Shown: positions 1 through 64,000 of the stretch, piece by piece | How positions within the stretch are numbered: the first letter of the stretch is position 1 | How the letters are laid out: each line of letters begins with the position of its first letter | Source of the DNA: Nitrospira sp. | Lineage (GTDB): Bacteria; Nitrospirota; Thermodesulfovibrionia; UBA6902 | DNA: 64,000 bases | Reading direction: 5' to 3' | NCBI GenBank assembly: GCA_016784355.1 | Contig: JADHUV010000013.1 | Coordinates: forward strand, 1-64,000 | Program-made: the position numbers and the translations under genes | Notes under the pieces: generated by a model | Databases searched by the model: none | Told to the model about the DNA's origin: nothing | What the model saw: the letters and a program-made list of their open reading frames with translations, nothing else

Positions 1-85
1 TTCATTCAGGAAAAAGGAAAGAGAAATGATTACTGTCTGAGGCCCGGACGGCCGAGTTTAATCATTTCCCTTTTTCCTGAATGAA
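1..85. repeat. Long imperfect inverted repeat
   Basis: Bases 1-17 are the exact reverse complement of 69-85, and the pairing continues with 24-30 against 61-67, so an arm of about 25-30 bp flanks a GC-rich spacer of about 30 bp. It lies at the window edge with no gene visible to its left. It could be a bidirectional terminator, the end of a mobile element or a structured RNA. There is no terminal T-run on either strand, so a simple intrinsic terminator is not the obvious reading. Confidence 0.7.
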
Positions 86-104
86 AATCCGTCTCGGAAG
101 TCTA

Positions 105-177
105 CCGCGGGGTGCCCTTCTTTGATTCTTTCTTGGGCACGCAAGAAAGAATTCGCCGAGCGGGGGCGACTCCCCGC
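105..177. repeat. Compound palindromic element (REP-like)
   Basis: Two hairpins are packed together: an 11-bp perfect inverted repeat (125-135 against 142-152, 6-nt loop) and a GC stem (160-165 against 172-177). A further GC arm at 105-112 can pair alternatively with 172-177. No coding frame is evident. The compact palindromic design resembles dispersed extragenic palindromic elements found in many bacteria; copy number in the genome cannot be seen from here. Confidence 0.45.
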
Positions 178-230
178 ATATAATAAGATCATTCCAAATT
201 GCTTTAAAGATTCAAAAAGATACATATAAA

Positions 231-257
231 GGATAGATTATAATAAATAATCTATCC
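231..257. repeat. AT-rich hairpin upstream of tadA
   Basis: A perfect 10-bp inverted repeat (231-240 against 248-257) encloses a 7-nt AT-only loop, and flanking bases extend the pairing with mismatches. It lies about 90 bp before tadA and could be an operator or a weak terminator. The rest of the 1-349 stretch shows nothing else I can support. Confidence 0.45.
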
Positions 258-349
258 CTTTATGTTATTGATTATCCCCTGCTCCCTGATGTATCCTCAA
301 ATCCTGTAATAAAACTGAATCTTACGGCAAAGAATAGTCCCGATATCCC

Positions 350-817
350 ATGGAAATAAAAAAACATTCAGACGAGCATTATATGCAGCTTGCACTGCTG
401 GAGGCTGAGAGGGCGGGCAGGGAAGGCGAGATACCGGTCGGTGCGGTTATTGTGCGTAACGGCGAGGTTATCGCTGCGGCATGTAATGAAAAAGAGGCGC
501 TTAATGATCCTACAGCACATGCAGAACTTAACGCTATTCGCAGGGCGGTCGCCTTTACAGGTGACTGGCGTCTTACCGATGCGTCACTGTATGTGACAAA
601 AGAACCCTGTGTCATGTGCGCCGGGGCCATGATCAATGCCAGGCTTGGACGATTGGTGTTTGGATGCAGTGATGAACGTTTTGGTGCGGTCACCAGTACC
701 TGCCAATTGTTGATGGGGCAGGGGTTTAATCATGAGGTCAGGGTGCTGTCCGGGGTGCTGGCTAAAGAATGTGCTGATATTTTGCAGAATTTTTTTGTAA
801 AATTAAGATCGGGGTGA
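350..817 (+). CDS. tadA: tRNA adenosine(34) deaminase TadA
   Basis: It deaminates A34 to inosine in the anticodon of tRNA-Arg(ACG), using a single zinc ion. The 155-residue product matches the usual length. The zinc and catalytic motif HAE is at residues 57-59 (H57 ligand, E59 proton shuttle) and PCVMC at 86-90 supplies Cys87 and Cys90. The ATG at 350 lacks a clear Shine-Dalgarno sequence; an internal ATG at residue 12 is an alternative start and would still leave the whole deaminase fold. It is followed at once by two tRNA-Ser genes, SRP RNA and dnaX, an information-processing neighbourhood common in bacteria. Confidence 0.95.
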
Positions 818-832
818 TAAAGATTCATGCAT

Positions 833-920
833 GGAGAGGTGCCGGAGCGGTCGAACGGGGCGGTCTCGAAAACCGTTGTGTCGAAAGGCACCCAGGGTTC
901 GAATCCCTGCCTCTCCGCCA
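833..920 (+). tRNA. tRNA-Ser (anticodon CGA)
   Basis: The acceptor arm 833-839 pairs with 910-916, the discriminator is G917 and CCA is encoded (918-920). The anticodon loop reads CTCGAAA, giving anticodon CGA for UCG codons. A long variable arm and GGTTCGAATCC T-loop are present, as expected of a class II serine tRNA. It begins 15 bp after tadA and is probably co-transcribed with it. Confidence 0.96.
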
Positions 921-957
921 TTTTTCAGGTTGTGTCAGTCTGAGCTCACTTTACAAG

Positions 958-985
958 TTGAAAGTTGGATGCCGAAAGGTATAAA
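958..985 (+). promoter_or_regulatory. Sigma-70 promoter for the second tRNA-Ser
   Basis: TTGAAA (958-963) and TATAAA (980-985) are separated by 16 bp and lie about 20 bp before the tRNA, giving a predicted start near 992. Confidence 0.55.
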
Positions 986-1006
986 GTAATATCCTGATGT
1001 TGAGAT

Positions 1007-1097
1007 GGAGAGGTGTCCGAGTGGCCGAAGGAGCACGATTGGAAATCGTGTAGGCGTTCATAGCGTCTCGAGGGTTCGACTCCCTCCCTCTCCGCCA
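1007..1097 (+). tRNA. tRNA-Ser (anticodon GGA)
   Basis: The acceptor arm 1007-1013 pairs with 1087-1093, the discriminator is G1094 and CCA is encoded (1095-1097). The anticodon stem CACGA/TCGTG closes a TTGGAAA loop, giving anticodon GGA for UCC/UCU. The variable arm is long, as in class II tRNAs. Acceptor and T-arm are nearly identical to the upstream serine tRNA, so the two probably arose by duplication and diverged in the anticodon and variable arms. Confidence 0.96.
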
Positions 1098-1170
1098 TGT
1101 TATGATGTGGTAATAAGGAGTTAACGCTTCGCTGAGCAGTTTGGCAGCGAAACGCTCAAAGAATTATATT

Positions 1171-1284
1171 TGGTCAGGCCTTCGGGCCCTGTGCATTGGT
1201 GTGCTGTGAACTCCGCCAGGTCTGGAAGGAAGCAACGGTAAGCAGTTATACTGAGTGCCGCAGGATTACCTGTTGGCCTGGCCA
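1171..1284 (+). ncRNA. ffs: Signal recognition particle RNA (4.5S type)
   Basis: The apical SRP signature is intact: the GGAAG tetraloop region (GGTCTGGAAGGAAGCA) and the asymmetric-loop strand GTGCCGCAGGAT. The ends 1171-1180 and 1275-1284 pair to close the rod. The 114-nt length fits the small bacterial form that binds Ffh for co-translational targeting. A TTGGCA/TATATT pair (1141-1146, 1165-1170) could be its promoter, but that would start the RNA near 1177, a few bases inside the pairing-based end. An imperfect hairpin at 1123-1156 precedes it and may end the tRNA transcript. Confidence 0.93.
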
Positions 1285-1411
1285 TTATTAATACCGGTAT
1301 ATGAGATTTCACTGTTAAGTTGATCTGACAGTTGCCTCATTCCCATCTCATGTACTTATTTGTTCACGCAGCAGATATAGCTGTCTCTTAAAATGAACTG
1401 ACCGCAAAATT

Positions 1412-3142
1412 ATGAGCTATATTGTTCTTGCAAGAAAATGGCGTCCCAGAAGCCTTGAGGACTTAGTCGGTCAGGAGTCCGTAGTAACTACTCTGAAAAA
1501 TTCGCTCGCAGGGGGGAAGATCGCCCATGCATACCTGTTTTCAGGCCCTCGGGGGGTAGGTAAGACCTCCTCGGCCAGGATACTTGCAAAGGCGCTTAAC
1601 TGCGAGAGCCGTACAGATAGCGAGCCTTGCGGTGCATGCAGTAATTGTCTTTCGATTACTGAAGGATCCTCGGTTGATGTTATAGAGATTGACGGTGCCT
1701 CAAATAACAGCGTTGACGCAGTAAGGGAGTTGAGGGAGACGGTCAGGTATTCACCTTCTTCCGGTAAGTATAAGATATACATCATTGATGAGGTGCATAT
1801 GCTGACTATTCAAGCATTTAATGCCCTGCTGAAAACCCTGGAAGAACCCCCTCCCCATGTAGTTTTTATATTTGCCACTACTGAGACTAAGAAAATTCCA
1901 TCTACCATACTTTCCAGGTGTCAGCATCATGCCTTCCGCAGGATTGGACGGTTAAGTATAAAAGAGCAGCTGAAAAAGATTACGGACAGTGAGGGCATTA
2001 CAATTACTGATGCAGCGCTGGACATGATAGCGCGTGCGGCCGATGGCAGTATGCGGGACGGCCTTACTTTGCTGGATCAGGCCTATTCATTCAGCGACAA
2101 TATATCCGAGGTGGAGCTAAGGGATCTGATGGGTATGCCGGAAGCAGAGGTAGTCGACGGGTTGACCGGCAATATTCTGTCAGGTGATATCTCAAGTACC
2201 CTGGCATTGATAAAAGAACTGACCGACCGGGGGAGCGACCTGAGGCAGTTGACCAGAGAGCTGGTTGAGAGATTTCGTAATATAGCAATTATAATGATTG
2301 CAGAAAAAGCAGAGGATGTACTGGAGCTTTCTACCGAGGAAATCGGGAGGCTCAGGGAATCTATTAAGGGTGTCACTATCGAGCAGATTACCCTCTTTCT
2401 GACAGAGTTGCTCAGGCTGGAGGGTGAGGTGAGAATCGCTCATAACCCCAGATATACTCTTGAGTTAGGCCTGTTGAGGACCTCATTTGTAAAGGGCATG
2501 ACATCTATAGAAAGAATACTGCAGAGTATTGATGCGGCAGACTGCGCAGAGGCAGATCAGCCGATAGCGGCTGTGCAGATCCCTGCAGTTAATATAGCGA
2601 GGGCCCGAGGGCAGGAGGCGCCTGTTGAAGTCGTAGAACCGCCAATGCAGACAGCTGCTCCTGATACATTGACAGTGCAGGATAATACTATTTCAGAAGC
2701 GCCGGTGGAGTCTACTGAACCTGAACCGTCTGCAGAACCTTTCCTGAAAGAAAAGGAATTGATATGGAAAAAGCTTCTTGAAAACCTGGATGCTGAAGAT
2801 CACCTGCTGTCCTGTAAACTGTCCGAGGCGCAATTGCTGAACCTTAATGAAGAAGAACTTTCGATCGGGTTTAGCGGAGGCATGGCGGTTCTGGCGGATT
2901 CTATTCACGGTAAGGCCTCTATCATAAAACCTATACTTCAGCGGTTAAGCGGACGCAATTTAAAACTAAAGATTGTGACACTGACTGAAGATAAAAAAAA
3001 AATTGAAATAAACAAGGTCAAGGAACAGGTGTTTGAAACACCTATTGTTAAAGATATATTGCAGCGCTTCGGTGGATCTCTCTTAAGGGTTAAAGTCCTG
3101 GGTGCAGAGGCCACGGATGAACAGGAAGACGATTCACGATAA
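1412..3142 (+). CDS. dnaX: DNA polymerase III subunits gamma and tau
   Basis: This is the clamp-loader ATPase. Domain I has Walker A GPRGVGKT at 45-52, a zinc module with Cys64, Cys73, Cys76 and Cys79, the DEVH box at 126-129 and the SRC sensor motif at 168-170. The lid and collar domains follow to about residue 360, then an acidic, Pro/Glu-rich linker (about 385-450) and a basic C-terminal tau domain. The start codon has only a weak ribosome site. A run of ten A bases at 2993-3002 encodes Lys528-530; a one-base slip in either direction meets a stop within two codons, so a shortened gamma-like form is possible. It is followed by ybaB and recR in the classic order. Confidence 0.97.
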   Translation: MSYIVLARKWRPRSLEDLVGQESVVTTLKNSLAGGKIAHAYLFSGPRGVGKTSSARILAKALNCESRTDSEPCGACSNCLSITEGSSVDVIEIDGASNNSVDAVRELRETVRYSPSSGKYKIYIIDEVHMLTIQAFNALLKTLEEPPPHVVFIFATTETKKIPSTILSRCQHHAFRRIGRLSIKEQLKKITDSEGITITDAALDMIARAADGSMRDGLTLLDQAYSFSDNISEVELRDLMGMPEAEVVDGLTGNILSGDISSTLALIKELTDRGSDLRQLTRELVERFRNIAIIMIAEKAEDVLELSTEEIGRLRESIKGVTIEQITLFLTELLRLEGEVRIAHNPRYTLELGLLRTSFVKGMTSIERILQSIDAADCAEADQPIAAVQIPAVNIARARGQEAPVEVVEPPMQTAAPDTLTVQDNTISEAPVESTEPEPSAEPFLKEKELIWKKLLENLDAEDHLLSCKLSEAQLLNLNEEELSIGFSGGMAVLADSIHGKASIIKPILQRLSGRNLKLKIVTLTEDKKKIEINKVKEQVFETPIVKDILQRFGGSLLRVKVLGAEATDEQEDDSR

Positions 3143-3203
3143 TAATGAAGTATATATTAGATGAAGATATAGATGAAAACCGGCACTTAATAAGGAGGTA
3201 CAA

Positions 3204-3533
3204 ATGTCAAAAAAAATGATGGGTGACCTTATGCAGCAGGCCCAGAAGATGCAGGCAGAAATGGGGCGGATTCAGGAAGAGTCCAAAAAGAAAACGGTTG
3301 AGGCCGCTGCCGGAGGTGGTATGGTTGTTGTCACAGCAAACGGCGGAATGGAGATTATCTCGATAAAAATTGAGAAGGATGTAGTTAATCCAGATGATAT
3401 AGATATGCTGCAGGATCTTATTACCGCAGCCTGCAATGAGGCCCTCCGCAGGGCACAGCAGTTAGTAAGTGATGATATGGGCAAGGTAACCGGAGGGCTT
3501 AATATCCCCGGCATGGGAAATCTCTTCGGATAA
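3204..3533 (+). CDS. ybaB: Nucleoid-associated protein YbaB/EbfC
   Basis: A small DNA-binding protein of 109 residues that forms dimers with a tweezer-like fold and accompanies dnaX and recR in most bacteria. The N-terminal helix is rich in Met, Gln and Lys (MMGDLMQQAQKMQAEM), followed by the Gly-rich beta region GGGMVVVTANG and the C-terminal GLNIPGM motif, all typical. A strong AAGGAGG lies 6 bases before the ATG. Its stop codon overlaps the recR start (TAATG), which implies translational coupling. Confidence 0.95.
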   Translation: MSKKMMGDLMQQAQKMQAEMGRIQEESKKKTVEAAAGGGMVVVTANGGMEIISIKIEKDVVNPDDIDMLQDLITAACNEALRRAQQLVSDDMGKVTGGLNIPGMGNLFG

Positions 3534-4126
3534 TGAGCAGCGGCGTTGTCGATGATCTTATAACTGAGCTTACCAGGCTTCCCGGTATAGGCAGGAAGTC
3601 TGCCCAACGGCTTGCGTTTTTTCTAATGGGTATGCCGGATGCCGAGGCTCTCTCCATTGCCCAGGCTATTATCAGATTGAAAGACAAGGCAAGGTTCTGC
3701 CGTAACTGCTTCAATATCACAGAGGATGAAGTCTGCTCCATATGTGATGATACCCGAAGGGACACTGCCCAGATATGTGTTGTTGAGGAGCCCAGCAACC
3801 TGATCGTTATAGAAAACACAAAGGTCTATAAGGGACTCTATCACGTTTTATTAGGTGCGCTGTCTCCCATAGATGGCATAACACCCGAACGACTCAAGAT
3901 AAACGAGCTGATTGAGCGGGTGAAAAAGGGCGGTGTGGAAGAAGTAATTATCGCGACCAATCCCAACACAAAGGGAGAAACAACCGCACAGTATATCCTG
4001 CAGCTGCTTAAGCCTCTTGGTGTAAAGGTCTCACGCATTGCCTATGGCTTGCCTATAGGTGGAGATATAGAGTTTGCGGACGAAGTGACCCTGTCAAAAT
4101 CACTGCAGGGACGAAATCAGATGTGA
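3533..4126 (+). CDS. recR: Recombination mediator RecR
   Basis: It acts with RecO (and RecF) to load RecA onto SSB-coated single-stranded DNA at gaps. The 197-residue product has the N-terminal helix-hairpin-helix LPGIGRKSAQRL (16-27), a four-Cys zinc finger (Cys56, 59, 68, 71), a Toprim domain starting at VVEEPSNL (83-90) and the conserved LYHVLLGALSPIDG segment. It is translationally coupled to ybaB. No terminator is obvious downstream. Confidence 0.97.
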   Translation: MSSGVVDDLITELTRLPGIGRKSAQRLAFFLMGMPDAEALSIAQAIIRLKDKARFCRNCFNITEDEVCSICDDTRRDTAQICVVEEPSNLIVIENTKVYKGLYHVLLGALSPIDGITPERLKINELIERVKKGGVEEVIIATNPNTKGETTAQYILQLLKPLGVKVSRIAYGLPIGGDIEFADEVTLSKSLQGRNQM

Positions 4127-4447
4127 AGCAGCATTGTACCTGATAGCTTCCGACAAAATAAAACCGCTTGCCGCTGATCTGGACTGCAATGACACAAACA
4201 GATAACCGATCATGAATCAACCTGCTATCATGGATTATATTATTTATCTCAGCTTCTTTGGGTTCTTCGGCGGGGCGATAAGGTGGTTAAAAAAGTCTTT
4301 CGGCAGAGGCGTGAAGAGGTCGAGGAGCTCTTTCGTAATCAGAAGATAATTATACAGTACGTGGATATTTTTCTCTGGTATCATATGAGACAGCGGCTGT
4401 GACGGTCTGACTTTACAGGTTATCGGGAGAACCGGGGGAGCATAAAT
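4127..4447 (+). other. recR-acr3 intergenic region with a possible frameshifted small ORF
   Basis: Most of this 321-bp gap is non-coding. One pattern stands out: an ATG at 4212 opens a hydrophobic reading frame (FFGFFGGAIRW) that meets a classic slippery heptamer, A AAA AAG, at 4289-4295 in the correct phase. The minus-one frame entered there continues with a charged, helix-like stretch (FRQRREEVEELFRNQK) to a stop at 4400-4402, giving a 63-residue product. The unshifted frame ends after about 45 residues. It may be a real recoded microprotein, a decayed gene, or chance. Confidence 0.25.
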
Positions 4448-5632
4448 ATGTCAATAAATAATAATCGACACATGAACAGTCTTTTTGAGCGATACCTTAC
4501 ATTATGGGTCGGGCTCTGCATTATAGGCGGTATCCTTTTAGGCAAGATAGCGCCCAATTTATCGAAGACGCTCGATAATATGTCTATTTTCATCAATGGC
4601 GCTCCTGTTGTTTCTATCCCAATCGCTATTTGTCTATTTTTCATGATGTATCCAATCATGGTAAAAATTGATTTCGGGGAGGTGATTAAGGCGGGTAAAG
4701 GCGGGAAGCCTGTTTTTTTAACGTTGTTTATTAATTGGGCGGTCAAACCATTTACCATGTACGGTATTGCTCTTTTGTTTCTCGGGTTTTTGTTAAATCA
4801 GTTTATTGGTCCGGATGCCACTGATTTGGTGAAAATGCCTTTTGGACTGGACTTAGCGGCAGGCACACAATATGGGGCCGGGCAGGTAGTTTTATATGAG
4901 GGAGTGAAGATGCTGGAAATACCGTTATGGCGCAGTTACCTGGCCGGCTGCATTCTTTTGGGCATTGCTCCTTGCACTGCAATGGTGCTGGTCTGGGGAT
5001 ATCTGGCCAGGGGGAATGATGGATTGACACTGGTGATGGTTGCCATTAATTCTCTTACCATGCTTGTGCTGTACGGTGTATTAGGAGGTTTTTTGCTTGG
5101 GGTCGGCAGGCTTCCGGTGCCCTGGCAGGCTCTGGCGCTCTCAATCTCCGTTTACGTAGCATTGCCTCTGATGGCCGGATACATTTCAAGAAGATGGATT
5201 ATAAAGACAAAGGGGCTTGAGTGGTTTCAGGAGAAATTTTTACATGTTCTTACCCCTCTAACCATTATTGCTCTGCTCACAACTCTTGTTCTCTTATTTA
5301 GTTTTAAGGGAGAGGTTATTTTGCATAACCCGTTGACTATTGTCTGGATTGCTATTCCTCTTATCATTCAGACGCTTCTCATATTTGGTCTTGGTTATGG
5401 AGCCGCAAAAATGCTGAAGCTTCCTTATCAGGATGCTGCACCTGTAGCAATGATCGGTGCATCAAATCATTTTGAAGTTGCAATAGCCACCTCAACAATG
5501 CTGTTTGGCCTTTCATCCGGTGCGTCTTTGGCAACCGTTGTAGGTGTATTGATTGAGGTCCCGCTCATGCTTATTCTGGTGAGGTTCTGTTTAAGAACAG
5601 AAAGATGCTTCTTGGAAAATAACTCTCAGTAG
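4448..5632 (+). CDS. acr3: Arsenite efflux permease, Acr3 family
   Basis: An inner-membrane carrier of about ten transmembrane segments that exports arsenite by proton antiport. Family marks are Cys176 in [15 protein letters not shown] and GASNHFE (337-343) with Glu343, both in membrane segments. The 394-residue length is slightly long because of an extra loop at about 115-160, seen in some members. A GGGGGAG ribosome site precedes the ATG. No arsR, arsC or arsA is nearby, so control is not evident. It converges on aroKB with only 3 bp between stops and no clear terminator. Confidence 0.9.
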
Positions 5633-5635
5633 AGT

Positions 5636-7228
5636 TTAAAAGGGACTTATCAGCGCATCCAGTACCTTGCTGATAAGGGCGCGGTCTGCATCCGGTTCAA
5701 TAAAGACCTCACCTGTAACCCGGGGGAGAATAAATTTAATACGTCCGGCACTGGCTTTTTTATCTACTTCCATAGCGCTTAGCAATTCGCCTGTATTAAT
5801 ACCGTGAGGAAGCATTACAGGAAGGCCGTAATAAGCGACAAGTCCCTTGATCATCATGCCTTCAGTAGGCTCCAGCACACCCATCTGTACAGCTATCTCG
5901 GCCGCGCCGCACATGCCTATAGCGAGGGCTTCTCCATGTAAAAATTGTGTATAACCGGTAACTGCCTCAATTGCATGACCTATCGTGTGGCCGTAGTTTA
6001 AGATTGCCCGCAGTCCGCCTTCACGTTCGTCCATAGAAACTACATGAGCCTTGATCTCACATGAACGGCGGATGAGATCGAGAATCTCAGGCCCGAGTTC
6101 CTGTATGCTGTCACGATTTAGTTTAAGGAACTCAAAAAATACCCTGTCCTCGATTACCCCGTATTTGATTACTTCCGCCATGCCTGCCCTGAATTCCCTC
6201 TCCGGCAGAGTTTTCAGGGTATCAGCATCTATCAGTACAAGAGAGGGCTGGTAAAAGGCGCCTATCATATTTTTTCCTATCGGATGGTTTACTCCGGTCT
6301 TACCGCCTACGGAGCTGTCGACTTGTGACAATAGCGTAGTAGGCACCTGAATAAATCGTATTCCCCTCATATATGTTGCTGCCACGAAACCGGTCATGTC
6401 TCCTACCACACCGCCGCCAAAAGCGATCAGCATCGAATCTCTGTCAAACTTTGCTTTTAAGAGTCTGCCGTGAATATGGTAAATCCATAGCAGATCCTTA
6501 TGCTCTTCACCGTCAGGCAGGAGGATAACCTCCGGTTCGATGCCGTTTCGTCTCAACCCCTCAAGTAGTTTTTCTCCATACAGAGGGAAGATGGTCTGGT
6601 TACTGACTATGGCTACCTTTGTTGGCCTGAATGCCTTGATTCGTGGGCCGAGGGTATCGAGTAACCCATAGCCGATCTGTATATCATAACTTCTATCTCC
6701 GAGATCAACATGAACCTTTTCTGACTCTGCGCCAAGCTGAGTTGAAATTTTTTCTGCTGCATCCATCGGGGTAATATAATTAGTATCGATCCTTATATCT
6801 GCCTGCTCGTACATAGTTCTTCGCTCCTGAAGGAGCTTAATAATTTCCTTGAGGGGTTCGTCCACATCAAGAAGCGGGCGCGTACCCTTTTCAGTCATTA
6901 CGCGCTTTAAAATAATCTCCGGACTTGCCTGCAACCACACCAGTAACCCTAGTTTTCTAAGTGCTTTAACATTTACAGGATCCTTAATGACTCCGCCTCC
7001 GGTAGCGATAATGATATCCTGAAGCTTCGATACCTCCTGTACCACTTCACGCTCAATCTGCCGGAAGTAAGCCTCCCCGCTTTCCTTGAAGATAACGGAT
7101 ATGGGCCTGCCCTCGCGTTTTTCTATAAGTTGATCAGTGTCGGCAAACTCATATCCCAGCCGCTTGCTGAGTTCTTTACCAATGGCAGTCTTGCCGCTTC
7201 CCATGAATCCTGTAAGAATAATTTTCAT
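5636..7228 (-). CDS. aroKB: Fused shikimate kinase / 3-dehydroquinate synthase
   Basis: Two shikimate-pathway enzymes are joined in one 530-residue chain. Residues 1-165 are shikimate kinase: Walker A GFMGSGKT (7-14), the shikimate-binding Asp32 region, Arg57 and the GGG loop (77-79). From about 170 to 530 is 3-dehydroquinate synthase with DGEEHKD, the NAD-binding GGGVVGDMTGF, and VDSSVGGKTGVNH, plus metal-ligand His motifs such as NYGHTIGHAIE. The two steps are not consecutive in the pathway (AroB is step 2, AroK step 5). It lies 32 bp downstream of aroC in one transcript. Confidence 0.95.
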   Translation of the reverse strand: MKIILTGFMGSGKTAIGKELSKRLGYEFADTDQLIEKREGRPISVIFKESGEAYFRQIEREVVQEVSKLQDIIIATGGGVIKDPVNVKALRKLGLLVWLQASPEIILKRVMTEKGTRPLLDVDEPLKEIIKLLQERRTMYEQADIRIDTNYITPMDAAEKISTQLGAESEKVHVDLGDRSYDIQIGYGLLDTLGPRIKAFRPTKVAIVSNQTIFPLYGEKLLEGLRRNGIEPEVILLPDGEEHKDLLWIYHIHGRLLKAKFDRDSMLIAFGGGVVGDMTGFVAATYMRGIRFIQVPTTLLSQVDSSVGGKTGVNHPIGKNMIGAFYQPSLVLIDADTLKTLPEREFRAGMAEVIKYGVIEDRVFFEFLKLNRDSIQELGPEILDLIRRSCEIKAHVVSMDEREGGLRAILNYGHTIGHAIEAVTGYTQFLHGEALAIGMCGAAEIAVQMGVLEPTEGMMIKGLVAYYGLPVMLPHGINTGELLSAMEVDKKASAGRIKFILPRVTGEVFIEPDADRALISKVLDALISPF

Positions 7229-7260
7229 TGTATTAAGATATCAGGCCGTATCAGAAATCT

Positions 7261-8463
7261 TTAAAAATTCCGAAGCTGCTTAAGATATCCCTCATAATTA
7301 CGTTTAATCTCTGCGATACTGTCCCCACCGAATTTATCGAGAAAGCTATCTGCTACAGCAAGGGCAACCGCCGCTTCTCCAACAACAGAGGCAGCGGGTA
7401 CCGCACAGGTATCAGAGCGCTCATAGGCAGCATTGAATTTTTTCTTTGAATTAATATCAACTGAAGAAAGCGGGCTTTTTAATGTAGGAATAGGTTTCAT
7501 AGCGGCCCTGATAATGATCGGCATTCCATTACTCATGCCGCCTTCAATGCCCCCGGCATTGTTTGTTTTTCTATAAAAACCGCCCGCTGATTCGGATTCT
7601 GCTTTTTTGCTTGAGCGATAGTATATCTCATCCATAACCTCGGAGCCGGGTCTTCTTGCTGAATCAAAGCCAAGGCCCACCTCTACGCCCTTTATTGCCT
7701 GTATCCCCATGACAGAGGCTGCTATCTTTGCTTCAAGTCTCTTGTCCCAGTGAGTATAACTTCCGATCCCTGCAGGCAGTCCTGTAACAACGATCTCAAA
7801 TATGCCGCCCAGCGTGTCTCCCGTTTTCATTGCAGCCTTTATCTTGCGGATCATCTTTGCTTCAGCCTTTTTGTCAGGGCATCTTACAGTGGAGATTTCT
7901 GCAATTGTCAATGCATCCTGCATATTGCTGGCAATCTCATAGGAATCCTTGATACCTGCGCCTCCTATTTCCGTCACATATCCATTTATCTGGACACCAA
8001 ACTCCTCAAGCAGTCTTCTTGCAACAGCCCCGGCGGCTACTTTTGCAGCAGTTTCTCTTGCGCTGGATCTTTCCAGTACATTTCTAGCATCTCTGAAGTC
8101 ATACTTTTGAGAGCCGGTGAGGTCTGCATGTCCGGGTCGGGGCCTCGTAACATGAACCGAGGGGTCTTCATTCGCACTGTCAAGTGACATGACCTTTGAC
8201 CAGTTTTCCCAGTCCATGTTATTAATAAGCATAGCAATAGGAGAACCAAGTGTTTTCCCCCATCTTACGCCGGTAAGGATTTGCACCTTGTCCGTTTCAA
8301 TTTTCATCCTACCGCCGCGTCCATATCCTCTCTGGCGTTTGGCAAGATCCACATTAATGTATTCTTCTTTCAGCTTCAAATTGGAAGGCATGCCGTCTAT
8401 GGTGCAGACCAGAGCCTGTCCATGGGATTCTCCCGCTGTAATATATCGCAGTTTGTTAAACAT
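7261..8463 (-). CDS. aroC: Chorismate synthase
   Basis: It converts EPSP to chorismate, the last shikimate-pathway step, using reduced FMN. Conserved marks are the N-terminal [21 protein letters not shown] with the FMN/EPSP-binding His and Arg residues, RPGHADLTG, and the C-terminal [16 protein letters not shown] start it at the ATG before FNKLRYI, which matches the family. An in-frame ATG 18 bp upstream gives a 6-residue extension whose own GGAG could serve as ribosome site for the inner ATG. It is the first gene of aroC-aroKB. Confidence 0.96.
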
Positions 8464-8565
8464 AATCACTCGCTTCTCCATACAGGTTTAATTCATGGTT
8501 TGCCAGATTAATATTGGCATGTACACACGGAATTGAAGAAATTATTATAATCTACTTTTATGCAA

Positions 8566-8601
8566 TAAAAAAGTCCACCGGACAGTTACCTGCCGGTGGA
8601 C
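8566..8601 (-). terminator. Rho-independent terminator of the pil operon
   Basis: The arms 8573-8581 and 8593-8601 form a 9-bp GC-rich stem, followed on the minus strand by a run of six T. It lies 26 bp past the pilQ stop and insulates aroC. Confidence 0.88.
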
Positions 8602-8627
8602 GGTGACACTATGAAAAGTGACGGAGT

Positions 8628-10397
8628 TTATCTTCTTACCTGATCCACGATCCGGGGTGTGATAAAGATAAGGAGTTCATTTCTTTTATTAAGGTCGATT
8701 TTCTTCTGAAAGAACCTCCCCAGTATAGGCATCTGTGAGAACCCTGGAACAGACTCGAGGTTCTTGGTCGTGTCGGCGGTGAAAATACCGCCAATGACTA
8801 GTGTGTCATTATCATTAACCAGTACCTGCGTTTTGACTTCCTTAATGGCTATAGTAGGTACACCTAAAACCTGCCGGGTAAAGTCAGCCTCATTCTTTTT
8901 GGCCTCGATCTTCATGACCACCGTTCCTTCAGGTGTTATATGAGGGGTGACTGTAAGTTCCAGAAAGGCATCCATGAACTCTGTCTGAGTTCCTTCCTGA
9001 GAGACGGTCTGGTAAGGGATTTTTTCACCCTGCATGATTTTAGCTTCTTCATTGTCGCTCGTTGTTATTTTCGGGTTAGATATTACCTTTGCCTTACCGG
9101 TACTTTCCAGTGCTGAAAGCTGCATGTCCAGGGTGAGTCGTCCTGAGGCATCAATGTATCCGAGTCCCATATTGCCACCCTTGCCAGGCCCTACAAGCGC
9201 CGGAAGGTTGATCATCAGAGGGTTAGCAGAGTTGAATCCCTGCCCTGCCGATCCGCCGGCAAGAGTACTGACACCGCCGGCTGTAAATCTGCTGCCGGAA
9301 GGTTTCCATAGCATACCCCACTGTATGCCTAGCTCTTTTTGAACCTCATCTCTTACCTCAACGATTTTGGCATCGATACTTACCTGAGGGGTTGCTACAT
9401 CAAGGGCGTTTATCAGGCTTTCATACTCAGCGTGTTTCTTCTCTACATCCTTGATAATTACGGAACTGGTTCTTGCATCAACGCTTATAAAACCACGTTT
9501 GGTCAGGATTTTTGCATCATCAATAGATTTTTTAATTTCCTCTACATCTGCGTAGTTAATCGGGTAGATCCTGGTTATAAGGTTCCCGGCTTTTTCCTGC
9601 GATTCTTTTGCCCTTGCAATCTCATCCTCTTCCTTGGCAAGTACCGAGGTCGGGGCAATTCTCAGGATATTTCCCTCAAGGGATTTTGAGAGTCCGTAGT
9701 TTCTTAAGATTACATCGAGTGCCTGATCCCATGGTACATCGATAAGCTTCATGGAAAACTTTCCTTTTACATCGGGGCTGACAATAATATTGTATCCACT
9801 GATGTCAGATATCAGCCGAAATACGTGTATTAGTTCTGCATCCTGAAAATCGATTGATATACTTTCTCCGACGTATTTTTTTTCAGCAAGTGGGCTTATA
9901 TTTACAACATCTTCCGTTTCATAGGCATCCTCAAACAGATATTCTATATCAGACGGGTTGGCATCCGACTCGCCGTTCATGGGATCTGACATTGCAGTAT
10001 CAGGATTATCAAATGCAAGTATCAGAGAATTCCCGCTGTAAATTGGTTCTATATCTGCCGGAATAGTAAGGGAGATCTCAAGCTTTGCATTGACGCCTGC
10101 GCTGTCAGCATTTATCGGCATGATATCAAGCACTCCGGATCTGTCAAATACAAGGCGTTCAGCAAACCTGCCAGGTGTTGTATTTTGTAGTTCTATCTGG
10201 AGTTTGTACGGATCTGCAAGTCTGTATATCGTGTATGTAAAAGGGGCACTGCTTTTTATTTCAATTTCAGTAGTACCGTCTTGACTGTTGACGTTGATGG
10301 CAGTGATCTCGGCCATATCCTCAGGCTGCGCATTTATTATGGCAGGAAGCAATGCACTAAGTGCAAAGAATAATATTATAAATTTCCTTGTTATCAT
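8628..10397 (-). CDS. pilQ: Type IV pilus secretin PilQ
   Basis: It forms the outer-membrane channel through which the pilus passes. The 589-residue chain has an N-terminal signal peptide (1-23), one AMIN domain (about 30-120) for peptidoglycan binding, an acidic linker, an STN domain (about 178-250, ISIDFQDAELIHV), a NolW domain (about 270-335) and the C-terminal secretin beta domain (about 345-589) with VPGFSQMPILGRFF. It is shorter than gammaproteobacterial PilQ because it has one AMIN copy. It is the last gene of pilMNOPQ, 5 bp after pilP, with a terminator just downstream. Confidence 0.96.
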   Translation of the reverse strand: MITRKFIILFFALSALLPAIINAQPEDMAEITAINVNSQDGTTEIEIKSSAPFTYTIYRLADPYKLQIELQNTTPGRFAERLVFDRSGVLDIMPINADSAGVNAKLEISLTIPADIEPIYSGNSLILAFDNPDTAMSDPMNGESDANPSDIEYLFEDAYETEDVVNISPLAEKKYVGESISIDFQDAELIHVFRLISDISGYNIIVSPDVKGKFSMKLIDVPWDQALDVILRNYGLSKSLEGNILRIAPTSVLAKEEDEIARAKESQEKAGNLITRIYPINYADVEEIKKSIDDAKILTKRGFISVDARTSSVIIKDVEKKHAEYESLINALDVATPQVSIDAKIVEVRDEVQKELGIQWGMLWKPSGSRFTAGGVSTLAGGSAGQGFNSANPLMINLPALVGPGKGGNMGLGYIDASGRLTLDMQLSALESTGKAKVISNPKITTSDNEEAKIMQGEKIPYQTVSQEGTQTEFMDAFLELTVTPHITPEGTVVMKIEAKKNEADFTRQVLGVPTIAIKEVKTQVLVNDNDTLVIGGIFTADTTKNLESVPGFSQMPILGRFFQKKIDLNKRNELLIFITPRIVDQVRR

Positions 10398-10402
10398 TAT
10401 TC

Positions 10403-10939
10403 CTATTCTCCTTTTTGAAACTCCAGGTTTACCCTGACAGGTCTCAGGTTTCCTCTGTAATCTTTTGAGTACTCAAGCAGCGTAACCTGTTGTGCTGTAA
10501 TTTCTTCTACTCTTCCCTGACTACGTCCTATTACGTCACCTTCGAGTATTGTAAAAGACTTGTTATCAGGTGAGATAATAAGTGCGTAATATTGTCCGCC
10601 TTTTTTTGCAATAGCGGCCAGGGAAAAATCTGTTATATCATAGCTCTCTATAGTGCCGATCTTCTTATCATCAGTAGGCAACACGCTTTCAGAAGGAACT
10701 ATCAATGGTATAAATGGATCCCGCCGATCCCGCCGGTCGTACACATAACCTTCTTCATATGCCGTCTCATCCATTACGCTTTCCGAAACAACTGCAGGCG
10801 GCGTTTGTGCCGGCGGCTTTTTTGCAACTCTAGTCGGTACTGAATTACTTGAACACCCGGCTGTCCATAATATAGTTAAGGCGATCAGCACTGTCAAGAA
10901 TATTTTTTGCGAATTGTTTATCAAGGTAGTGTTCATCAT
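10403..10939 (-). CDS. pilP: Type IV pilus assembly lipoprotein PilP
   Basis: An inner-membrane lipoprotein that links the PilMNO platform to the PilQ secretin. The N-terminus has a hydrophobic signal ending in the lipobox TAGC, so Cys29 is probably acylated. A Pro-rich disordered segment (about 35-55) precedes the small beta-sandwich domain with YDRRDRRDPFIP and SYDITDFSLAAI. The start overlaps the pilO end by 4 nt. Two adjacent ATG codons are possible starts. Confidence 0.92.
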   Translation of the reverse strand: MMNTTLINNSQKIFLTVLIALTILWTAGCSSNSVPTRVAKKPPAQTPPAVVSESVMDETAYEEGYVYDRRDRRDPFIPLIVPSESVLPTDDKKIGTIESYDITDFSLAAIAKKGGQYYALIISPDNKSFTILEGDVIGRSQGRVEEITAQQVTLLEYSKDYRGNLRPVRVNLEFQKGE

Positions 10940-11550
10940 TTTTTAATCTGTTGAGCAGCGACTGCAGCTGCTTCCTTAGGGCTGACCGATGCAAAAGTGC
11001 GAGCCGTAAATTTCGCGTTAATTACTCCCCGGTTGACTACCCCGCTTTTGTCTATTACCATAAGGTCTATATCGGATATATTTACCAGTCTTGGCAGACG
11101 GCTTATTTGGCTGTAAAAGTCGCCCAGTCTGTGATACTCTGCAAGCACTTCCACCTTAACTGGAATCTCCACAAACAGGCCGCCTGGGTCTGTACGTTTT
11201 GTCTGAGGCTGCCAGAGCTTTATCTCAAGACCGGCCTGAAGTCCCAGATCTGAAATCTGCCTCAGAAGCATGGAGACCTCTTTCTCTTCAGGCAGTTGCT
11301 CTTTAAGCTTAGCCAGTTTTTTCTGCAGGGCCTCATTTTCTGCTATAAGCGCATCGAGCTTTCTGATCATGGTTTCGCTAATGGCGATTTCTTTGTCCAG
11401 TTTTATGAGTTGAGTATTGAGATTATCAAGTTCCTCATTTTTCGGCAGGTAGACCAGGAAAATGAAAAGTGCTATGAAGAGCACGGGTAATATGGCTGCC
11501 AGCAAACGCTGCAGGGGAAGTGATAAGTTGTTTATCTTATTTATATTCAT
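10936..11550 (-). CDS. pilO: Type IV pilus inner-membrane protein PilO
   Basis: A bitopic protein of 204 residues that pairs with PilN in the inner-membrane alignment complex. It has one transmembrane helix (about 15-34), a coiled coil (about 38-90) rich in Leu, Lys and Glu, and a ferredoxin-like periplasmic domain with GLFVEIPVKVEV and YSQISRLPRLVNI. It follows pilN by 6 bp and overlaps pilP by 4 nt. Confidence 0.93.
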   Translation of the reverse strand: MNINKINNLSLPLQRLLAAILPVLFIALFIFLVYLPKNEELDNLNTQLIKLDKEIAISETMIRKLDALIAENEALQKKLAKLKEQLPEEKEVSMLLRQISDLGLQAGLEIKLWQPQTKRTDPGGLFVEIPVKVEVLAEYHRLGDFYSQISRLPRLVNISDIDLMVIDKSGVVNRGVINAKFTARTFASVSPKEAAAVAAQQIKK

Positions 11551-11556
11551 GCTGCT

Positions 11557-12093
11557 TTATACCTTTATCCTGAATGTCAGTTTAAACTTATACAGCGAAT
11601 ATGTGCCGATCTGTTCCTGCCTCGACTCAATAAGCATTACGTCTATCAAATATTTCGATTCCTTCAGGTTTTGAACATAACTCACAAGGTCCGGGTTGGA
11701 GAATGCGAACCCGGTTAAAGAGATCATGCCTCCCCTGTCAGAAAGGTCAGTCAGCCAGACCCCGTTGGGAAGCATATTACTTACCTCATCCAGAAGCCGC
11801 AGAGGCACTATCTGTTTTCTCTTAAGACGTTCTATAACCTGAGTTTTATCCCTGAATTCCTGGTTTCTTCTCTCGTAATCTTTGACTTCCTGCAGGGCGG
11901 TTTTCAACTCATTAAGCTTAGCCTGTCTTACAGCAATGGTGGCCTTCAGGTCTTTCACCTTGTTGCCCAGGTGAAGGCCGTACATTGCAAGGCCTATCAA
12001 AATTATAACGGTCAACAATGCACCGTATTTAAAGGTCGCAGGGATTTTGACGTTTCGCTTGCGCGCATTAGGGAGCAGGTTAATGCGTATCAT
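11557..12093 (-). CDS. pilN: Type IV pilus inner-membrane protein PilN
   Basis: It has a short cytoplasmic tail starting MIRINLLP, the segment that docks into PilM, then a transmembrane helix (about 24-43), a coiled coil (about 48-90) and a ferredoxin-like periplasmic domain with PNGVWLTDL. At 178 residues it fits the family. It overlaps pilM by 4 nt and precedes pilO. Confidence 0.94.
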   Translation of the reverse strand: MIRINLLPNARKRNVKIPATFKYGALLTVIILIGLAMYGLHLGNKVKDLKATIAVRQAKLNELKTALQEVKDYERRNQEFRDKTQVIERLKRKQIVPLRLLDEVSNMLPNGVWLTDLSDRGGMISLTGFAFSNPDLVSYVQNLKESKYLIDVMLIESRQEQIGTYSLYKFKLTFRIKV

Positions 12094-13142
12094 TTATCGC
12101 CTACCCTTCTTAATGCCAGCCCGACTGCAACTGAGACAAGCGGCTCTATTTTCTTAATATACTCAAGGTCAAAAATATCCGGGATCTCTATGTTCTTAAA
12201 AGGTTCTGTCACAGAAGTGCTTATTCCTAGTTTTTCCGTCATCATCTCTGCAAAACCCTTGGTAAGGGCTACCCCGCCGCTGATGAGAATCTCATCTATC
12301 TTCTCATAATTTGTGGTATCCCTGAAATAATCAAATGAACGTGATATTTCTGCAATAATCTCATCGGAGGCTGAGTCTATTACTTCGGCCACACTTTCCG
12401 GTGCGATCCCTTCAAGCGTACCCTTGTATTTCAGTTTTTCCGCGTTATCATAGGAGATCGTAAAATGTTTTTGAAGCGCTTCTGTATGTAGATTGCCACC
12501 AACAGAACTATCCCGTGTAAATACGGAAATACCGCCCTTGATAATATTCATGTTTATCATGCTGGCCCCTATATTGACCAAGGCGACATTAATTTCTTCA
12601 TTAGGGGGATAATTTACATCATGCATGTTTTCCAGCGCAAAGGCATCAACGTCTACGATTACCGGTGTTAGCCCGGAATCACTAATAACCGATACATAAT
12701 CATTGATCTTGTCCTGTTTCACAGCTACGATCAGAACATCCATCATATTAGCTTCCTCTGCCGGGCCTAGAATCTGGAAGTCCAGGTTTACATCATCAAT
12801 ATCAAACGGGATATACTGCTCTGCCTCAAATGTGATGGAATCTTCCAGTTCCTCTTCGCTTATTTGAGGAATTGAGACTCTCTTTGTTATGACAGAGGAA
12901 TGACCCGATACGGAAAGAGTAACGTCCTTTGCAGAAATATCGGAACTTGTTAAAAGGCTGGTTATTGCATCAACCACTCTCGTCGCATCTAAAATAGAGC
13001 CGTCCACAATAAGCTCGGGCTGCAGGTCAGCTACTCCGATTCGTTCAAGCTGATATCCGTTCTTGCCGGCCTTAAGCTGGACTGCCTTGATATATTTGGA
13101 GCCTATGTCAATCCCGACGATGTCTTTTTTCTTAAACAACAT
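12090..13142 (-). CDS. pilM: Type IV pilus actin-like ATPase PilM
   Basis: A cytoplasmic FtsA/actin-fold protein that binds the PilN N-terminus. The phosphate-1 motif VGIDIGSKYIKAVQL lies at 9-23, and the adenosine motif ISGGVALTKGF lies near 290. The 350-residue length is standard. It is the first gene of the operon; a GGAG lies about 12 bases before the ATG. Confidence 0.95.
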   Translation of the reverse strand: MLFKKKDIVGIDIGSKYIKAVQLKAGKNGYQLERIGVADLQPELIVDGSILDATRVVDAITSLLTSSDISAKDVTLSVSGHSSVITKRVSIPQISEEELEDSITFEAEQYIPFDIDDVNLDFQILGPAEEANMMDVLIVAVKQDKINDYVSVISDSGLTPVIVDVDAFALENMHDVNYPPNEEINVALVNIGASMINMNIIKGGISVFTRDSSVGGNLHTEALQKHFTISYDNAEKLKYKGTLEGIAPESVAEVIDSASDEIIAEISRSFDYFRDTTNYEKIDEILISGGVALTKGFAEMMTEKLGISTSVTEPFKNIEIPDIFDLEYIKKIEPLVSVAVGLALRRVGDK

Positions 13143-13452
13143 GTCTTTTAAAAAATCTCCATAATTAGATATAGACTCTGTTTAATAACATACCGCATAT
13201 ATTTCTGCCTGAATGAGCAGGCCGAATATGACAAGTGTTCAATATAACACTTTGTAGAGTTTTAAAGGATAAGCGTATCCCATTGTTATGTAATGATTTT
13301 ATACGGATGTCAGATAAAAAATCTTTAACCATATTTATTAATCCTCATATGCCCACATGTGAGACTATCTTTTTATTGCAACATTTGACACATTTCGACA
13401 TAGTTACATGAAACCAGAAATGTCATATAAAGTCAATGGATTAGATCACATC
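13143..13452. other. Intergenic region upstream of pilM
   Basis: This 310-bp AT-rich stretch separates the trkH end from pilM and should hold the pilM promoter on the minus strand. I found a short inverted repeat (GGATA/TATCC, 13267-13280) and a CACATGTG palindrome near 13356, but no convincing sigma-70 or sigma-54 site and no gene. Confidence 0.4.
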
Positions 13453-14901
13453 TTACTTTCTCCAGAACATGGGAGTGAAAAGTAATATGACCGTATAAAT
13501 TTCCAACCTGCCCATAAGCATACATAAACCAAGGACCCATTTGCCCGCATCCGGAAGGGATGAATAGTTCTCTGCCGGACCTGCATCCCCCAGTGCCGGA
13601 CCTACATTGGACATAGATGAAAGCACGGTGCTCGCAGCAGTGATCAGGTCAAGTCCAAGCGCTGTCATGAAAATAGTGGCTGCGGCCATTATTAGAATAA
13701 ATAGAAAAAGGTATCCCCAAATGCCTCCCTGTGTTTCCTTCTCTACATGCTTTTTGTCTAGCCTCAGGGCCGTAATGGCGCTGGGGTGGATAAGGTGATA
13801 CATTTCCCTGTAGGCCTGCTTCAGCATCAGAAGTATTCTGACCTGCTTCATTCCTCCGGCAGTTGATCCGACCATGCCTCCCAGGAACATAAGTACAATC
13901 AGAAGCATCTGCGAGAGTGCCGGCCAAAGCTCATAATCAGCGGTTGCATAGCCGGTTGTTGAGATGATTGAAATGACCTGAAAACATGCATACCGGAATG
14001 CCTCAGAAAGGGAGAGGTTGTCAGCGGTCATGATATTTAAGGTGACAGCAGTTATCGCGATCAGGGTTATACCCATATAAAATTTAAACTCGCTGCTTTT
14101 AGTGAAACGGCTGAAGTCACCGCGGAGGGCATAAAAGTGAAGAGAGAAATTTATCCCGGCCATAAACATAAAGGCGCTTATGATCATATCAATATAATAA
14201 CTTTGGAAGTAGGCAATGCTTGCGGTTTTTGTTGAAAAGCCACCCGTTGCCATGGTAGTAAGCGCATGGCAGACGGCATCAAATATCCCCATGCCGGCAA
14301 CAAACAGCAACCCCGCCAGTATCAGGGTAAGACCTCCATATATGTACCAGAGTGATTTGGCCATATCAATGACCCTGGGTTTAAGCTTTTCTACCTCTAT
14401 TTCGGGGACCTCAGCCTTGAAAAGCTGCATACCTCCTGCCCCCAGCATAGGAAGTATCGCGAGTGAAAAAACGATTATTCCCATCCCGCCCATCCACTGT
14501 GTCAGGCTTCTCCACAGCAGTATGCCCATTGGCAGATCTTCAAGGTTTGTAAGGACAGAAGAACCGGTAGTGGTAAAGCCTGCGATTGATTCAAAAAAGG
14601 CATCTGTGAATGTGGGTGTCACGCCGGAAAATAAATAAGGGAGCGAACCGGCCAGAGACATTGCCAGCCAGGTCATCGTAACTATTGCAAATCCTTCCCG
14701 GTGTTTAATTTCGCGTTTCAAATATTTTTTGGTAGAAAAAAACAGCAGCAGACCGGCTATGATCGAGGTGGTGAAGGATGCGAGGAAGGCCTGAAGATCA
14801 CTCCCTTTCTGTATGGCTGAAACCAGCAGCGGAAAGATCATAAAACAGGACGTCAGCAGCAGCATTGTCCCTGTCATGTTCAGAACAAGAAAGAAGTTCA
14901 C
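13453..14901 (-). CDS. trkH: Potassium uptake channel subunit TrkH
   Basis: The membrane pore of the Trk potassium system, 482 residues. The four selectivity-filter repeats can all be read: GFTTTGSSV, ATGGFSTKT, STTGYATAD and SNVGPALGD. It overlaps its regulatory partner trkA by 4 nt, and trkA lies upstream in the same transcript. Confidence 0.95.
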   Translation of the reverse strand: MNFFLVLNMTGTMLLLTSCFMIFPLLVSAIQKGSDLQAFLASFTTSIIAGLLLFFSTKKYLKREIKHREGFAIVTMTWLAMSLAGSLPYLFSGVTPTFTDAFFESIAGFTTTGSSVLTNLEDLPMGILLWRSLTQWMGGMGIIVFSLAILPMLGAGGMQLFKAEVPEIEVEKLKPRVIDMAKSLWYIYGGLTLILAGLLFVAGMGIFDAVCHALTTMATGGFSTKTASIAYFQSYYIDMIISAFMFMAGINFSLHFYALRGDFSRFTKSSEFKFYMGITLIAITAVTLNIMTADNLSLSEAFRYACFQVISIISTTGYATADYELWPALSQMLLIVLMFLGGMVGSTAGGMKQVRILLMLKQAYREMYHLIHPSAITALRLDKKHVEKETQGGIWGYLFLFILIMAAATIFMTALGLDLITAASTVLSSMSNVGPALGDAGPAENYSSLPDAGKWVLGLCMLMGRLEIYTVILLFTPMFWRK

Positions 14902-16232
14902 TGAAGTAGTTTTTCCACCTGCTTGATCGATTCCCTGAGAGTAAATATGATCAGTTTGTCTTTATTCTGGATAATATCATTGCCCGAGGGGATGATAACC
15001 TCTCTGCCTCGAATAATCGAGCCTATCAGTGTCTTCGGCGGGAGCTTGACATCCTGAAGGGGTTTTCCTATCAGCACCGAACTTGGAAAGACCTCGGCCT
15101 CGATTATTTCACCACGGCCTTCGGCCAGCGGAGTGAGAGATAGTATATTGCCGCTTCTGACATATTTCAGGATGCTTCCGGCGGTTATCATTCTTGGGCT
15201 TATAACCGCCTCAAGTCCGAGGTTATTGGAAAGAGGCAGATAATCCGGCCTGTTTACTATAGTGATGACCTTTTTGGCGCCAAGGCTTTTTGCAAGTATG
15301 GAGGCCATAATATTAAGTTCTTCATTGTTGGATATAGCGGCAAAGACATCGATATCACTGATATTCTCTTCTTCTAAGAGCTTCTGGTTTGAGCCGTCTC
15401 CATGCAGCACGACGCTCTTGTTCAGAGACTGTACCAGAAACTTGCATCGCACAACATCTTTTTCTATTACCTTAACGTTCAGTCCTTTTGCCTCAAGGGT
15501 CTTAGCGACATAGAGTCCGATCCTTCCGCCGCCTACAATCATTACACGCTTTACTGAAATATTGAGTCCGCCGACACTGCTGCAGACAGCTCCGAGGATC
15601 TCATTTTTTACAGGCAGATATAATATATCGTCTTTTAGTATTGTGTCATTACCGCCGGGTATGATCATTGTGCTGCCGCGGCGTATGGCCCCGAAAAGAA
15701 TCTTCGGCTTATTGAGTTTGAGGTTTTTAAAGGCGGTTCCAATGAGTTTAGAGTCGGGCGGTATCTTAAAGCCTATTATCTTGACCTTCCCCCCCTCAAA
15801 ATCATCGGCTTCAGCTGCAAAAGGCACCTCTACCAATCGTATAACCGCCTTGGCAGCCTCAATCTCCGGACTGATTGCAGGGTTTATTCCCAGGCTTTGA
15901 AGCAGCACATCATTGGAGAAGTATTCCATGTTGCGGATTCTGGCCACATTCCGGGGAATCTGAAACATGGCTTTTGCAACCAGGCAGGCGATCATATTGG
16001 TCTCGTCCATATTGGTTACTGCAAGGAGTATGTCGGCGTTTTCAGCCCCCGCCTTCTTCAGCACTGAGGGAGACCCGCCTTCCCCGACAATGACAGCGGC
16101 ATCAAGTTCAGCAGAGATCCTGTTTAGTTTTTCCCTGTTTTTGTCGATGACAATTACTTCTATATCTTCAGCTGAAAGGTATCTTGCCAGCTGTAGTCCG
16201 ACCTCTCCTGCACCTACTATGATTACTCGCAT
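14898..16232 (-). CDS. trkA: Potassium uptake regulatory subunit TrkA
   Basis: A peripheral cytoplasmic protein that gates TrkH in response to nucleotides. It has two tandem RCK units: the first starts with the Rossmann glycine motif VGAGEVG (6-12), followed by a TrkA-C domain; the second starts with IVGGGRIG near 230, with its own TrkA-C domain at the end. The 444-residue length is typical of the double form. Confidence 0.95.
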   Translation of the reverse strand: MRVIIVGAGEVGLQLARYLSAEDIEVIVIDKNREKLNRISAELDAAVIVGEGGSPSVLKKAGAENADILLAVTNMDETNMIACLVAKAMFQIPRNVARIRNMEYFSNDVLLQSLGINPAISPEIEAAKAVIRLVEVPFAAEADDFEGGKVKIIGFKIPPDSKLIGTAFKNLKLNKPKILFGAIRRGSTMIIPGGNDTILKDDILYLPVKNEILGAVCSSVGGLNISVKRVMIVGGGRIGLYVAKTLEAKGLNVKVIEKDVVRCKFLVQSLNKSVVLHGDGSNQKLLEEENISDIDVFAAISNNEELNIMASILAKSLGAKKVITIVNRPDYLPLSNNLGLEAVISPRMITAGSILKYVRSGNILSLTPLAEGRGEIIEAEVFPSSVLIGKPLQDVKLPPKTLIGSIIRGREVIIPSGNDIIQNKDKLIIFTLRESIKQVEKLLQ

Positions 16233-16484
16233 AGAGCATTATATCACTGGAAAAATATAAATTGGAAACGAAATAACGACCATGATTAAAGATGCCCGGG
16301 TATTTTTTAATTGTTAAATTGGTGGTTATGCAGCTGTATTGTGCAGCCTGGACATGACGTTATGGGCAAGATTGTCCTGCCCGGTCAGCTGTTCGGGCAT
16401 AGAATGGGGATACGTACCGGAGATGTTGCAATGTCTTTTTTATGCACGGCACAGATAATTGTGAAAATATATTAAAATTGAATC

Positions 16485-17117
16485 ATGGACCCAAACAGAA
16501 AAGCAGAACTGCGCAATATTTATAAAGACCTATTTGATGAACAACTCATTGAGATTGCCCGTAATGATGAAGGCGAATATGAGTCCGCTGCCGTAGAGAC
16601 TGCCCTGGCAGAGCTTTCAGGCCGCGGTATTACAGACATTGATTCTGATGAAGAGTCTTCAGCAACTGTTCAGGATGACCTTCGGCTTGATATGCCTATG
16701 GGACTTGTAGACCGTGAAAGGCTTGCTATTTCCGGGCCCTCGATAGAGATTGCCAGATTTGCTGCGAGTGAGACAGCGGACATTGAACGCATATTTCTGG
16801 ATCATGACATACCGTTTGAGATATATGGGGCAGATGGTGCTTCCGGTGCTGGTTGTTCTCAGGAGTTTGTGTTTCATGTTGCTGAAGCGGCTTTTGTTTC
16901 GGCCATAAGCCTGCTGAAACAGTACTTCGGTCTTGGCAGTGAAGGTGCGGGACAGGTTTTCTCGGGTCAATGCCCGGCTTGCGGGGCAGAGGTTATCAAT
17001 GCACAGGAATGTACAGATTGCGGTCTGGCTTTAATCGGGCAGCATTCCTGCGGTTGCGGCGGATCATGCAGTGAACACCCGTTTGAGACCTTTCTAAAGC
17101 AAAATGGACTGCTCTGA
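16485..17117 (+). CDS. Hypothetical protein, DUF2007-like plus zinc ribbon
   Basis: I do not recognise a function. The 210-residue product has an acidic helical N-terminus (1-60). The central part (about 85-150, IARFAASETADIERIF) looks like the DUF2007 putative signal-transduction fold. The C-terminal part has a CPAC...CTDC zinc ribbon followed by a Cys/Gly patch (CGCGGSC). No transmembrane segment or signal peptide is seen and no clear ribosome site precedes the ATG. It stands alone between trkA and another small Cys-rich gene. Confidence 0.7.
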   Translation: MDPNRKAELRNIYKDLFDEQLIEIARNDEGEYESAAVETALAELSGRGITDIDSDEESSATVQDDLRLDMPMGLVDRERLAISGPSIEIARFAASETADIERIFLDHDIPFEIYGADGASGAGCSQEFVFHVAEAAFVSAISLLKQYFGLGSEGAGQVFSGQCPACGAEVINAQECTDCGLALIGQHSCGCGGSCSEHPFETFLKQNGLL

Positions 17118-17195
17118 CCGGACATATGAGGCATATCATAGAGTAGTGTCCACGATTCCCTTATACTTAGTATAAAGTCTCTTTGAGGTGAGAAA

Positions 17196-17444
17196 ATGTT
17201 TAAGAATGAATGTCCAGGCAGTCAAGATATAAAATCCCCCAGGCCGGAGGAAATTAAGTGTCGTTCCTGCGGTGCTGAAGTTGAGATCTGGACTGACGAG
17301 ACTGAAGCGAAGTGCAAAGCATGTGGTACGGTAACTAATCGTCTGCTGGGAGCGTCTTGTCTTGACTGGTGCGCCTTTGCCAAGGAATGTGTGGGTGAGG
17401 ATAAGTACCGCAGGATTCAGGCCGGTCGGAGCAGTAAAAACTGA
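17196..17444 (+). CDS. Small conserved Cys-rich zinc-binding protein
   Basis: An 82-residue cytoplasmic protein with a CRSC...CKAC zinc-ribbon pair (about 22-43), then the segment ASCLDWCAFAKECVG with three more cysteines. I have a general recollection of similar short proteins in anaerobic Deltaproteobacteria and Nitrospirota, but assign no function. A GAGGTGAG ribosome site precedes the ATG. The seven or more Cys in 82 residues suggest two metal sites. Confidence 0.75.
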   Translation: MFKNECPGSQDIKSPRPEEIKCRSCGAEVEIWTDETEAKCKACGTVTNRLLGASCLDWCAFAKECVGEDKYRRIQAGRSSKN

Positions 17445-17497
17445 TTTTCCGCGCCAGGTTCGGCCTGTATCGTTATCTGCCCATAGAGTGACTTTTC

Positions 17498-18292
17498 CTA
17501 ATCGACAGCAGGAAGTTCGCTGTCCGGCATCACTTTTTTCCGGTTGAATATCCTGGATGCCAATATACCGACTTCATACAAAATTATTATCGGGACAGCC
17601 ATCAGTGTCTGATTAAAGGCATCGGGGGTCGGGGTAAGTAGCGCTGCTATAACAAATGCAGCAAGGACCGCGTATTTTCTGTGCTTGGCAAGGAAGTCCG
17701 GGGTGACGATTCCCAGCTTTGTAAGGAAAACGGTTACCACAGGCAGCTCAAACACAGCACCAAAAGCAAGTATAAATTTCAGACAAAAATCAACGTAATA
17801 TTCTATTGTCCAGCTGAAATTCAGGCTTTCCATCTTGTAATCCTGTAAAAAGTTCATTGCAAAAGGTAATACGATAAAAAAACAAAAAAGCGATCCGATT
17901 AAAAACAGGGTGGACGTGCACAGCACAAAGGGTAAGGCATATTTGCGCTCTTTCTCTATTAGTCCGGGAGAAATGAATTTCCATAGTTCGTAAAACAGGA
18001 CAGGGGAAGATAGGACCAGCGCGCTAATAAAGCCTATTTTCATATGCGTCCATAGTGCTTCAGCCGGGCGCAATACGGTTAGTTTCTGATCGAAAAACTT
18101 GCCCGGCAGAAAAGAGAGATAGGGCGTCTCTAGCGAGAAGTTTATGGTGTAGCGCAGCGGCATAGTTAGAAGCCGGAAAATATCTTCTGAATAGTAGAAG
18201 CTGAACATGAAAATTCCAAGTACCACGACAAGTGAGACTACTATTCTGTTACGGAGTTCTCCCAAATGTTCTGTAAGTGGAGCCTTATCCAT
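17498..18292 (-). CDS. tatC: Sec-independent translocase subunit TatC
   Basis: The core receptor of the twin-arginine system, which exports folded proteins. The 264-residue chain has six predicted membrane helices, the N-terminal LGELRNRI signature (with the conserved Glu) and the FELPVVTVFL motif of the fourth-fifth helix region. It overlaps the upstream tatA by 8 nt, so the pair is translationally coupled. Confidence 0.95.
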   Translation of the reverse strand: MDKAPLTEHLGELRNRIVVSLVVVLGIFMFSFYYSEDIFRLLTMPLRYTINFSLETPYLSFLPGKFFDQKLTVLRPAEALWTHMKIGFISALVLSSPVLFYELWKFISPGLIEKERKYALPFVLCTSTLFLIGSLFCFFIVLPFAMNFLQDYKMESLNFSWTIEYYVDFCLKFILAFGAVFELPVVTVFLTKLGIVTPDFLAKHRKYAVLAAFVIAALLTPTPDAFNQTLMAVPIIILYEVGILASRIFNRKKVMPDSELPAVD

Positions 18293-18692
18293 CTTTGTCC
18301 GTTTCGTTTACAGCCCCGCCGGTATCAAAGTCCATGGAGATTTGTTCATCATTATGCGTCTTATCTTCGCTCTTGCCGCTACTGGCCGGTATATCTTTTG
18401 CGGGCGATGTATCGGGGATATCATATTCCTCAGAATCAGCATGTTTTTCAGGGTCGTCAGGTTCGAAGGAATCGTAGATAGAGTTTTGAAACTGGCTTTT
18501 TATATCTTTAAAATCGCTCGTAAGGCCATCTTCAGCCCCGTTGAAGGAATCTGTTACCCCTCTCATAGCAGCCTTAAGTTCACGTATTCCCTTGCCTAGT
18601 GTCCGGCCGAGTTCGGGCAGCTTCTTAGGCCCGAATACCGTAAAGGCGACTATGAATATGAGTATGAGTTCCTGTGTGCCGAGATCAAACAT
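18285..18692 (-). CDS. tatA: Sec-independent translocase subunit TatA/TatB
   Basis: A single N-terminal membrane helix (FDLGTQELILIFIVAF), the FGP hinge and an amphipathic helix (KKLPELGRTLGKGIRELK) are the Tat A/B marks. At 135 residues with a long acidic tail it is closer in length to TatB. I start it at the ATG of MFDLG; the open frame extends 34 codons further upstream without similarity. A second, shorter TatA is encoded at 61692-61883. Confidence 0.92.
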   Translation of the reverse strand: MFDLGTQELILIFIVAFTVFGPKKLPELGRTLGKGIRELKAAMRGVTDSFNGAEDGLTSDFKDIKSQFQNSIYDSFEPDDPEKHADSEEYDIPDTSPAKDIPASSGKSEDKTHNDEQISMDFDTGGAVNETDKDG

Positions 18693-18794
18693 TTCTATAG
18701 GATAAGTGGACGGGATGGTTTTTATCAAATAAAAAATATTAGCCGCCCGATAAATTATCAATCGCGGCTCTTTCGCCTGGCAGCATGATTGCAC

Positions 18795-18824
18795 TTGACC
18801 TTGAAACGGGCTTTGCCATAAACT
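18795..18824 (+). promoter_or_regulatory. Probable dapA promoter
   Basis: TTGACC (18795-18800) and TAAACT (18819-18824) are 18 bp apart, placing a start about 30 bases before the dapA ATG. Confidence 0.4.
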
Positions 18825-18862
18825 TTAGTCTGCACATTATTTTCAAGTTATCGGGAGGAAAC

Positions 18863-19738
18863 ATGTTTCAGGGATCGATCGTTGCAATAGTAACACCATT
18901 TAAGAATGATAAATTTGATGAAAAGGCTATGGGCGACCTTATAGAGTGGCATATAGCGGAGGGAACAAATGCAATAGTACCGTGCGGCACTACCGGGGAG
19001 TCTGCTACTCTGGAATATGAGGAGCACTACCGGGTAATACAGTTTACGATAGAGGCTGTGAATAAGCGGGTGCCCGTTATTGCCGGTACGGGGGCCAATG
19101 CTACTGCAGAGACTATCATGATGACCAGTAAGGCCAGGGAACTTGGCGCTGACGGCGCACTCCTGGTAGCTCCGTATTATAATAAACCCTCACAGGAGGG
19201 GCTGTATCTTCATTACAAGGCCGTTGCCGAGGCCGTGGATATCCCGATAATTCTTTACAATGTGCCCGGAAGGACAGCGGTCAATATGCTGCCGACAACA
19301 GTTGCACGGCTGGCCGTGCTGGAGAATGTAGTCTCTATTAAAGAAGCAACCGGGGACATGAGACAGGCCAGTGAGATAATAAGGCTTTGCGGCGACAGTA
19401 TCGGCCTTATATCAGGTGATGACTTTACTACTTTTTCCATGATGCTTCTTGGCGGCAAGGGAACGATCTCTGTATCAGCCAATGTGGCTCCCAGGGATTT
19501 GTCAGATATGTGCAGTGCATTACTAAAGGGCAATGTAGATGAGGCCAGAAGGCTGCATTTTAAGCTTGAACCCCTTAATAACGGGATGTTTATAGAGACA
19601 AATCCTGTTTCTGTGAAGACAGCCCTCAGTATGATGGGACGTATAGAGGAAGAGATGAGACTTCCCCTTTGCAGTATGAGCAATGAAAACAGAGAGAAAC
19701 TTAAGAAAGTGCTTATTAATTACGGACTTATATCTTAA
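18863..19738 (+). CDS. dapA: 4-hydroxy-tetrahydrodipicolinate synthase
   Basis: It condenses pyruvate with aspartate semialdehyde, the first committed step to diaminopimelate and lysine. The 291-residue TIM barrel has TTGES (43-47), Tyr132 in YNVPGRT and the Schiff-base Lys160 in SIKEATGD. I chose the ATG at 18863 because it follows GGGAGG by 4 bases and gives the family N-terminus FQGSIVAIVTPF; the frame is open for 26 codons further upstream. The product probably feeds dapL at 28602. Confidence 0.96.
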   Translation: MFQGSIVAIVTPFKNDKFDEKAMGDLIEWHIAEGTNAIVPCGTTGESATLEYEEHYRVIQFTIEAVNKRVPVIAGTGANATAETIMMTSKARELGADGALLVAPYYNKPSQEGLYLHYKAVAEAVDIPIILYNVPGRTAVNMLPTTVARLAVLENVVSIKEATGDMRQASEIIRLCGDSIGLISGDDFTTFSMMLLGGKGTISVSANVAPRDLSDMCSALLKGNVDEARRLHFKLEPLNNGMFIETNPVSVKTALSMMGRIEEEMRLPLCSMSNENREKLKKVLINYGLIS

Positions 19739-19767
19739 GGCGGCTTGAGTGCCGTGAAATGATGTGC

Positions 19768-19797
19768 TTGATTAAAGACCCTGTAATCTGGTATAAA
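19768..19797 (+). promoter_or_regulatory. Strong sigma-70 promoter of the candidate 6S RNA
   Basis: TTGATT (19768-19773) and TATAAA (19792-19797) are 18 bp apart, with a predicted start near 19804, just before the structured RNA. Confidence 0.65.
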
Positions 19798-19803
19798 ATA
19801 GGA

Positions 19804-19995
19804 CAATGATAAAGGAGAGTTGCCTGCCTTGTTTGTGAAAAGAATTGAAACTTTTTCCGACAATCGAGAATCTGGGAGCCAGCGTAAGGTAAGTGTTGTG
19901 CTGCCTGCGAGGGATTTGCCTGATCTTACTTTCATGGCACCCACCTGTGTGTACAGGGATTCAAGTTTTATTCTGCACGGCAAGGTGGGTCTAAT
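19804..19995 (+). ncRNA. Candidate 6S RNA (ssrS-like)
   Basis: No credible protein is encoded here, yet the sequence folds into one long rod. The closing stem pairs 19822-19831 with 19981-19990. A second stem pairs 19842-19852 (one bulge) with 19964-19973. A large asymmetric central bubble follows, with a small hairpin on its 3' side (19944-19948 with 19953-19957). The terminal arm pairs 19874-19881 with 19935-19942 and 19886-19893 with 19925-19932. This is the design of 6S RNA, which mimics an open promoter and sequesters the housekeeping RNA polymerase. The strong promoter, the size near 190 nt and the position upstream of rarA also fit. No sequence-level consensus was confirmed. Confidence 0.6.
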
Positions 19996-20255
19996 TTTAT
20001 TGGCGGTTGCAGCATGTACTGTATTAAAGGGATTAACAACAAGAGATTTTATTGTGAGTAGATTTATTGGACAAATAAAGACATCTGGCCTTGCCATTAC
20101 CTGGTTGTGCCGTAAATTATCTAGTATTTACTATAGCTTGACTGACGGCTGCCCGGGTAGCAGGTTTAGATTTAAATTATTAAACAGATCATTAACTTTG
20201 AGCACATTGAGTTGATCGACACAATAGAGTAACTTCGAGTAAATGCCATTCAGTA

Positions 20256-20291
20256 CTGTTGTATCCTGCTTAAAAGGAATCTGTACAACAG
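20256..20291 (+). promoter_or_regulatory. Hairpin covering the rarA ribosome site
   Basis: A perfect 8-bp inverted repeat (20256-20263 with 20284-20291) ends immediately before the rarA ATG and encloses the AAGGA ribosome site in its loop. It could tune translation. The remainder of the gap from 19996 to 20255 shows no gene. Confidence 0.4.
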
Positions 20292-21572
20292 ATGGAATTG
20301 TTTAAACAGGACAGACAGTCCCCCCTTGCGTGGCGTATGCAGCCTGGCAGTCTTGATGAATTTATTGGTCAGGCGCATATTCTGGATAGGGGTAAACCGC
20401 TGAGAGAGGCGATCGAGAGAGATCGTATAGCTTCTCTTGTCCTTTACGGGCCGCCTGGTACGGGTAAGACAGCTCTTTCCCGTCTTATCGCAAAAAAGAC
20501 AGTGTCGCATTTCGTATCTTTAAATGCTGTCACCTCGGGAGTTGCTGAGGTGAAGAGGGTCTTGAAAGATGCCAGGAATGCAGACAGGACCATCCTTTTT
20601 ATTGATGAGATTCATCGCTTTAATAAACTTCAGCAGGATGCCCTTCTGCCGGATGTTGAAAACGGAACCGTGACCCTTATAGGTGCTTCTACACAGAATC
20701 CTTTCTTTGCCATTATCCCTGCCCTGTCTTCACGATCAATGATCTTTCAGTTATATGCCTTGAGCACAGATGAGATCAAGACGCTTTTAGAAAGGGCGCT
20801 TGCAGACAATGAGAGGGGTCTGGGCAAGGATGGGGTAGTTATGGAAGCAGAGGCATTAGAATTTCTGGCCGTAATATCTGAGGGGGATGCAAGGAAGGCG
20901 CTGAATGCGCTTGAGATGGGAGCATTTATATTAAGCAGCCGGGAAAAGAAATCCTTCGGGCTTGAGCTTGCCAGAGAGGTAATGCAGAAGAAGGGGTACA
21001 GTTACAGCAGGGATGAGCACTATGACACCATATCCGCCTTTATAAAGAGTATGCGGGGAAGTGATCCTGATGCGGTGCTATATTGGCTTGCCAGGATGAT
21101 AGATGCTGATGAAGATCCGCTTTTTATTGCACGCAGGATAGTGATATGTGCCTCTGAGGATGTAGGCAATGCCGATCCAGGGGCGCTGCAGGTTGCTGTA
21201 GCTGCTTACAGCGCTGTTGAGGCCATTGGCATGCCCGAGGGGCGCATTCCTTTGGCACAGGCCGCGATATATATGGCTATGGCCCCTAAGAGCAATGCAG
21301 CATACAGGGGTATTGATATGGCATTGGCAAGCGTACGGGAAAAAAGGCTCAAACCGGTGCCTGTGCATTTAAAGGGTACCGGCTATTCAGGGGCATCACG
21401 CCTGGGTGCAGGCGTTGGATATAAATATCCGCATAACTATGAAAACCATCATGTAGATCAGGAGTATATGGCCGGTAAGGATGTATTTTATATTCCGGCA
21501 GATCAGGGATACGAAAAAATATTAAAAAAAACACTTGATAAAAGGAGGAGTACTAAATGGACAGCACATTGA
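20292..21572 (+). CDS. rarA: Replication-associated recombination protein RarA (MgsA)
   Basis: An AAA+ ATPase related to clamp loaders that acts at stalled replication forks. It has Walker A GPPGTGKT (53-60), Walker B/DEIH in LFIDEIHRF, sensor 1 GASTQNPFF, the arginine-finger SRS motif, and the C-terminal MgsA domain with [17 protein letters not shown] and GYKYPH. The 426-residue length is typical. Its end overlaps the rny start by 16 nt. Confidence 0.96.
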
Positions 21573-23116
21573 TTATATACATCGCACTTGCTGCAGCTGC
21601 CGGTTTTCTTCTGGCATTGTTTTACATTAAATCCAGCTCAAATAAGAAAACGCAGGAACTTGAGGAGCAGTCAAAACGGATACTGAGCAATGCAGAGAAG
21701 GATGCAGAGACATTAAAAAAAGAAGCGCTGCTTGAGGCTAAAGATACTGCCTTGAAGCTGAAGACTGACACTGAGAAGGATCTTCGGGAGCGGCGTACAG
21801 AACTGAATGCCCTGGATAAGAGGCTCAGGCACAGAGAAGAGATGTTTGACCGCAAGCTTGATCAGGTAGACAAGAAGGAAAATGATCTTAGCAATCGCGA
21901 AAAAGAGTTAGGACGTCGGGAGCAGGGAGTACAGGACAAGGAGAAAAATGTTGACCAGCTGATTGCTAAACAGCAGGAAGCCCTTGAACAGGTGGCAAAA
22001 CTCAGCACTGAAGAAGCAACGGCCACGCTTATGCATAAGATAGAGGAAGAATCAAGATTTGAGGCTGCCAAGATTGCAAAACGGGTAGAGGATGAGGCCC
22101 TTGAGTCAGTGGACAGGAAATACAAAGAAGTTCTGGCTCTGGCCATCCAGAGATATGCCAATGAGTATGTAAGCGACCATACGATATCAACTGTCAGCCT
22201 GCCCAGCGATGAGATGAAGGGTCGTATCATTGGCAGGGAGGGGCGTAACATAAGGGCACTGGAGGCAGCGACCGGTGTTGAGTATATTATTGATGATACC
22301 CCTGAGACAGTATTACTCTCCTGCTTCGATCCGGTAAGGCGTGAAGTGGGCCGCATGTCGTTAGAGAGGCTTATAAGTGACGGTAGAATTCACCCGACCA
22401 GGATAGAGGAGATAGTAGAGAAGGCGCAAAGAGAAATCAATGCCACTATCAAAGAGGAAGGGGAAAAGGCTGTTTTTGATCTGGGGCTTCATGGTATACA
22501 TCCTGAGCTGGTAAGGCTTATAGGAAGACTCAAGTACAGGACCTCGTACGGGCAGAATGTGCTTCAGCACTCAATAGAGGTAGCCTATCTTGCAAGCGCG
22601 ATGGCCGGGGAACTGGGAGTGGATGTCAAACTGGCGAAAAGGGCCGGTATACTGCATGACATTGGTAAGGCAATAGATCATGATATAGAAGGCTCTCACC
22701 AGTCTATAGGCGCTGATTTTGCTAAAAAATATGGTGAAAATGCAAAGGTTGTTAATGCTATAAGGGTGCATCACGGAGAGGGTGATCCTATAACGGTGGA
22801 GGCCTCTCTTGTGGCTGCCGGGGATGCACTGTCGGCTGCACGTCCGGGCGCCAGAAAAGAAACCCTTGTGGACTATGTTAAGAGAGTTGAAAAACTTGAA
22901 GAATTAGCTAATTCATTTGAGGGTGTTAATAAATGCTATGCCATACAGGCTGGCAGAGAGTTGCGTATTATTGTGAAGCCTGAGGAAGTTAATGACGTGC
23001 TAAGCGCTCAGATATCACGAGAGCTGGCTAAGAAGATTGAACAGGAACTCACATATCCGGGGCAGATTAAGGTGACGGTTGTCAGAGAATCAAGGTATGT
23101 TGAGTATGCAAAGTAG
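21557..23116 (+). CDS. rny: Ribonuclease Y
   Basis: A membrane-anchored endoribonuclease that starts mRNA decay. Domains in order: a transmembrane helix (4-22), a long charged coiled coil (about 28-200), a KH domain with GRIIGREGRN (222-231) and an HD domain with His367-Asp368 and the segment KAIDHDIEGSHQ. The 519-residue length matches the Bacillus enzyme. A strong AGGAGG precedes the ATG inside the rarA end. It sits beside ymdB, as in Firmicutes. Confidence 0.97.
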   Translation: MDSTLIIYIALAAAAGFLLALFYIKSSSNKKTQELEEQSKRILSNAEKDAETLKKEALLEAKDTALKLKTDTEKDLRERRTELNALDKRLRHREEMFDRKLDQVDKKENDLSNREKELGRREQGVQDKEKNVDQLIAKQQEALEQVAKLSTEEATATLMHKIEEESRFEAAKIAKRVEDEALESVDRKYKEVLALAIQRYANEYVSDHTISTVSLPSDEMKGRIIGREGRNIRALEAATGVEYIIDDTPETVLLSCFDPVRREVGRMSLERLISDGRIHPTRIEEIVEKAQREINATIKEEGEKAVFDLGLHGIHPELVRLIGRLKYRTSYGQNVLQHSIEVAYLASAMAGELGVDVKLAKRAGILHDIGKAIDHDIEGSHQSIGADFAKKYGENAKVVNAIRVHHGEGDPITVEASLVAAGDALSAARPGARKETLVDYVKRVEKLEELANSFEGVNKCYAIQAGRELRIIVKPEEVNDVLSAQISRELAKKIEQELTYPGQIKVTVVRESRYVEYAK

Positions 23117-23155
23117 GTACAGTGTGGATAGAAGGGATACTGTGAGGATGGTTTT

Positions 23156-23947
23156 GTGACTGTTACCTTGAAGGTTCTTTTTATTGGTGATATTGTTGGT
23201 AAGACCGGCCGGCGTGCCCTTAAAGAAGGCCTGCCGGGGCTTATTAGCAAGCTGAAGGCAGACTTTGTCATAGCAAATGGTGAAAATGCGGCCGGCGGTT
23301 TTGGTATAACACGCACCATTGCTGAAGAGTTGTTTTCTTATGGCATTGATGTGCTGACTTCTGGAAATCATATCTGGGATAAAAAAGAAGCTCTTACATA
23401 TATCGATATGGAATCCCGCCTTCTTAGACCGGCAAATTATCCGGTAGGGGTGCCTGGATCAGGAAGTGTAGTTGTGAATCATTCTTCCGGTGAAAAGATA
23501 GGGGTATTAAATCTTTCAGGCAGGGTATTTATGTCTCCTCTGGATTGTCCGTTTAATGTAGCAGAAAAAGAGCTTGAAGTCCTTCGGAAAAAAACAAAAA
23601 ATATAATTGTAGATTTCCATGCAGAGGCAACTTCTGAGAAGGCGGCGATCGGATGGTATCTGGATGGGAAAGTCAGTGCTGTTTTGGGAACGCATACACA
23701 CGTTCAGACTGCTGATGAAAAAATCCTTCCTCAAGGCACAGCCTTTATCAGTGATGTCGGGATGACAGGTCCGGTGAACTCAATAATCGGGGTTACGAAA
23801 GAAATAATAATAAACAAGTTTCTTACTCAAATACCGATACGTTTTGAGACTGCAAGCGGGGAGGCTATATTTTCATGTGTCCTTCTTGAGATAGACACCA
23901 GGACAGGAAAATCTAAAAAGATTCAGAGACTGCAGTTTTCATTTTAA
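23156..23947 (+). CDS. ymdB: YmdB-family metallophosphoesterase
   Basis: A dinuclear-metal phosphodiesterase; Bacillus YmdB acts on 2',3'-cyclic nucleotides. Metal motifs are FIGDIVGKTGR, NGENAAGG, SGNHIWDKKEA, DFHAEATSEK and GTHTHVQTAD, all intact. The 263-residue length is standard. The GTG at 23156 follows TGAGGA; the nearby ATG at 23149 is followed at once by a stop, so it cannot be used. It follows rny directly. Confidence 0.93.
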   Translation: MTVTLKVLFIGDIVGKTGRRALKEGLPGLISKLKADFVIANGENAAGGFGITRTIAEELFSYGIDVLTSGNHIWDKKEALTYIDMESRLLRPANYPVGVPGSGSVVVNHSSGEKIGVLNLSGRVFMSPLDCPFNVAEKELEVLRKKTKNIIVDFHAEATSEKAAIGWYLDGKVSAVLGTHTHVQTADEKILPQGTAFISDVGMTGPVNSIIGVTKEIIINKFLTQIPIRFETASGEAIFSCVLLEIDTRTGKSKKIQRLQFSF

Positions 23948-23948
23948 T

Positions 23949-23974
23949 AAAAAAGCCCCTGATACTCAGGGGCT
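23949..23974 (-). terminator. Terminator of the HU gene
   Basis: A perfect 9-bp stem (23954-23962 with 23966-23974, 3-nt loop) is followed on the minus strand by a T-rich run. It lies between convergent ymdB and hup and may act for both, but the T-run fits the minus strand. Confidence 0.88.
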
Positions 23975-23994
23975 CTCAAATACTTTAATCAGAG

Positions 23995-24267
23995 TTACTT
24001 GACGCCTGCCTTGAAGGCCTTTCCAGCACTGAATTTTGGAAGTTTTGCAGCAGGAATTTTGATAGCTTCACCAGTTCTTGGATTACGTCCTTTTCTGGCT
24101 TTTCTCTTGGTAACAGCAAAAGTTCCAAATCCAACCAGGGTGACCTTGCCATTCTTTTTAAGCGTCTTTGTAATGCCCTTGATCATTGCATCAAGTGCCT
24201 TTGCAGCCGCTACTTTTGAAATCTCTGCTTCACCCGCCATTACCTCAACCAGTTCGCTTTTCGTCAT
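23995..24267 (-). CDS. hup: DNA-binding protein HU
   Basis: A 90-residue histone-like protein that bends DNA as a dimer. MTKSELVEVMA and LVGFGTF are in the body, and the DNA-binding arm contains RKGRNPRTGEAIKIPA. AAAGGAGG lies 7 bases before the ATG. It is a single-gene unit with its own promoter and terminator. Confidence 0.97.
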   Translation of the reverse strand: MTKSELVEVMAGEAEISKVAAAKALDAMIKGITKTLKKNGKVTLVGFGTFAVTKRKARKGRNPRTGEAIKIPAAKLPKFSAGKAFKAGVK

Positions 24268-24324
24268 GCACTGCCTCCTTTCAAAACCAATTAAAAAAAT
24301 TTACTTGAAATTAATTAATTATAA

Positions 24325-24354
24325 AACATACCAGCAGTTATAAGGCTTTGTCAA
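24325..24354 (-). promoter_or_regulatory. Promoter of the HU gene
   Basis: On the minus strand, consensus TTGACA (24354-24349) and TATGTT (24330-24325) are 18 bp apart, with a TG one base before the -10 (extended -10). It gives a leader of about 50 nt. Confidence 0.75.
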
Positions 24355-24484
24355 GAGTTTAGATAAATTTGCAGTAACAAATTGAGATGTATGCAGAGCT
24401 TCCGGGTGGTCTTGAGTCGAGGTCTAAAATGAAATGTTTAACAGTAGTATCAAAGACAAGCACCTGATTCATGCCTGCTGCTTA

Positions 24485-25267
24485 CTATGGCAGTATTAGA
24501 TCAATCACTCTGCCGTCCGGGCCGAGTCTGCCGAGATCCACGTTATCAAATACTATCCTTACCCCACCAGCATTACCGATCTTTATTGTAAATCGGGTAT
24601 CTGCTTCAAGCTCGATGATATCTCCTGCCCTCAAAAGCCACTCTTTCGGATTGTTATCATTCACTTGAATGGAGATCCAGGTCAGTTGGGATGCGGATAC
24701 ATGAAGTGTGTGTGTGTTGAGAGCCTGCTCCATCACAGGTTCCGGCTGTATAGGCACAGGTGTTACTATGACGACCGGGTCGTGAATTTCAGGTGCTGAG
24801 ACAGGAATTTCAGATTCGACAGGAACTTCAGATTCGACAGGAACTTCAGATACGACAGGAACTTCAGATACGACAGGAATTTCAGATACGACAGGAATTT
24901 CAGGGGTATAATTTTCGTGATCCCTGAGTGAAAAAAATAAGATAATAATAATTATTAAAATAACAGCAACAACCGCGAGACCCTTTGGCATATGATGTTT
25001 TACGTCATCTTGCGGCATGTCTGCCGGTTTAGCTGTCCCACGTTGTTTCTCATATAAGGCAATGATCGGGGTGCTATTGATTCTGAGGATTGCCGCGTAG
25101 TTTTTTATATTGGCACGGGTAAAAAGTTCTGTCGGCATCTCTGCATAACAGTCATCCTCAAGCGACTTTATATAGTGCACGCTGAGCTTCAAAATCCCAG
25201 CGATATCATCTACAGATTTCTTCTGTTTTTCTCTTTCAGTCCTAAGGATATTGCCTGGAGTTTCCAT
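24485..25267 (-). CDS. RodZ-like helix-turn-helix membrane protein
   Basis: It has the RodZ layout: an N-terminal helix-turn-helix (about 1-70, LRTEREKQKKSVDDIAGIL), a basic juxtamembrane stretch, one membrane helix (about 96-112), a Pro/Val/Ser/Glu repeat region and a C-terminal beta domain of the DUF4115 type (about 185-260). RodZ proteins link MreB to cell-wall synthesis in rod-shaped cells. The linker is made of six-residue repeats (PVVSEI/PVESEV). It follows the PilF-like gene by 17 bp in the same transcript. Confidence 0.8.
   Translation of the reverse strand: METPGNILRTEREKQKKSVDDIAGILKLSVHYIKSLEDDCYAEMPTELFTRANIKNYAAILRINSTPIIALYEKQRGTAKPADMPQDDVKHHMPKGLAVVAVILIIIIILFFSLRDHENYTPEIPVVSEIPVVSEVPVVSEVPVESEVPVESEIPVSAPEIHDPVVIVTPVPIQPEPVMEQALNTHTLHVSASQLTWISIQVNDNNPKEWLLRAGDIIELEADTRFTIKIGNAGGVRIVFDNVDLGRLGPDGRVIDLILP
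24800..24904 (-). repeat. 18-bp tandem repeat within the RodZ-like gene
   Basis: Six near-identical 18-bp units (the last partial), period exactly 18, encode the PV[VE]SE[IV] linker repeats. Copy number is likely to vary between strains without breaking the frame. Confidence 0.9.
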
Positions 25268-25284
25268 GCTAAATGGCCACCGTA

Positions 25285-26082
25285 TTAGTATTTAAGACGT
25301 TCAACATGCTCTTTGGCCTTCCTGGCTCTTTGTATGTCCCTGTCTCCTTCAGCTACGAGTCTGAAGTGCTTTAAGGCCTTTGCCCTGTCTCCAGCTCTCA
25401 TATAGGCGGAAGCGAGCTCCCAGTGGGCATCCATATAATCCGGGAATATACCTACGGCCTTTTGAAACTCTTTTACTGCCTTATCCTCCATGCCGGTTTT
25501 GATATACACCAGGCCCAGCGTGTACATAGCCATGGGAAGTATCGGATTTCTGATAAGGGCTTCATTGAGGGATTTTTCTGCACTGATAAAATCGCCCTTC
25601 ATATAATATGCATATCCTGTACTCGAATATGCCGTCTCAGGCGTTTTGTGAAGAGGGTTTCTAAGGGCTGCGCTGAAGGTCTTGATAGCCTCGTCCCACT
25701 GCTCCAGGTCAAGGTACACAACCCCCAGGTTGCTCATAGCATCAGAATATTCGGGGTTGACAGCTATCGCTTTTTTATAGTACTCAATGGCCTGATTGTA
25801 ATCTTTGAAAAGGGCGCTTATATAGCCGAGATAATTCAGTGTTTCTGCATTGTCAGGACTTAGTTTGATTGCCTTCTGAAATTCCACATATGCTATATTC
25901 AGTTGACCATTTTGAAGGTATGAATGCCCGAGCTTATTGTGTGCATTAGCCTGCTTTAGTAATTGGGGGTCAGGTGTTGTTGCGCAACCTACGAGCAGCA
26001 TCCACGGCAGAAGGAACATGATGATGTTCCGAAAGAACGGAAAGGCTACTTTAGATATGATGCGTAAATGCAGACTGGTCAA
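25285..26082 (-). CDS. TPR lipoprotein, PilF/PilW-like
   Basis: A signal sequence ending in the lipobox LVGC (Cys33) is followed by about five or six tetratricopeptide repeats (YVEFQKAIKLSPDNAET, YKKAIAVNPEYSDAM and similar). This is the architecture of PilF/PilW pilotins that help PilQ insert and multimerise, and a pil operon lies 12 kb away. The TTG start follows AGGAGG by 7 bases. A general TPR lipoprotein cannot be excluded. Confidence 0.8.
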   Translation of the reverse strand: MTSLHLRIISKVAFPFFRNIIMFLLPWMLLVGCATTPDPQLLKQANAHNKLGHSYLQNGQLNIAYVEFQKAIKLSPDNAETLNYLGYISALFKDYNQAIEYYKKAIAVNPEYSDAMSNLGVVYLDLEQWDEAIKTFSAALRNPLHKTPETAYSSTGYAYYMKGDFISAEKSLNEALIRNPILPMAMYTLGLVYIKTGMEDKAVKEFQKAVGIFPDYMDAHWELASAYMRAGDRAKALKHFRLVAEGDRDIQRARKAKEHVERLKY

Positions 26083-26300
26083 TAAACTGCCTCCTGATAG
26101 GCTAACCTACCAGACTTTAATAAAGAATTCAAGGGTGCTTTATTTCAGATCCGGGTTGCACGTAATCTGCAGTTATCCACAGATTACGATTTATACCTCT
26201 TGAATGGTATCAGTAACCGGCTTTAGCAGGCCCGAAAATATCAAATTTCAGGTTAGTCCTGTCATGTTATTGTCGTGATCTTAAATCGGAGACTGATCTG

Positions 26301-27281
26301 CTAGGACTTTTTCTTTGCGGCAGTTTTCTTAGCAGCAGGTTTTTTCGGAGCCGCTTTTGTCGGCAGTGCGGTTGCTTTAACTGCAGCAGGTTTTTTCTTT
26401 GACGTTTTATCGGAAGATTCATTCGCTTTTTTTGTCAATGAACCTTTTGATTTCATTGTTTCTAAAAGGACAGCTTTTTTCTTTGAGGACTTCTTGCGCT
26501 TAGCAGTAATCTCGGGCGTGTTCTCGAGTTTGTCTCTCAAAGTTTTCGAAATAATATTATCCATTGCGTTCATCAATTCTTCTGCGTTTTTGGGTGCATA
26601 CCCAAAGGCATCATTGTTGAAATAAAAATATACGTCCTTGCCTTCTTTCAGGTATTCCTTTATTCGCTGGGCATCTTTCTTGATCTGATCGGTTGTGTAA
26701 TTGGTAGCATAACCGCCATCTTCTCCATGACGCCTTATGTAAACGAAATCTGAGGTTGTGGGCAGGTCATCTATGAAATCGGGCCAGTCAGACATGCAGA
26801 CACCCATATTGGCACTTTCCAGTAAGTTGTATACTTTTTTGACCAGCCAGCTTTTATGCCGAAATTCAAAGACATGCCTAACAGGATAGGGCTTAAGAAT
26901 TTCAACAAAATCTTCCAGATTTTTCAGGTTCAGCTTCAAGTTAGGCGGAAGCTGCCACAGCACCACGTCAAGCTTTTCCATGAGGGGTGCGGTAGTATTG
27001 AAAAAAGTAGCTACCGGCAGTTCAACATCCTTCAGCTTCTTAACATGTGTTATAAATCGACTGCCTTTTACGCAAAACGTAAAATCTGGCGGGGTCTCTT
27101 TATACCATCGTTCAAATGCCTCCTTTTTCAGGAGGCGGTAGAACGTAACATTAAGCTCTACCGACTTGAACTGCTGCATATAAAATGTTAGCCATTTTTT
27201 ATGCGGCAGGTCCTCGGGATAAAAAGGCCCTTTCCATAATTCATATAAAAATCCACTGCATCCGATACGGTATTTTAGCAT
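26301..27281 (-). CDS. DUF72 protein with a histone-H1-like basic tail
   Basis: Residues 1 to about 245 are a DUF72 TIM-barrel domain (IGCSGFLYELWKGPFYP, FCVKGSRFITH, FEFRHKSW, YFYFNNDAFGYAPKNA). The family has no settled function. From about 250 to 326 the chain becomes a Lys/Ala/Pro-rich tail (for example AAPKKPAAKKTAAKKKS) resembling eukaryotic H1 and bacterial H1-like proteins. The tail is in frame and its repetitive A/G-rich coding sequence differs from its neighbours. Nucleic-acid binding by the tail is inference. Confidence 0.85.
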   Translation of the reverse strand: MLKYRIGCSGFLYELWKGPFYPEDLPHKKWLTFYMQQFKSVELNVTFYRLLKKEAFERWYKETPPDFTFCVKGSRFITHVKKLKDVELPVATFFNTTAPLMEKLDVVLWQLPPNLKLNLKNLEDFVEILKPYPVRHVFEFRHKSWLVKKVYNLLESANMGVCMSDWPDFIDDLPTTSDFVYIRRHGEDGGYATNYTTDQIKKDAQRIKEYLKEGKDVYFYFNNDAFGYAPKNAEELMNAMDNIISKTLRDKLENTPEITAKRKKSSKKKAVLLETMKSKGSLTKKANESSDKTSKKKPAAVKATALPTKAAPKKPAAKKTAAKKKS

Positions 27282-27399
27282 TTCACCATACAGTATACAT
27301 GGAAAGATGGAAAAATAATACAGGGAAAGTGAAAGAGTGCAAATGAGTCAGGATATTCTCTAAATTCGAGGGCTTCCGTGTATAATCGAAACGCTGAGT

Positions 27400-28488
27400 T
27401 TATGTGATAATGCCGCCCCCCAGCACTATGTTGCCGTCATAAAAAACTGCGCTCTGTCCAGGTGCAGGTGAGCTTTCAGGTGCCTCAAATATAACCTTGA
27501 CTGATCCGTTCGCAGCAGGGAAAATAGTTGCTGGTTTTTCTTTCATCATGGATCTTATTTTGACATTTACTTTTATTGATTCATTCAGGGAGTCGATAGA
27601 CAGCCAGTTAATATCGGAAATGATCAGCTCTTTTTCCATGGTATTTTCATGACTGCCGGCCGTGATCGTATTGTCTGTCGGATTGATCCTGATGACATAA
27701 TGCGGCTCGGGCGCGGATATTCCTAATCCACGTCTTTGCCCTATAGTGTAGAAGGCTATCCCCTTATGTCTTCCAATGGTATTTCCGCTGAGGTCAAGTA
27801 TCCTGCCCGGCGTGAGGGACTCGGGTGCCGACTCCTTTATAAATTCGGTGTAACGGCCATTACCGACAAAACATATATCCTGACTTTCGGGTCTCAGTGC
27901 AGTTGCAAGGCCGAGTTTCAGGGCTATCTCCCGGGTTTCCTTTTTTTCCATCTTGCCGAGAGGAAAGACAGTGTGCTGGAGCTGTTGACGGCTTATTACG
28001 TGCAGTGCGTATGACTGGTCCTTTACAGGGTCAATCCCTTTTTTAAGAAGGACTCGTTTACTTCCCGCCGCGTCAGCCGTTTTCCCGTCCAGTGTCTCGG
28101 CTATGGCGTAATGTCCGGTTGATATGATATCTGCGCCGAGTTCTTTTGCCTTTTGCATCAGGAAATCAAACTTTATAAACTTGTTGCACAATATACATGG
28201 ATTTGGAGTAGCGCCGGCAATATAGGACTCGCAGAAATTTTCGATCACGTTTTTGTAGAAGTTGTCTCTGACATCAACTGAATAATGCCTGATATCGAGA
28301 GTTTGAGCCACGGACCTTGCAAGGTTGACAGTCTCTACCGAGCAGCATATGTTGGAAGGTTCTAAGTCCCTGCTATCCCATAGTTCAAAGCTGAGGCCGG
28401 TGACCTCGTAGCCCTGTTCTTTAAGTAGATATGCGGCAACGGAGGAATCAACTCCTCCACTCATTGCGATAACTGCTTTTTTGTTCAT
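27400..28488 (-). CDS. mnmA: tRNA-specific 2-thiouridylase MnmA
   Basis: It thiolates U34 of tRNA for Lys, Glu and Gln. It has the PP-loop AMSGGVDSSV near the N-terminus, the catalytic NPCILCNKFIKF and the second cysteine in QDICFVGNGRY, then GRHKGIAFYTIGQRRGLG and a C-terminal beta barrel. I start at the ATG before NKKAVIAMSGG; a TTG six codons upstream is an unlikely alternative. The 362-residue length is standard. Confidence 0.96.
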   Translation of the reverse strand: MNKKAVIAMSGGVDSSVAAYLLKEQGYEVTGLSFELWDSRDLEPSNICCSVETVNLARSVAQTLDIRHYSVDVRDNFYKNVIENFCESYIAGATPNPCILCNKFIKFDFLMQKAKELGADIISTGHYAIAETLDGKTADAAGSKRVLLKKGIDPVKDQSYALHVISRQQLQHTVFPLGKMEKKETREIALKLGLATALRPESQDICFVGNGRYTEFIKESAPESLTPGRILDLSGNTIGRHKGIAFYTIGQRRGLGISAPEPHYVIRINPTDNTITAGSHENTMEKELIISDINWLSIDSLNESIKVNVKIRSMMKEKPATIFPAANGSVKVIFEAPESSPAPGQSAVFYDGNIVLGGGIIT

Positions 28489-28535
28489 GGGATATATTTT
28501 ACACAATTTTAAGAGGCATGGGCGGAAGTCTTTTT

Positions 28536-28564
28536 TTGCAATAAATCAGCATACTTCTTATAAT
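28536..28564 (+). promoter_or_regulatory. Promoter of dapL
   Basis: TTGCAA (28536-28541) and consensus TATAAT (28559-28564) are separated by 17 bp, with a start about 30 bases before the dapL start codon. Confidence 0.8.
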
Positions 28565-28601
28565 ACGAAAATTTTATTTTTCAATTTTCAGGAGGTATTC
28601 A

Positions 28602-29777
28602 TTGGCTAAGAAAGTTAGTATCGAACCTGCATTGAGGGTAAAGGACCTGCCGCCTTACCTGTTTGCGACTATAGATAAAATGAAAGAAAAGGCATTGGCA
28701 AAGGGAGTTGACCTGATCGATATGAGCATCGGGGATCCTGATATTCCCACTCCCAGGCATATTGTAGAACGGATGAGAAAGGCGGTGCAGAACCCTGCAC
28801 ATCATCAGTATCCTTCATATATGGGTATGCTTTCGTTCAGGCAGGCTGCCGCTGACTGGATGAAGAAAAGGTTTAATGTAAAGCTGGATCCTAAGACCGA
28901 GATACTTTCACTGATAGGTTCAAAAGAAGGTATAGGCCATATGCCGCTTGCCTTTATCAATCCAGGAGATTATGTGCTGGCAACTTCTCCGGGCTATCCC
29001 GTTTACCCGGTAGCCACTTTATTTGCAGGTGGGCATTGCCACGAGATTCCGCTGCTTCAGAAGAACGATTATCTTCCTGATCTGAAGAAGATTCCGAAGA
29101 CGGTACTTAAAAAAGCAAAGCTCATGTTTATTAATTACCCTAACAATCCTACCGCTGCCTGTGCCGGTAAGAAGTTTTACAAAGAATTGATTAAATTTGC
29201 CGGGGATAACAATATTCTTATTTGTCATGATGCCGCTTATTCAGAGATGTATTTTGATGGTGAAAAGCCCATGAGTTTTTTAGAGCTTCCCGGGGCGAAA
29301 GATGTTGGAATAGAGTTTCATTCCCTTTCAAAGACGTACAGTATGACAGGCTGGAGAATAGGCTTTGCAGTAGGCAATAAAGACGCCATAGCCGGTCTTG
29401 GCAAGATAAAGACCAATATTGATTCCGGTATTTTTCAGGCTATTCAGGAGGCGGGTATCGAGGCGCTTAATACCGATGACAAGATACTGAAAAAGCTCAG
29501 GGATACCTATCAGGAACGCCGTGATGTTCTGTATGACGGGCTTACCAAGCTGGGTCTTGAGGTTACAAAGCCGAAAGCTACTTTTTACCTCTGGGTCAAG
29601 TGCCCGAAGGGCTATACCTCAGGTGAACTGACAGCACATCTGCTGAATAAGGCCGGGGTGCTGACGACTCCGGGCAATGGTTTCGGAGAACCCGGCGAGG
29701 GCTATATTCGATTTGCCCTGACCGTGCCGGTGAAACGGATGAAAGAGGCTGTGAAGAGGATTAGTGATGTTCTTTAA
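28602..29777 (+). CDS. dapL: LL-diaminopimelate aminotransferase (DapL-type class I aminotransferase)
   Basis: It converts tetrahydrodipicolinate straight to LL-diaminopimelate, bypassing the succinylase or acetylase steps. It is a PLP fold-type I enzyme with the lysine Schiff base at Lys244 in HSLSKTYSMTGWRIG, NYPNNPTAA for PLP and carboxylate contacts, and the SIGDPDIPTP segment near the N-terminus. The TTG start is set by AGGAGG six bases upstream. At 391 residues it is slightly shorter than plant DapL. Some relatives are annotated only as aminotransferase class I; dapA in the same window supports the lysine role. Confidence 0.85.
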   Translation: MAKKVSIEPALRVKDLPPYLFATIDKMKEKALAKGVDLIDMSIGDPDIPTPRHIVERMRKAVQNPAHHQYPSYMGMLSFRQAAADWMKKRFNVKLDPKTEILSLIGSKEGIGHMPLAFINPGDYVLATSPGYPVYPVATLFAGGHCHEIPLLQKNDYLPDLKKIPKTVLKKAKLMFINYPNNPTAACAGKKFYKELIKFAGDNNILICHDAAYSEMYFDGEKPMSFLELPGAKDVGIEFHSLSKTYSMTGWRIGFAVGNKDAIAGLGKIKTNIDSGIFQAIQEAGIEALNTDDKILKKLRDTYQERRDVLYDGLTKLGLEVTKPKATFYLWVKCPKGYTSGELTAHLLNKAGVLTTPGNGFGEPGEGYIRFALTVPVKRMKEAVKRISDVL

Positions 29778-29791
29778 TTGAAAACGTGTCT

Positions 29792-29821
29792 GCCTATAGC
29801 CGGTTATGACCGGCTGCAGGC
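29792..29821. terminator. Hairpin between convergent dapL and acyltransferase
   Basis: A 7-bp perfect stem (29798-29804 with 29809-29815) is extended by an outer GCCT/AGGC pairing (29792-29795 with 29818-29821). It lies just past the dapL stop but has no T-run, so termination is only suggested by position. Confidence 0.4.
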
Positions 29822-30909
29822 TATGCCGTGTTGAAAATTTTGGTCAGGCCCTTTCTCAGATAATTTGCGAGCCGGTATATGAGATAGCCCACAATTGCAG
29901 TACAGATAAAATATAAGACATGTTCAAGTATTTTTCCAGCATTAAGAGCTGTGAGCAGGTCATGACGCTTAAAAAGGTCATATTGCCTGCCCAATGACAT
30001 GATTCCCATATGCACCATAAACATTTCCAAGCTGTAGGTTCCACAATAGATAAGCAATCTGTTGACCAATTTAGCCACTATGGCGAGGGGCCAGATTCGT
30101 AGCAGCATAAGTTTTGAGATCAAAAAACTTAATAAGATGTATAAGGGCAAAGTTGCGAAAATCATTACATACATTCCTGCTCCATGGTTTGCCATCTGAG
30201 CCTTGGTATAAATGTGCGTAACAGCAATGAGTGTTATAAAGGAAAGCAGTAAAAGAGAACTTCCTACAATAAGCCACTTTTTACTGATGCTAACTACATT
30301 GTTTACTGTTAAGTATCCTAGGTGCATGCCGATTAGAAATACCGGTATTCTCACTACAAAAATAAGCAAGTAGTTTAAAGGAGTAGAGATGATGAGATAC
30401 GATGCAAATACAGTAACTATCGAGGAGATGATGACAAATGTGAGCTTGCGTTGAGTGCTCTCATATTGTTTATATATGAAAGGAAATAGCGCATACAGCA
30501 TGACTATTGAGGGGACGAGCCAGCCAGTGCCTGGTTTATGTAGCCAAAATCCCACTGTTGTGTACCGATAAAACAGGTCCATGATGCTGTCATATCCAAA
30601 AATCGGCACCCATATAGTAAGCGCGATCCAGTATGAGGGGATAACCCTTAGCATTCTACGAAGGTAAAAAGAGGAAATTTTATTATCTGGCCGCTGCATA
30701 CTGAATGAGAGACCAAAGCCCGACAAAAAGATGAAAATATCCGCACCGCCAAATCCGATATCTTTCAGAAACAGAATAGGCGCTAAAAAAGGGTTGTCAA
30801 ATGGAAGACTTGGTATATGATGAAAAAAAATCCAGAGAAATGCCGCCCCCATAAGTTGTGTCCTGTACTGACTTATAAGATTGGCTTGGAAGTTCATCTG
30901 CTTGGTCAT
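29821..30909 (-). CDS. Acyltransferase family 3 (OafA-like) membrane protein
   Basis: A 362-residue inner-membrane protein with about ten hydrophobic segments. The N-terminal motif [10 protein letters not shown] and [14 protein letters not shown] match acyltransferase-3 proteins, which O-acetylate or acylate surface polysaccharides and related glycans. It overlaps the pgi stop-start region by 4 nt, so it is translated from the pgi transcript. The acceptor is unknown; the glycan cluster at 48401-57609 is a possible source of substrate. Confidence 0.85.
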
Positions 30910-32564
30910 GGATTTACTCTGAATTTTTTATAGGCATTAATGAGCCCGTTGGTTGAGGAATCATGTGAGGTTATTTCTTTATCGTCCTTCAGTTTCGGCA
31001 GTATCCCGTTTGCAAGCTGCTTGCCCAATTCAACTCCCCACTGATCAAAGCTGTAAATATTCCATATGACACCCTGAACAAAGATCTTATGCTCGTACAT
31101 GGCTATGAGGCTTCCGAGTGTACGGGGGGTAAGTTCTTTAAATAATATTGAGTTGGTAGGGCGGTTTCCCGTAAAGACCTTAAACGGGGCGAGTTGCTCA
31201 ATTTCCTCCGGGGTTTTCCCTGCCATGCTCAGTTCCTGCTTTACCTCATCAAGGGTCTTACCTTTCATAAGTGCCTCGGTCTGGGCAAAGAAATTTGAGA
31301 GCAGCTTGCTATGATGATCGCCCGTCGGGTTATGGCTGTTAGCCGGGGCGAGAAAATCGCAGGGGATCATCTTTGTGCCCTGATGTATAAGCTGGTAAAA
31401 GGCGTGCTGACCATTAGTTCCCGGCTCTCCCCATATAATGGGACCGGACTGATAGGTCAGTTTATTTCCTCCGCGATCAACACTCTTGCCGTTGCTTTCC
31501 ATATTGCCCTGCTGAAAATAGGCAGGGAAGCGGTGCATGTATTGATTATAGGGAAGCATGGCCTCTGTTTCCGCCCCGAAGAAGTTGTTGTACCAGATAC
31601 CGATCAGGCCGAGTATTACCGGGATGTTCTTATCAAACGGGGTCTCCCTGAAATGCCTGTCCATGACATGAGCGCCTTCAAGCAGTTCCCTGAAGTTTTC
31701 AAAGCCGATTGAGCAGGCGATTGAAAGTCCGACGGCCGACCATAGGGAATACCTGCCGCCGACCCAGTCCCAGAATACAAACATGTTCTCAATGTCTATG
31801 CCGAATTCCTTTACCATCTCAGTATTGGTGGAAAGGGCGATGAAATGTTTACTGACATGTGTCTCATTTCCTGCGGCCTCAACAAACCACTTTCTTGCTG
31901 TATGAGCATTGGTCATGGTCTCCTGGGTGGTAAAGGTCTTCGAAGCGATCATGAAGAGAGTGGTCTCAGGCGATAATTTTTTCAGGGTCTCAATAATATG
32001 TGTTCCATCAATATTGGATACAAAATGTACTTCGAGGTGAGGCGCCTTGTAATGTTTAAGTGCCTCGGTAACCATGACAGGGCCCAGGTCTGAGCCGCCG
32101 ATACCTATATTCACGATATCTGTTATGGGTTTTCCAGTATATCCTTTCCAGTGACCGGAGATGATCTGATCAGAAAAGCCCCGCATTTTTTCAAGTGAAG
32201 CGCGAACTGCCGGCATAACATCCTCTGTCCCGGACATGACCGGTTCTCCGGACATATTGCGCAGGGCGGTGTGCAAAACTGAGCGCTTTTCCGTGGCATT
32301 GATCGCCTCACCCCGAAACATGCCTTCTACGGCTGATTTCAGCCCGCACTCTTCGGCCAGTTCAATGAGCATTGCAAGGGTGGTTTTATCGATTATATTT
32401 TTTGAGTAGTCTATAAGTATTTCTTCAAACGAGAGGGAAAAGTCAGAGAACCGGGCAGGATCCTCATTAAACATCTCTATCATATGCCGGTCTTTAATAT
32501 CTTCGTAATGTTCTGACAATCTGTGCCATGCCATTGTTTCTGTCGGGTTTATGTCTTTAAGCAA
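30906..32564 (-). CDS. pgi: Glucose-6-phosphate isomerase
   Basis: It interconverts glucose-6-phosphate and fructose-6-phosphate. At 552 residues it is close to the gammaproteobacterial enzyme, with SSKTF-like [40 protein letters not shown] and [15 protein letters not shown] start at the TTG at 32564, which follows AAGGAG by 6 bases and gives the family N-terminus LKDINPTET; the frame is open 17 codons further upstream without similarity. An acyltransferase gene follows in the same transcript. Confidence 0.96.
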
Positions 32565-32614
32565 TGTGGTCTCCTTCCTTAATATGAGTAAGCAGGTATA
32601 ACACTGGTTCGTCA

Positions 32615-32643
32615 ATTATTGTATAGAGGCTTTTTATTGTCAA
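32615..32643 (-). promoter_or_regulatory. Promoter of pgi
   Basis: On the minus strand, consensus TTGACA (32643-32638) and AATAAT (32620-32615) are separated by 17 bp. The leader to the TTG start is about 40 nt. Confidence 0.65.
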
Positions 32644-32677
32644 GATCATACACCCTGACGGATGGAGCGGTCTGCGC

Positions 32678-32706
32678 TTGCCTCATAGCTATTTATTGTA
32701 TTATCT
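32678..32706 (+). promoter_or_regulatory. Promoter of folK, possibly giving a leaderless mRNA
   Basis: TTGCCT (32678-32683) and TTATCT (32701-32706) are 17 bp apart. The expected start, near 32713, coincides with the first folK ATG at 32714. Confidence 0.5.
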
Positions 32707-32713
32707 TACTTAA

Positions 32714-33181
32714 ATGCAGCATATGGTTTACATAGGCATCGGGTCTAACCTTGGACAGAGGGAGGATAACTGTATGGCGTCACTAAGGCAGCTTGAACTC
32801 GATGGAATAAAAATTCTCCGGCAGTCTTCAATGATTGAGACTGAGCCGTGGGGTGTGAAGGATCAGCCTGGTTTTATTAATCTTGTCGTTGAGGCGCACA
32901 CAGGGCTTGATCCTGAGGCACTCCTTGCGGTATTGAAAAACATAGAGGGCAGACTGGGTAGAGAGAAAACTGCGCGCTGGGGACCGAGATTAATAGATCT
33001 CGATATACTGCTGTATAACAGTCTCTGTATGGACACCCCGGAGCTTACGATCCCTCACAGGGAATTGCCAAACAGGGACTTCGTGCTGAAGCCCCTGTTT
33101 GAATTAGTTCCTGAGCTATCTCATCCGGTGACCGGCCGGAGTGTCAGGGATATGTATGAGCATCTGATCAGTTTTTTATGA
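32714..33181 (+). CDS. folK: 2-amino-4-hydroxy-6-hydroxymethyldihydropteridine pyrophosphokinase
   Basis: It pyrophosphorylates hydroxymethyl-dihydropterin in folate synthesis. The 155-residue chain has the N-terminal IGIGSNLGQRE, the ETEPWG loop and the signature RWGPRLIDLDILLY with the magnesium-binding Asp pair, then IPHRELPNRDFVLKP. An ATG at 32723 is an alternative start. It converges on the cytochrome gene with no base between the two stop codons. Confidence 0.96.
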   Translation: MQHMVYIGIGSNLGQREDNCMASLRQLELDGIKILRQSSMIETEPWGVKDQPGFINLVVEAHTGLDPEALLAVLKNIEGRLGREKTARWGPRLIDLDILLYNSLCMDTPELTIPHRELPNRDFVLKPLFELVPELSHPVTGRSVRDMYEHLISFL

Positions 33182-34108
33182 TCAATGATTCCCCATCATA
33201 GGCCGCTGCATCATGCCGCCCTGCATCCCATGACGATATACCATCATCCCGACCCGCTCGTCTCCGGACATATTCATCATACCGCCGCCTTTAGGAGCAT
33301 TACTGTTAAGTGCCTGTACATACGCTGACAGGGCCATCAGGTCCTCAGCTGATATGCCGTCAATGTATGATGCCATGGGTGTCCCGTCAAGACCGGTTGC
33401 CAGTGTAAGGTAAATGCTGTTAAGGTCAGAACCCCGCTTTAACGGGGCAGCTGCCAGGTTGCGGGGTATTACCTTAACTCCGCTGTCATCTTTCAGGTCA
33501 GCGGCCTTGGGCCCGTCTCCCCGTCCCATACTGCCGTGGCATTCTGTGCATTTTGCACGGGTATAGACCTGCATTCCTTTGTTGATAAGATCTTCATTAT
33601 TAGCGCGTACGGCCGGTATTGTAACGGGTGTTTCAATCTCTTCTTCTTCGAAACGATCAGAAAAAGATTTAATATAATAGGTCACGTTCCACTTTTCCTC
33701 ATCGCTTAGCATGGCCCAGGGGAGCATTGCGGTACCTCTTACGCCTAAGCTGATCGTAGTGAATATGTCCTCATCGGTCGGAAGTGAGCCGGAGGGGGTG
33801 GAGCGGAATTTATAGGTGCCGCCTGTAAAGTCTGTGGGCTTCACAATCAGGTCCATCGCATGGACGCCCTGACCGTCACCCTTGACTCCGTGGCAGGCGG
33901 TGCAGCGCTGATTATAGATCTGCCGTCCGGCCTCAATGGTAACGGCATTTTCTGCCGGCCTTATACCGGAGAGATCTGCCTTTATATCCTCTCCATTCAT
34001 CCATTTCTCCATGACATGGTGACGTCCCTGCATTCCATGCATTTGAGCAAAGCCGTAGACAGCAATAGCAAATACGAGTACCGCGCTTACCAGTATTACC
34101 CTTTTCAT
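33182..34108 (-). CDS. Periplasmic di-haem cytochrome c with Met-rich tail
   Basis: A signal peptide (1-21) is followed by two cytochrome c domains with haem motifs CTACH (69-73) and CTECH (187-191), each with downstream Met candidates for the sixth ligand. The C-terminal 40 residues are rich in Met and His (GGGMMNMSG, GMQGGMMQRPMM), as in periplasmic copper-binding tails. I start at the ATG that follows AAGGAGG by 5 bases. It lies downstream of the multicopper oxidase gene and probably passes electrons in the same copper-handling pathway; that role is inference. Confidence 0.9.
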   Translation of the reverse strand: MKRVILVSAVLVFAIAVYGFAQMHGMQGRHHVMEKWMNGEDIKADLSGIRPAENAVTIEAGRQIYNQRCTACHGVKGDGQGVHAMDLIVKPTDFTGGTYKFRSTPSGSLPTDEDIFTTISLGVRGTAMLPWAMLSDEEKWNVTYYIKSFSDRFEEEEIETPVTIPAVRANNEDLINKGMQVYTRAKCTECHGSMGRGDGPKAADLKDDSGVKVIPRNLAAAPLKRGSDLNSIYLTLATGLDGTPMASYIDGISAEDLMALSAYVQALNSNAPKGGGMMNMSGDERVGMMVYRHGMQGGMMQRPMMGNH

Positions 34109-34185
34109 AATATCCTCCTTTATTGGCGAATGTTTCATGCTTAGTTAAATAATACAGCGATAGTAAGTACAAAAAATGAAGAAAA

Positions 34186-34202
34186 TGTGAATTGATTGTG
34201 AA
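34186..34202 (-). promoter_or_regulatory. Direct-repeat operator upstream of the di-haem cytochrome
   Basis: On the minus strand TTCACA-N5-TTCACA, a direct repeat with 11-bp period typical of OmpR-family regulators, lies about 80 bp before the start codon. The same geometry recurs at 38697-38713 and 38739-38755. Confidence 0.5.
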
Positions 34203-34238
34203 GGCGGTATTTATACATTTTTAAATATATAAAAAGTC

Positions 34239-36287
34239 TTAAAATTTAAGCCGTATACCGGCCCCGCCTTTATATTCAGAGTGGTAGGATGCTGTCAGTG
34301 ACAGGGACTTTGACAGTATCCAGCCTGCCCCGGCAGACCACTCTTCTTTATCTTTTGTGTCATATTGAAATTCTCCAAAGGCGAAAAGTCTGTCAGTAAG
34401 GGCAAGGCGGTTATCCACGGAAAAACGAAATTCTCCATCCGAGTCCAGCCAGAATGAGCTTTCAAACAGCAGCGGCAGAAGATATTTAAAGCCGGCTATT
34501 GCCCGCGGATCTTCATCCCCGGCCAGCGCTATTGCTGTATATAACTCTGCAAAACGAGATAAATAGCGGCTGTAGGAAAAAATGGCCTCATCTTCCTCGT
34601 CGTCCCAGTCAGCTTCCCACTGCAGCATTAAGGTGTTTCTGGTGTCAGCAATGCGGATAGTCCCTTCGGTCATCTGGCTAAGGATGGAGATCTCAGTACT
34701 GGCGTACCAGGTCTCTTTCTGAAAATATTTCCTTATATCCGCCAGTTGCGGTGATAATTCAGACCCTTCATAGTGTATTGCCCTAGCCATCCCTGCTTTC
34801 ATGTGATACAGGACATGGCAATGGAAAAACCAGTCTTTTTCCTCATCGGCATAAAATTCTATGATCGTTTCCCCGAGAGGCGGAACATCAACCGTGTGCT
34901 TCAGGGGTGAGTAATCTCCGTGACGGTTTAAGACCCTGAAAAAGTGCCCGTGCAGGTGCATGGGGTGGTGCATCATGGTCTTATTTATAAGGACGAAACG
35001 GACATTTTCTCCGCGTTTAATCTTAATCATATCCGCCTCATTCAGGGTTTTTCCGTTGATTGACCATATGTATCTCTCCATATCACCTGTAAGTTCAAGG
35101 CGCACCTCACGTAGAGGGCTCTCAGCGGGCAGGGTAGTAGGAAGCATAGATTTGAGATGTTCATAGGGGGGCATAGGACGCTCCTCCTCCGGCATTTCCA
35201 TCATATTGTGTTTCATCATATTGTCATGTTTCATTATCTTATCATCTGTCATCGGGTCAGCCATGTTTGTATGATCTCCGGCATGCATCTTATACAGATC
35301 CGGAAATGGGACATCCGGGGCTGTTATGCGGCTGCCGCGCCCGACAAACAATGATGTATGCCCTGACCCGTCCTGCGCAGTCGCGCGCAGTTCATATGCC
35401 CCGCCTGCCGGCACTGTAATAAAAACATCATAGGTCTCTGCTACGGCAATCAGAAAGCGGTTGCGGTCAACAGGCACTACATTGAGCCCGTCAGCAGATG
35501 TTATCTGCAAGGCGCCTCCCGCATAATGCAGATAAAAATAAGTAGAGGCTGCAGCATTGATAATCCGCAGATGTACTGTCTGTCCCGGCAGGGCGTCAAG
35601 CTCTTCTTCCGGGCCTCCATTTGTCAGAAATGCATCGTAGGCGACATCCGCAATATCCATCGGCGGCATCCGCATCAAGGAGCGCTGCAGTGTCTCTTTT
35701 AAGGCGCCTGCCTTAAGTGCCCCGCTTAGACTCTGCATAGTGCCTTTTTTCAGTGAGTAATAATCATTGCCGCTTTTCAGTGTGCGCAGGACTTCCTCAG
35801 GGTCCTCGTCTGTCCAGTCTGATAATACGACCACATGCTCCAGATCGGCCGTACTGCTTCCAGTCAGAGGTTCTACCACAAAAGCACCATATACACCCCG
35901 CTGCTCCTGAAGTCCTGTATGTGAGTGATACCAATAGGTTCCTGATTGTTTAAGGGGGAACTCATAGGTAAAGGAGCCTCCCGGCTTTATAGGCGGAGTC
36001 GTAAGGTAGGGTACCCCGTCCTGCAGGTTTGGCAGCAGTAAACCGTGCCAGTGTATGGATGTCTCAACAGCCATCTCATTGCGGACATGTATCCTGGCTG
36101 TTTCGCCTTCAGTGAAGCGCAGGACCGGGCCGGGAATACCGCCATTAATCGTCATGGCGGCAACATCATGTCCTGTCAGATTGATATTCTGAGAACGTAT
36201 CAGCAGGTTGTACTCTTTTGATGCAGCATAGGCATTACCGACGATAAGCGAAAGAATAAACAGGCAGCATATTATTTTTATTTTCAT
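34239..36287 (-). CDS. copA: CopA-type multicopper oxidase with C-terminal CopB-like barrel
   Basis: A signal peptide (1-21) is followed by three cupredoxin domains with the four copper motifs: HWHG (79-82), HSH (121-123), HPMHLHG (441-447) and HCHVLYH with Met500 (489-500). A Met/His-rich segment lies between about 330 and 375 (KMHAGDHTNM, KHDNMMKHNMM), as in CopA and CueO. The chain does not end at the oxidase: residues about 530-682 look like the barrel of the outer-membrane protein CopB (YSRYLSRFAELYTAI, alternating strands, terminal Phe), so two resistance proteins seem fused. It is likely to oxidise Cu(I) and hold copper at the periplasmic face of the outer membrane. Confidence 0.88.
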   Translation of the reverse strand: MKIKIICCLFILSLIVGNAYAASKEYNLLIRSQNINLTGHDVAAMTINGGIPGPVLRFTEGETARIHVRNEMAVETSIHWHGLLLPNLQDGVPYLTTPPIKPGGSFTYEFPLKQSGTYWYHSHTGLQEQRGVYGAFVVEPLTGSSTADLEHVVVLSDWTDEDPEEVLRTLKSGNDYYSLKKGTMQSLSGALKAGALKETLQRSLMRMPPMDIADVAYDAFLTNGGPEEELDALPGQTVHLRIINAAASTYFYLHYAGGALQITSADGLNVVPVDRNRFLIAVAETYDVFITVPAGGAYELRATAQDGSGHTSLFVGRGSRITAPDVPFPDLYKMHAGDHTNMADPMTDDKIMKHDNMMKHNMMEMPEEERPMPPYEHLKSMLPTTLPAESPLREVRLELTGDMERYIWSINGKTLNEADMIKIKRGENVRFVLINKTMMHHPMHLHGHFFRVLNRHGDYSPLKHTVDVPPLGETIIEFYADEEKDWFFHCHVLYHMKAGMARAIHYEGSELSPQLADIRKYFQKETWYASTEISILSQMTEGTIRIADTRNTLMLQWEADWDDEEDEAIFSYSRYLSRFAELYTAIALAGDEDPRAIAGFKYLLPLLFESSFWLDSDGEFRFSVDNRLALTDRLFAFGEFQYDTKDKEEWSAGAGWILSKSLSLTASYHSEYKGGAGIRLKF

Positions 36288-36387
36288 AGTTTATCTTGGT
36301 AAAAAAATATTTAAATCTATTTCTGATAATACTCAGATATGCTTTATAATATCAGGTCAGATTATATGACTGATGGTATACCGCAGT

Positions 36388-36609
36388 TTACTGTAGGTCG
36401 TTTTTTTTCTCTATATACTCAGCCCTGCTGATATCTCCCCTGGCATATCTCTGGTTTAATATTTCAAGGGTATTTTCAGACTTCTTTGTATTCTTGCCTT
36501 TCCCGAGCAGTGAACTGATTAAGTATATGACTCCCAATATTACGAGCAGCCAGAATGCCATCATAAAGAACCAGCCGAACCCCATTCCCCATCCATAATC
36601 AAAATGCAT
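36388..36609 (-). CDS. Small SHOCT-domain membrane protein
   Basis: A 73-residue protein with one membrane helix (about 12-34), a Lys-rich link and a C-terminal SHOCT motif (ILNQRYARGDISRAEYIEKKNDL). SHOCT proteins of this kind often accompany copper and metal resistance genes; function is unknown. The N-terminal HFDYGWGMGFGW is aromatic and Gly-rich. It lies about 100 bp upstream of the oxidase on the same strand. Confidence 0.85.
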   Translation of the reverse strand: MHFDYGWGMGFGWFFMMAFWLLVILGVIYLISSLLGKGKNTKKSENTLEILNQRYARGDISRAEYIEKKNDLQ

Positions 36610-36722
36610 TTTCCCTCCATTGTATTAATGAAAGTATTGCACTATGTTCCAGAGGTGTCAAGCATAATTGGAAAGCATAAATATTATTTTAGATCACAAT
36701 AAAAGCGCGGGCTTTTATATGA

Positions 36723-36739
36723 TTTATATAATATTCACA
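36723..36739 (+). promoter_or_regulatory. Weak copy of the copper-island direct repeat
   Basis: TTTATA-N5-TTCACA has the same 11-bp period as the sites at 34186, 38697 and 38739, with a poorer first half. It lies about 100 bp before the CopZ-like gene. A small AAAAGC/GCTTTT hairpin lies just upstream near 36700-36717. Confidence 0.3.
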
Positions 36740-36835
36740 ATTATGAAGTATGTTTAAATTACTATAAATAAAGAGGTGCTTATCTGTGATGTTGAATTGT
36801 ATAGTAAACAGCGCCTGTAATTGGAGAGGAGCAAT

Positions 36836-37039
36836 ATGTCTGAAATAAAATTATCAATTGACGGTATGAGTTGTCAGCATTGTGTAAAGAGTGTTCAGCA
36901 GGCTCTGGATAATGCTGATGGTGTGCAAAACAGTCAGGTTGCAATAGGGAGTGTTACTATTCAATACGATGAGTTGAAAGTGGATAAAACGGCCTTGGCA
37001 GTGCTTATACAGAGTGCAGGCTTTAAGGTTGTTGAGTGA
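36836..37039 (+). CDS. copZ: CopZ-like heavy-metal-associated copper chaperone
   Basis: A 67-residue ferredoxin-like HMA protein with the metal motif GMSCQHC, which binds Cu(I) or Ag(I) between two Cys. I start at the ATG preceded by GGAGAGGAG; a TTG five codons upstream is less likely. It overlaps the next gene by 4 nt. It should act in the cytoplasm as a copper carrier, but no copper P-type ATPase is in the window. Confidence 0.92.
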   Translation: MSEIKLSIDGMSCQHCVKSVQQALDNADGVQNSQVAIGSVTIQYDELKVDKTALAVLIQSAGFKVVE

Positions 37040-37419
37040 AGCTCTTTTGGTCTGCAATTATCGCCGTAATTATTGCTGCAGTAATCTGGTTTATGCTGAA
37101 CCGCGGAGAGTCACCCGTGCAGGATGTTCTTCAAATGCCTGCGGAAGAGGTCATTGAAAAGTGCATTATCATGAAGCCGCAACAGGTGCTGCACTATGAA
37201 TTTAATGCATCTGCACCTCTCAAATTCAATCTGCATTACCACCTCGAGAACAAAACGGTTTTTCATGTTAAGGAAATTACAGAGAAGCGCAATGAAATTT
37301 TTCATCCTGTTACGGAGCAGACGGTATATTGTTTGGAATGGAGGAATTTAACAGATCAAGAGGTGAGGCTGCAATACAGGTATCAAATACTTCGTGATAA
37401 TAAAGAGCAGGGTCGTTGA
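37036..37419 (+). CDS. Hypothetical membrane-anchored beta-sandwich protein
   Basis: I do not recognise this gene. The 127-residue product has an N-terminal anchor helix (2-20), then a periplasmic domain with alternating hydrophobic strands: HYEFNASAPLKFNLHYHLEN, HPVTEQTVYCLEWRNLT and QEVRLQYRYQI. The pattern is like small beta sandwiches such as GOLD-type domains. The GTG start overlaps the CopZ-like gene end by 4 nt, so it is made together with that chaperone; a role in copper handling is inference from the coupling. Confidence 0.75.
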   Translation: MKLFWSAIIAVIIAAVIWFMLNRGESPVQDVLQMPAEEVIEKCIIMKPQQVLHYEFNASAPLKFNLHYHLENKTVFHVKEITEKRNEIFHPVTEQTVYCLEWRNLTDQEVRLQYRYQILRDNKEQGR

Positions 37420-37522
37420 TATATCTCCTTATTAGTATGATCAGACAATGCATTCAGCGTGAGGCAGGTATTAGTTTGCGGGCAGAAGGCTTTAGCGCGG
37501 GTGGATAGCTTGTATTGTGAAT

Positions 37523-38086
37523 TTAATCAGCAAGCAGAAAATCCACCAGAGCATGCATCGCTTCTGAGTCCCACTCTCCGTATCCCGGTGAAGCGCCTAT
37601 CAGTTCGCCTCTTTTGTTGATGAGGAACTTAATTGGATGCCGTAAAACAGCATATTCATTACTCACTTTTTTATCGCTGTCAGGCAGGGCGGTTACTGTA
37701 TAGTTATGCTTTTTCATGAAAGCCTCTACAGCGGCCTTCTGCTCCCCGGAGGATATCATCAGCACATGAAACGGCTTGTCCTTATGCTTCTGATGCAGCG
37801 TTTCCAGAGAAGGGAACTCCTTCCTGCACCAGCCTCACCAGGTTGTCCAGAATCCGAGCATAATTACTTCATCCTGCATTTGACTGAGTTGTACGATTTG
37901 ACCGTCAAGTGCGTTCAGAATAAAGTCAGGCGCTTTTTCAGCTTTATTGAAATGATAGAACTTCATTGAAGACAGCAGGGTTTTTAATTCTGCGTCTTTA
38001 TCTTCAGCTGTGACAGTGGCAGGAAAAGTCGTTATACCCGCAATTAGCATGGTCATCGCGATTATGATAAAGGTGCTTTTTTTCAT
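37523..38086 (-). CDS. TlpA/ResA-like thioredoxin, probable selenoprotein (Sec-Gly-Trp-Cys)
   Basis: Read through one in-frame UGA (37837-37835), this is a complete 187-residue exported thioredoxin-fold protein. It has a Sec signal peptide (1-27), APDFILNALDGQ, then the active-site strand GFWTTW, codon 84 = UGA, G85 W86 C87, RKEFPS, and the cis-Pro region RHPIKFLINKRGELIG. UGA replaces exactly the first Cys of CXXC. The rest is intact, and a hairpin with a 5-bp stem and AGUUC loop starts 12 nt after the UGA, where a bacterial SECIS sits. It lies 45 bp downstream of a mono-haem cytochrome gene on the same strand. A sequencing error or a nonsense mutation is the alternative. Confidence 0.8.
37809..37837 (-). 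promoter_or_regulatory. Candidate bacterial SECIS element
   Basis: On the minus strand, UGA (37837-37835) is followed after 11 nt by stem GAAGG (37823-37819), loop AGUUC (37818-37814) and stem CCUUC (37813-37809). The loop starts 17 nt past the UGA and carries a GU, close to the spacing in fdhF. Confidence 0.6.
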
Positions 38087-38131
38087 GATGCAGTCTTCAT
38101 TCTATCGGTCTCCAAAAAGGCAGGCGGTAAA

Positions 38132-38674
38132 TTACTTTAAGGTCTTCAGGTATTTAATAAGATCTTCGAGATCTTTATCATTCATCAGGAAACGAGGCAT
38201 ATTGTGGTCCAGCGGTTTGCCGGCAGGGTTGAGTCCGCCTGTGATGGCGCGTTTGATAAGCTCGTCTGTATAGCGCTTATGAGAATCTGCTACCCCGCCA
38301 TGATGATGTTCCTTATACATTAGATTTTTGTATCTGATGTCTGCGGGCTTAACATCACCGGTAGGTGCGTCTTCCTCGCCTTTTCCGGTATCTCCATGGC
38401 ACGCTGCACAGCTGACAATATCATCCGGTTCAATCCATTCAGGGCCGCCCCGGTGCGCTATTTTGCCGCTGAGCATACTGATCCCGGTGTGATATATTTT
38501 CTCTCCGTTTAAAATGTCGGTCCTGGCTTGAGCGGGTTCATCCTTTGATATGCTTTCAATGAGATGCCCCTTATTGTGGGTATCTGCGGCCATAGATTCA
38601 TAATTCGTTTGCATTACGGCATAGCTAGATAAGATAATTGTAATTAATAAGGTTGCCCGCGATATTTTATTCAT
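38132..38674 (-). CDS. Periplasmic mono-haem cytochrome c
   Basis: A signal peptide (about 1-30) is followed by one class I cytochrome domain of unusual layout: a GGPEWIEPDD segment, haem motif CAACH, a His-rich HHHGG stretch and HNMPRF as probable Met ligand. The 180-residue chain is the first gene of a two-gene unit with the Sec-containing thioredoxin. It may pass electrons to or from that protein; this is inference from linkage. Confidence 0.88.
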   Translation of the reverse strand: MNKISRATLLITIILSSYAVMQTNYESMAADTHNKGHLIESISKDEPAQARTDILNGEKIYHTGISMLSGKIAHRGGPEWIEPDDIVSCAACHGDTGKGEEDAPTGDVKPADIRYKNLMYKEHHHGGVADSHKRYTDELIKRAITGGLNPAGKPLDHNMPRFLMNDKDLEDLIKYLKTLK

Positions 38675-38696
38675 ATTTATAATTTAACATAAGCAA

Positions 38697-38713
38697 TATG
38701 AAGATTCTGTGAA
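38697..38713 (-). promoter_or_regulatory. Direct-repeat operator upstream of the mono-haem cytochrome
   Basis: On the minus strand TTCACA-N5-TTCATA, 11-bp period, lies about 25 bp before the cytochrome start codon. Confidence 0.5.
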
Positions 38714-38738
38714 GATACTTAATGCATAATATATAGTC

Positions 38739-38755
38739 TTCATAATATCTTCAAA
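38739..38755 (+). promoter_or_regulatory. Direct-repeat operator facing the cus operon
   Basis: On the plus strand TTCATA-N5-TTCAAA, 11-bp period, lies in the same divergent region as the site at 38697, oriented towards the ytkA-cusCBA genes. Confidence 0.45.
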
Positions 38756-38938
38756 GTTATAGATTAGTATTATAAATTGATAAATGATTGAATTATTTTA
38801 GTAAGAAAGACCGCTAAAGCTGGTTATAGTATATAAAGCAGGTATCAGGCTCTTTATGAATAGGTAAATTTGAATAGCGCGGAGTCATTAGCTAATTATT
38901 GATGACTAATTATATAAAAGATATAAATGGGGTATGAA

Positions 38939-39334
38939 ATGAAACAGATTATCAAGGTTATGGTGGTGGTGTTATTATTAACGGGACTGGCATTTGCTAA
39001 TATCCTTACTGAGGATATAAAGTCCGGTGATATGACGGTGAGAGTGATTAGAGATGCTCATTCTTATCAGGTCGGTGCTAATGAGGTGCTTGTGGAACTG
39101 GTTGATAAAGATGGGCATAAAGTTTCAGGTGCAGACGTATATGTATATTACTTCATGCCGTCCATGCCCGCGATGAACTATACGGTCAAGGCCGAGCATA
39201 GAGGCGGTGCATATGCATTTAATATCAAACTTACTATGTCAGGAGAGTGGGTTTCCGAAATCCGGTTCAAAAAAGCGGATGGAGAAGAGGGTAAGGCCGT
39301 AAGTAAGTTTAAGGCAGGAACACATGCCCATTAG
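38939..39334 (+). CDS. YtkA/FixH-like periplasmic protein
   Basis: A 131-residue exported protein with an N-terminal signal (1-21) and an immunoglobulin-like YtkA domain containing VYYFMPSMPAMNY and GEWVSEIRF. Met-rich PSMPAM loops in this family suggest copper binding. I start at the ATG before KQIIKV, six bases after GGGG. It opens the operon with cusCBA. Confidence 0.85.
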   Translation: MKQIIKVMVVVLLLTGLAFANILTEDIKSGDMTVRVIRDAHSYQVGANEVLVELVDKDGHKVSGADVYVYYFMPSMPAMNYTVKAEHRGGAYAFNIKLTMSGEWVSEIRFKKADGEEGKAVSKFKAGTHAH

Positions 39335-39352
39335 TAAAGGACAGGCATTTTA

Positions 39353-40621
39353 GTGAAAAAAATTTATCTCCTCATTGCTCTTATTATTACACTTTTCAGT
39401 GTCTATCCGGCAGAGTCCGGCAGTGCAGGAGATGAGCATGTCCTCGAGTATCTGATTGCTGAGGCCCTTCAGAACAATCCTGAAATTATGGCATACTCCC
39501 GGAAAGTTGAGGCCTTTGCCCAGAGACCGTCCCAGGTCACATCTCTTGATGATCCTATGCTCGGGATCACCATGGCGAACCTTCCTCTTGATACATTAAG
39601 ATTCGATCAGGAGGCCATGACTCAAAAGCTGATTTCGGTAAAGCAGAAGATCCCCTTTCCTGGCAAACTCGGGCTTAAGGGTGATATTGCAGAACAGGAT
39701 CTGGCCATAGCCGGCCAGGAATATGATGAAGCAAAAAACCGTATCAAGGCCAATGTGAAATCAGCCTATTATGATCTCACCTTTGTAACAAGAGCTCTTG
39801 AAATTACAAAGCGCAACAGGCTGCTGCTGGCGGAATCGCTGCCTGCGGCAGAGACGCAATATGCGGTATCTGAAGCAACGCAGCTTGATGTTGTAAAGGC
39901 TCACATTCAGCTCTCAGGAATATTAAGGAAACAGATTCTGCTTGATCAGAAAAAGGAGACAGCTGATGCGCGGATCAATAATCTGCTCGGACGACATGCT
40001 CGCGAAGCCATTGCTATTGGAGATTTTGTACCTACCGCTATGACGCATTCTCAGGAGGAGCTGACTCAGGCGGCGGAAAGCAGCAGGCCCGCGCTTAAGG
40101 CGCTGAATCTGAAAGCGGTCAAGGCCGGACTTCTACATAGCCTTGCTGAGAAGGAGTACTACCCGGACTTTGATATCGGTGTGAGTTACGGACAGCGGGA
40201 TGACTCCGGAGCGGTGAACAGGCCGGATTTCTTTTCTGCCGGGGTCTCTATAAATATTCCGCTTTGGCACAGGAATAAAGAGGGGCGTAAGGTTGCGGAG
40301 GAAAAGGCCGGGATAGATGCCGCATTACAGCAGTACGAGGCCATGCGGAATGATCTGATATTTCAGATTGCCCGGTTAAGTGCTGAAATCAGGCAGCTTG
40401 AGAGAGAGGCCGAACTGTTTAAGACAGGGCTTATCCCTCAGAGCAGTATCTCATATGAGACTATACTTTCTGATTATAAGCTTAGTAAGGCCGGTTTTCT
40501 GGCAATTATAAAAAGTCAGATTGAACGCAGTGATTATGAATTAGAACATTACCGGTTGCAGGTTGATCGGGAGAAAAAACTCGCAGAACTTGAGGCAGTT
40601 GTAGGACAGAAACTTTATTGA
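39353..40621 (+). CDS. cusC: Outer-membrane efflux protein (CusC/TolC family)
   Basis: A signal sequence (about 1-23) precedes the two OEP repeats that make a trimeric beta barrel and alpha tunnel. Marks include EYLIAEALQNNPEI, FGK-like IPFPGKLGLKG and ISINIPLWHRNKEGRKV. No lipobox Cys is visible, unlike E. coli CusC. The GTG start follows AAAGGA. It is the outer-membrane exit duct for the RND pump encoded next. Confidence 0.93.
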   Translation: MKKIYLLIALIITLFSVYPAESGSAGDEHVLEYLIAEALQNNPEIMAYSRKVEAFAQRPSQVTSLDDPMLGITMANLPLDTLRFDQEAMTQKLISVKQKIPFPGKLGLKGDIAEQDLAIAGQEYDEAKNRIKANVKSAYYDLTFVTRALEITKRNRLLLAESLPAAETQYAVSEATQLDVVKAHIQLSGILRKQILLDQKKETADARINNLLGRHAREAIAIGDFVPTAMTHSQEELTQAAESSRPALKALNLKAVKAGLLHSLAEKEYYPDFDIGVSYGQRDDSGAVNRPDFFSAGVSINIPLWHRNKEGRKVAEEKAGIDAALQQYEAMRNDLIFQIARLSAEIRQLEREAELFKTGLIPQSSISYETILSDYKLSKAGFLAIIKSQIERSDYELEHYRLQVDREKKLAELEAVVGQKLY

Positions 40622-40660
40622 GCCGCTATGCAGTAGAATGATTTACGGGGGTATGTTTAG

Positions 40661-42439
40661 ATGTTTCAAAAGTTAAAGACATTCAGTATGATTTCACTGC
40701 TCTTAATATCTTCTGCAGTAATGGAAAATAGTTATTTCGGCGAACCAGGTCTGTTTGTGCCGGCATCGGTCATGGCGGCGGAGAATCACGATGCATCTGT
40801 AAAGGCAGATAAAAAGATAAAATATTGGGTTGCTCCCATGGATCCTGCCTATATAAGGGATAAGCCCGGAAAATCGCCTATGGGCATGGATCTCGTTCCT
40901 GTATATGAAGATGCCGGAGAACCCTCTGCCGAGGGGGTGATAAAGATCGATCCTGTTACGGTTCAAAATATAGGGGTCAGGACAGCAATAGTTACCAGTG
41001 ATAATGTACGCAGGGAAATTCACGCTGCCGGCCGTATTACCTATAATGAAAAACTTGTCGAACATATTCACTCAAAAGTATCTGGATGGATAGAGAACTT
41101 ATATGTTGATACAGGCGGGCAGGAGGTAAGCAAGGGGGAAGTACTGCTGGATTTTTATTCTCCGGTCCTTGTCTCTGCTCAGGAGGAGTACCTGACGGCC
41201 CTTAAGTATAGAAACCTGACCGCCGACTCTGCCTTTACGGAAATTTCAAGGGCAGCAGAATCGCTTCTGGATGCAGCACAGAAAAAGTTGTTGTACCTGG
41301 ATATCTCACCTGCGCAAATAGAAGAACTTCAGAGGAGCGGCGAGGTCCAGAAAAATATAAGTCTTCTTGCCGGTAAGCAGGGGACTGTCATTGAGAAATT
41401 TATCCTTGACGGCATGAAAATAAACCCCGGAATGGAGCTGTACACTATGGCCGACCTGTCCCGTGTATGGGTAATCGCTTCAGTTTATGAATATGAGATC
41501 CCTTTTATCAGGATCGGGCAGGCAGTAGAGATGACACTTGTATCTGAACCCGGTGTAAGATTTGCCGGCAAAATCACATTTATATATCCCTATATTTCAG
41601 GCAAGACGCGCACGATACAGCTGCGGATGGAGTTTGATAACCCGGAGTTTAAGCTGAAGCCTGATATGTATGCCGATGTTGTCATAAGCTCTGAAGCAAG
41701 TGAGCGGACCCCTGTTGTTCCATCTGAAGCAGTGCTGCGTACCGGTTCGCGAAATGTAGTTATTACGTCCCTTGGAGATGGCAAGTTCCTGCCAAAGGAA
41801 GTGACCCTCGGAGTTGAAGGCGTCGAGATTGTTCAGATACTTGCCGGCCTGAAGGAAGGGGAGGAAGTCGTCACATCCGGACAGTTTCTTATCGACTCTG
41901 AGAGTAATTTAAGAGAAGCGGTCAATAAAATGCTGGATGCCAGAGCAGAGAAGGCAGAAGGCATCGATCCGCAGGCAGGGCATATACATGAAGCAGAACA
42001 TATACACGGGGCGGATGACGGCACGGCAGAGGTAATGGGGCAGCTTCTTAATGAGTATCTTAAGATGCACGAAGCTCTGGTGAGGGAGTCTGCTGCGGAT
42101 GTAGCTGAGCAGGCCCTGATGCTTTCGTACACGCTGGCGGATTTGAGCTTAATTAATGATGATGTCTATCTGCAGGATATTGCCGGTCAAATCGAAAATT
42201 CCCTTCCTGGACTCTCTTCAGGTGATCTTGATGCTGCAAGAAATTCATTTAAAATGTTCAGCCGTGCAATGTTTGAATATTTGAAAAATGTAGACGGGCA
42301 GATTCCAGGTGCTGAAGGGGTAAAGGCTTATCACTGCCCCATGGAAAATGAGTATTGGATACAGAAGGAAGGAGATCTAAAAAATCCCTATCTTGGAGAA
42401 GATATGTGGATTTGCGGTACTGAGGAAGAGCTTAGATGA
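40661..42439 (+). CDS. cusB: Efflux periplasmic adaptor (CusB family) with extra metal-binding domains
   Basis: After a signal peptide comes a heavy-metal-binding motif (YWVAPMDPAYIRDKPGKSPMGMD, about 54-76), then the adaptor core: barrel-sandwich hybrid, alpha hairpin and beta barrel (GRITYNEKLVEHIHSKVSGW, GEVVTSGQFLIDSE). From about 425 the chain adds a His-rich stretch, a helical domain of the DUF3347 type and a C-terminal CPMENEYWIQ...GEDMWIC segment that repeats the metal-motif style. At 592 residues it is much longer than E. coli CusB (about 407). It overlaps cusA by 4 nt. Confidence 0.92.
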   Translation: MFQKLKTFSMISLLLISSAVMENSYFGEPGLFVPASVMAAENHDASVKADKKIKYWVAPMDPAYIRDKPGKSPMGMDLVPVYEDAGEPSAEGVIKIDPVTVQNIGVRTAIVTSDNVRREIHAAGRITYNEKLVEHIHSKVSGWIENLYVDTGGQEVSKGEVLLDFYSPVLVSAQEEYLTALKYRNLTADSAFTEISRAAESLLDAAQKKLLYLDISPAQIEELQRSGEVQKNISLLAGKQGTVIEKFILDGMKINPGMELYTMADLSRVWVIASVYEYEIPFIRIGQAVEMTLVSEPGVRFAGKITFIYPYISGKTRTIQLRMEFDNPEFKLKPDMYADVVISSEASERTPVVPSEAVLRTGSRNVVITSLGDGKFLPKEVTLGVEGVEIVQILAGLKEGEEVVTSGQFLIDSESNLREAVNKMLDARAEKAEGIDPQAGHIHEAEHIHGADDGTAEVMGQLLNEYLKMHEALVRESAADVAEQALMLSYTLADLSLINDDVYLQDIAGQIENSLPGLSSGDLDAARNSFKMFSRAMFEYLKNVDGQIPGAEGVKAYHCPMENEYWIQKEGDLKNPYLGEDMWICGTEEELR

Positions 42440-45400
42440 TTGAAAAAGTCATCGAGTACTCGATCAGGAATCGTTTTCTGGTCATTATAGCTGCCATCGC
42501 TATTTTTGCGGTTGGTCTGTACTCTCTGGCAAATACGCCCCTTGATGCAATTCCTGATCTTTCTGATGTTCAGGTAATAGTCTTTACCGAATATCCGGGA
42601 CAGGCTCCTCAGGTCGTTGAGGATCAGGTAACTTATCCGCTTACAACAGCGATGCTCTCTGTGCCGGGGGCAAGGGTGGTCAGGGGTTACTCTTTTTTCG
42701 GCTTCTCCTTTGTCTACATTATTTTTGATGACGGAACAGATTTGTACTGGGCAAGAAGCAGAGTTCTTGAGTATATAAACTATGTATCAAAACGTCTGCC
42801 CAGTGGAGTGACACCTTCTCTTGGCCCTGATGCTACCGGTGTCGGCTGGATATATGAGTATGCCCTGGTCGACAGGACAGGCAAACATGATCTTTCGGAA
42901 CTGCGCTCAATACAGGACTGGTTCCTCAGATATGAGCTTACCTCTGTGGACGGTGTTTCTGAAGTAGCCTCGGTTGGTGGTTTTGTAAAACAGTACCAGA
43001 TTGATGTTGATCCCAATAAGCTGGCATCTTACGGCATCCCGCTGTCAAAAGTTAAAACTGCCATACAGCGTTCCAATAGAGATGTCGGTGGACGTCTCCT
43101 TGAGATGTCCGAGCGGGAGTATATGGTAAGAGGTCTGGGTTACATAAAGTCAGTGCAGGACATAAAGGATATTCCCCTTGGAGTTGATGATTCAGGCACC
43201 CCGATTTATGTAAGTGATATTGCTCATGTGCACATCGGGCCGGAACTCAGAAGAGGGATTACTGAGCTGGACGGAGAGGGCGAAGTAGCGGGAGGTATCG
43301 TTGTAATGCGCTTTGGTGAGAATGCCCTCGCTACTATCGAGCGTGTAAAAGAGAAGCTTGAAAGTCTTAAGTCCGGACTCCCGGAAGGCGTTGAGATTAT
43401 ACCGGTTTATGACAGGTCGGGTCTTATAAAAAGGGCCGTTAATACTCTTCAGGAAAAACTCATAGAGGAGTCGATAGTTGTCTCCTTGATATGCATAATC
43501 TTTCTCCTTCACTTTAGATCCGCTCTGGTAGCTATCGTTACCCTTCCGCTTGGAATTTTGGTTGCATTTATGATTATGAGATATCAGGGGCTCAATGCAA
43601 ATATTATGTCGCTTGGAGGCATAGCGATCGCAATTGGTGCGATGGTCGATGCAGCGATCGTGATGATTGAAAATGCTCATAAACACCTTGAAAAACAGAG
43701 CGGTGATATTGACCACTGGGCAGTAATTACAATAGCTTCAAAACAGGTTGGGCCGGCGCTTTTCTTTTCACTCCTGATAATCACGTTTTCTTTTATGCCG
43801 ATCTTTACACTGCAGGCCCAGGAAGGCAGGCTTTTTACTCCTTTGGCTTTTACAAAGACCTATTCCATGGCAGCGGCAGCACTGCTTGCCATTACGGTCG
43901 TCCCGGTTATGATGGGTTATTTTATACGCACCTCAATCCTGCCCGCCGCCTGGAGCATGAGAAAGCAGAAAGGAGTCTCAGTCTTGATAGGTCTCGGGAT
44001 ATTTCTCGCAGTATGGCATCTGCCTGAATATTTCATGCCTTATACTGTATTTGGAGCATTTGCTATGCCGATAGCTATTATTTCCGGTACTGCAGCATTG
44101 TTGTTTTTATGGCCGCAGGCTATCTGCCCGGAAGAAAATAATCCTGTAAACAGATTACTGATAAGACTTTACCGGCCCTTTATAACCTGGGTACTGAGGC
44201 ATAAATTTATAACTATTGCCCTTGCACTGCTCGTAACCATGACTATTCTGCCAGTAAGGGCACTAATTATTGATAAGCTTCCTGACGGCATGCTTAAAAA
44301 TGCCGCGGCAAAGCTTGAGATCTTTTTTCCGGTAGAAAAAATAGGCGGTGAATTTATGCCCCCGCTTTATGAAGGAGATCTTTTATACATGCCAACTACC
44401 CTGCCGGGCATTTCCATCACAAAGGCACGGGAGTTGCTGCAGCAGACAGATAAGATAATCAAGACATTTCCAGAGGTTGAGCATGTCTTTGGGAAGGTCG
44501 GGCGGGCTGATACCGCTACTGATCCCGCACCGCTTTCCATGCTTGAGTCCACTATTACGCTTAAGCCGGGCGAGGAGTGGCGAAAGATAAAGGTAGAGAG
44601 ATTTTATTCCGGCTGGCCGGAGTTCCTCAGCAATCCTCTTTCTAAGGTTTTTCCGGAAGAACGGGCTATTACTTCAAAAGAGCTTATGGACGAGATGAAT
44701 AAAGCCATACAGTTTCCCGGACTTACAAACGCCTGGACTATGCCTATTAAGACAAGGATTGATATGTTGGCGACAGGCATTAAAACGCCTGTTGGAATTA
44801 AGATCATGGGCGATGACCTTGAGAAACTGTCTTCCATTGGACAAAGTATTGAAGCGCGTCTCAGAGCAGTCCCGGGCACGCTCTCTGTATATTCTGAGCG
44901 GGTAAGCGGAGGGTATTATCTTGATTTTGAGATCAACCGGAGGGCCGCTGCGAGATACGGACTTACAACCGGCGATATTCAGGATGTAATTCAATCAGCG
45001 ATAGGCGGTATGAACATAACAGAGACCGTTGAAGGTCTCGAGCGTTATCCCGTTAATCTGAGGTACGGCAGGGAAATGCGAGATTCACTTCAAAAATTGC
45101 AGCGGGTGCTTGTGCCCACTCCTTCCGGCACCCAAATTCCTATTAGCCAGGTTGCTAATATCAGGATTAAACAGGGCCCTCCTGCTATTAAAAGTGAAAA
45201 CTCCAGGATGACCGCATGGGTTTACATTGATCTTGAGGGCGTTGATGTGGCCTCATACGTTAAGGAGGCCAAAAAAGTTATTGCAAAGGATATTGCCCTG
45301 CCGGAAGGCTACAGTCTTGTATGGTCAGGGCAATATGAATATATGGAGCGGGCGAATAAAAGACTCATGATAGTTGTACCGGTTACGCTCATTATTATCT

Positions 45401-45900
45401 TTCTGCTGCTTTATCTTAATTTCAAGAATATTGCAGAGTCGCTGATAGTTATGCTCTCGCTGCCCTTTGCCATTGTAGGGGGAGTATGGTTTATTTACTT
45501 TCTCGATTATGACATGAGCATCGCTGTTGGTGTAGGTTTTATAGCACTTGCCGGGGTAGCGGCAGAGACCGGTGTTATTATGCTTATCTACCTGGATGAG
45601 GCTTATCTGCATAAGCTATATGAAAAGGGAAAAGAGATGAGAGCTGCAGATGTGTATGATGCAGTCATGTTCGGTGCTGTCGAGAGAGTCAGGCCGAAGG
45701 TAATGACCGTTACCGCTATAATGGCGGGGTTGCTGCCTATATTCTGGGGTCATGGTGCCGGTGCTGACACAATGAGGCGCATAGCGGCACCGATGATCGG
45801 CGGGATGGTCTCATCGACTATACTCACATTAATTGTCATACCGGCCATATACGCGGCCTGGAAGGTCTGGAAATTAAAGAAGGAACAAGGAGCTGAGTGA
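42436..45900 (+). CDS. cusA: Cu(I)/Ag(I) RND efflux pump CusA
   Basis: The inner-membrane proton-driven pump of 1154 residues with 12 membrane helices and two large periplasmic loops. The TM4 signature GAMVDAAIVMIENAHKHLE is that of the monovalent-cation (HME4, CusA/SilA) group, not the divalent CzcA group. Other marks are NTPLDAIPDLSDVQVI near the N-terminus, Met residues in the periplasmic cleft (GGEFMPPLYEGDLLYMPTT) and GVAAETGVIMLIYLDEA in TM10. An extra hydrophobic segment near 510-560 makes it longer than E. coli CusA (1047). Confidence 0.95.
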   Translation: MIEKVIEYSIRNRFLVIIAAIAIFAVGLYSLANTPLDAIPDLSDVQVIVFTEYPGQAPQVVEDQVTYPLTTAMLSVPGARVVRGYSFFGFSFVYIIFDDGTDLYWARSRVLEYINYVSKRLPSGVTPSLGPDATGVGWIYEYALVDRTGKHDLSELRSIQDWFLRYELTSVDGVSEVASVGGFVKQYQIDVDPNKLASYGIPLSKVKTAIQRSNRDVGGRLLEMSEREYMVRGLGYIKSVQDIKDIPLGVDDSGTPIYVSDIAHVHIGPELRRGITELDGEGEVAGGIVVMRFGENALATIERVKEKLESLKSGLPEGVEIIPVYDRSGLIKRAVNTLQEKLIEESIVVSLICIIFLLHFRSALVAIVTLPLGILVAFMIMRYQGLNANIMSLGGIAIAIGAMVDAAIVMIENAHKHLEKQSGDIDHWAVITIASKQVGPALFFSLLIITFSFMPIFTLQAQEGRLFTPLAFTKTYSMAAAALLAITVVPVMMGYFIRTSILPAAWSMRKQKGVSVLIGLGIFLAVWHLPEYFMPYTVFGAFAMPIAIISGTAALLFLWPQAICPEENNPVNRLLIRLYRPFITWVLRHKFITIALALLVTMTILPVRALIIDKLPDGMLKNAAAKLEIFFPVEKIGGEFMPPLYEGDLLYMPTTLPGISITKARELLQQTDKIIKTFPEVEHVFGKVGRADTATDPAPLSMLESTITLKPGEEWRKIKVERFYSGWPEFLSNPLSKVFPEERAITSKELMDEMNKAIQFPGLTNAWTMPIKTRIDMLATGIKTPVGIKIMGDDLEKLSSIGQSIEARLRAVPGTLSVYSERVSGGYYLDFEINRRAAARYGLTTGDIQDVIQSAIGGMNITETVEGLERYPVNLRYGREMRDSLQKLQRVLVPTPSGTQIPISQVANIRIKQGPPAIKSENSRMTAWVYIDLEGVDVASYVKEAKKVIAKDIALPEGYSLVWSGQYEYMERANKRLMIVVPVTLIIIFLLLYLNFKNIAESLIVMLSLPFAIVGGVWFIYFLDYDMSIAVGVGFIALAGVAAETGVIMLIYLDEAYLHKLYEKGKEMRAADVYDAVMFGAVERVRPKVMTVTAIMAGLLPIFWGHGAGADTMRRIAAPMIGGMVSSTILTLIVIPAIYAAWKVWKLKKEQGAE

Positions 45901-46184
45901 TGCATAAGCTGATCGTTACAATTTTAAGGAAGGAAAAACTGGAGTGTGTTGTATCCTCACTTAGAAAGGAAAATATTAACTTTACGTATTATGATGTGAA
46001 GGGCTTCTTTAAGGAAGTTCACCTTTTCCATAAAGATATAATGGATAGGGTAAAGGTAGAAATAGTTGTGCCGCTTGATGAAGTTGCAAAGGTGAAAGAG
46101 ATTATCCTGGGAAATGCGTGCTGCGGTATGGAGGGAGACGCTTATCTTACTGTATATGTTGTTGATGAGTTAGTATCGTTATAG
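45900..46184 (+). CDS. DUF3240/PII-like protein
   Basis: A 94-residue ferredoxin-like protein related to the PII superfamily (LIVTILRKEKLECVVSSLR, KVEIVVPLDEVAKVKEIIL, YLTVYVVDEL). Such proteins often follow cusA-type genes and may sense or bind metal. The adjacent Cys pair NACCGMEGD is a possible ligand site. The ATG overlaps the cusA stop and is preceded by AAGGAG at 7 bases. Confidence 0.82.
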   Translation: MHKLIVTILRKEKLECVVSSLRKENINFTYYDVKGFFKEVHLFHKDIMDRVKVEIVVPLDEVAKVKEIILGNACCGMEGDAYLTVYVVDELVSL

Positions 46185-46235
46185 GAAAATAAAGGACCGT
46201 CGGGCACATATAAATTTACATTCTGCTGAAGTGCG

Positions 46236-46850
46236 TTATGTCCCTTTGACAATACCGCCGAAGTTTTCTATCAGTTTCAGCCCCAGTCCCTGACTCTTCT
46301 CAGGATGAAACTGCACCGCATAAACATTATCTTTGCAGACTGCGGAGGTAAACTCAAGACCATAGTCAGTAGTTGTGGCTATTATGGATGTATCTTCGGG
46401 TACGACATAGTAGGAATGTACAAAGTAAAAATAACTGCTTTCGGGAATTCCATTCAGCAGCGGGATATCCTGCTTGATATTAAGCTGATTCCATCCCATC
46501 TGGGGGATCTTCAGCTCATCGCTTTTAAAGCGGACGACCTTACCCTTGAAGATGTTCAGACCATTGCAATGCCCGAATTCCTCAGATTCTGTAAAAAGCA
46601 CCTGAAGGCCAAGACATATTCCAAGATATGGTTTACCCTGATGGATTGCTTCAGCAATGGCACCTGTCAGCTCAAGCTTGTTAAGCGAGCTCATGCAGTC
46701 GCGAAATGCGCCTACTCCGGGCAGAACTACGGCCTCGGCATTTTTTATATCAGACGGGCTGTCAGTAACCCTGACATCAAAGCCAACTTTCTGAAATCCC
46801 TTCTCAACGCTCCTGAGGTTTCCCATCCCATAATCAATAATTGCAATCAT
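46236..46850 (-). CDS. hisH: Imidazole glycerol phosphate synthase glutaminase subunit HisH
   Basis: It supplies ammonia to HisF in histidine synthesis. The class I glutaminase triad is readable: Cys in GICLGLQ, and His and Glu in QFHPEKSQ. Further marks are IIDYGMGNLRSVEKGF, VLPGVGAFRDCM and PQMGWNQL. I start at the ATG of MIAIIDYG; the open frame continues 14 codons upstream. No hisF, hisA or other histidine-synthesis gene is next to it, which is unusual. Confidence 0.95.
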   Translation of the reverse strand: MIAIIDYGMGNLRSVEKGFQKVGFDVRVTDSPSDIKNAEAVVLPGVGAFRDCMSSLNKLELTGAIAEAIHQGKPYLGICLGLQVLFTESEEFGHCNGLNIFKGKVVRFKSDELKIPQMGWNQLNIKQDIPLLNGIPESSYFYFVHSYYVVPEDTSIIATTTDYGLEFTSAVCKDNVYAVQFHPEKSQGLGLKLIENFGGIVKGT

Positions 46851-46898
46851 GGGGTATATTATGGGTGCTGGAGTTAATAAATTCAATACCACAAATCT

Positions 46899-46928
46899 TT
46901 GACATATAGGTTATAAAAATAATATTAT
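46899..46928 (+). promoter_or_regulatory. Promoter of the arginine decarboxylase gene
   Basis: Consensus TTGACA (46899-46904) and TATTAT (46923-46928) are separated by 18 bp, about 36 bp before the ATG. Confidence 0.7.
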
Positions 46929-46964
46929 TACAGAATAAAATTTAATATTATTGAGGTAAAGACT

Positions 46965-47513
46965 ATGGATCTTATTCCGAAGAACATTTTTTTCACAAAA
47001 GGGGTGGGTGTACATAAAGATAAGCTGGCGTCGTTTGAGCTTGCTTTGAGAAAAGCTGGAATCGAGAAATGTAACCTCGTTTATGTTTCCAGCATATTTC
47101 CACCGAATTGCCAGATTATTTCAAAGTCCAAGGGCGTTAAAATGATCAATCCCGGGCAGATCACTTTCTGTGTTATGGCCAGAAATGAGACTCAGGAACC
47201 TAACAGGCTTATTTCTTCTGCCTGCGGCCTTGCAGTTCCCAAGAGAAAAGATCATTACGGATATATATCTGAACATCATTCCTTCGGCGAGACCGCACGC
47301 AAGGCGGGTGATTATGCTGAAGATCTCGCGGCCTCTATGCTTGCAACAACCCTGGGTATCGAATTTGACCCTGAAGATGCATGGGATTCCCGTAAACAGG
47401 TTTATAAGGCCAGTGACTACATTTTCAAATCAACCCATATATGTCAGTCAGCTGAAGGTAACAAACACGGGCACTGGACAACTGTGGTTGCTGCTGTTGT
47501 CATGCTTCTGTGA
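46965..47513 (+). CDS. pdaD: Pyruvoyl-dependent arginine decarboxylase
   Basis: It decarboxylates arginine to agmatine with a covalently bound pyruvoyl group. The proenzyme cuts itself between Ser42 and Ser43 in YVSSIFPPN, and the second Ser becomes pyruvoyl. The 182-residue length and the C-terminal part (SEHHSFGETARKAGDYAEDLA) match the PvlArgDC family known from archaea, Chlamydiae and several anaerobic bacterial lineages. A GAGG ribosome site precedes the ATG. It pairs with the agmatinase gene 16 bp downstream. Confidence 0.94.
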   Translation: MDLIPKNIFFTKGVGVHKDKLASFELALRKAGIEKCNLVYVSSIFPPNCQIISKSKGVKMINPGQITFCVMARNETQEPNRLISSACGLAVPKRKDHYGYISEHHSFGETARKAGDYAEDLAASMLATTLGIEFDPEDAWDSRKQVYKASDYIFKSTHICQSAEGNKHGHWTTVVAAVVMLL

Positions 47514-47529
47514 TTTGAAAGAGCAGGCA

Positions 47530-48387
47530 ATGGATAATTTTGGCGGACTGCCGGCGTCTTATTCGGGATACGAATCGGCTGATATAGTCATACTCCCTGT
47601 CCCTTTCGACAAGACCAGTTCATGGATAAAAGGAGCTGATAAAGGTCCTGATGCGATTATAAATGCTTCCTGCAATATGGAGTTGTATGATATCGAGACC
47701 GCTTCTGAAGTTTACAGGCGGGGGATTTATACAGGGCCTGCGGTATTGCAGGATGATCCTTTGGAAATGATAAATCAGGTTAGATCCAAAGTGGCCGGTT
47801 ATCTTGCGGAAGGTAAATTTGTGGTGACGCTTGGGGGAGAGCATACTGTTTCAGTAGGGGCGATACAGGCCCATGTTGAACGCTTTGATAATGTATCGAT
47901 TCTTCATCTGGATGCCCATTCTGACAGGCGGGACGAGTATGGCGGCACAAAGTACAGCCACGCCTGTGTGATGGCCCGCGCCGGGGAAATGACTGATAAT
48001 ATAGTTTCAGTGGGGATCAGGAGTATGGATTCTACTGAAACTGCCAGTCTGGATCGTGCACGTCTGTTTACTGCAAATGAGATAAGAAAATCAGGGACGT
48101 GGATGCAAGATGCAGTCTCTCAGCTCTCTGATAATGTCTATATAACGCTGGACCTTGATGTCTTTGATTCCTCTATTATGCCTTCAACTGGCACACCGGA
48201 GCCGGGAGGGCTCGGCTGGTACGAAGTGCTGGATCTTTTGGAGCTTGCTGCAAAGAATAAAAATATTGTTGGTTTTGATATTGTTGAGCTGTGTCCCACA
48301 CCAAATCCCGCTCCTGACTTTCTGGCTGCAAAACTTACATATAAATTGCTCAGTCTCATATTTGCATCGCCATTAAGAGTTCAATAA
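47530..48387 (+). CDS. speB: Agmatinase
   Basis: A ureohydrolase that splits agmatine to putrescine and urea at a dinuclear Mn site. Ligands are His105 (GGEH), Asp128-His130-Asp132 (LDAHSD) and Asp208-Asp210 (LDLD). The 285-residue length fits. I start at the ATG at 47530; the frame is open much further upstream only as a shadow of the previous gene. With the decarboxylase it makes a two-step arginine-to-putrescine route. Confidence 0.93.
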   Translation: MDNFGGLPASYSGYESADIVILPVPFDKTSSWIKGADKGPDAIINASCNMELYDIETASEVYRRGIYTGPAVLQDDPLEMINQVRSKVAGYLAEGKFVVTLGGEHTVSVGAIQAHVERFDNVSILHLDAHSDRRDEYGGTKYSHACVMARAGEMTDNIVSVGIRSMDSTETASLDRARLFTANEIRKSGTWMQDAVSQLSDNVYITLDLDVFDSSIMPSTGTPEPGGLGWYEVLDLLELAAKNKNIVGFDIVELCPTPNPAPDFLAAKLTYKLLSLIFASPLRVQ

Positions 48388-48400
48388 TGACAGGAGATGT

Positions 48401-49318
48401 ATGCTAAGCATACCTCGGGTCAGTGTTGTAATTCCGGTCTTCAATGGAGAAAGTTTTATAAACAGCGCTATCGCCTCAGTCCTTGCCCAGGATTGCAAAG
48501 ACCTTGAGATAATCATTATTGATGATGGTTCCACGGACAGGACTGAGCAGGTTGTGCTGGAAAGTTTCGGCAGCCTTATAAATAAGAATATTATATATAG
48601 CCGGAATGACAGCAATGAAGAGAGGGCCTTCAGCAGAAACAGAGGGGTAGAGCTTGCACGCGGTGAGTATATATTTTTTCTGGATTATGATGACGAGTGG
48701 CAAAGTGATTACATAAGTGAAATGCTGCGCCTGTTTGAAGAAAAAAGGTGTGACATTACCTATTCCATTCAGCGCACATTTATTGATGAGCAGGGCACTG
48801 AAATAAAGATCTCCTCCAGAACAATGCCTCAAGATCAGGGGGAACTTATCTTTAGTTCCGGGGCAGGTTATCCTACGGCTACCGCGTTTAGAAAAAGTTC
48901 TTTTCCCGGCTACAGCTCGGAATACATACCGAGAGAGGATTGGGAGATCTTTATCCGGGCATATCTGGATAATATGAATATTGTCGTAATGGACAACAAT
49001 AAAGTTAAGATAAGGGGACATGCCGGCAGGACAAGCAGTGCCGCGGTTTTCTGGAGTTCTACTCTGAGGGTGTTGAGCGCTTACAGAGACAGGGTGCCGG
49101 AGCAGTACCTGGGTAGTCTGCTTTTTCATGCTGGTGATGTATGTTTGAGGTTCGGCGATCTTGCGCGGGGATGGCAGCTGGTTTTTGAGGCACTGCGGCA
49201 TGAGCCGGCTTTTCTTCTGGACATAAAGAAAGTTTCCTCCATACTTAAGCGCGGATTCAGGCTTGATAAATATTTTAGACTTCTTGGGAAGAGAGCGCAG
49301 GCAGGTGGGCTTACATGA
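48401..49318 (+). CDS. Glycosyltransferase family 2
   Basis: A GT-A fold transferase of 305 residues: the N-terminal VSVVIPVFNGESFINSAI and IIDDGSTDRT bind the nucleotide sugar, and LDYDDEW supplies the acidic DxD-like metal site. The C-terminal third is helical. It overlaps the next gene by 4 nt and opens the envelope-glycan cluster. Donor and acceptor are unknown. Confidence 0.9.
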   Translation: MLSIPRVSVVIPVFNGESFINSAIASVLAQDCKDLEIIIIDDGSTDRTEQVVLESFGSLINKNIIYSRNDSNEERAFSRNRGVELARGEYIFFLDYDDEWQSDYISEMLRLFEEKRCDITYSIQRTFIDEQGTEIKISSRTMPQDQGELIFSSGAGYPTATAFRKSSFPGYSSEYIPREDWEIFIRAYLDNMNIVVMDNNKVKIRGHAGRTSSAAVFWSSTLRVLSAYRDRVPEQYLGSLLFHAGDVCLRFGDLARGWQLVFEALRHEPAFLLDIKKVSSILKRGFRLDKYFRLLGKRAQAGGLT

Positions 49319-50874
49319 ATAACAGGGAAGTAGACAATAAGGCGCTGTGGGCGATAGTGGCCGTGGGATTTCTTGTCCGCCTTTATGCTTATTACCATGC
49401 ATACGTAATTAATCCCGATGGTGTCTATTACCTGTATCAGGCCAAGGCTGTCTCCCTTGGGATGTGGGATAAGGCCATGTTGTGCGGCTATCCATTTATT
49501 TCTATTTATTCAGTATTGATTGCTCTTTTTTATAAGATGTCCGGCGACTGGATTACAGCTGCAAAAAGTGTATCACTTTTTTTTGGTGTTATAACGATTA
49601 TTCCGCTTTATTTCCTTATGAAAAGGTTCTTAACCTATGGGGCAGTGGTTGTTACTACGCTGATTTTTGCAGTTAACCCTGTCATGGTTGAGTCGAGCGT
49701 GATCCTGATTAAAGGGCCGATATTCTGGTTTTGCAGTGTTCTGGGCTTTCTGGTTTTTACAAAAGCCTTAGATAGTGAGCGCAGCTCTCTGTATGTTTTA
49801 AGCAGTGTAATATTCTGTCTTGCAGTACTGGCCAGGGCCGAGGCCGTAATATTATTTGCAGGCTCATTAATATATCTTGTTCTTAGGCCGGGTAGAACTT
49901 TCAGGGGAGTACTAGTTTTTTCTTTTCCCCTGCTGGCGGTAATGATTGTTTCGCTGGGGAGCATGCTGATCACTCAGGGCGAGCATTCACTCTGGAGCTC
50001 TTATGTACAGCCGAGGATAGCCACGCTGTCTGACAATGTTATTCAAAATCCCTTTGATAACCCAATGACTCAAAAGCTGCACCAGATGCACGAAGAAGGG
50101 GTGACGGATATTAAGCCGGGCTTTTTCAAGCATGTTCAGAGGATGTTATGGTGGCTGGGGGTGGGCATGCTGTTTAAAAATATTATCAATGCCTTTTATC
50201 TGCCTTTTTATATATTTTTTCTTATAGGGTATATCGGCTATATGAGGTCCGATAAGCGTGACCCTCTGCATGCCTATTACTTTTTGCTGGTAGCCCTTAC
50301 AACGGTTTTTGTATACTGGTTTGTACTGAACGCGTGGTTTGTGGAGAGGCGGCATATCGCTGTGATTCTCCTGCCGTCTTTTATTTTTATCGGGCTTGGT
50401 GTGCAGAGAGTGATAGCTTATCTGCACTCAAAGGGGGTACAGGAGAAGATAGTCATTCCATTGCTGTGTGTCTCTGTGCTGCTTGTTGCGCTACCGGAAA
50501 ATCTTGAGTCTACAGACCCCCACCTTAGCGGCTACAAGGAAATCGGACACTTAATAGCCGCCAGTAATCCCGATAGACCTGCGCTCGTAGCAGCCTCATC
50601 CAGCAGGGTGATCGCTTATGCCACGATTGAGTCTCCAGGCCTGATATGTCCTGTATCGGTCATTGATTATGTCAGCCTCACGAAGATGACATATGTGGAA
50701 TTGATGGTATTATTGCGCAGCAGTAAAGTTGATTATTTTTTATGGGAACAGGAGCAATGGCAAAGGGCGTCATATGATTTTTCTAATACAGCTAAAGCTC
50801 AGGACTTTGCGGAAAAGGGGCGGTGGCAAATAGAAGGTGCCGGGTATATTTTGTATGAAGTACTAAACCCTTAA
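49315..50874 (+). CDS. GT-C family membrane glycosyltransferase (family 39/ArnT-like)
   Basis: A 519-residue polytopic protein with about ten membrane helices and a soluble C-terminal domain. The first loop has the acidic NPDGVYYLYQAKAV motif of lipid-linked-sugar-dependent GT-C enzymes, and AVLARAEAVILF is typical of the family. It is coupled to the preceding GT2 gene by a 4-nt overlap. Such enzymes move sugars from polyprenyl phosphate at the periplasmic face. Confidence 0.82.
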   Translation: MNNREVDNKALWAIVAVGFLVRLYAYYHAYVINPDGVYYLYQAKAVSLGMWDKAMLCGYPFISIYSVLIALFYKMSGDWITAAKSVSLFFGVITIIPLYFLMKRFLTYGAVVVTTLIFAVNPVMVESSVILIKGPIFWFCSVLGFLVFTKALDSERSSLYVLSSVIFCLAVLARAEAVILFAGSLIYLVLRPGRTFRGVLVFSFPLLAVMIVSLGSMLITQGEHSLWSSYVQPRIATLSDNVIQNPFDNPMTQKLHQMHEEGVTDIKPGFFKHVQRMLWWLGVGMLFKNIINAFYLPFYIFFLIGYIGYMRSDKRDPLHAYYFLLVALTTVFVYWFVLNAWFVERRHIAVILLPSFIFIGLGVQRVIAYLHSKGVQEKIVIPLLCVSVLLVALPENLESTDPHLSGYKEIGHLIAASNPDRPALVAASSSRVIAYATIESPGLICPVSVIDYVSLTKMTYVELMVLLRSSKVDYFLWEQEQWQRASYDFSNTAKAQDFAEKGRWQIEGAGYILYEVLNP

Positions 50875-50893
50875 CAAAGAAAAACCTCATGCT

Positions 50894-51901
50894 TTACCGA
50901 TAGGTGCTGTTGCTGCTATTTTCACCAGTGAAGGCCGCTATGATTTTATGGGCGCCGCCATTTATTGAATAATGTTCATCAACCGTTTCTCTGGCCTTTC
51001 TGCCAAATTCTCGTCTCAGGCTGCTGTCTTTGATAAGGATTCCCAGTTTCTCAATCCATTCCTCCCGACTGTCAGCCCAGAAACCATTTACTCCGTCGGC
51101 AACTATTGATTTGTTTGCCCCGACGGGGGAGCAGACCGGGGGAATGCCTGCTGCCATATACTGAAGCAGCTTGAATCCGCATTTGCCCTGTGACCAGGGA
51201 TCATTAGTTAAGGGCATGAGGCCGATATCAATAGAGTGAATATCTGCTATTTCCTCTTCCTCTTTCCATTTTTTATTTATTACCGGCATTCGGCTGCATT
51301 CGATAAAACGGTCAGCTATGATCTTCAGTTGAGTATTACCCGAGACATCATGCAGATCATCAAGAGTATCGCGTATATTTGCCAGATACATTAGTGTTGA
51401 ACCGCTTCCAATCCATCCAAGTGTGACCAACTTGCCTGGTTCTGTATCTGGTTTTTCTGTATATCTATCCATGTCCAGAGATGTCGGAATAAGAATGGTA
51501 GACGGGTTGACCTCAAGGGCCATAGCGCGAAGATATTCGTTGCCAGCAATTACAAGATCAGCATTCTTGACAGTGCATTTGAACGCAGCACTCCTTGTCC
51601 TGGAGAATTGTTTTGCACTGTTAGGATCCCTGAACATCACTGCATCATCAAAATCATAAATTAGTCTGCGTACATACTTCCGTAACATATGCAGATCGAT
51701 ATAACGAAACAACTTTCTGTGCAGAAAGACGACATCATATTTTCGTAAGTTTTTAAATAGTAGATATCTCTGCCAAAGCCCCTTGCGAATAATAAAAACG
51801 TCCGTCTCATGTCCATCTTTTTCAATGTATGGAATGTATTTCAATACCCTGTATCTTGTGCTGGGTCCATTAGCATCCGGGATCAGAAACGCTATCTTCA
51901 T
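50894..51901 (-). CDS. Glycosyltransferase family 4-like
   Basis: A GT-B fold transferase of 335 residues. The N-terminal half has IAFLIPDANGPSTRYRV, and the C-terminal half has GFKLLQYMAAGIPPVCSPVG with the donor-binding region, then GVNGFWADSREEWIEKL. It overlaps the upstream methyltransferase by 4 nt. Sugar and acceptor cannot be told. Confidence 0.88.
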   Translation of the reverse strand: MKIAFLIPDANGPSTRYRVLKYIPYIEKDGHETDVFIIRKGLWQRYLLFKNLRKYDVVFLHRKLFRYIDLHMLRKYVRRLIYDFDDAVMFRDPNSAKQFSRTRSAAFKCTVKNADLVIAGNEYLRAMALEVNPSTILIPTSLDMDRYTEKPDTEPGKLVTLGWIGSGSTLMYLANIRDTLDDLHDVSGNTQLKIIADRFIECSRMPVINKKWKEEEEIADIHSIDIGLMPLTNDPWSQGKCGFKLLQYMAAGIPPVCSPVGANKSIVADGVNGFWADSREEWIEKLGILIKDSSLRREFGRKARETVDEHYSINGGAHKIIAAFTGENSSNSTYR

Positions 51902-52536
51902 TGTCTGCCTGCGACAATCACAATAGACTTTGCAAAATCGATATCAAGGTACCTGTGTATGTGTGAGGTTATATACATGCGGAAGGCTCTTTTGAAAAAT
52001 TGGTCATTGTATATTCTGTATAGACCGGAAATATCATACCCCAGCGAGAGCAGGATCCCTCCGAGTTCGTCATATCTGTACGGCGTTATATGGTCAAGAT
52101 CCCAGAAACGGTTCGGGTGTGAGATATTGGGTGTAGAAATAATAATTTTGCCTCCTGGCGTTAAGAGTCCAGCCAGATCTTTAAGCATACTCAGGCCATC
52201 TTCTGCAGATACATGTTCAATAACCTCAGACAGTATAATAATGTCGAACTTGCCCTCTACCTCTTCAAGCGTGTAATAATCATGCTGCACAGACCGGTCT
52301 ATATCCATAGTCTTATAGGTGCAGGACGGGGCGGCGGCTTTCAGTTCTTCTCCCAGGCCTTTTCGGTTAGCTCCGACATCAAGTATTCTGGATTCCGTCT
52401 TTAATTCATCGCGTATGATATCGATTATCTTTTTCCTGATCTTCAGATCAAATACGTCAGGATATTCACTGCATATTTTTTCACGCCACGAGAACAAGTT
52501 ATTCCAGCTGAATTCATGCGTCATGTTTTTATTCAT
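51898..52536 (-). CDS. Class I SAM-dependent methyltransferase
   Basis: A 212-residue Rossmann methyltransferase with motif I ILDVGANRKGLG, motif II MDIDRS, and the IILSEVIEHVSAEDG segment of the methyltransf_11 group. It is translationally coupled to the glycosyltransferase gene after it, so the target may be a sugar or its lipid carrier. Confidence 0.87.
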   Translation of the reverse strand: MNKNMTHEFSWNNLFSWREKICSEYPDVFDLKIRKKIIDIIRDELKTESRILDVGANRKGLGEELKAAAPSCTYKTMDIDRSVQHDYYTLEEVEGKFDIIILSEVIEHVSAEDGLSMLKDLAGLLTPGGKIIISTPNISHPNRFWDLDHITPYRYDELGGILLSLGYDISGLYRIYNDQFFKRAFRMYITSHIHRYLDIDFAKSIVIVAGRQ

Positions 52537-52743
52537 ATATCATGTCTCACTATATAATTAATGGATTATTAATTTTAATAAAGTATACAGAAAGGTATTG
52601 CAAAGCTCAATTAGCTGAGGCTTTATTCTTTGGGGCATATGCTTTATAGTAAATCCTGCACCCTGAGATCGTGTTTATACTGTCTTTTGAAAAATCGTGA
52701 AACAGCCTCAAAGGCCGCAGAAATTAAACTCGTATAACAGCCT

Positions 52744-53931
52744 ATGAAAGTCGCCTTAAACATAATCAGCTTTTATCCTTCAAAAGGCGGTGCGGAGGAA
52801 TATGCAAAAAACTTTGCACTGCAGCTTGCTGCAAACGGCCATGAAGTGCATATCTTTGCCCATGCTATTGATATAGATCAGGACATGAGGGATGCAGGGC
52901 TGCATTTTCACAAGGTGTCCATGATTACCTTTCCAAAGATGCTGACGGAAGTAACCTTTGCCCTGAATAGCGGCAAAGCCATAAGGAGCGGCGGGTTTGA
53001 TATTGCCCTAGGAATAGGCGGCACATGGGCAGTAGATATGACCTGTCCTCACGGCGGCACTAATCATGGATGGTTTAAGCAGAATCTGCGTTCGATGATA
53101 AGTGAAAATACAGGGTCGCCCTTTGCGGTTTTTACTAGGATTGCGGTGATGCTCAGGTATCTTCAACCGGCAAACCATATAAAATTTCTGCTCGATAAAA
53201 AGAGGTTTCGTAACCCAGAGCTAAAACGTGTTATTGCAGTATCGAAGATGGTTAAACAGGATGTAATAAAGTATCACAGTCTGAGCGAAGACAGGATCAG
53301 GGTCGTCTATAATGGGGTAGATCTTAAAAAATTCAACCCTGAAAATGCAGCGGTGTATCGAGCAGAAGTAAGAAAGTCCCATGGCATAGATGAAGACGAG
53401 GTTGTTCTTTTGTTTATGGCTAATAATTTCAGGTTGAAGGGACTTCATTGTCTCATAAGGGCTGTGGCAGTCTTAAAGGCCAGGACTAATGTAAGGTTAA
53501 GGGTTCTTATTGCAGGGCGTGGGAAAGTGGCCAGGTTTGAGAAATTAGCCAGACAGCTTGGCTGTGCAGAGGAGATAATATTTGCGGGACAGGTGGATAA
53601 TGCCCAGAGGTACTACGCGGCATCTGATATATTTGTGCATCCTACTTTCTATGACCCGTGTTCCCTTGTCTGTCTGGAGGCTCTGGCTTCGGGTATGCCG
53701 GTGATTACCTCAAAAAATAATGGAGCCGGTGAGATAATTACAGAGGGTGTTGAGGGCTATGTATTGGAGGATCCTGAAGACGCAGATTTTTTTGCCGGGA
53801 AGATAGAGGCATTTTTTGATGAAGAGGTTCGCTCTCTTGCAGGAGTGAATGCCCGCAAACTCGCTAAGCAGTTTCCGTGGGAGAGAAATTTGAAGGAAAT
53901 GTTTTCGGAGATGGTAAGTAACCGCCATTGA
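52744..53931 (+). CDS. Glycosyltransferase family 4 (WaaG-like)
   Basis: A 395-residue GT-B enzyme: N-terminal SFYPSKGGAEEYAKNFALQLA, inter-domain NGVDLKKFNPEN and the C-terminal donor site HPTFYDPCSLVCLEALASGMPVITS with the EX7E-type Glu residues. The N-terminal GGAEEY and overall layout match the LPS core heptose-glucose transferase WaaG and relatives. It has its own upstream region (52537-52743), divergent from the methyltransferase gene. Confidence 0.87.
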   Translation: MKVALNIISFYPSKGGAEEYAKNFALQLAANGHEVHIFAHAIDIDQDMRDAGLHFHKVSMITFPKMLTEVTFALNSGKAIRSGGFDIALGIGGTWAVDMTCPHGGTNHGWFKQNLRSMISENTGSPFAVFTRIAVMLRYLQPANHIKFLLDKKRFRNPELKRVIAVSKMVKQDVIKYHSLSEDRIRVVYNGVDLKKFNPENAAVYRAEVRKSHGIDEDEVVLLFMANNFRLKGLHCLIRAVAVLKARTNVRLRVLIAGRGKVARFEKLARQLGCAEEIIFAGQVDNAQRYYAASDIFVHPTFYDPCSLVCLEALASGMPVITSKNNGAGEIITEGVEGYVLEDPEDADFFAGKIEAFFDEEVRSLAGVNARKLAKQFPWERNLKEMFSEMVSNRH

Positions 53932-53943
53932 CGGTATTAAAAA

Positions 53944-54705
53944 TTATTTTTCTGCGGCTTTGTTCTTGCGTTCCCAGATGATCGAGTACTTCAAAAAGGT
54001 GTAGTAAAAATTACCTGTTGCAAGTATAAGACCCTGTACGCCATCGAGGAACCCCAGCTTTAAAAAGTAGTGCTTTAAAAAACCTGCTATCGGATTGAAA
54101 ATCAGCTTTAAAAGGCCGCCTTTTCTGCCGGTCTTTATATAGGACTCGGCCCCGATGACGGCATAGGCAACTGTTTTGCTGTAATAGTCCTCAAGATTTT
54201 TGTATGAGTAATGCAGTATATCTCCCCGCATTCTGCCTGTCTTGCCTGATACCTTCAGCATATCATGAGGATCATGTCCCTCCCATATTGCGGTATCCTT
54301 TCGGCTCAGACGTGTGTTCCAGTCGGGGTAGCAGGAATAACGGATCCATTTCCCGAAACAGTATGTCCGTCTGTTGATAGAATAGCCTGTATGTTCTTCA
54401 CTTTTCAGGGCTTCGGCGAGGTTGTTTTTCAGCTCATCAGAGACCTCTTCATCGCAGTCCAGAGATAGTATCCAGGGCTGGGTGCATTTTTTAAGTGCGG
54501 AATTTTTCTGGGCTACATGTCCCATCCATTTTTCACGATATACAACTGCACCAAAGCTCTCGGCAATAGCCACAGTGTCATCCGTCGAGTGAGAGTCTAC
54601 AACCACTATCTCAGACGCAATTTCCCATACGCTTTCAAGGCAGCGGCCGATATTGGCAGATTCATTAAAAGATATAATGCAGACTGATAGTGGAAGCGGC
54701 GCCAT
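53944..54705 (-). CDS. Glycosyltransferase family 2 (WaaE/KdtX-like)
   Basis: A 253-residue transferase with VCIISFNESANIGRCLESV, VVDSHSTDDTV and LDCDEEVS, the pattern of the LPS core beta-1,4-glucosyltransferase group (WaaE/KdtX). A hydrophobic patch near the C-terminus suggests membrane association. It follows msbA by 12 bp in the same transcript, consistent with core or lipid A assembly. Confidence 0.88.
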   Translation of the reverse strand: MAPLPLSVCIISFNESANIGRCLESVWEIASEIVVVDSHSTDDTVAIAESFGAVVYREKWMGHVAQKNSALKKCTQPWILSLDCDEEVSDELKNNLAEALKSEEHTGYSINRRTYCFGKWIRYSCYPDWNTRLSRKDTAIWEGHDPHDMLKVSGKTGRMRGDILHYSYKNLEDYYSKTVAYAVIGAESYIKTGRKGGLLKLIFNPIAGFLKHYFLKLGFLDGVQGLILATGNFYYTFLKYSIIWERKNKAAEK

Positions 54706-54717
54706 TAATATTGCCTC

Positions 54718-56451
54718 TTATCCAGCCGGTTCACTGTCGGTCTGACTGAATGTTTTGTACAATTGCTTATATACAGTGCAGCGGTCTTTGAGCTCATTAT
54801 GGGTGCCTGCATCAATGATCCTGCCTTCATCCATTACAAATATACGGTCAGAGTGCAGAATGGTGGAGAGCCTGTGTGCTATGACAATGGTTGTTCTACC
54901 CTCGGTCAGTTGCTGAATAGCCAGCTGTACAATAGATTCTGATACAGAATCCAGTGCCGAGGTCGCCTCATCAAATATAAGTATTGAGGGATTTTTTAAG
55001 ATCGCCCTTGCAATGGCTATCCGCTGGCGCTGACCTCCTGAGAGTTTCAGACCTCTTTCTCCTATCTCGGTATTGTAACCGTCAGGCAGTTCGCGTATGA
55101 ACTCATCCGCGTGGGCTAGTTTTGAGGCCTCGATGATATCCTCTTCAGAGGCTTGTCTTCTGCCGAAGGCGATATTCTCACGGATTGTGTCATCAAAGAG
55201 GATTACGTCCTGACTGACCATGCCGATCAGCTGTCTTAGTCCCGGTAGTGTTAACTCATTGATATTAATCCCGTCGATGGTAAGACTTCCCCCGGTGATC
55301 CGGTTAAAGCGCGGGATTAAGTCTACAAGCGTTGATTTCCCTGCCCCGCTCTGTCCCACTATTGCTATGACCTCGCCCCGCTGTATCTCTATGTTTATGT
55401 CTTTCAGTACGGGATTGGTGCTTCCGGGGTACGCAAAGGAGACATTGCGGAAGTTAATGCTCTTTGTAAATCCGGCTATGGTACGTTCTCCCTGCTCCTC
55501 ATGTTTACTATCCAGAAGAGAATCAATGCGCTCTATCGAGGCCCTGGATTCCTGAAGCAGGTTATGGGCGCTTCCAAGTTTTTTAATGGGTGCAAATATC
55601 ATATAAAGAGCTACGATAATGGAAGCCAGATCGCCCGGAGTAACGATGCCCTTCTCTACAAGTGAGGCACCATACCACACGGCACCGGCCACCCCTATAC
55701 CCGTTACCATATCAATGGCCAGTTTTGTAAATTCCCTGAGCCTGATTACTCTCAGCATCTCTATATAGAATTGTCTGTTTTGCGCCGCAAACCGGTGAAT
55801 CATTGCATCTTCCTGAGTAAATATTTTGATCATGCGTATGCTCTGAACTGCCTCGCCGATCTTTTGAGTCACGACCGCGATTTTTTGCTGGGCCGCTGAG
55901 CGTTTTTTCTTTACACGCTTGCCGAACGCCTGAGTCGAAAGAGCGATAAGAGGCACAAGTAAAAGCATGGTAAGTGTCATCTCCCATTGCCGGTACAAGG
56001 CGACTCCCAGAAGGAAAATGACAGTAGGGATTTCCATGATAAATATCTTAAGTACTTCCGAGAGCAGGTAGTCCAGCATTTGTACGTCGGATATGGATTT
56101 TGAAATTACAACACCCGAAGACTCTTTTTGAAAATATCCCGCCGGCAGGTACAGCATATGAGAATACAGACGATCTCTGGTATCCCGCATAAGTTTTAAG
56201 CCTGCAGAGTTCATGCAGTATTTATAGCCGAAGCTGAAAATTCCTTTTGCCGAAAAAAGTATTACAATCCCGGCAGGAACATAAACCATGTACTCATATC
56301 TCTGATTTACCAGGACCTCATCAAGTGCAGGTTTTACAACCCAGGCAATAGCAGCGGTTATGCCTGATACAAACAGGCTAAGGATGATGCCGGCAAAGAC
56401 CCGTGGCCAATAGGGTCTGGTCAGCTGCATTATTTTTTTTATAAGATTCAT
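54718..56451 (-). CDS. msbA: Lipid A export ABC transporter MsbA
   Basis: A homodimeric ABC exporter with six N-terminal membrane helices (about 1-310) and a nucleotide-binding domain with Walker A GQSGAGKST, signature LSGGQRQRIAIARA, Walker B ILIFDEATSALD and the H-loop VIAHRLS. At 577 residues it matches MsbA, and the neighbouring glycosyltransferases make lipid A-core flipping the best reading. A general multidrug or lipid exporter remains possible. Confidence 0.9.
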   Translation of the reverse strand: MNLIKKIMQLTRPYWPRVFAGIILSLFVSGITAAIAWVVKPALDEVLVNQRYEYMVYVPAGIVILFSAKGIFSFGYKYCMNSAGLKLMRDTRDRLYSHMLYLPAGYFQKESSGVVISKSISDVQMLDYLLSEVLKIFIMEIPTVIFLLGVALYRQWEMTLTMLLLVPLIALSTQAFGKRVKKKRSAAQQKIAVVTQKIGEAVQSIRMIKIFTQEDAMIHRFAAQNRQFYIEMLRVIRLREFTKLAIDMVTGIGVAGAVWYGASLVEKGIVTPGDLASIIVALYMIFAPIKKLGSAHNLLQESRASIERIDSLLDSKHEEQGERTIAGFTKSINFRNVSFAYPGSTNPVLKDINIEIQRGEVIAIVGQSGAGKSTLVDLIPRFNRITGGSLTIDGININELTLPGLRQLIGMVSQDVILFDDTIRENIAFGRRQASEEDIIEASKLAHADEFIRELPDGYNTEIGERGLKLSGGQRQRIAIARAILKNPSILIFDEATSALDSVSESIVQLAIQQLTEGRTTIVIAHRLSTILHSDRIFVMDEGRIIDAGTHNELKDRCTVYKQLYKTFSQTDSEPAG

Positions 56452-56598
56452 TGCGAGTTAACCGAGAAAAACATTTATTCTGAAGCGGTTTCGTTGTTTT
56501 TAGTCATAAATTTGCTGTATTATAACAGATTAAGTTATTAGCTGTGTGATAACGCAGGGGCTGCTGCACGGCAGTCCGGATCCCCAATTTTTGGAGGA

Positions 56599-57609
56599 AT
56601 GATGAAGAAAAAAATATCGAACCCGGAGTTTACGGGCAAAAGTGTACTTGTAACAGGGTGCGCCGGTTTTATCGGATGGAGGGTCTCGCAGATGCTGCTT
56701 GAACAGGGCAAGGCGGTAGTTGGCTTGGATAATATGAACGACTATTATGATCCGGCACTTAAGAGATGGAGACTGAAGACCCTTAAGGCCTATCCAAAGT
56801 TTGTTTTTAAAAAGGTCGATATCGGTGACTATAAAAAACTGAAGGCGGTATTTGATAAAAACAAGGTTGACGGGATAATAAACCTTGCAGCGCGTGCCGG
56901 AGTCAGGGCCTCGGTTGAAGACCCCTGGGTTTATCTCGATACCAATACCAAGGGAACTCTTAATCTCCTTGAGTGCGCCAGAAGTCATAAGGTTAAAAAG
57001 TTCGTGCTGGCCTCAACCTCCAGTTTATATGCTGCGCTGGAGATGCCATTTAAAGAAGACTCTGTTACAGACGGCCCTCTGGCTCCCTACTCTGCATCGA
57101 AAAAAGGTGCTGAGGCCATGTCTCATGCATATCATTATCTGCACGGTATAGATGTGACCGTGCTTAGATATTTCACGGTATACGGCCCGGCAGGCCGTCC
57201 GGATATGAGTATCTTTAAATTTCTTAACAAAATTGATGCGGGCAAACCTATACCGCTTTATGGCGATGGTTCGCAGACGCGGGACTTTACCTATATTGAT
57301 GATATCGCAGACGGCACGATCAGGGCCCTTCGGCCTCTTGGGTATGAGATTATAAATCTCGGTTGTGATCGTCCTCTTAAGCTCAATGTTGTAATTGATC
57401 TACTTGGAAAGCATCTGGGCAAAAAGGTTAAGGTAAAAAAGCTGAAGATGCATAAGGCCGATGCAACCGATACCTGGGCCTATATTGAGAAGGCAAAAAA
57501 ACTTCTTGATTGGGAGCCTTCGGTGACGCTGGAAGACGGAATAGAAAAAACCGTGCAATGGTTTGTAGCGAATAAGAGGATGCTTGATCGTCTGCAGTGG
57601 AAGGACTGA
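56599..57609 (+). CDS. NAD-dependent sugar nucleotide epimerase (UDP-glucuronate 4-epimerase-like)
   Basis: An extended SDR enzyme of 336 residues with the NAD motif VTGCAGFIGWRVS, NLAARAGVRASVEDP, the Ser in ASTSSLYA, the catalytic YSASKKGAE and RYFTVYGPAGRPDM. These features match UDP-glucuronate 4-epimerase. It probably supplies an activated uronic acid to the adjacent glycosyltransferases. It is a single gene with GGAGG before the ATG. Confidence 0.9.
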   Translation: MMKKKISNPEFTGKSVLVTGCAGFIGWRVSQMLLEQGKAVVGLDNMNDYYDPALKRWRLKTLKAYPKFVFKKVDIGDYKKLKAVFDKNKVDGIINLAARAGVRASVEDPWVYLDTNTKGTLNLLECARSHKVKKFVLASTSSLYAALEMPFKEDSVTDGPLAPYSASKKGAEAMSHAYHYLHGIDVTVLRYFTVYGPAGRPDMSIFKFLNKIDAGKPIPLYGDGSQTRDFTYIDDIADGTIRALRPLGYEIINLGCDRPLKLNVVIDLLGKHLGKKVKVKKLKMHKADATDTWAYIEKAKKLLDWEPSVTLEDGIEKTVQWFVANKRMLDRLQWKD

Positions 57610-57620
57610 TAATCCGCTGT

Positions 57621-58034
57621 CTATTTAATCTGCATTACGGCGCTTTCAAGTTTTATAAGTGTGCCGGATGCTTCGGCAATGAGGGTGCCGTCTTTGGTGA
57701 TTATCCAGGCCTTTGACTTTAATATTTTACGTGTCCGGCCTGTGATTTCTGCTTCTATAATGACAGGCTGATTTATATGTAAGGGCTTTTTTAGTCTTAG
57801 GTCCATCTGAGCCGTCACTGCCGGCATGCCTTCAGCTATGGCTATTTTTACCATGGCCTCGTCCAGTACCGTCGAGAGTATGCCGCCATGAACAATATCC
57901 ATATATCCCTGATATTTTTTGGAAGGATTAAACTCGGCCCTGACTTTATTGTCTATGTGTGCAAACTGAAGTTTCAGCCCTATCGGGTTCTCCGGACCGC
58001 ACACAAAACAATGTCCATCATCAGCGTATCTCAA
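57621..58034 (-). CDS. PaaI-family hotdog thioesterase
   Basis: A 137-residue single-domain hotdog protein with CFVCGPENPIGLKL and HGGILSTVLDEAM, where the Asp/Glu of LDEAM is the usual catalytic acid. Such enzymes cleave acyl-CoA thioesters; the substrate is unknown. It converges on the epimerase gene with 11 bp between stop codons. Confidence 0.88.
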   Translation of the reverse strand: MRYADDGHCFVCGPENPIGLKLQFAHIDNKVRAEFNPSKKYQGYMDIVHGGILSTVLDEAMVKIAIAEGMPAVTAQMDLRLKKPLHINQPVIIEAEITGRTRKILKSKAWIITKDGTLIAEASGTLIKLESAVMQIK

Positions 58035-58611
58035 GATATTCGCCTGTTATTGCTGTTTGATGTAAGAGAAGATTGCATGCAGTAAAATTATATCAGTTTC
58101 GCAGGAGATAATCAGGGCCATTGGATCGCTGTACATCGTATTTGGCCATCAATTATAAGAGGCTAGACAGAATTTATGTTTAACTGATTGAAAGTAAACC
58201 ATAAAGTTAAGATTGACAGGGGCATGATTTAGTGATAATCTTTGATGCAGTATTCGAACAGGTTTACAATGAGGGCTCTTACGTAACCAGGAAATTCACA
58301 AATATTGCACAGTGTAAATATTCTTTACATATCATAACATATTGATATTTAAAGTTAATTGCCGTATTTTGGAAAATATAGGCATTGAATTGTCGATATT
58401 GTTTACACTTCAGATTTGCCGTGCGAGAAAAAATCCTATTAAATCAATGTATTATGTGTTGGCCGATTTTTTGCATAAGATACATCGAGGTGTAAATGCG
58501 CCGTTATCCGGATTGTAACAGGTGCATTGGTACGGCTCAAATCTATTATATTCAGTCAGATTAAATACATGCAGGTTATCAGCCGGTCACAAACGGGGGT
58601 GTCTTAGTATA
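58035..58611 (+). other. Long intergenic and leader region before the PocR-GGDEF gene
   Basis: This 577-bp gap holds a strong promoter at 58213-58241 and then about 360 bp of AT-rich sequence before the best start codon. I find no open frame of note, no known c-di-GMP riboswitch motif and no terminator. It could be a long regulated 5' leader or hide a small RNA. Confidence 0.5.
58213..58241 (+). promoter_or_regulatory. Near-consensus sigma-70 promoter
   Basis: TTGACA (58213-58218), 17-bp spacer, TAATCT (58236-58241). The predicted start near 58248 leaves a leader of about 360 nt. Confidence 0.7.
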
Positions 58612-60606
58612 ATGACGCTGGAGCAGCTATTAACATTAAGGGAGTGGGCAGAATTTTTTCAGAGTCTAAGTGACGCGATCAAGTTTGAATTGCGCGTTTA
58701 TTCTGAAGATTTAAAGCCGGTGTTCAATACCGGGGAAAGCCAGTATTGCGTGATGCTCCGCCAGTCAGGGGTTAGTTCGCTTGATTGCTCCGGTTCGTGC
58801 TGCATTGAAAATTATCTCCCGATGACTCCGAATGAACCGGTTACGTTTAAATGTCGTGCAGGACTGATGAATTTTATCGTTATGGTTAGTCGTTATGGGG
58901 AAAAGATGTATATTGCCGGCAAAGGAGAATTTGCCACTTATGATGATCTTTCTGAGCTTCAGAGGCGATTAAAAGCACATGACCTGCCGAATATTCCCCT
59001 CTCAAATTCGCTATATTTTCCAGGAGAAGACTATCTTAAGACGGTTGCAGCGCACGTGCATCTTACGGTAAACAGAATGATTGGCAGTTATTATGAAAAA
59101 TACAGGTCTGAAGACCGGTTGCAAAGACTGCTGGCCCTGTTTGACAGCAAGGTTTTCAATGCGCTCTCAAAGCACCCGGAACTGATGTACCGTTATATTC
59201 TGGACACTATAGAATATGTGTTTGGCGGTATGGCCGCCAGTCTTATGATGCGCACGGCCGGATCTCCGTCTTTTACGACGGTCAGCAGTACAGCCCGGTA
59301 CAGAGATATTGTGCAGAGTCATAGTCTCACCATGGATGACCTGCCGGTGCTGGAGATGCTCAGCACGGGAGAGGCGGTCTTTGTACAGGATCCGGACAGT
59401 CTCGTATCGACAGAATTATCGGAGGATATTAAATCAACATATTATTTCCCGATTTTTTCCCGTTCCAGTTTAGGAGGTGTCCTGGTAGTAGTGAATAAGA
59501 TTTTTTCCAATGATGAGATGAAGATTATGAACGCCTTCAGGAGTTTTGTGCAGGTGAATATGGAAAATCTCATACTGAGAAAGGGTGCTGTCGCCTCTGA
59601 CGGTACTAGTAAAAAGTTTTCTTCGATCATAGAGTTTGCAAACTCTATTGCATCTATTTTAGATAAGGAGGAGCTTTTTAATACGGTATTGGATAAGTCC
59701 ATTGAGATGCTGGAGGCCGAACAGGGATCTCTTATGCTTTTAGACGAGGAGACTGCCGAGTTTGTTATTGAGGCCCGTAAGTGCACCAGCGTGATAGCGC
59801 CTCCTGTCATGCGTATCTCAAGCACAGAAGGCATTGCCGGGCAGGTTCTCAACAGCAATACAGCCCTTTTGGTGGAAGATATAGAAAATGATCCGCGGTT
59901 TCAGCAGGAAAACCGGCCGCGCTTTCGGACAAAGTCCTTTGTCAGTGTGCCCATAACGGTTGGTGACCGGGTAGCGGGGGTGCTTAATATATCTGATAAA
60001 GCAGGCGGTGGGGTCTTTGGACGGGAGGATGTTGACCTTATTGAGGCCTTTGTAAGTAATGTGGGTATTGCGATTGAGCGCAGCCTTCTGCACAAGCAGG
60101 CAGAGACTCTTATGCAGCTTTCTATCACTGATCCGCTTACCAATATATATAACAGGCGTTATCTGAACCGGAGACTCGCGGAAGAGATTACGCGACATGA
60201 ACGTCATAAGACCCCGTTTAGTTTTATGATGCTTGATCTTGATAAGTTTAAGGAGTACAACGATACCCATGGTCATATTGAGGGTGATAACCTGATCAAG
60301 GACCTGGCCATGATGCTCAGTGACTCCCTGAGGAATATGGATATTGCCGCACGGTTTGGCGGTGATGAATTTGTGGTTGTATTCCCGCAGACACCAAAAA
60401 TAGATGCCATCATGATTACAAACCGCCTCAAAGAAAAAATAGACTCCATGCTGAGAAAATATGATGACGGTGTTATTCTCAGCGTCAGCATCGGCCTAGC
60501 TACCTATCCAGATGATGCCTCATCGATTATGGATCTTATAGAGAAGACAGACCAGGCAATGTATCTTGCTAAAAAAGGCGGCGGCAACAGGATAATTTAT
60601 CTGTAA
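58612..60606 (+). CDS. PocR-GAF-GGDEF diguanylate cyclase
   Basis: A cytoplasmic signalling protein of about 664 residues. The N-terminal PocR domain (about 1-140) has the Cys-rich LDCSGSCCIENY and FKCRAGLMNFIV pattern, which may bind a small ligand or a metal. Two GAF-like regions follow (about 170-325 and 345-495, with VLLVEDIENDPRF-like elements). The C-terminal cyclase has GGDEF (583-587), and an intact I-site RNMD five residues before it, so c-di-GMP feedback is expected. The start is uncertain: the open frame continues 30 codons upstream. Its end overlaps convergent alr by 10 bp. Confidence 0.9.
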   Translation: MTLEQLLTLREWAEFFQSLSDAIKFELRVYSEDLKPVFNTGESQYCVMLRQSGVSSLDCSGSCCIENYLPMTPNEPVTFKCRAGLMNFIVMVSRYGEKMYIAGKGEFATYDDLSELQRRLKAHDLPNIPLSNSLYFPGEDYLKTVAAHVHLTVNRMIGSYYEKYRSEDRLQRLLALFDSKVFNALSKHPELMYRYILDTIEYVFGGMAASLMMRTAGSPSFTTVSSTARYRDIVQSHSLTMDDLPVLEMLSTGEAVFVQDPDSLVSTELSEDIKSTYYFPIFSRSSLGGVLVVVNKIFSNDEMKIMNAFRSFVQVNMENLILRKGAVASDGTSKKFSSIIEFANSIASILDKEELFNTVLDKSIEMLEAEQGSLMLLDEETAEFVIEARKCTSVIAPPVMRISSTEGIAGQVLNSNTALLVEDIENDPRFQQENRPRFRTKSFVSVPITVGDRVAGVLNISDKAGGGVFGREDVDLIEAFVSNVGIAIERSLLHKQAETLMQLSITDPLTNIYNRRYLNRRLAEEITRHERHKTPFSFMMLDLDKFKEYNDTHGHIEGDNLIKDLAMMLSDSLRNMDIAARFGGDEFVVVFPQTPKIDAIMITNRLKEKIDSMLRKYDDGVILSVSIGLATYPDDASSIMDLIEKTDQAMYLAKKGGGNRIIYL

Positions 60607-61691
60607 ATTCGCTGCACTCTTTGGCCCACTGAGGTCAGCACCTCATAGGCTATAGTCCCGGTTTGTTCCGCAAGGTTTTCAGCCGTTATTTCTTCCATAC
60701 CCTGACGTCCCATCAGCATAACTTCGGATTCATAACTTATCTCAGGCAGATCCGTAACATCCAGCATTGTCGTATCCATACATACTCTGCCGGCTATAGG
60801 TACACGCTGCCCTTTGATAAGTGCCTGTCCTGTGTTTGAGAGCAAGCGACTGTAGCCATCGGCGTAACCCAGGGCAATGGTCGCGATAGTGCTCGGACGT
60901 TTTGTAACAAAGGTTCTGCCATAGCTGATAGGGGTTCCGGCAGGCACTTTCTTTATAAATAAGATCCTGGCCTTTAGGCTCATGACAGGTTTGAGTTCAT
61001 CAGTGCTGCAGCACCCGTTACCGTATAGCATGATTCCTGGTCGTACCATATTGAAATGCGCATCTGGAAGACTGAGTACGGCGGCGCTGTTAGACATGTG
61101 AAGATGCTGAAATGTGATGCCCTTGTGAGCAAGTTTTTGAATTAGTGTCCTGAAAAGGTCAATCTGAGTCAGGGCAAAGGCTTTATCCTGAAGATCCGCC
61201 TCTGAAAAATGACTCATGAGTCCTTCGAGGCGCAGATTTTTCATAGCGGAGATTTCGGCAATATCTTCTTCCGCTTTTCTGATATCCAGTCCTATTCTTC
61301 CCATTCCGGTATCAACTTTAATATGGACCGGTACGATCCTGCCGGCCTTGCGCGCTTCCCCAGACAGGGCCTTTGCTGCCTGCAGGTCAAAGATCGCAGG
61401 GGTCAGGTTATGCTTCAGGCATTGTCCCGCATTGTCTCTGTCAAAAAATACGAGCACTGGCGCGGTTATCCCTGCTTCCCTGAGGGCAATACCCTCATGC
61501 GTAAGCGCGACACCTAACATATCGATACCGCCTGAAACAAGGGCCTTTGATATAGGCTCAGCACCATGCCCGTAAGCATCTGCCTTCACGACCGCGATTA
61601 CTTTTTTATGAAGGGTTTTATTTTTTACGACGGAAAGATTGTGTTTAAGCGCATTAAGATCAACCTCAGCGGTTGCACCCGGCAGGCTCAC
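60597..61691 (-). CDS. alr: Alanine racemase
   Basis: It supplies D-alanine for peptidoglycan. A fold-type III PLP enzyme of 364 residues with the PLP Lys36 in VVKADAYGHG, HIKVDTGMGRIG, HMSNSAAVL, and the C-terminal domain with ISYGRTFVT and GRVCMDTTMLDV. It starts one base after the preceding tatA stop codon, so the two are likely coupled. Confidence 0.96.
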   Translation of the reverse strand: MSLPGATAEVDLNALKHNLSVVKNKTLHKKVIAVVKADAYGHGAEPISKALVSGGIDMLGVALTHEGIALREAGITAPVLVFFDRDNAGQCLKHNLTPAIFDLQAAKALSGEARKAGRIVPVHIKVDTGMGRIGLDIRKAEEDIAEISAMKNLRLEGLMSHFSEADLQDKAFALTQIDLFRTLIQKLAHKGITFQHLHMSNSAAVLSLPDAHFNMVRPGIMLYGNGCCSTDELKPVMSLKARILFIKKVPAGTPISYGRTFVTKRPSTIATIALGYADGYSRLLSNTGQALIKGQRVPIAGRVCMDTTMLDVTDLPEISYESEVMLMGRQGMEEITAENLAEQTGTIAYEVLTSVGQRVQRIYR

Positions 61692-61883
61692 TTACTGCTT
61701 GTTTCCCTCTGTGCCATTGGATTTACCGTCCGGAGTGACATCGATCTCAGGCTTTTCAGAAGTTGATTTTTTGAAGTTTTTAATGGCTTCCCCCACTCCT
61801 CTTCCTATCTCAGGCAGTCTGGATGCCCCGAACAGCACCACAACTATAACTAGTATAATGATTAATTCCGTTGTTCCAAACAT
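61692..61883 (-). CDS. tatA: Second Sec-independent translocase subunit TatA
   Basis: A 63-residue TatA with N-terminal helix [19 protein letters not shown], then the hinge and amphipathic helix ([19 protein letters not shown]). It is shorter than the tatA-tatC-linked copy at 18285-18692, so this may be the pore former and the other the TatB-like partner. GGGAGG lies 5 bases before the ATG. It overlaps mobA by 22 nt. Confidence 0.94.
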
Positions 61884-62527
61884 TGCGTCCTCCCTGATAC
61901 CGTATTCTTAAATTTAATCAGGTCTTTTTTGCTTAAATTTCCGGTAGCATCTTCCACTGTATTAAGATTAATGAAAGAGCGACCTTCGGGGTCTTTAAGC
62001 TTAACCTCACCTGATGGAATGTATTGTACTCTTTTTTTGTGATTAAGTAAAAAATTTATCAGGCTCTTTTCCCCTTCTAATAGGGAACGCTCCATAGAGG
62101 ATATAAATTTTCTGGAGTAAAAGGCAAACAGAGGTTCAGCCCTGTTTTTAAGCATCGGGATTACAGCGTGAGTATTTTTTCGTGCCAGTGCCATATGTTC
62201 AATAAGTTCCCGGCTTAAAAACGGCATATCACAGGCTGAGATAAAGACCCACTCGTGTCTGGTATTTATAAGGGCTGTCAGGATGCCGGTCATCGGTCCC
62301 CGTATATCATATATATCGCCCAGCATTCGGGTCTGCAGAAAGGAGAAGTGATCAGGGCGGTTGGTTACAATATGCACTTCATTGAAGAGGGATGAGGCAA
62401 GGGTAATGGATTTCTCGATTATTGTTTGTCCATCAACCTCGATAAACGCCTTAGGAACCGGCATCCTCCGGTTTTCTCCCCCGGCAAGAATGGCCGCGCC
62501 TGCATTCTTTATTGGAAAATTTGTCAT
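61862..62527 (-). CDS. mobA: Molybdenum cofactor guanylyltransferase
   Basis: It joins GMP to molybdopterin. The nucleotidyltransferase motif [12 protein letters not shown], the Lys in PKAFIEVDG and [14 protein letters not shown] match MobA; the 221-residue length is slightly above E. coli MobA (194). It lies 14 bp after hisS in the same transcript. A molybdenum enzyme such as formate dehydrogenase would fit with selenocysteine use, but none is in the window. Confidence 0.9.
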
Positions 62528-62541
62528 AATGCCGGCTCTTT

Positions 62542-63792
62542 TTATGGTGAGATTATCCGGCAGATATCCGCCGCGGTGAGGGTCGAGGAAGACTCCTCTT
62601 TATTTGCCATGTTCTTTATGGTGACCGCATTATTGCCTATCTCATCTTCCCCGATCACTATTACGTGCTTTGCTCCGATGCGGTTTGCTTTGCGCATCTG
62701 GCTTTTAAGGGAGGTGCTCTGATATGCGGTCTCTGCCCAGAGGCCAGCGGCCCTGAGCTCATTTGTCAGCGTGAAACTTTTTTCAATGGCTGCATCCCCT
62801 ATTGGGCATATATATAGATCCGGTCCCTCCGGTTCAGCCATTGCATCCTTAATAAGGGGGATAATGCGTTCCATTCCCATCGCAAAGCCAATGCCGGGTG
62901 TAGGCGGGCCGCCGAAATCTTTTACCATGCTGTCATAACGTCCCCCGGCCGCAACCGCGCTCTGGCTGCCGAGATTTTCGCTGGTTACTTCAAAAGCAGT
63001 CTTAGTGTAATAATCCAGTCCCCTGACCAGATTAGGATTTATGGTATGAGGTACATTTAAGATTTTTAGATTATTTTTCAGGGCATTAAAATGAGTTGAG
63101 CAGTCATCACACAGGTGCTCAATAACCGGCGGTGCCCCCTCGCGTGACTCGATGCATCTGTTTACCTTGCAGTCCAGTATCCTAAGCGGGTTTAGGTCAA
63201 AACGTCTCTGGCAGTCAGTACAAAAGGCATCCAGCTTATCTCTGAGAAAGTCTGTCAGCGCCTCTCTGTGACCGGGCCTGCAATCTTTACAGCCGATTGA
63301 GGTTACCTCGAAGTTCAGGCCCTTCAGTCCGATCCTGTCTAAAAGTACAGACAGCATTGAGAGCATTTCTGCATCAAGCTTCGGGTCTTCAATGCCCATG
63401 GCCTCAACGCCGATCTGGTAAAACTGCCTGTAACGAAACGCCTGGGGTCGTTCATATCGGAACATAGGACCCATGTAAAAGTATTTCTGCGGTGCCGGAT
63501 CATTATGAAGATGGTGTTGAACATAGGCCCGCACAAAAGCGGCGGTCCCCTCCGGTCTCATAGTAACACTTCGGCCGCCTTTGTCTTCAAAGGTGTACAT
63601 TTCTTTTTCTACTATATCCGAAGTCTCACCAATGCTTCGTATGAAGACGTCTGTTGATTCAATGATAGGGAGTCGGATCTCACGACATCCGAAGTTACGA
63701 AATACCTCATGGGCCATCTTTTCTACATGCTGCCATATCGCTATTTCAGGGGGCATTATATCCTGAAGCCCCTTGAGTGTTTTATGTTTCAT
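62542..63792 (-). CDS. hisS: Histidyl-tRNA synthetase
   Basis: A class II synthetase of 416 residues: motif 2 around MFRYERPQ with RPEGTAAFVRAYV, the histidine-A motif GLDYYTKTAFEV and motif 3 GIGFAMGMERI. A Cys-rich insertion (CKDCRPGHRE, CTDCQRRF, CKVNRC, CDDCSTHF) is conserved in many bacterial HisRS and may bind zinc. I start at the ATG of MKHKTLKGLQ; the frame is open 12 codons upstream. Its start overlaps the preceding gene by 11 nt. Confidence 0.96.
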   Translation of the reverse strand: MKHKTLKGLQDIMPPEIAIWQHVEKMAHEVFRNFGCREIRLPIIESTDVFIRSIGETSDIVEKEMYTFEDKGGRSVTMRPEGTAAFVRAYVQHHLHNDPAPQKYFYMGPMFRYERPQAFRYRQFYQIGVEAMGIEDPKLDAEMLSMLSVLLDRIGLKGLNFEVTSIGCKDCRPGHREALTDFLRDKLDAFCTDCQRRFDLNPLRILDCKVNRCIESREGAPPVIEHLCDDCSTHFNALKNNLKILNVPHTINPNLVRGLDYYTKTAFEVTSENLGSQSAVAAGGRYDSMVKDFGGPPTPGIGFAMGMERIIPLIKDAMAEPEGPDLYICPIGDAAIEKSFTLTNELRAAGLWAETAYQSTSLKSQMRKANRIGAKHVIVIGEDEIGNNAVTIKNMANKEESSSTLTAADICRIISP

Positions 63793-64000
63793 CAGGTTTT
63801 TCCGCTCCGCGATCCCTGTCAAATTCAAGCATACCGAGGTGACTTTCTATAAGTCTGCGCAACTCCTCTTTGAAATGGCGGCGTACACCTTTAAGGTCGG
63901 TTATGTCTTCATGAATCTTCACGACCTTTGTATGGGCATCCCGGATCATGATCTCGGCTTCCATTTCAGCTTCTTTTTTCAGGAGGTCGGCATCCTTTTT
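63782..64000 (-). CDS. DivIVA-like cell division protein, C-terminal part
   Basis: Only the last 72 codons are in the window; the gene continues past 64000. The visible part is a charged helix ending in VRRHFKEELRRLIESHLGML, which matches the end of the DivIVA coiled coil. The internal ATG at 63964 is not the start, because the frame stays open to the window edge. It overlaps hisS by 11 nt and leads the hisS-mobA-tatA-alr transcript. Confidence 0.75.
   Translation of the reverse strand, partial: KKDADLLKKEAEMEAEIMIRDAHTKVVKIHEDITDLKGVRRHFKEELRRLIESHLGMLEFDRDRGAEKPDET

Follow-up and report, generated by a model that had tools for sequence, protein, structure and literature searches.

Sec-TlpA, a predicted exported thioredoxin-like protein with a putative selenocysteine (Sec, U) in its active site, is encoded on the minus strand of the window, the whole stretch of 64,000 nucleotides analysed here (Table 1). 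Its gene is flanked on one side by genes for a CopA-type multicopper oxidase and cytochrome c and on the other by a YtkA-TolC-CusB-CusA group, and it is probably co-transcribed with the neighbouring mono-haem cytochrome c gene. TolC was assigned by homology to the OEP protein of L215. Two small RNAs are encoded on the plus strand of the window: the bacterial small SRP RNA (1180-1278) and 6S RNA (19818-19995).

Table 1. Features at and around the Sec-TlpA gene in the window.
Feature	Position	Strand	Remarks
Sec-TlpA gene	37523..38086	-	187 aa, predicted exported TlpA/ResA-like thioredoxin; active site WTTW-U-GWCRKE; cis-Pro 151 (RHPIKF)
UGA, predicted to be read as selenocysteine (U84, first position of UxxC)	37835..37837	-	UGA in 40/40 Sec rows compared
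Putative N-terminal hydrophobic signal sequence MKKSTFIIIAMTMLIAGITTFPATVTA	38001..38086	-	sequence inspection; N-terminal helix in model
SECIS hairpin	37808..37824	-	6-bp stem GGAAGG/CCUUCU; loop AGUUC (37814-37818) begins 16 nt after UGA
Di-haem cytochrome c	33182..34138	-	
CopA-type multicopper oxidase	34239..36287	-	TIGR01480 431 bits, below cut-off of 479; 62% identical in G018
SHOCT-domain small membrane protein	36388..36609	-	
HMA domain, CopZ-like copper chaperone	36821..37039	+	relatives near Sec-TlpA in G007, G018, G142
Small exported protein	37036..37419	+	homologue 57% identical near Sec-TlpA in G018
Mono-haem cytochrome c (CAACH)	38132..38674	-	45 bases upstream of Sec-TlpA, same strand
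YtkA-like exported protein	38927..39334	+	
TolC-like outer membrane protein, CusB-like adaptor, CusA/CzcA-type heavy-metal RND pump	39353..45900	+	TIGR00914 1206 bits; CusB 209 bits

An earlier note on this DNA had described two frames of the same phase split by a single UGA that falls on the first Cys of a CXXC motif. Both statements hold: the minus-strand ORF 38086..37835 (83 aa) ends at the TGA at 37837-37835, and the same frame runs on to a TAA at 37525-37523, which places U84 of the joined product in FWTTW-U-GWCRKE. As also claimed, UGA is an ordinary stop elsewhere, since TGA terminates 19 of the 54 window ORFs of at least 100 aa. The statement that no other frame in the window is interrupted in this way is correct for the sense strand. 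Mechanically, eight TGAs are flanked on each side by 75 or more open codons, but the other seven (11251, 21862, 41833, 44674, 55663, 59901, 63764) are all antisense inside genes of the listed ORFs. This means that the Sec-TlpA UGA is the sole sense-strand case in the window. Gene callers split Sec-TlpA into two fragments or truncate it.

The joined protein matches the Pfam families AhpC-TSA (6e-23), Redoxin and Thioredoxin_8. Its AlphaFold2 model (32-sequence alignment) has a pLDDT of 94. In this model, helix 85-100 begins right behind residue 84, and strand 152-156 follows immediately after P151, which is the arrangement expected of thioredoxins. The best PDB matches are 3kcm (Geobacter), ResA and the Bradyrhizobium TlpA-ScoI complex 4txo. 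The predicted thioredoxin fold with active site and cis-Pro is supported, and fold, WCxxC motif with U as first Cys, cis-Pro and structural match assign the protein to the TlpA/ResA-like family.

SECIS hairpin and conservation of the UGA

The hairpin downstream of the UGA lies within a DNA pattern match at 37806-37840 (0 expected by chance). It agrees with the published bSECIS model in its NGU loop, a loop length of 5 nt and a spacing of 16 nt (PMC13188914). In the family, synonymous variation is almost absent from codons +3 to +9 after the UGA: their normalised codon entropy is 0.12 vs a median of 0.81, the lowest value elsewhere being 0.60. In 21 Cys homologues, which are devoid of the hairpin, the same codons have an entropy of 0.73 and no freeze is seen. 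The synonymous choices are almost invariant (GAG 38/38, AAG 36/36, CCT 37/37, AGG 33/34). In the family hairpin GGAAGG-AGUUN-CCUUCY, every pair is formed in 37-38 of 38 sequences, with 16 nt between UGA and loop. In three sequences, the change of Arg AGG to Lys AAG is matched by that of Ser TCC to TCT, which replaces a closing G-C pair by A-U. Sliding controls score below the hairpin position. A search of the locus against Rfam matched no SECIS family.

Taken by itself, the minimal hairpin of the window copy is a weaker form. The 17-nt hairpin with its closing G-U has -6.1 kcal/mol compared to a bSECIS threshold of -7.5; when the lower stem is included, the value is -16.6, and the family consensus has -8.1. 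For the 48-nt region alone, the folding z-score of -1.1 is not significant. The SECIS case rests on the family. Being almost invariant, the hairpin can also serve as a DNA pattern by which the family is found in assemblies that lack annotation.

The earlier note had asked whether homologues contain Cys or UGA at position 84, and it had named unrelated stops at other positions as a sign of decay. In 150 genomes of relatives, the best 34 matches outside the window gene (E below about 1e-31) each have exactly one TGA, at the same codon wherever the sequence was read, and separate Cys homologues exist. Decay is not what these sequences show. Because the UGA is conserved at the same codon in dozens of homologues, a chance UGA is excluded.

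In a second tree of 66 sequences, 39 UGA proteins form a single clade (support 100/99) with zero Cys members, even when the nearest Cys relatives found elsewhere in the phylum are added. To our knowledge, nearly all selenoproteins have Cys homologues, so that a clade which is Sec-only in the 39 members compared is unusual. This raises a testable question: why has no Cys version been found in the clade? Its members are nearly all Nitrospirota (Thermodesulfovibrionia), and the SECIS-region DNA pattern matches public records that are, with few exceptions, Nitrospirota/Thermodesulfovibrionia MAGs. The exceptions are a Desulfatiglandales MAG, matched on two contigs, and another labelled Deferribacteres. 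The clade comprises a UGWC group (with UEWC, UTWC and USWC) and a UPWC group. The window gene belongs to the UGWC group, where it adjoins the gene of genome G018 on a long branch (1.0-1.3 vs a median of about 0.35). The first tree supports the UGWC group as a subclade (99/95), whereas the second does not resolve it as one. A lipobox-like Cys is present in several UPWC homologues. The surroundings of the UPWC Sec-TlpA gene (L146:5706-6401; equivalents in L130, L131, L140 and L142) are conserved and encode a response regulator, a histidine kinase and two small proteins that match no Pfam family, one of which contains a KPVTPYGDF motif.

The source genome, G000, contains two further UGA-TlpA genes, on contigs C4 and C88. 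The C4 copy belongs to the same clade, and both clade copies keep the hairpin. The C88 gene (C88:1518-1931, UPYC) is nested in an otherwise Cys clade (CPYC or CGYC) and has a hairpin unlike that of the Sec-only clade; its position points to a separate Cys-to-Sec change. SelD scores over its cut-off and has a UGA at its catalytic position (KAAGUAAKLGP). All three UGA-TlpA frames and the UGA-selD frame are open and without other lesion. Together, the conserved UGA, the SECIS hairpin, the Sec-only clade, the two additional UGA-TlpA genes and the UGA-containing selD make it very probable that U84 is a selenocysteine in an exported thiol reductant, with Sec insertion and export both predicted from sequence.

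Genomic context and possible role

The copper-resistance island next to a mono-haem cytochrome, as which the earlier note had described the locus, is supported and can be extended to relatives. Copper genes adjoin 6 of the 10 UGWC subclade loci and Ccm cytochrome c genes adjoin three others, in total 9 of 10, compared with 0 of 11 UPWC loci for copper and Ccm neighbours together. In G007, an HMA gene is located upstream and CopC-CopD downstream of Sec-TlpA on the same strand. In G018, HMA and the homologue of the small exported protein lie within 7 kb, and MCO-YtkA-TolC-CusB genes are found about 18 kb away on the same contig. An HMA-type P-type ATPase and DUF302 are near Sec-TlpA in G028, HMA and a UGA-DsbC gene in G142, and in G096, MerR and a P-type ATPase with YHS/HMBD are followed by UGA-DsbC. 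Copper linkage is not seen in every member. In the UPWC sister group, copper-query genes are present within 7 kb in 0 of 11 loci (Fisher p=0.004, kinship not corrected for). The Ccm genes are those of G082, G098 and G143, and the Ccm operons concerned encode their own Cys CcmG-like protein.

At L144:2468-3250 (+; DPD-U-PYC) and L218:7640-8410 (+; DPD-U-PFS), DsbC-like genes have an in-frame TGA where the first Cys of the active site is expected. In G096, the UGA-DsbC gene is directly 5' of Sec-TlpA; the DsbC homologue of G008 (L148:5776-6558) has Cys. In G018, G082 and G142, a large Fer4_5 membrane protein is encoded directly upstream of Sec-TlpA. It comprises about 920 residues (L135:8055-10829, L136:4353-7250, L144:4037-6790), with a weak DOMON match in one case.

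The following mechanism can be proposed. The in-frame UGA would be translated as selenocysteine through the usual bacterial pathway (SelA, SelB, SelD, tRNA-Sec), under the direction of the SECIS hairpin with its apical loop beginning 16 nt downstream of the UGA. The exported product, with a TlpA/ResA fold and a U-G-W-C active site, would be a periplasmic reductant. By analogy to TlpA and ResA, it would most likely maintain cysteine pairs in copper-binding proteins, in apocytochromes c or in both in the reduced state, ready for metal or heme insertion. U84 would attack the target disulfide and C87 would resolve it, with chemistry and direction of electron flow deduced from the relatives' scheme. 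The oxidised protein would be re-reduced by a membrane donor; the Fer4_5 membrane protein may be this donor. ResA and CcmG reduce apocytochrome c thiols. TlpA reduces ScoI and COX II (PMC6696091).

That thiols of copper or heme sites are the main targets is a moderately likely proposal. It would link the use of selenium to the handling of copper and cytochrome c in the periplasm, in a phylum that has been little studied. A more general role, e.g. in cytochrome c maturation or in disulfide or peroxide stress, with the copper island as an incidental neighbour, is a serious competitor, if somewhat short of probable. It would fit the three members of the same subclade at Ccm operons, the cytochrome c genes beside the window copy and the UPWC sister clade without copper neighbours, but copper genes at six subclade loci in arrangements as varied as Cus/MCO, CopC-CopD and HMA P-type ATPases speak against it. 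Still more tentative, and rather unlikely in this strict form, is a copper-dedicated role, in which the UGWC subclade would be a dedicated selenium-dependent reductase of periplasmic copper sites. If it were true, the reductase would be inherited together with copper chaperones, pumps and oxidases in Thermodesulfovibrionia, and Sec would be retained in all members because a selenolate is required for thiols that are damaged by or loaded with copper.

Selenocysteine machinery and other readings of the UGA

The earlier note had proposed a search of the genome for selA, selB, selC and selD and had considered a lack of Sec machinery as evidence against a selenoprotein. The UGA-containing selD is present. 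By contrast, selA, selB and tRNA-Sec (selC) were not found by profile and tRNA searches in the source assembly (92% complete, 88 contigs). Taken literally, the objection applies to these three genes in an assembly which is also devoid of other essential genes. The tRNA-Sec candidates in the genome score no more than 37 bits and are ordinary tRNAs for Ser, Leu, Tyr, Trp and Gly, and the SelB HMM matches are partial and comprise the GTPase part only.

If the Sec machinery had been lost in the lineage, the UGA genes would be recent relics whose products end at W83. The three absent genes and the long branches of the G000 copies could be interpreted in this way, but such a loss is very unlikely. 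ObgE is near-universal in bacteria, and neither obgE nor the tRNAs for Asn, His and Phe were found in the source assembly, in which 33 tRNA genes were detected. In G012 and G013, proB and obgE are located within about 8 kb of selAB, so that one gap could explain the missing selA and selB. SelB is present in 93 of the 101 genomes searched, tRNA-Sec in 47 of 61. Since obgE and three tRNAs are missing as well and selB is so widespread, an assembly gap is much likelier than loss. Furthermore, the four UGA frames free of other lesions, the hairpin retained in both clade copies and the UGA of the C88 gene in an otherwise Cys group argue against relics. The absence of tRNA-Sec is weak evidence, since nine family members with SelB are also without a detectable tRNA-Sec.

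These nine genomes (G001, G010, G012, G014, G020, G022, G027, G028, G029; one of them 100% complete) have no Rfam tRNA-Sec match and possibly encode a divergent or selB-overlapping selC. No selC was found inside or beside selB of G001 and G012.

The lack of a tRNA-Sec match in the assembly could also suggest that the UGA is read as Cys or Trp or by near-cognate readthrough. This is highly improbable: no UCA-anticodon tRNA is among the tRNA genes found, UGA is a normal stop elsewhere, the UGA always occupies a catalytic Cys position and is followed by the SECIS hairpin, and relatives have SelA, SelB and tRNA-Sec. Normal UGA stops and the lack of a UCA tRNA also rule out a genome-wide reassignment of UGA. 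Although the draft assembly consists of 88 contigs, the probability that the TGA stems from faulty sequencing or assembly, or that the gene is an ordinary pseudogene, is practically negligible, as the identical TGA in dozens of independent assemblies and genera and purifying selection on the hairpin rule out decay and error.

Comparison with known selenoproteins and thiol reductants

The earlier note had called the gene a probable new selenoprotein. This is correct for the Sec-only clade, for which no NCBIfam model scores over its cut-off. The kind is already catalogued: UxxC Prx-like/TlpA-like selenoproteins (PF00578, cd02966, PF08534) are contained in the 2026 inventory (PMC13188914). This means, Sec-TlpA is a new clade of an already recognised selenoprotein kind. 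The view that a Sec protein in a metal-resistance locus would be unusual needs qualification, since there are precedents: the inventory's table includes Sec forms of a Cu/Zn efflux transporter (SO_0444 family), of CopZ-family proteins, of a mercuric transport protein and of a cation-transporting ATPase (PMC13188914). A partial literature search found no report of a selenoprotein TlpA in a copper locus or of the copper linkage of the clade.

The Prx-like thiol:disulfide oxidoreductase selenoprotein (WP_010940744.1; PMC13188914 Table 1, PMC1794560) shares the Pfam family PF00578, the UxxC motif and a predicted Sec with Sec-TlpA. The two are likened by description, not by sequence, and the accessible part of its description mentions no copper linkage. 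Likewise by description, the thiol-disulfide isomerase-like (cd02966, TlpA-like) and Redoxin-family (PF08534) UxxC selenoproteins in the same table share the TlpA-like fold and UxxC (PMC13188914). The ResA-like WAxxUGC motif protein (NF041054, WAxxUGC_long) represents a ResA-like selenoprotein family of NCBIfam. Against this model, Sec-TlpA scores 43.6 bits (cut-off 300), and NF041054 proteins are longer and have a U-G-C motif instead of UGWC.

Among the Cys reductants, ResA/CcmG are similar in that ResA (NF002854) is the best NCBIfam match and among the best PDB matches and three relatives are located at Ccm operons. They differ by the Sec of Sec-TlpA, by a ResA score of 96 of 170 bits, i.e. 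under the cut-off, and by the Cys CcmG-like protein which those operons already encode. The TlpA equivalog (NF047696) is also under its cut-off (65 of 230 bits). Bradyrhizobium TlpA (1jfu, 4txo, 4txv) is a membrane-anchored protein with Cys instead of Sec and about 25% identity, and the substrates ScoI and CoxB are its own. It shares with Sec-TlpA, whose export is predicted, the exported TlpA fold, WCxxC with cis-Pro and the structural match, and it is a reductant of copper proteins.
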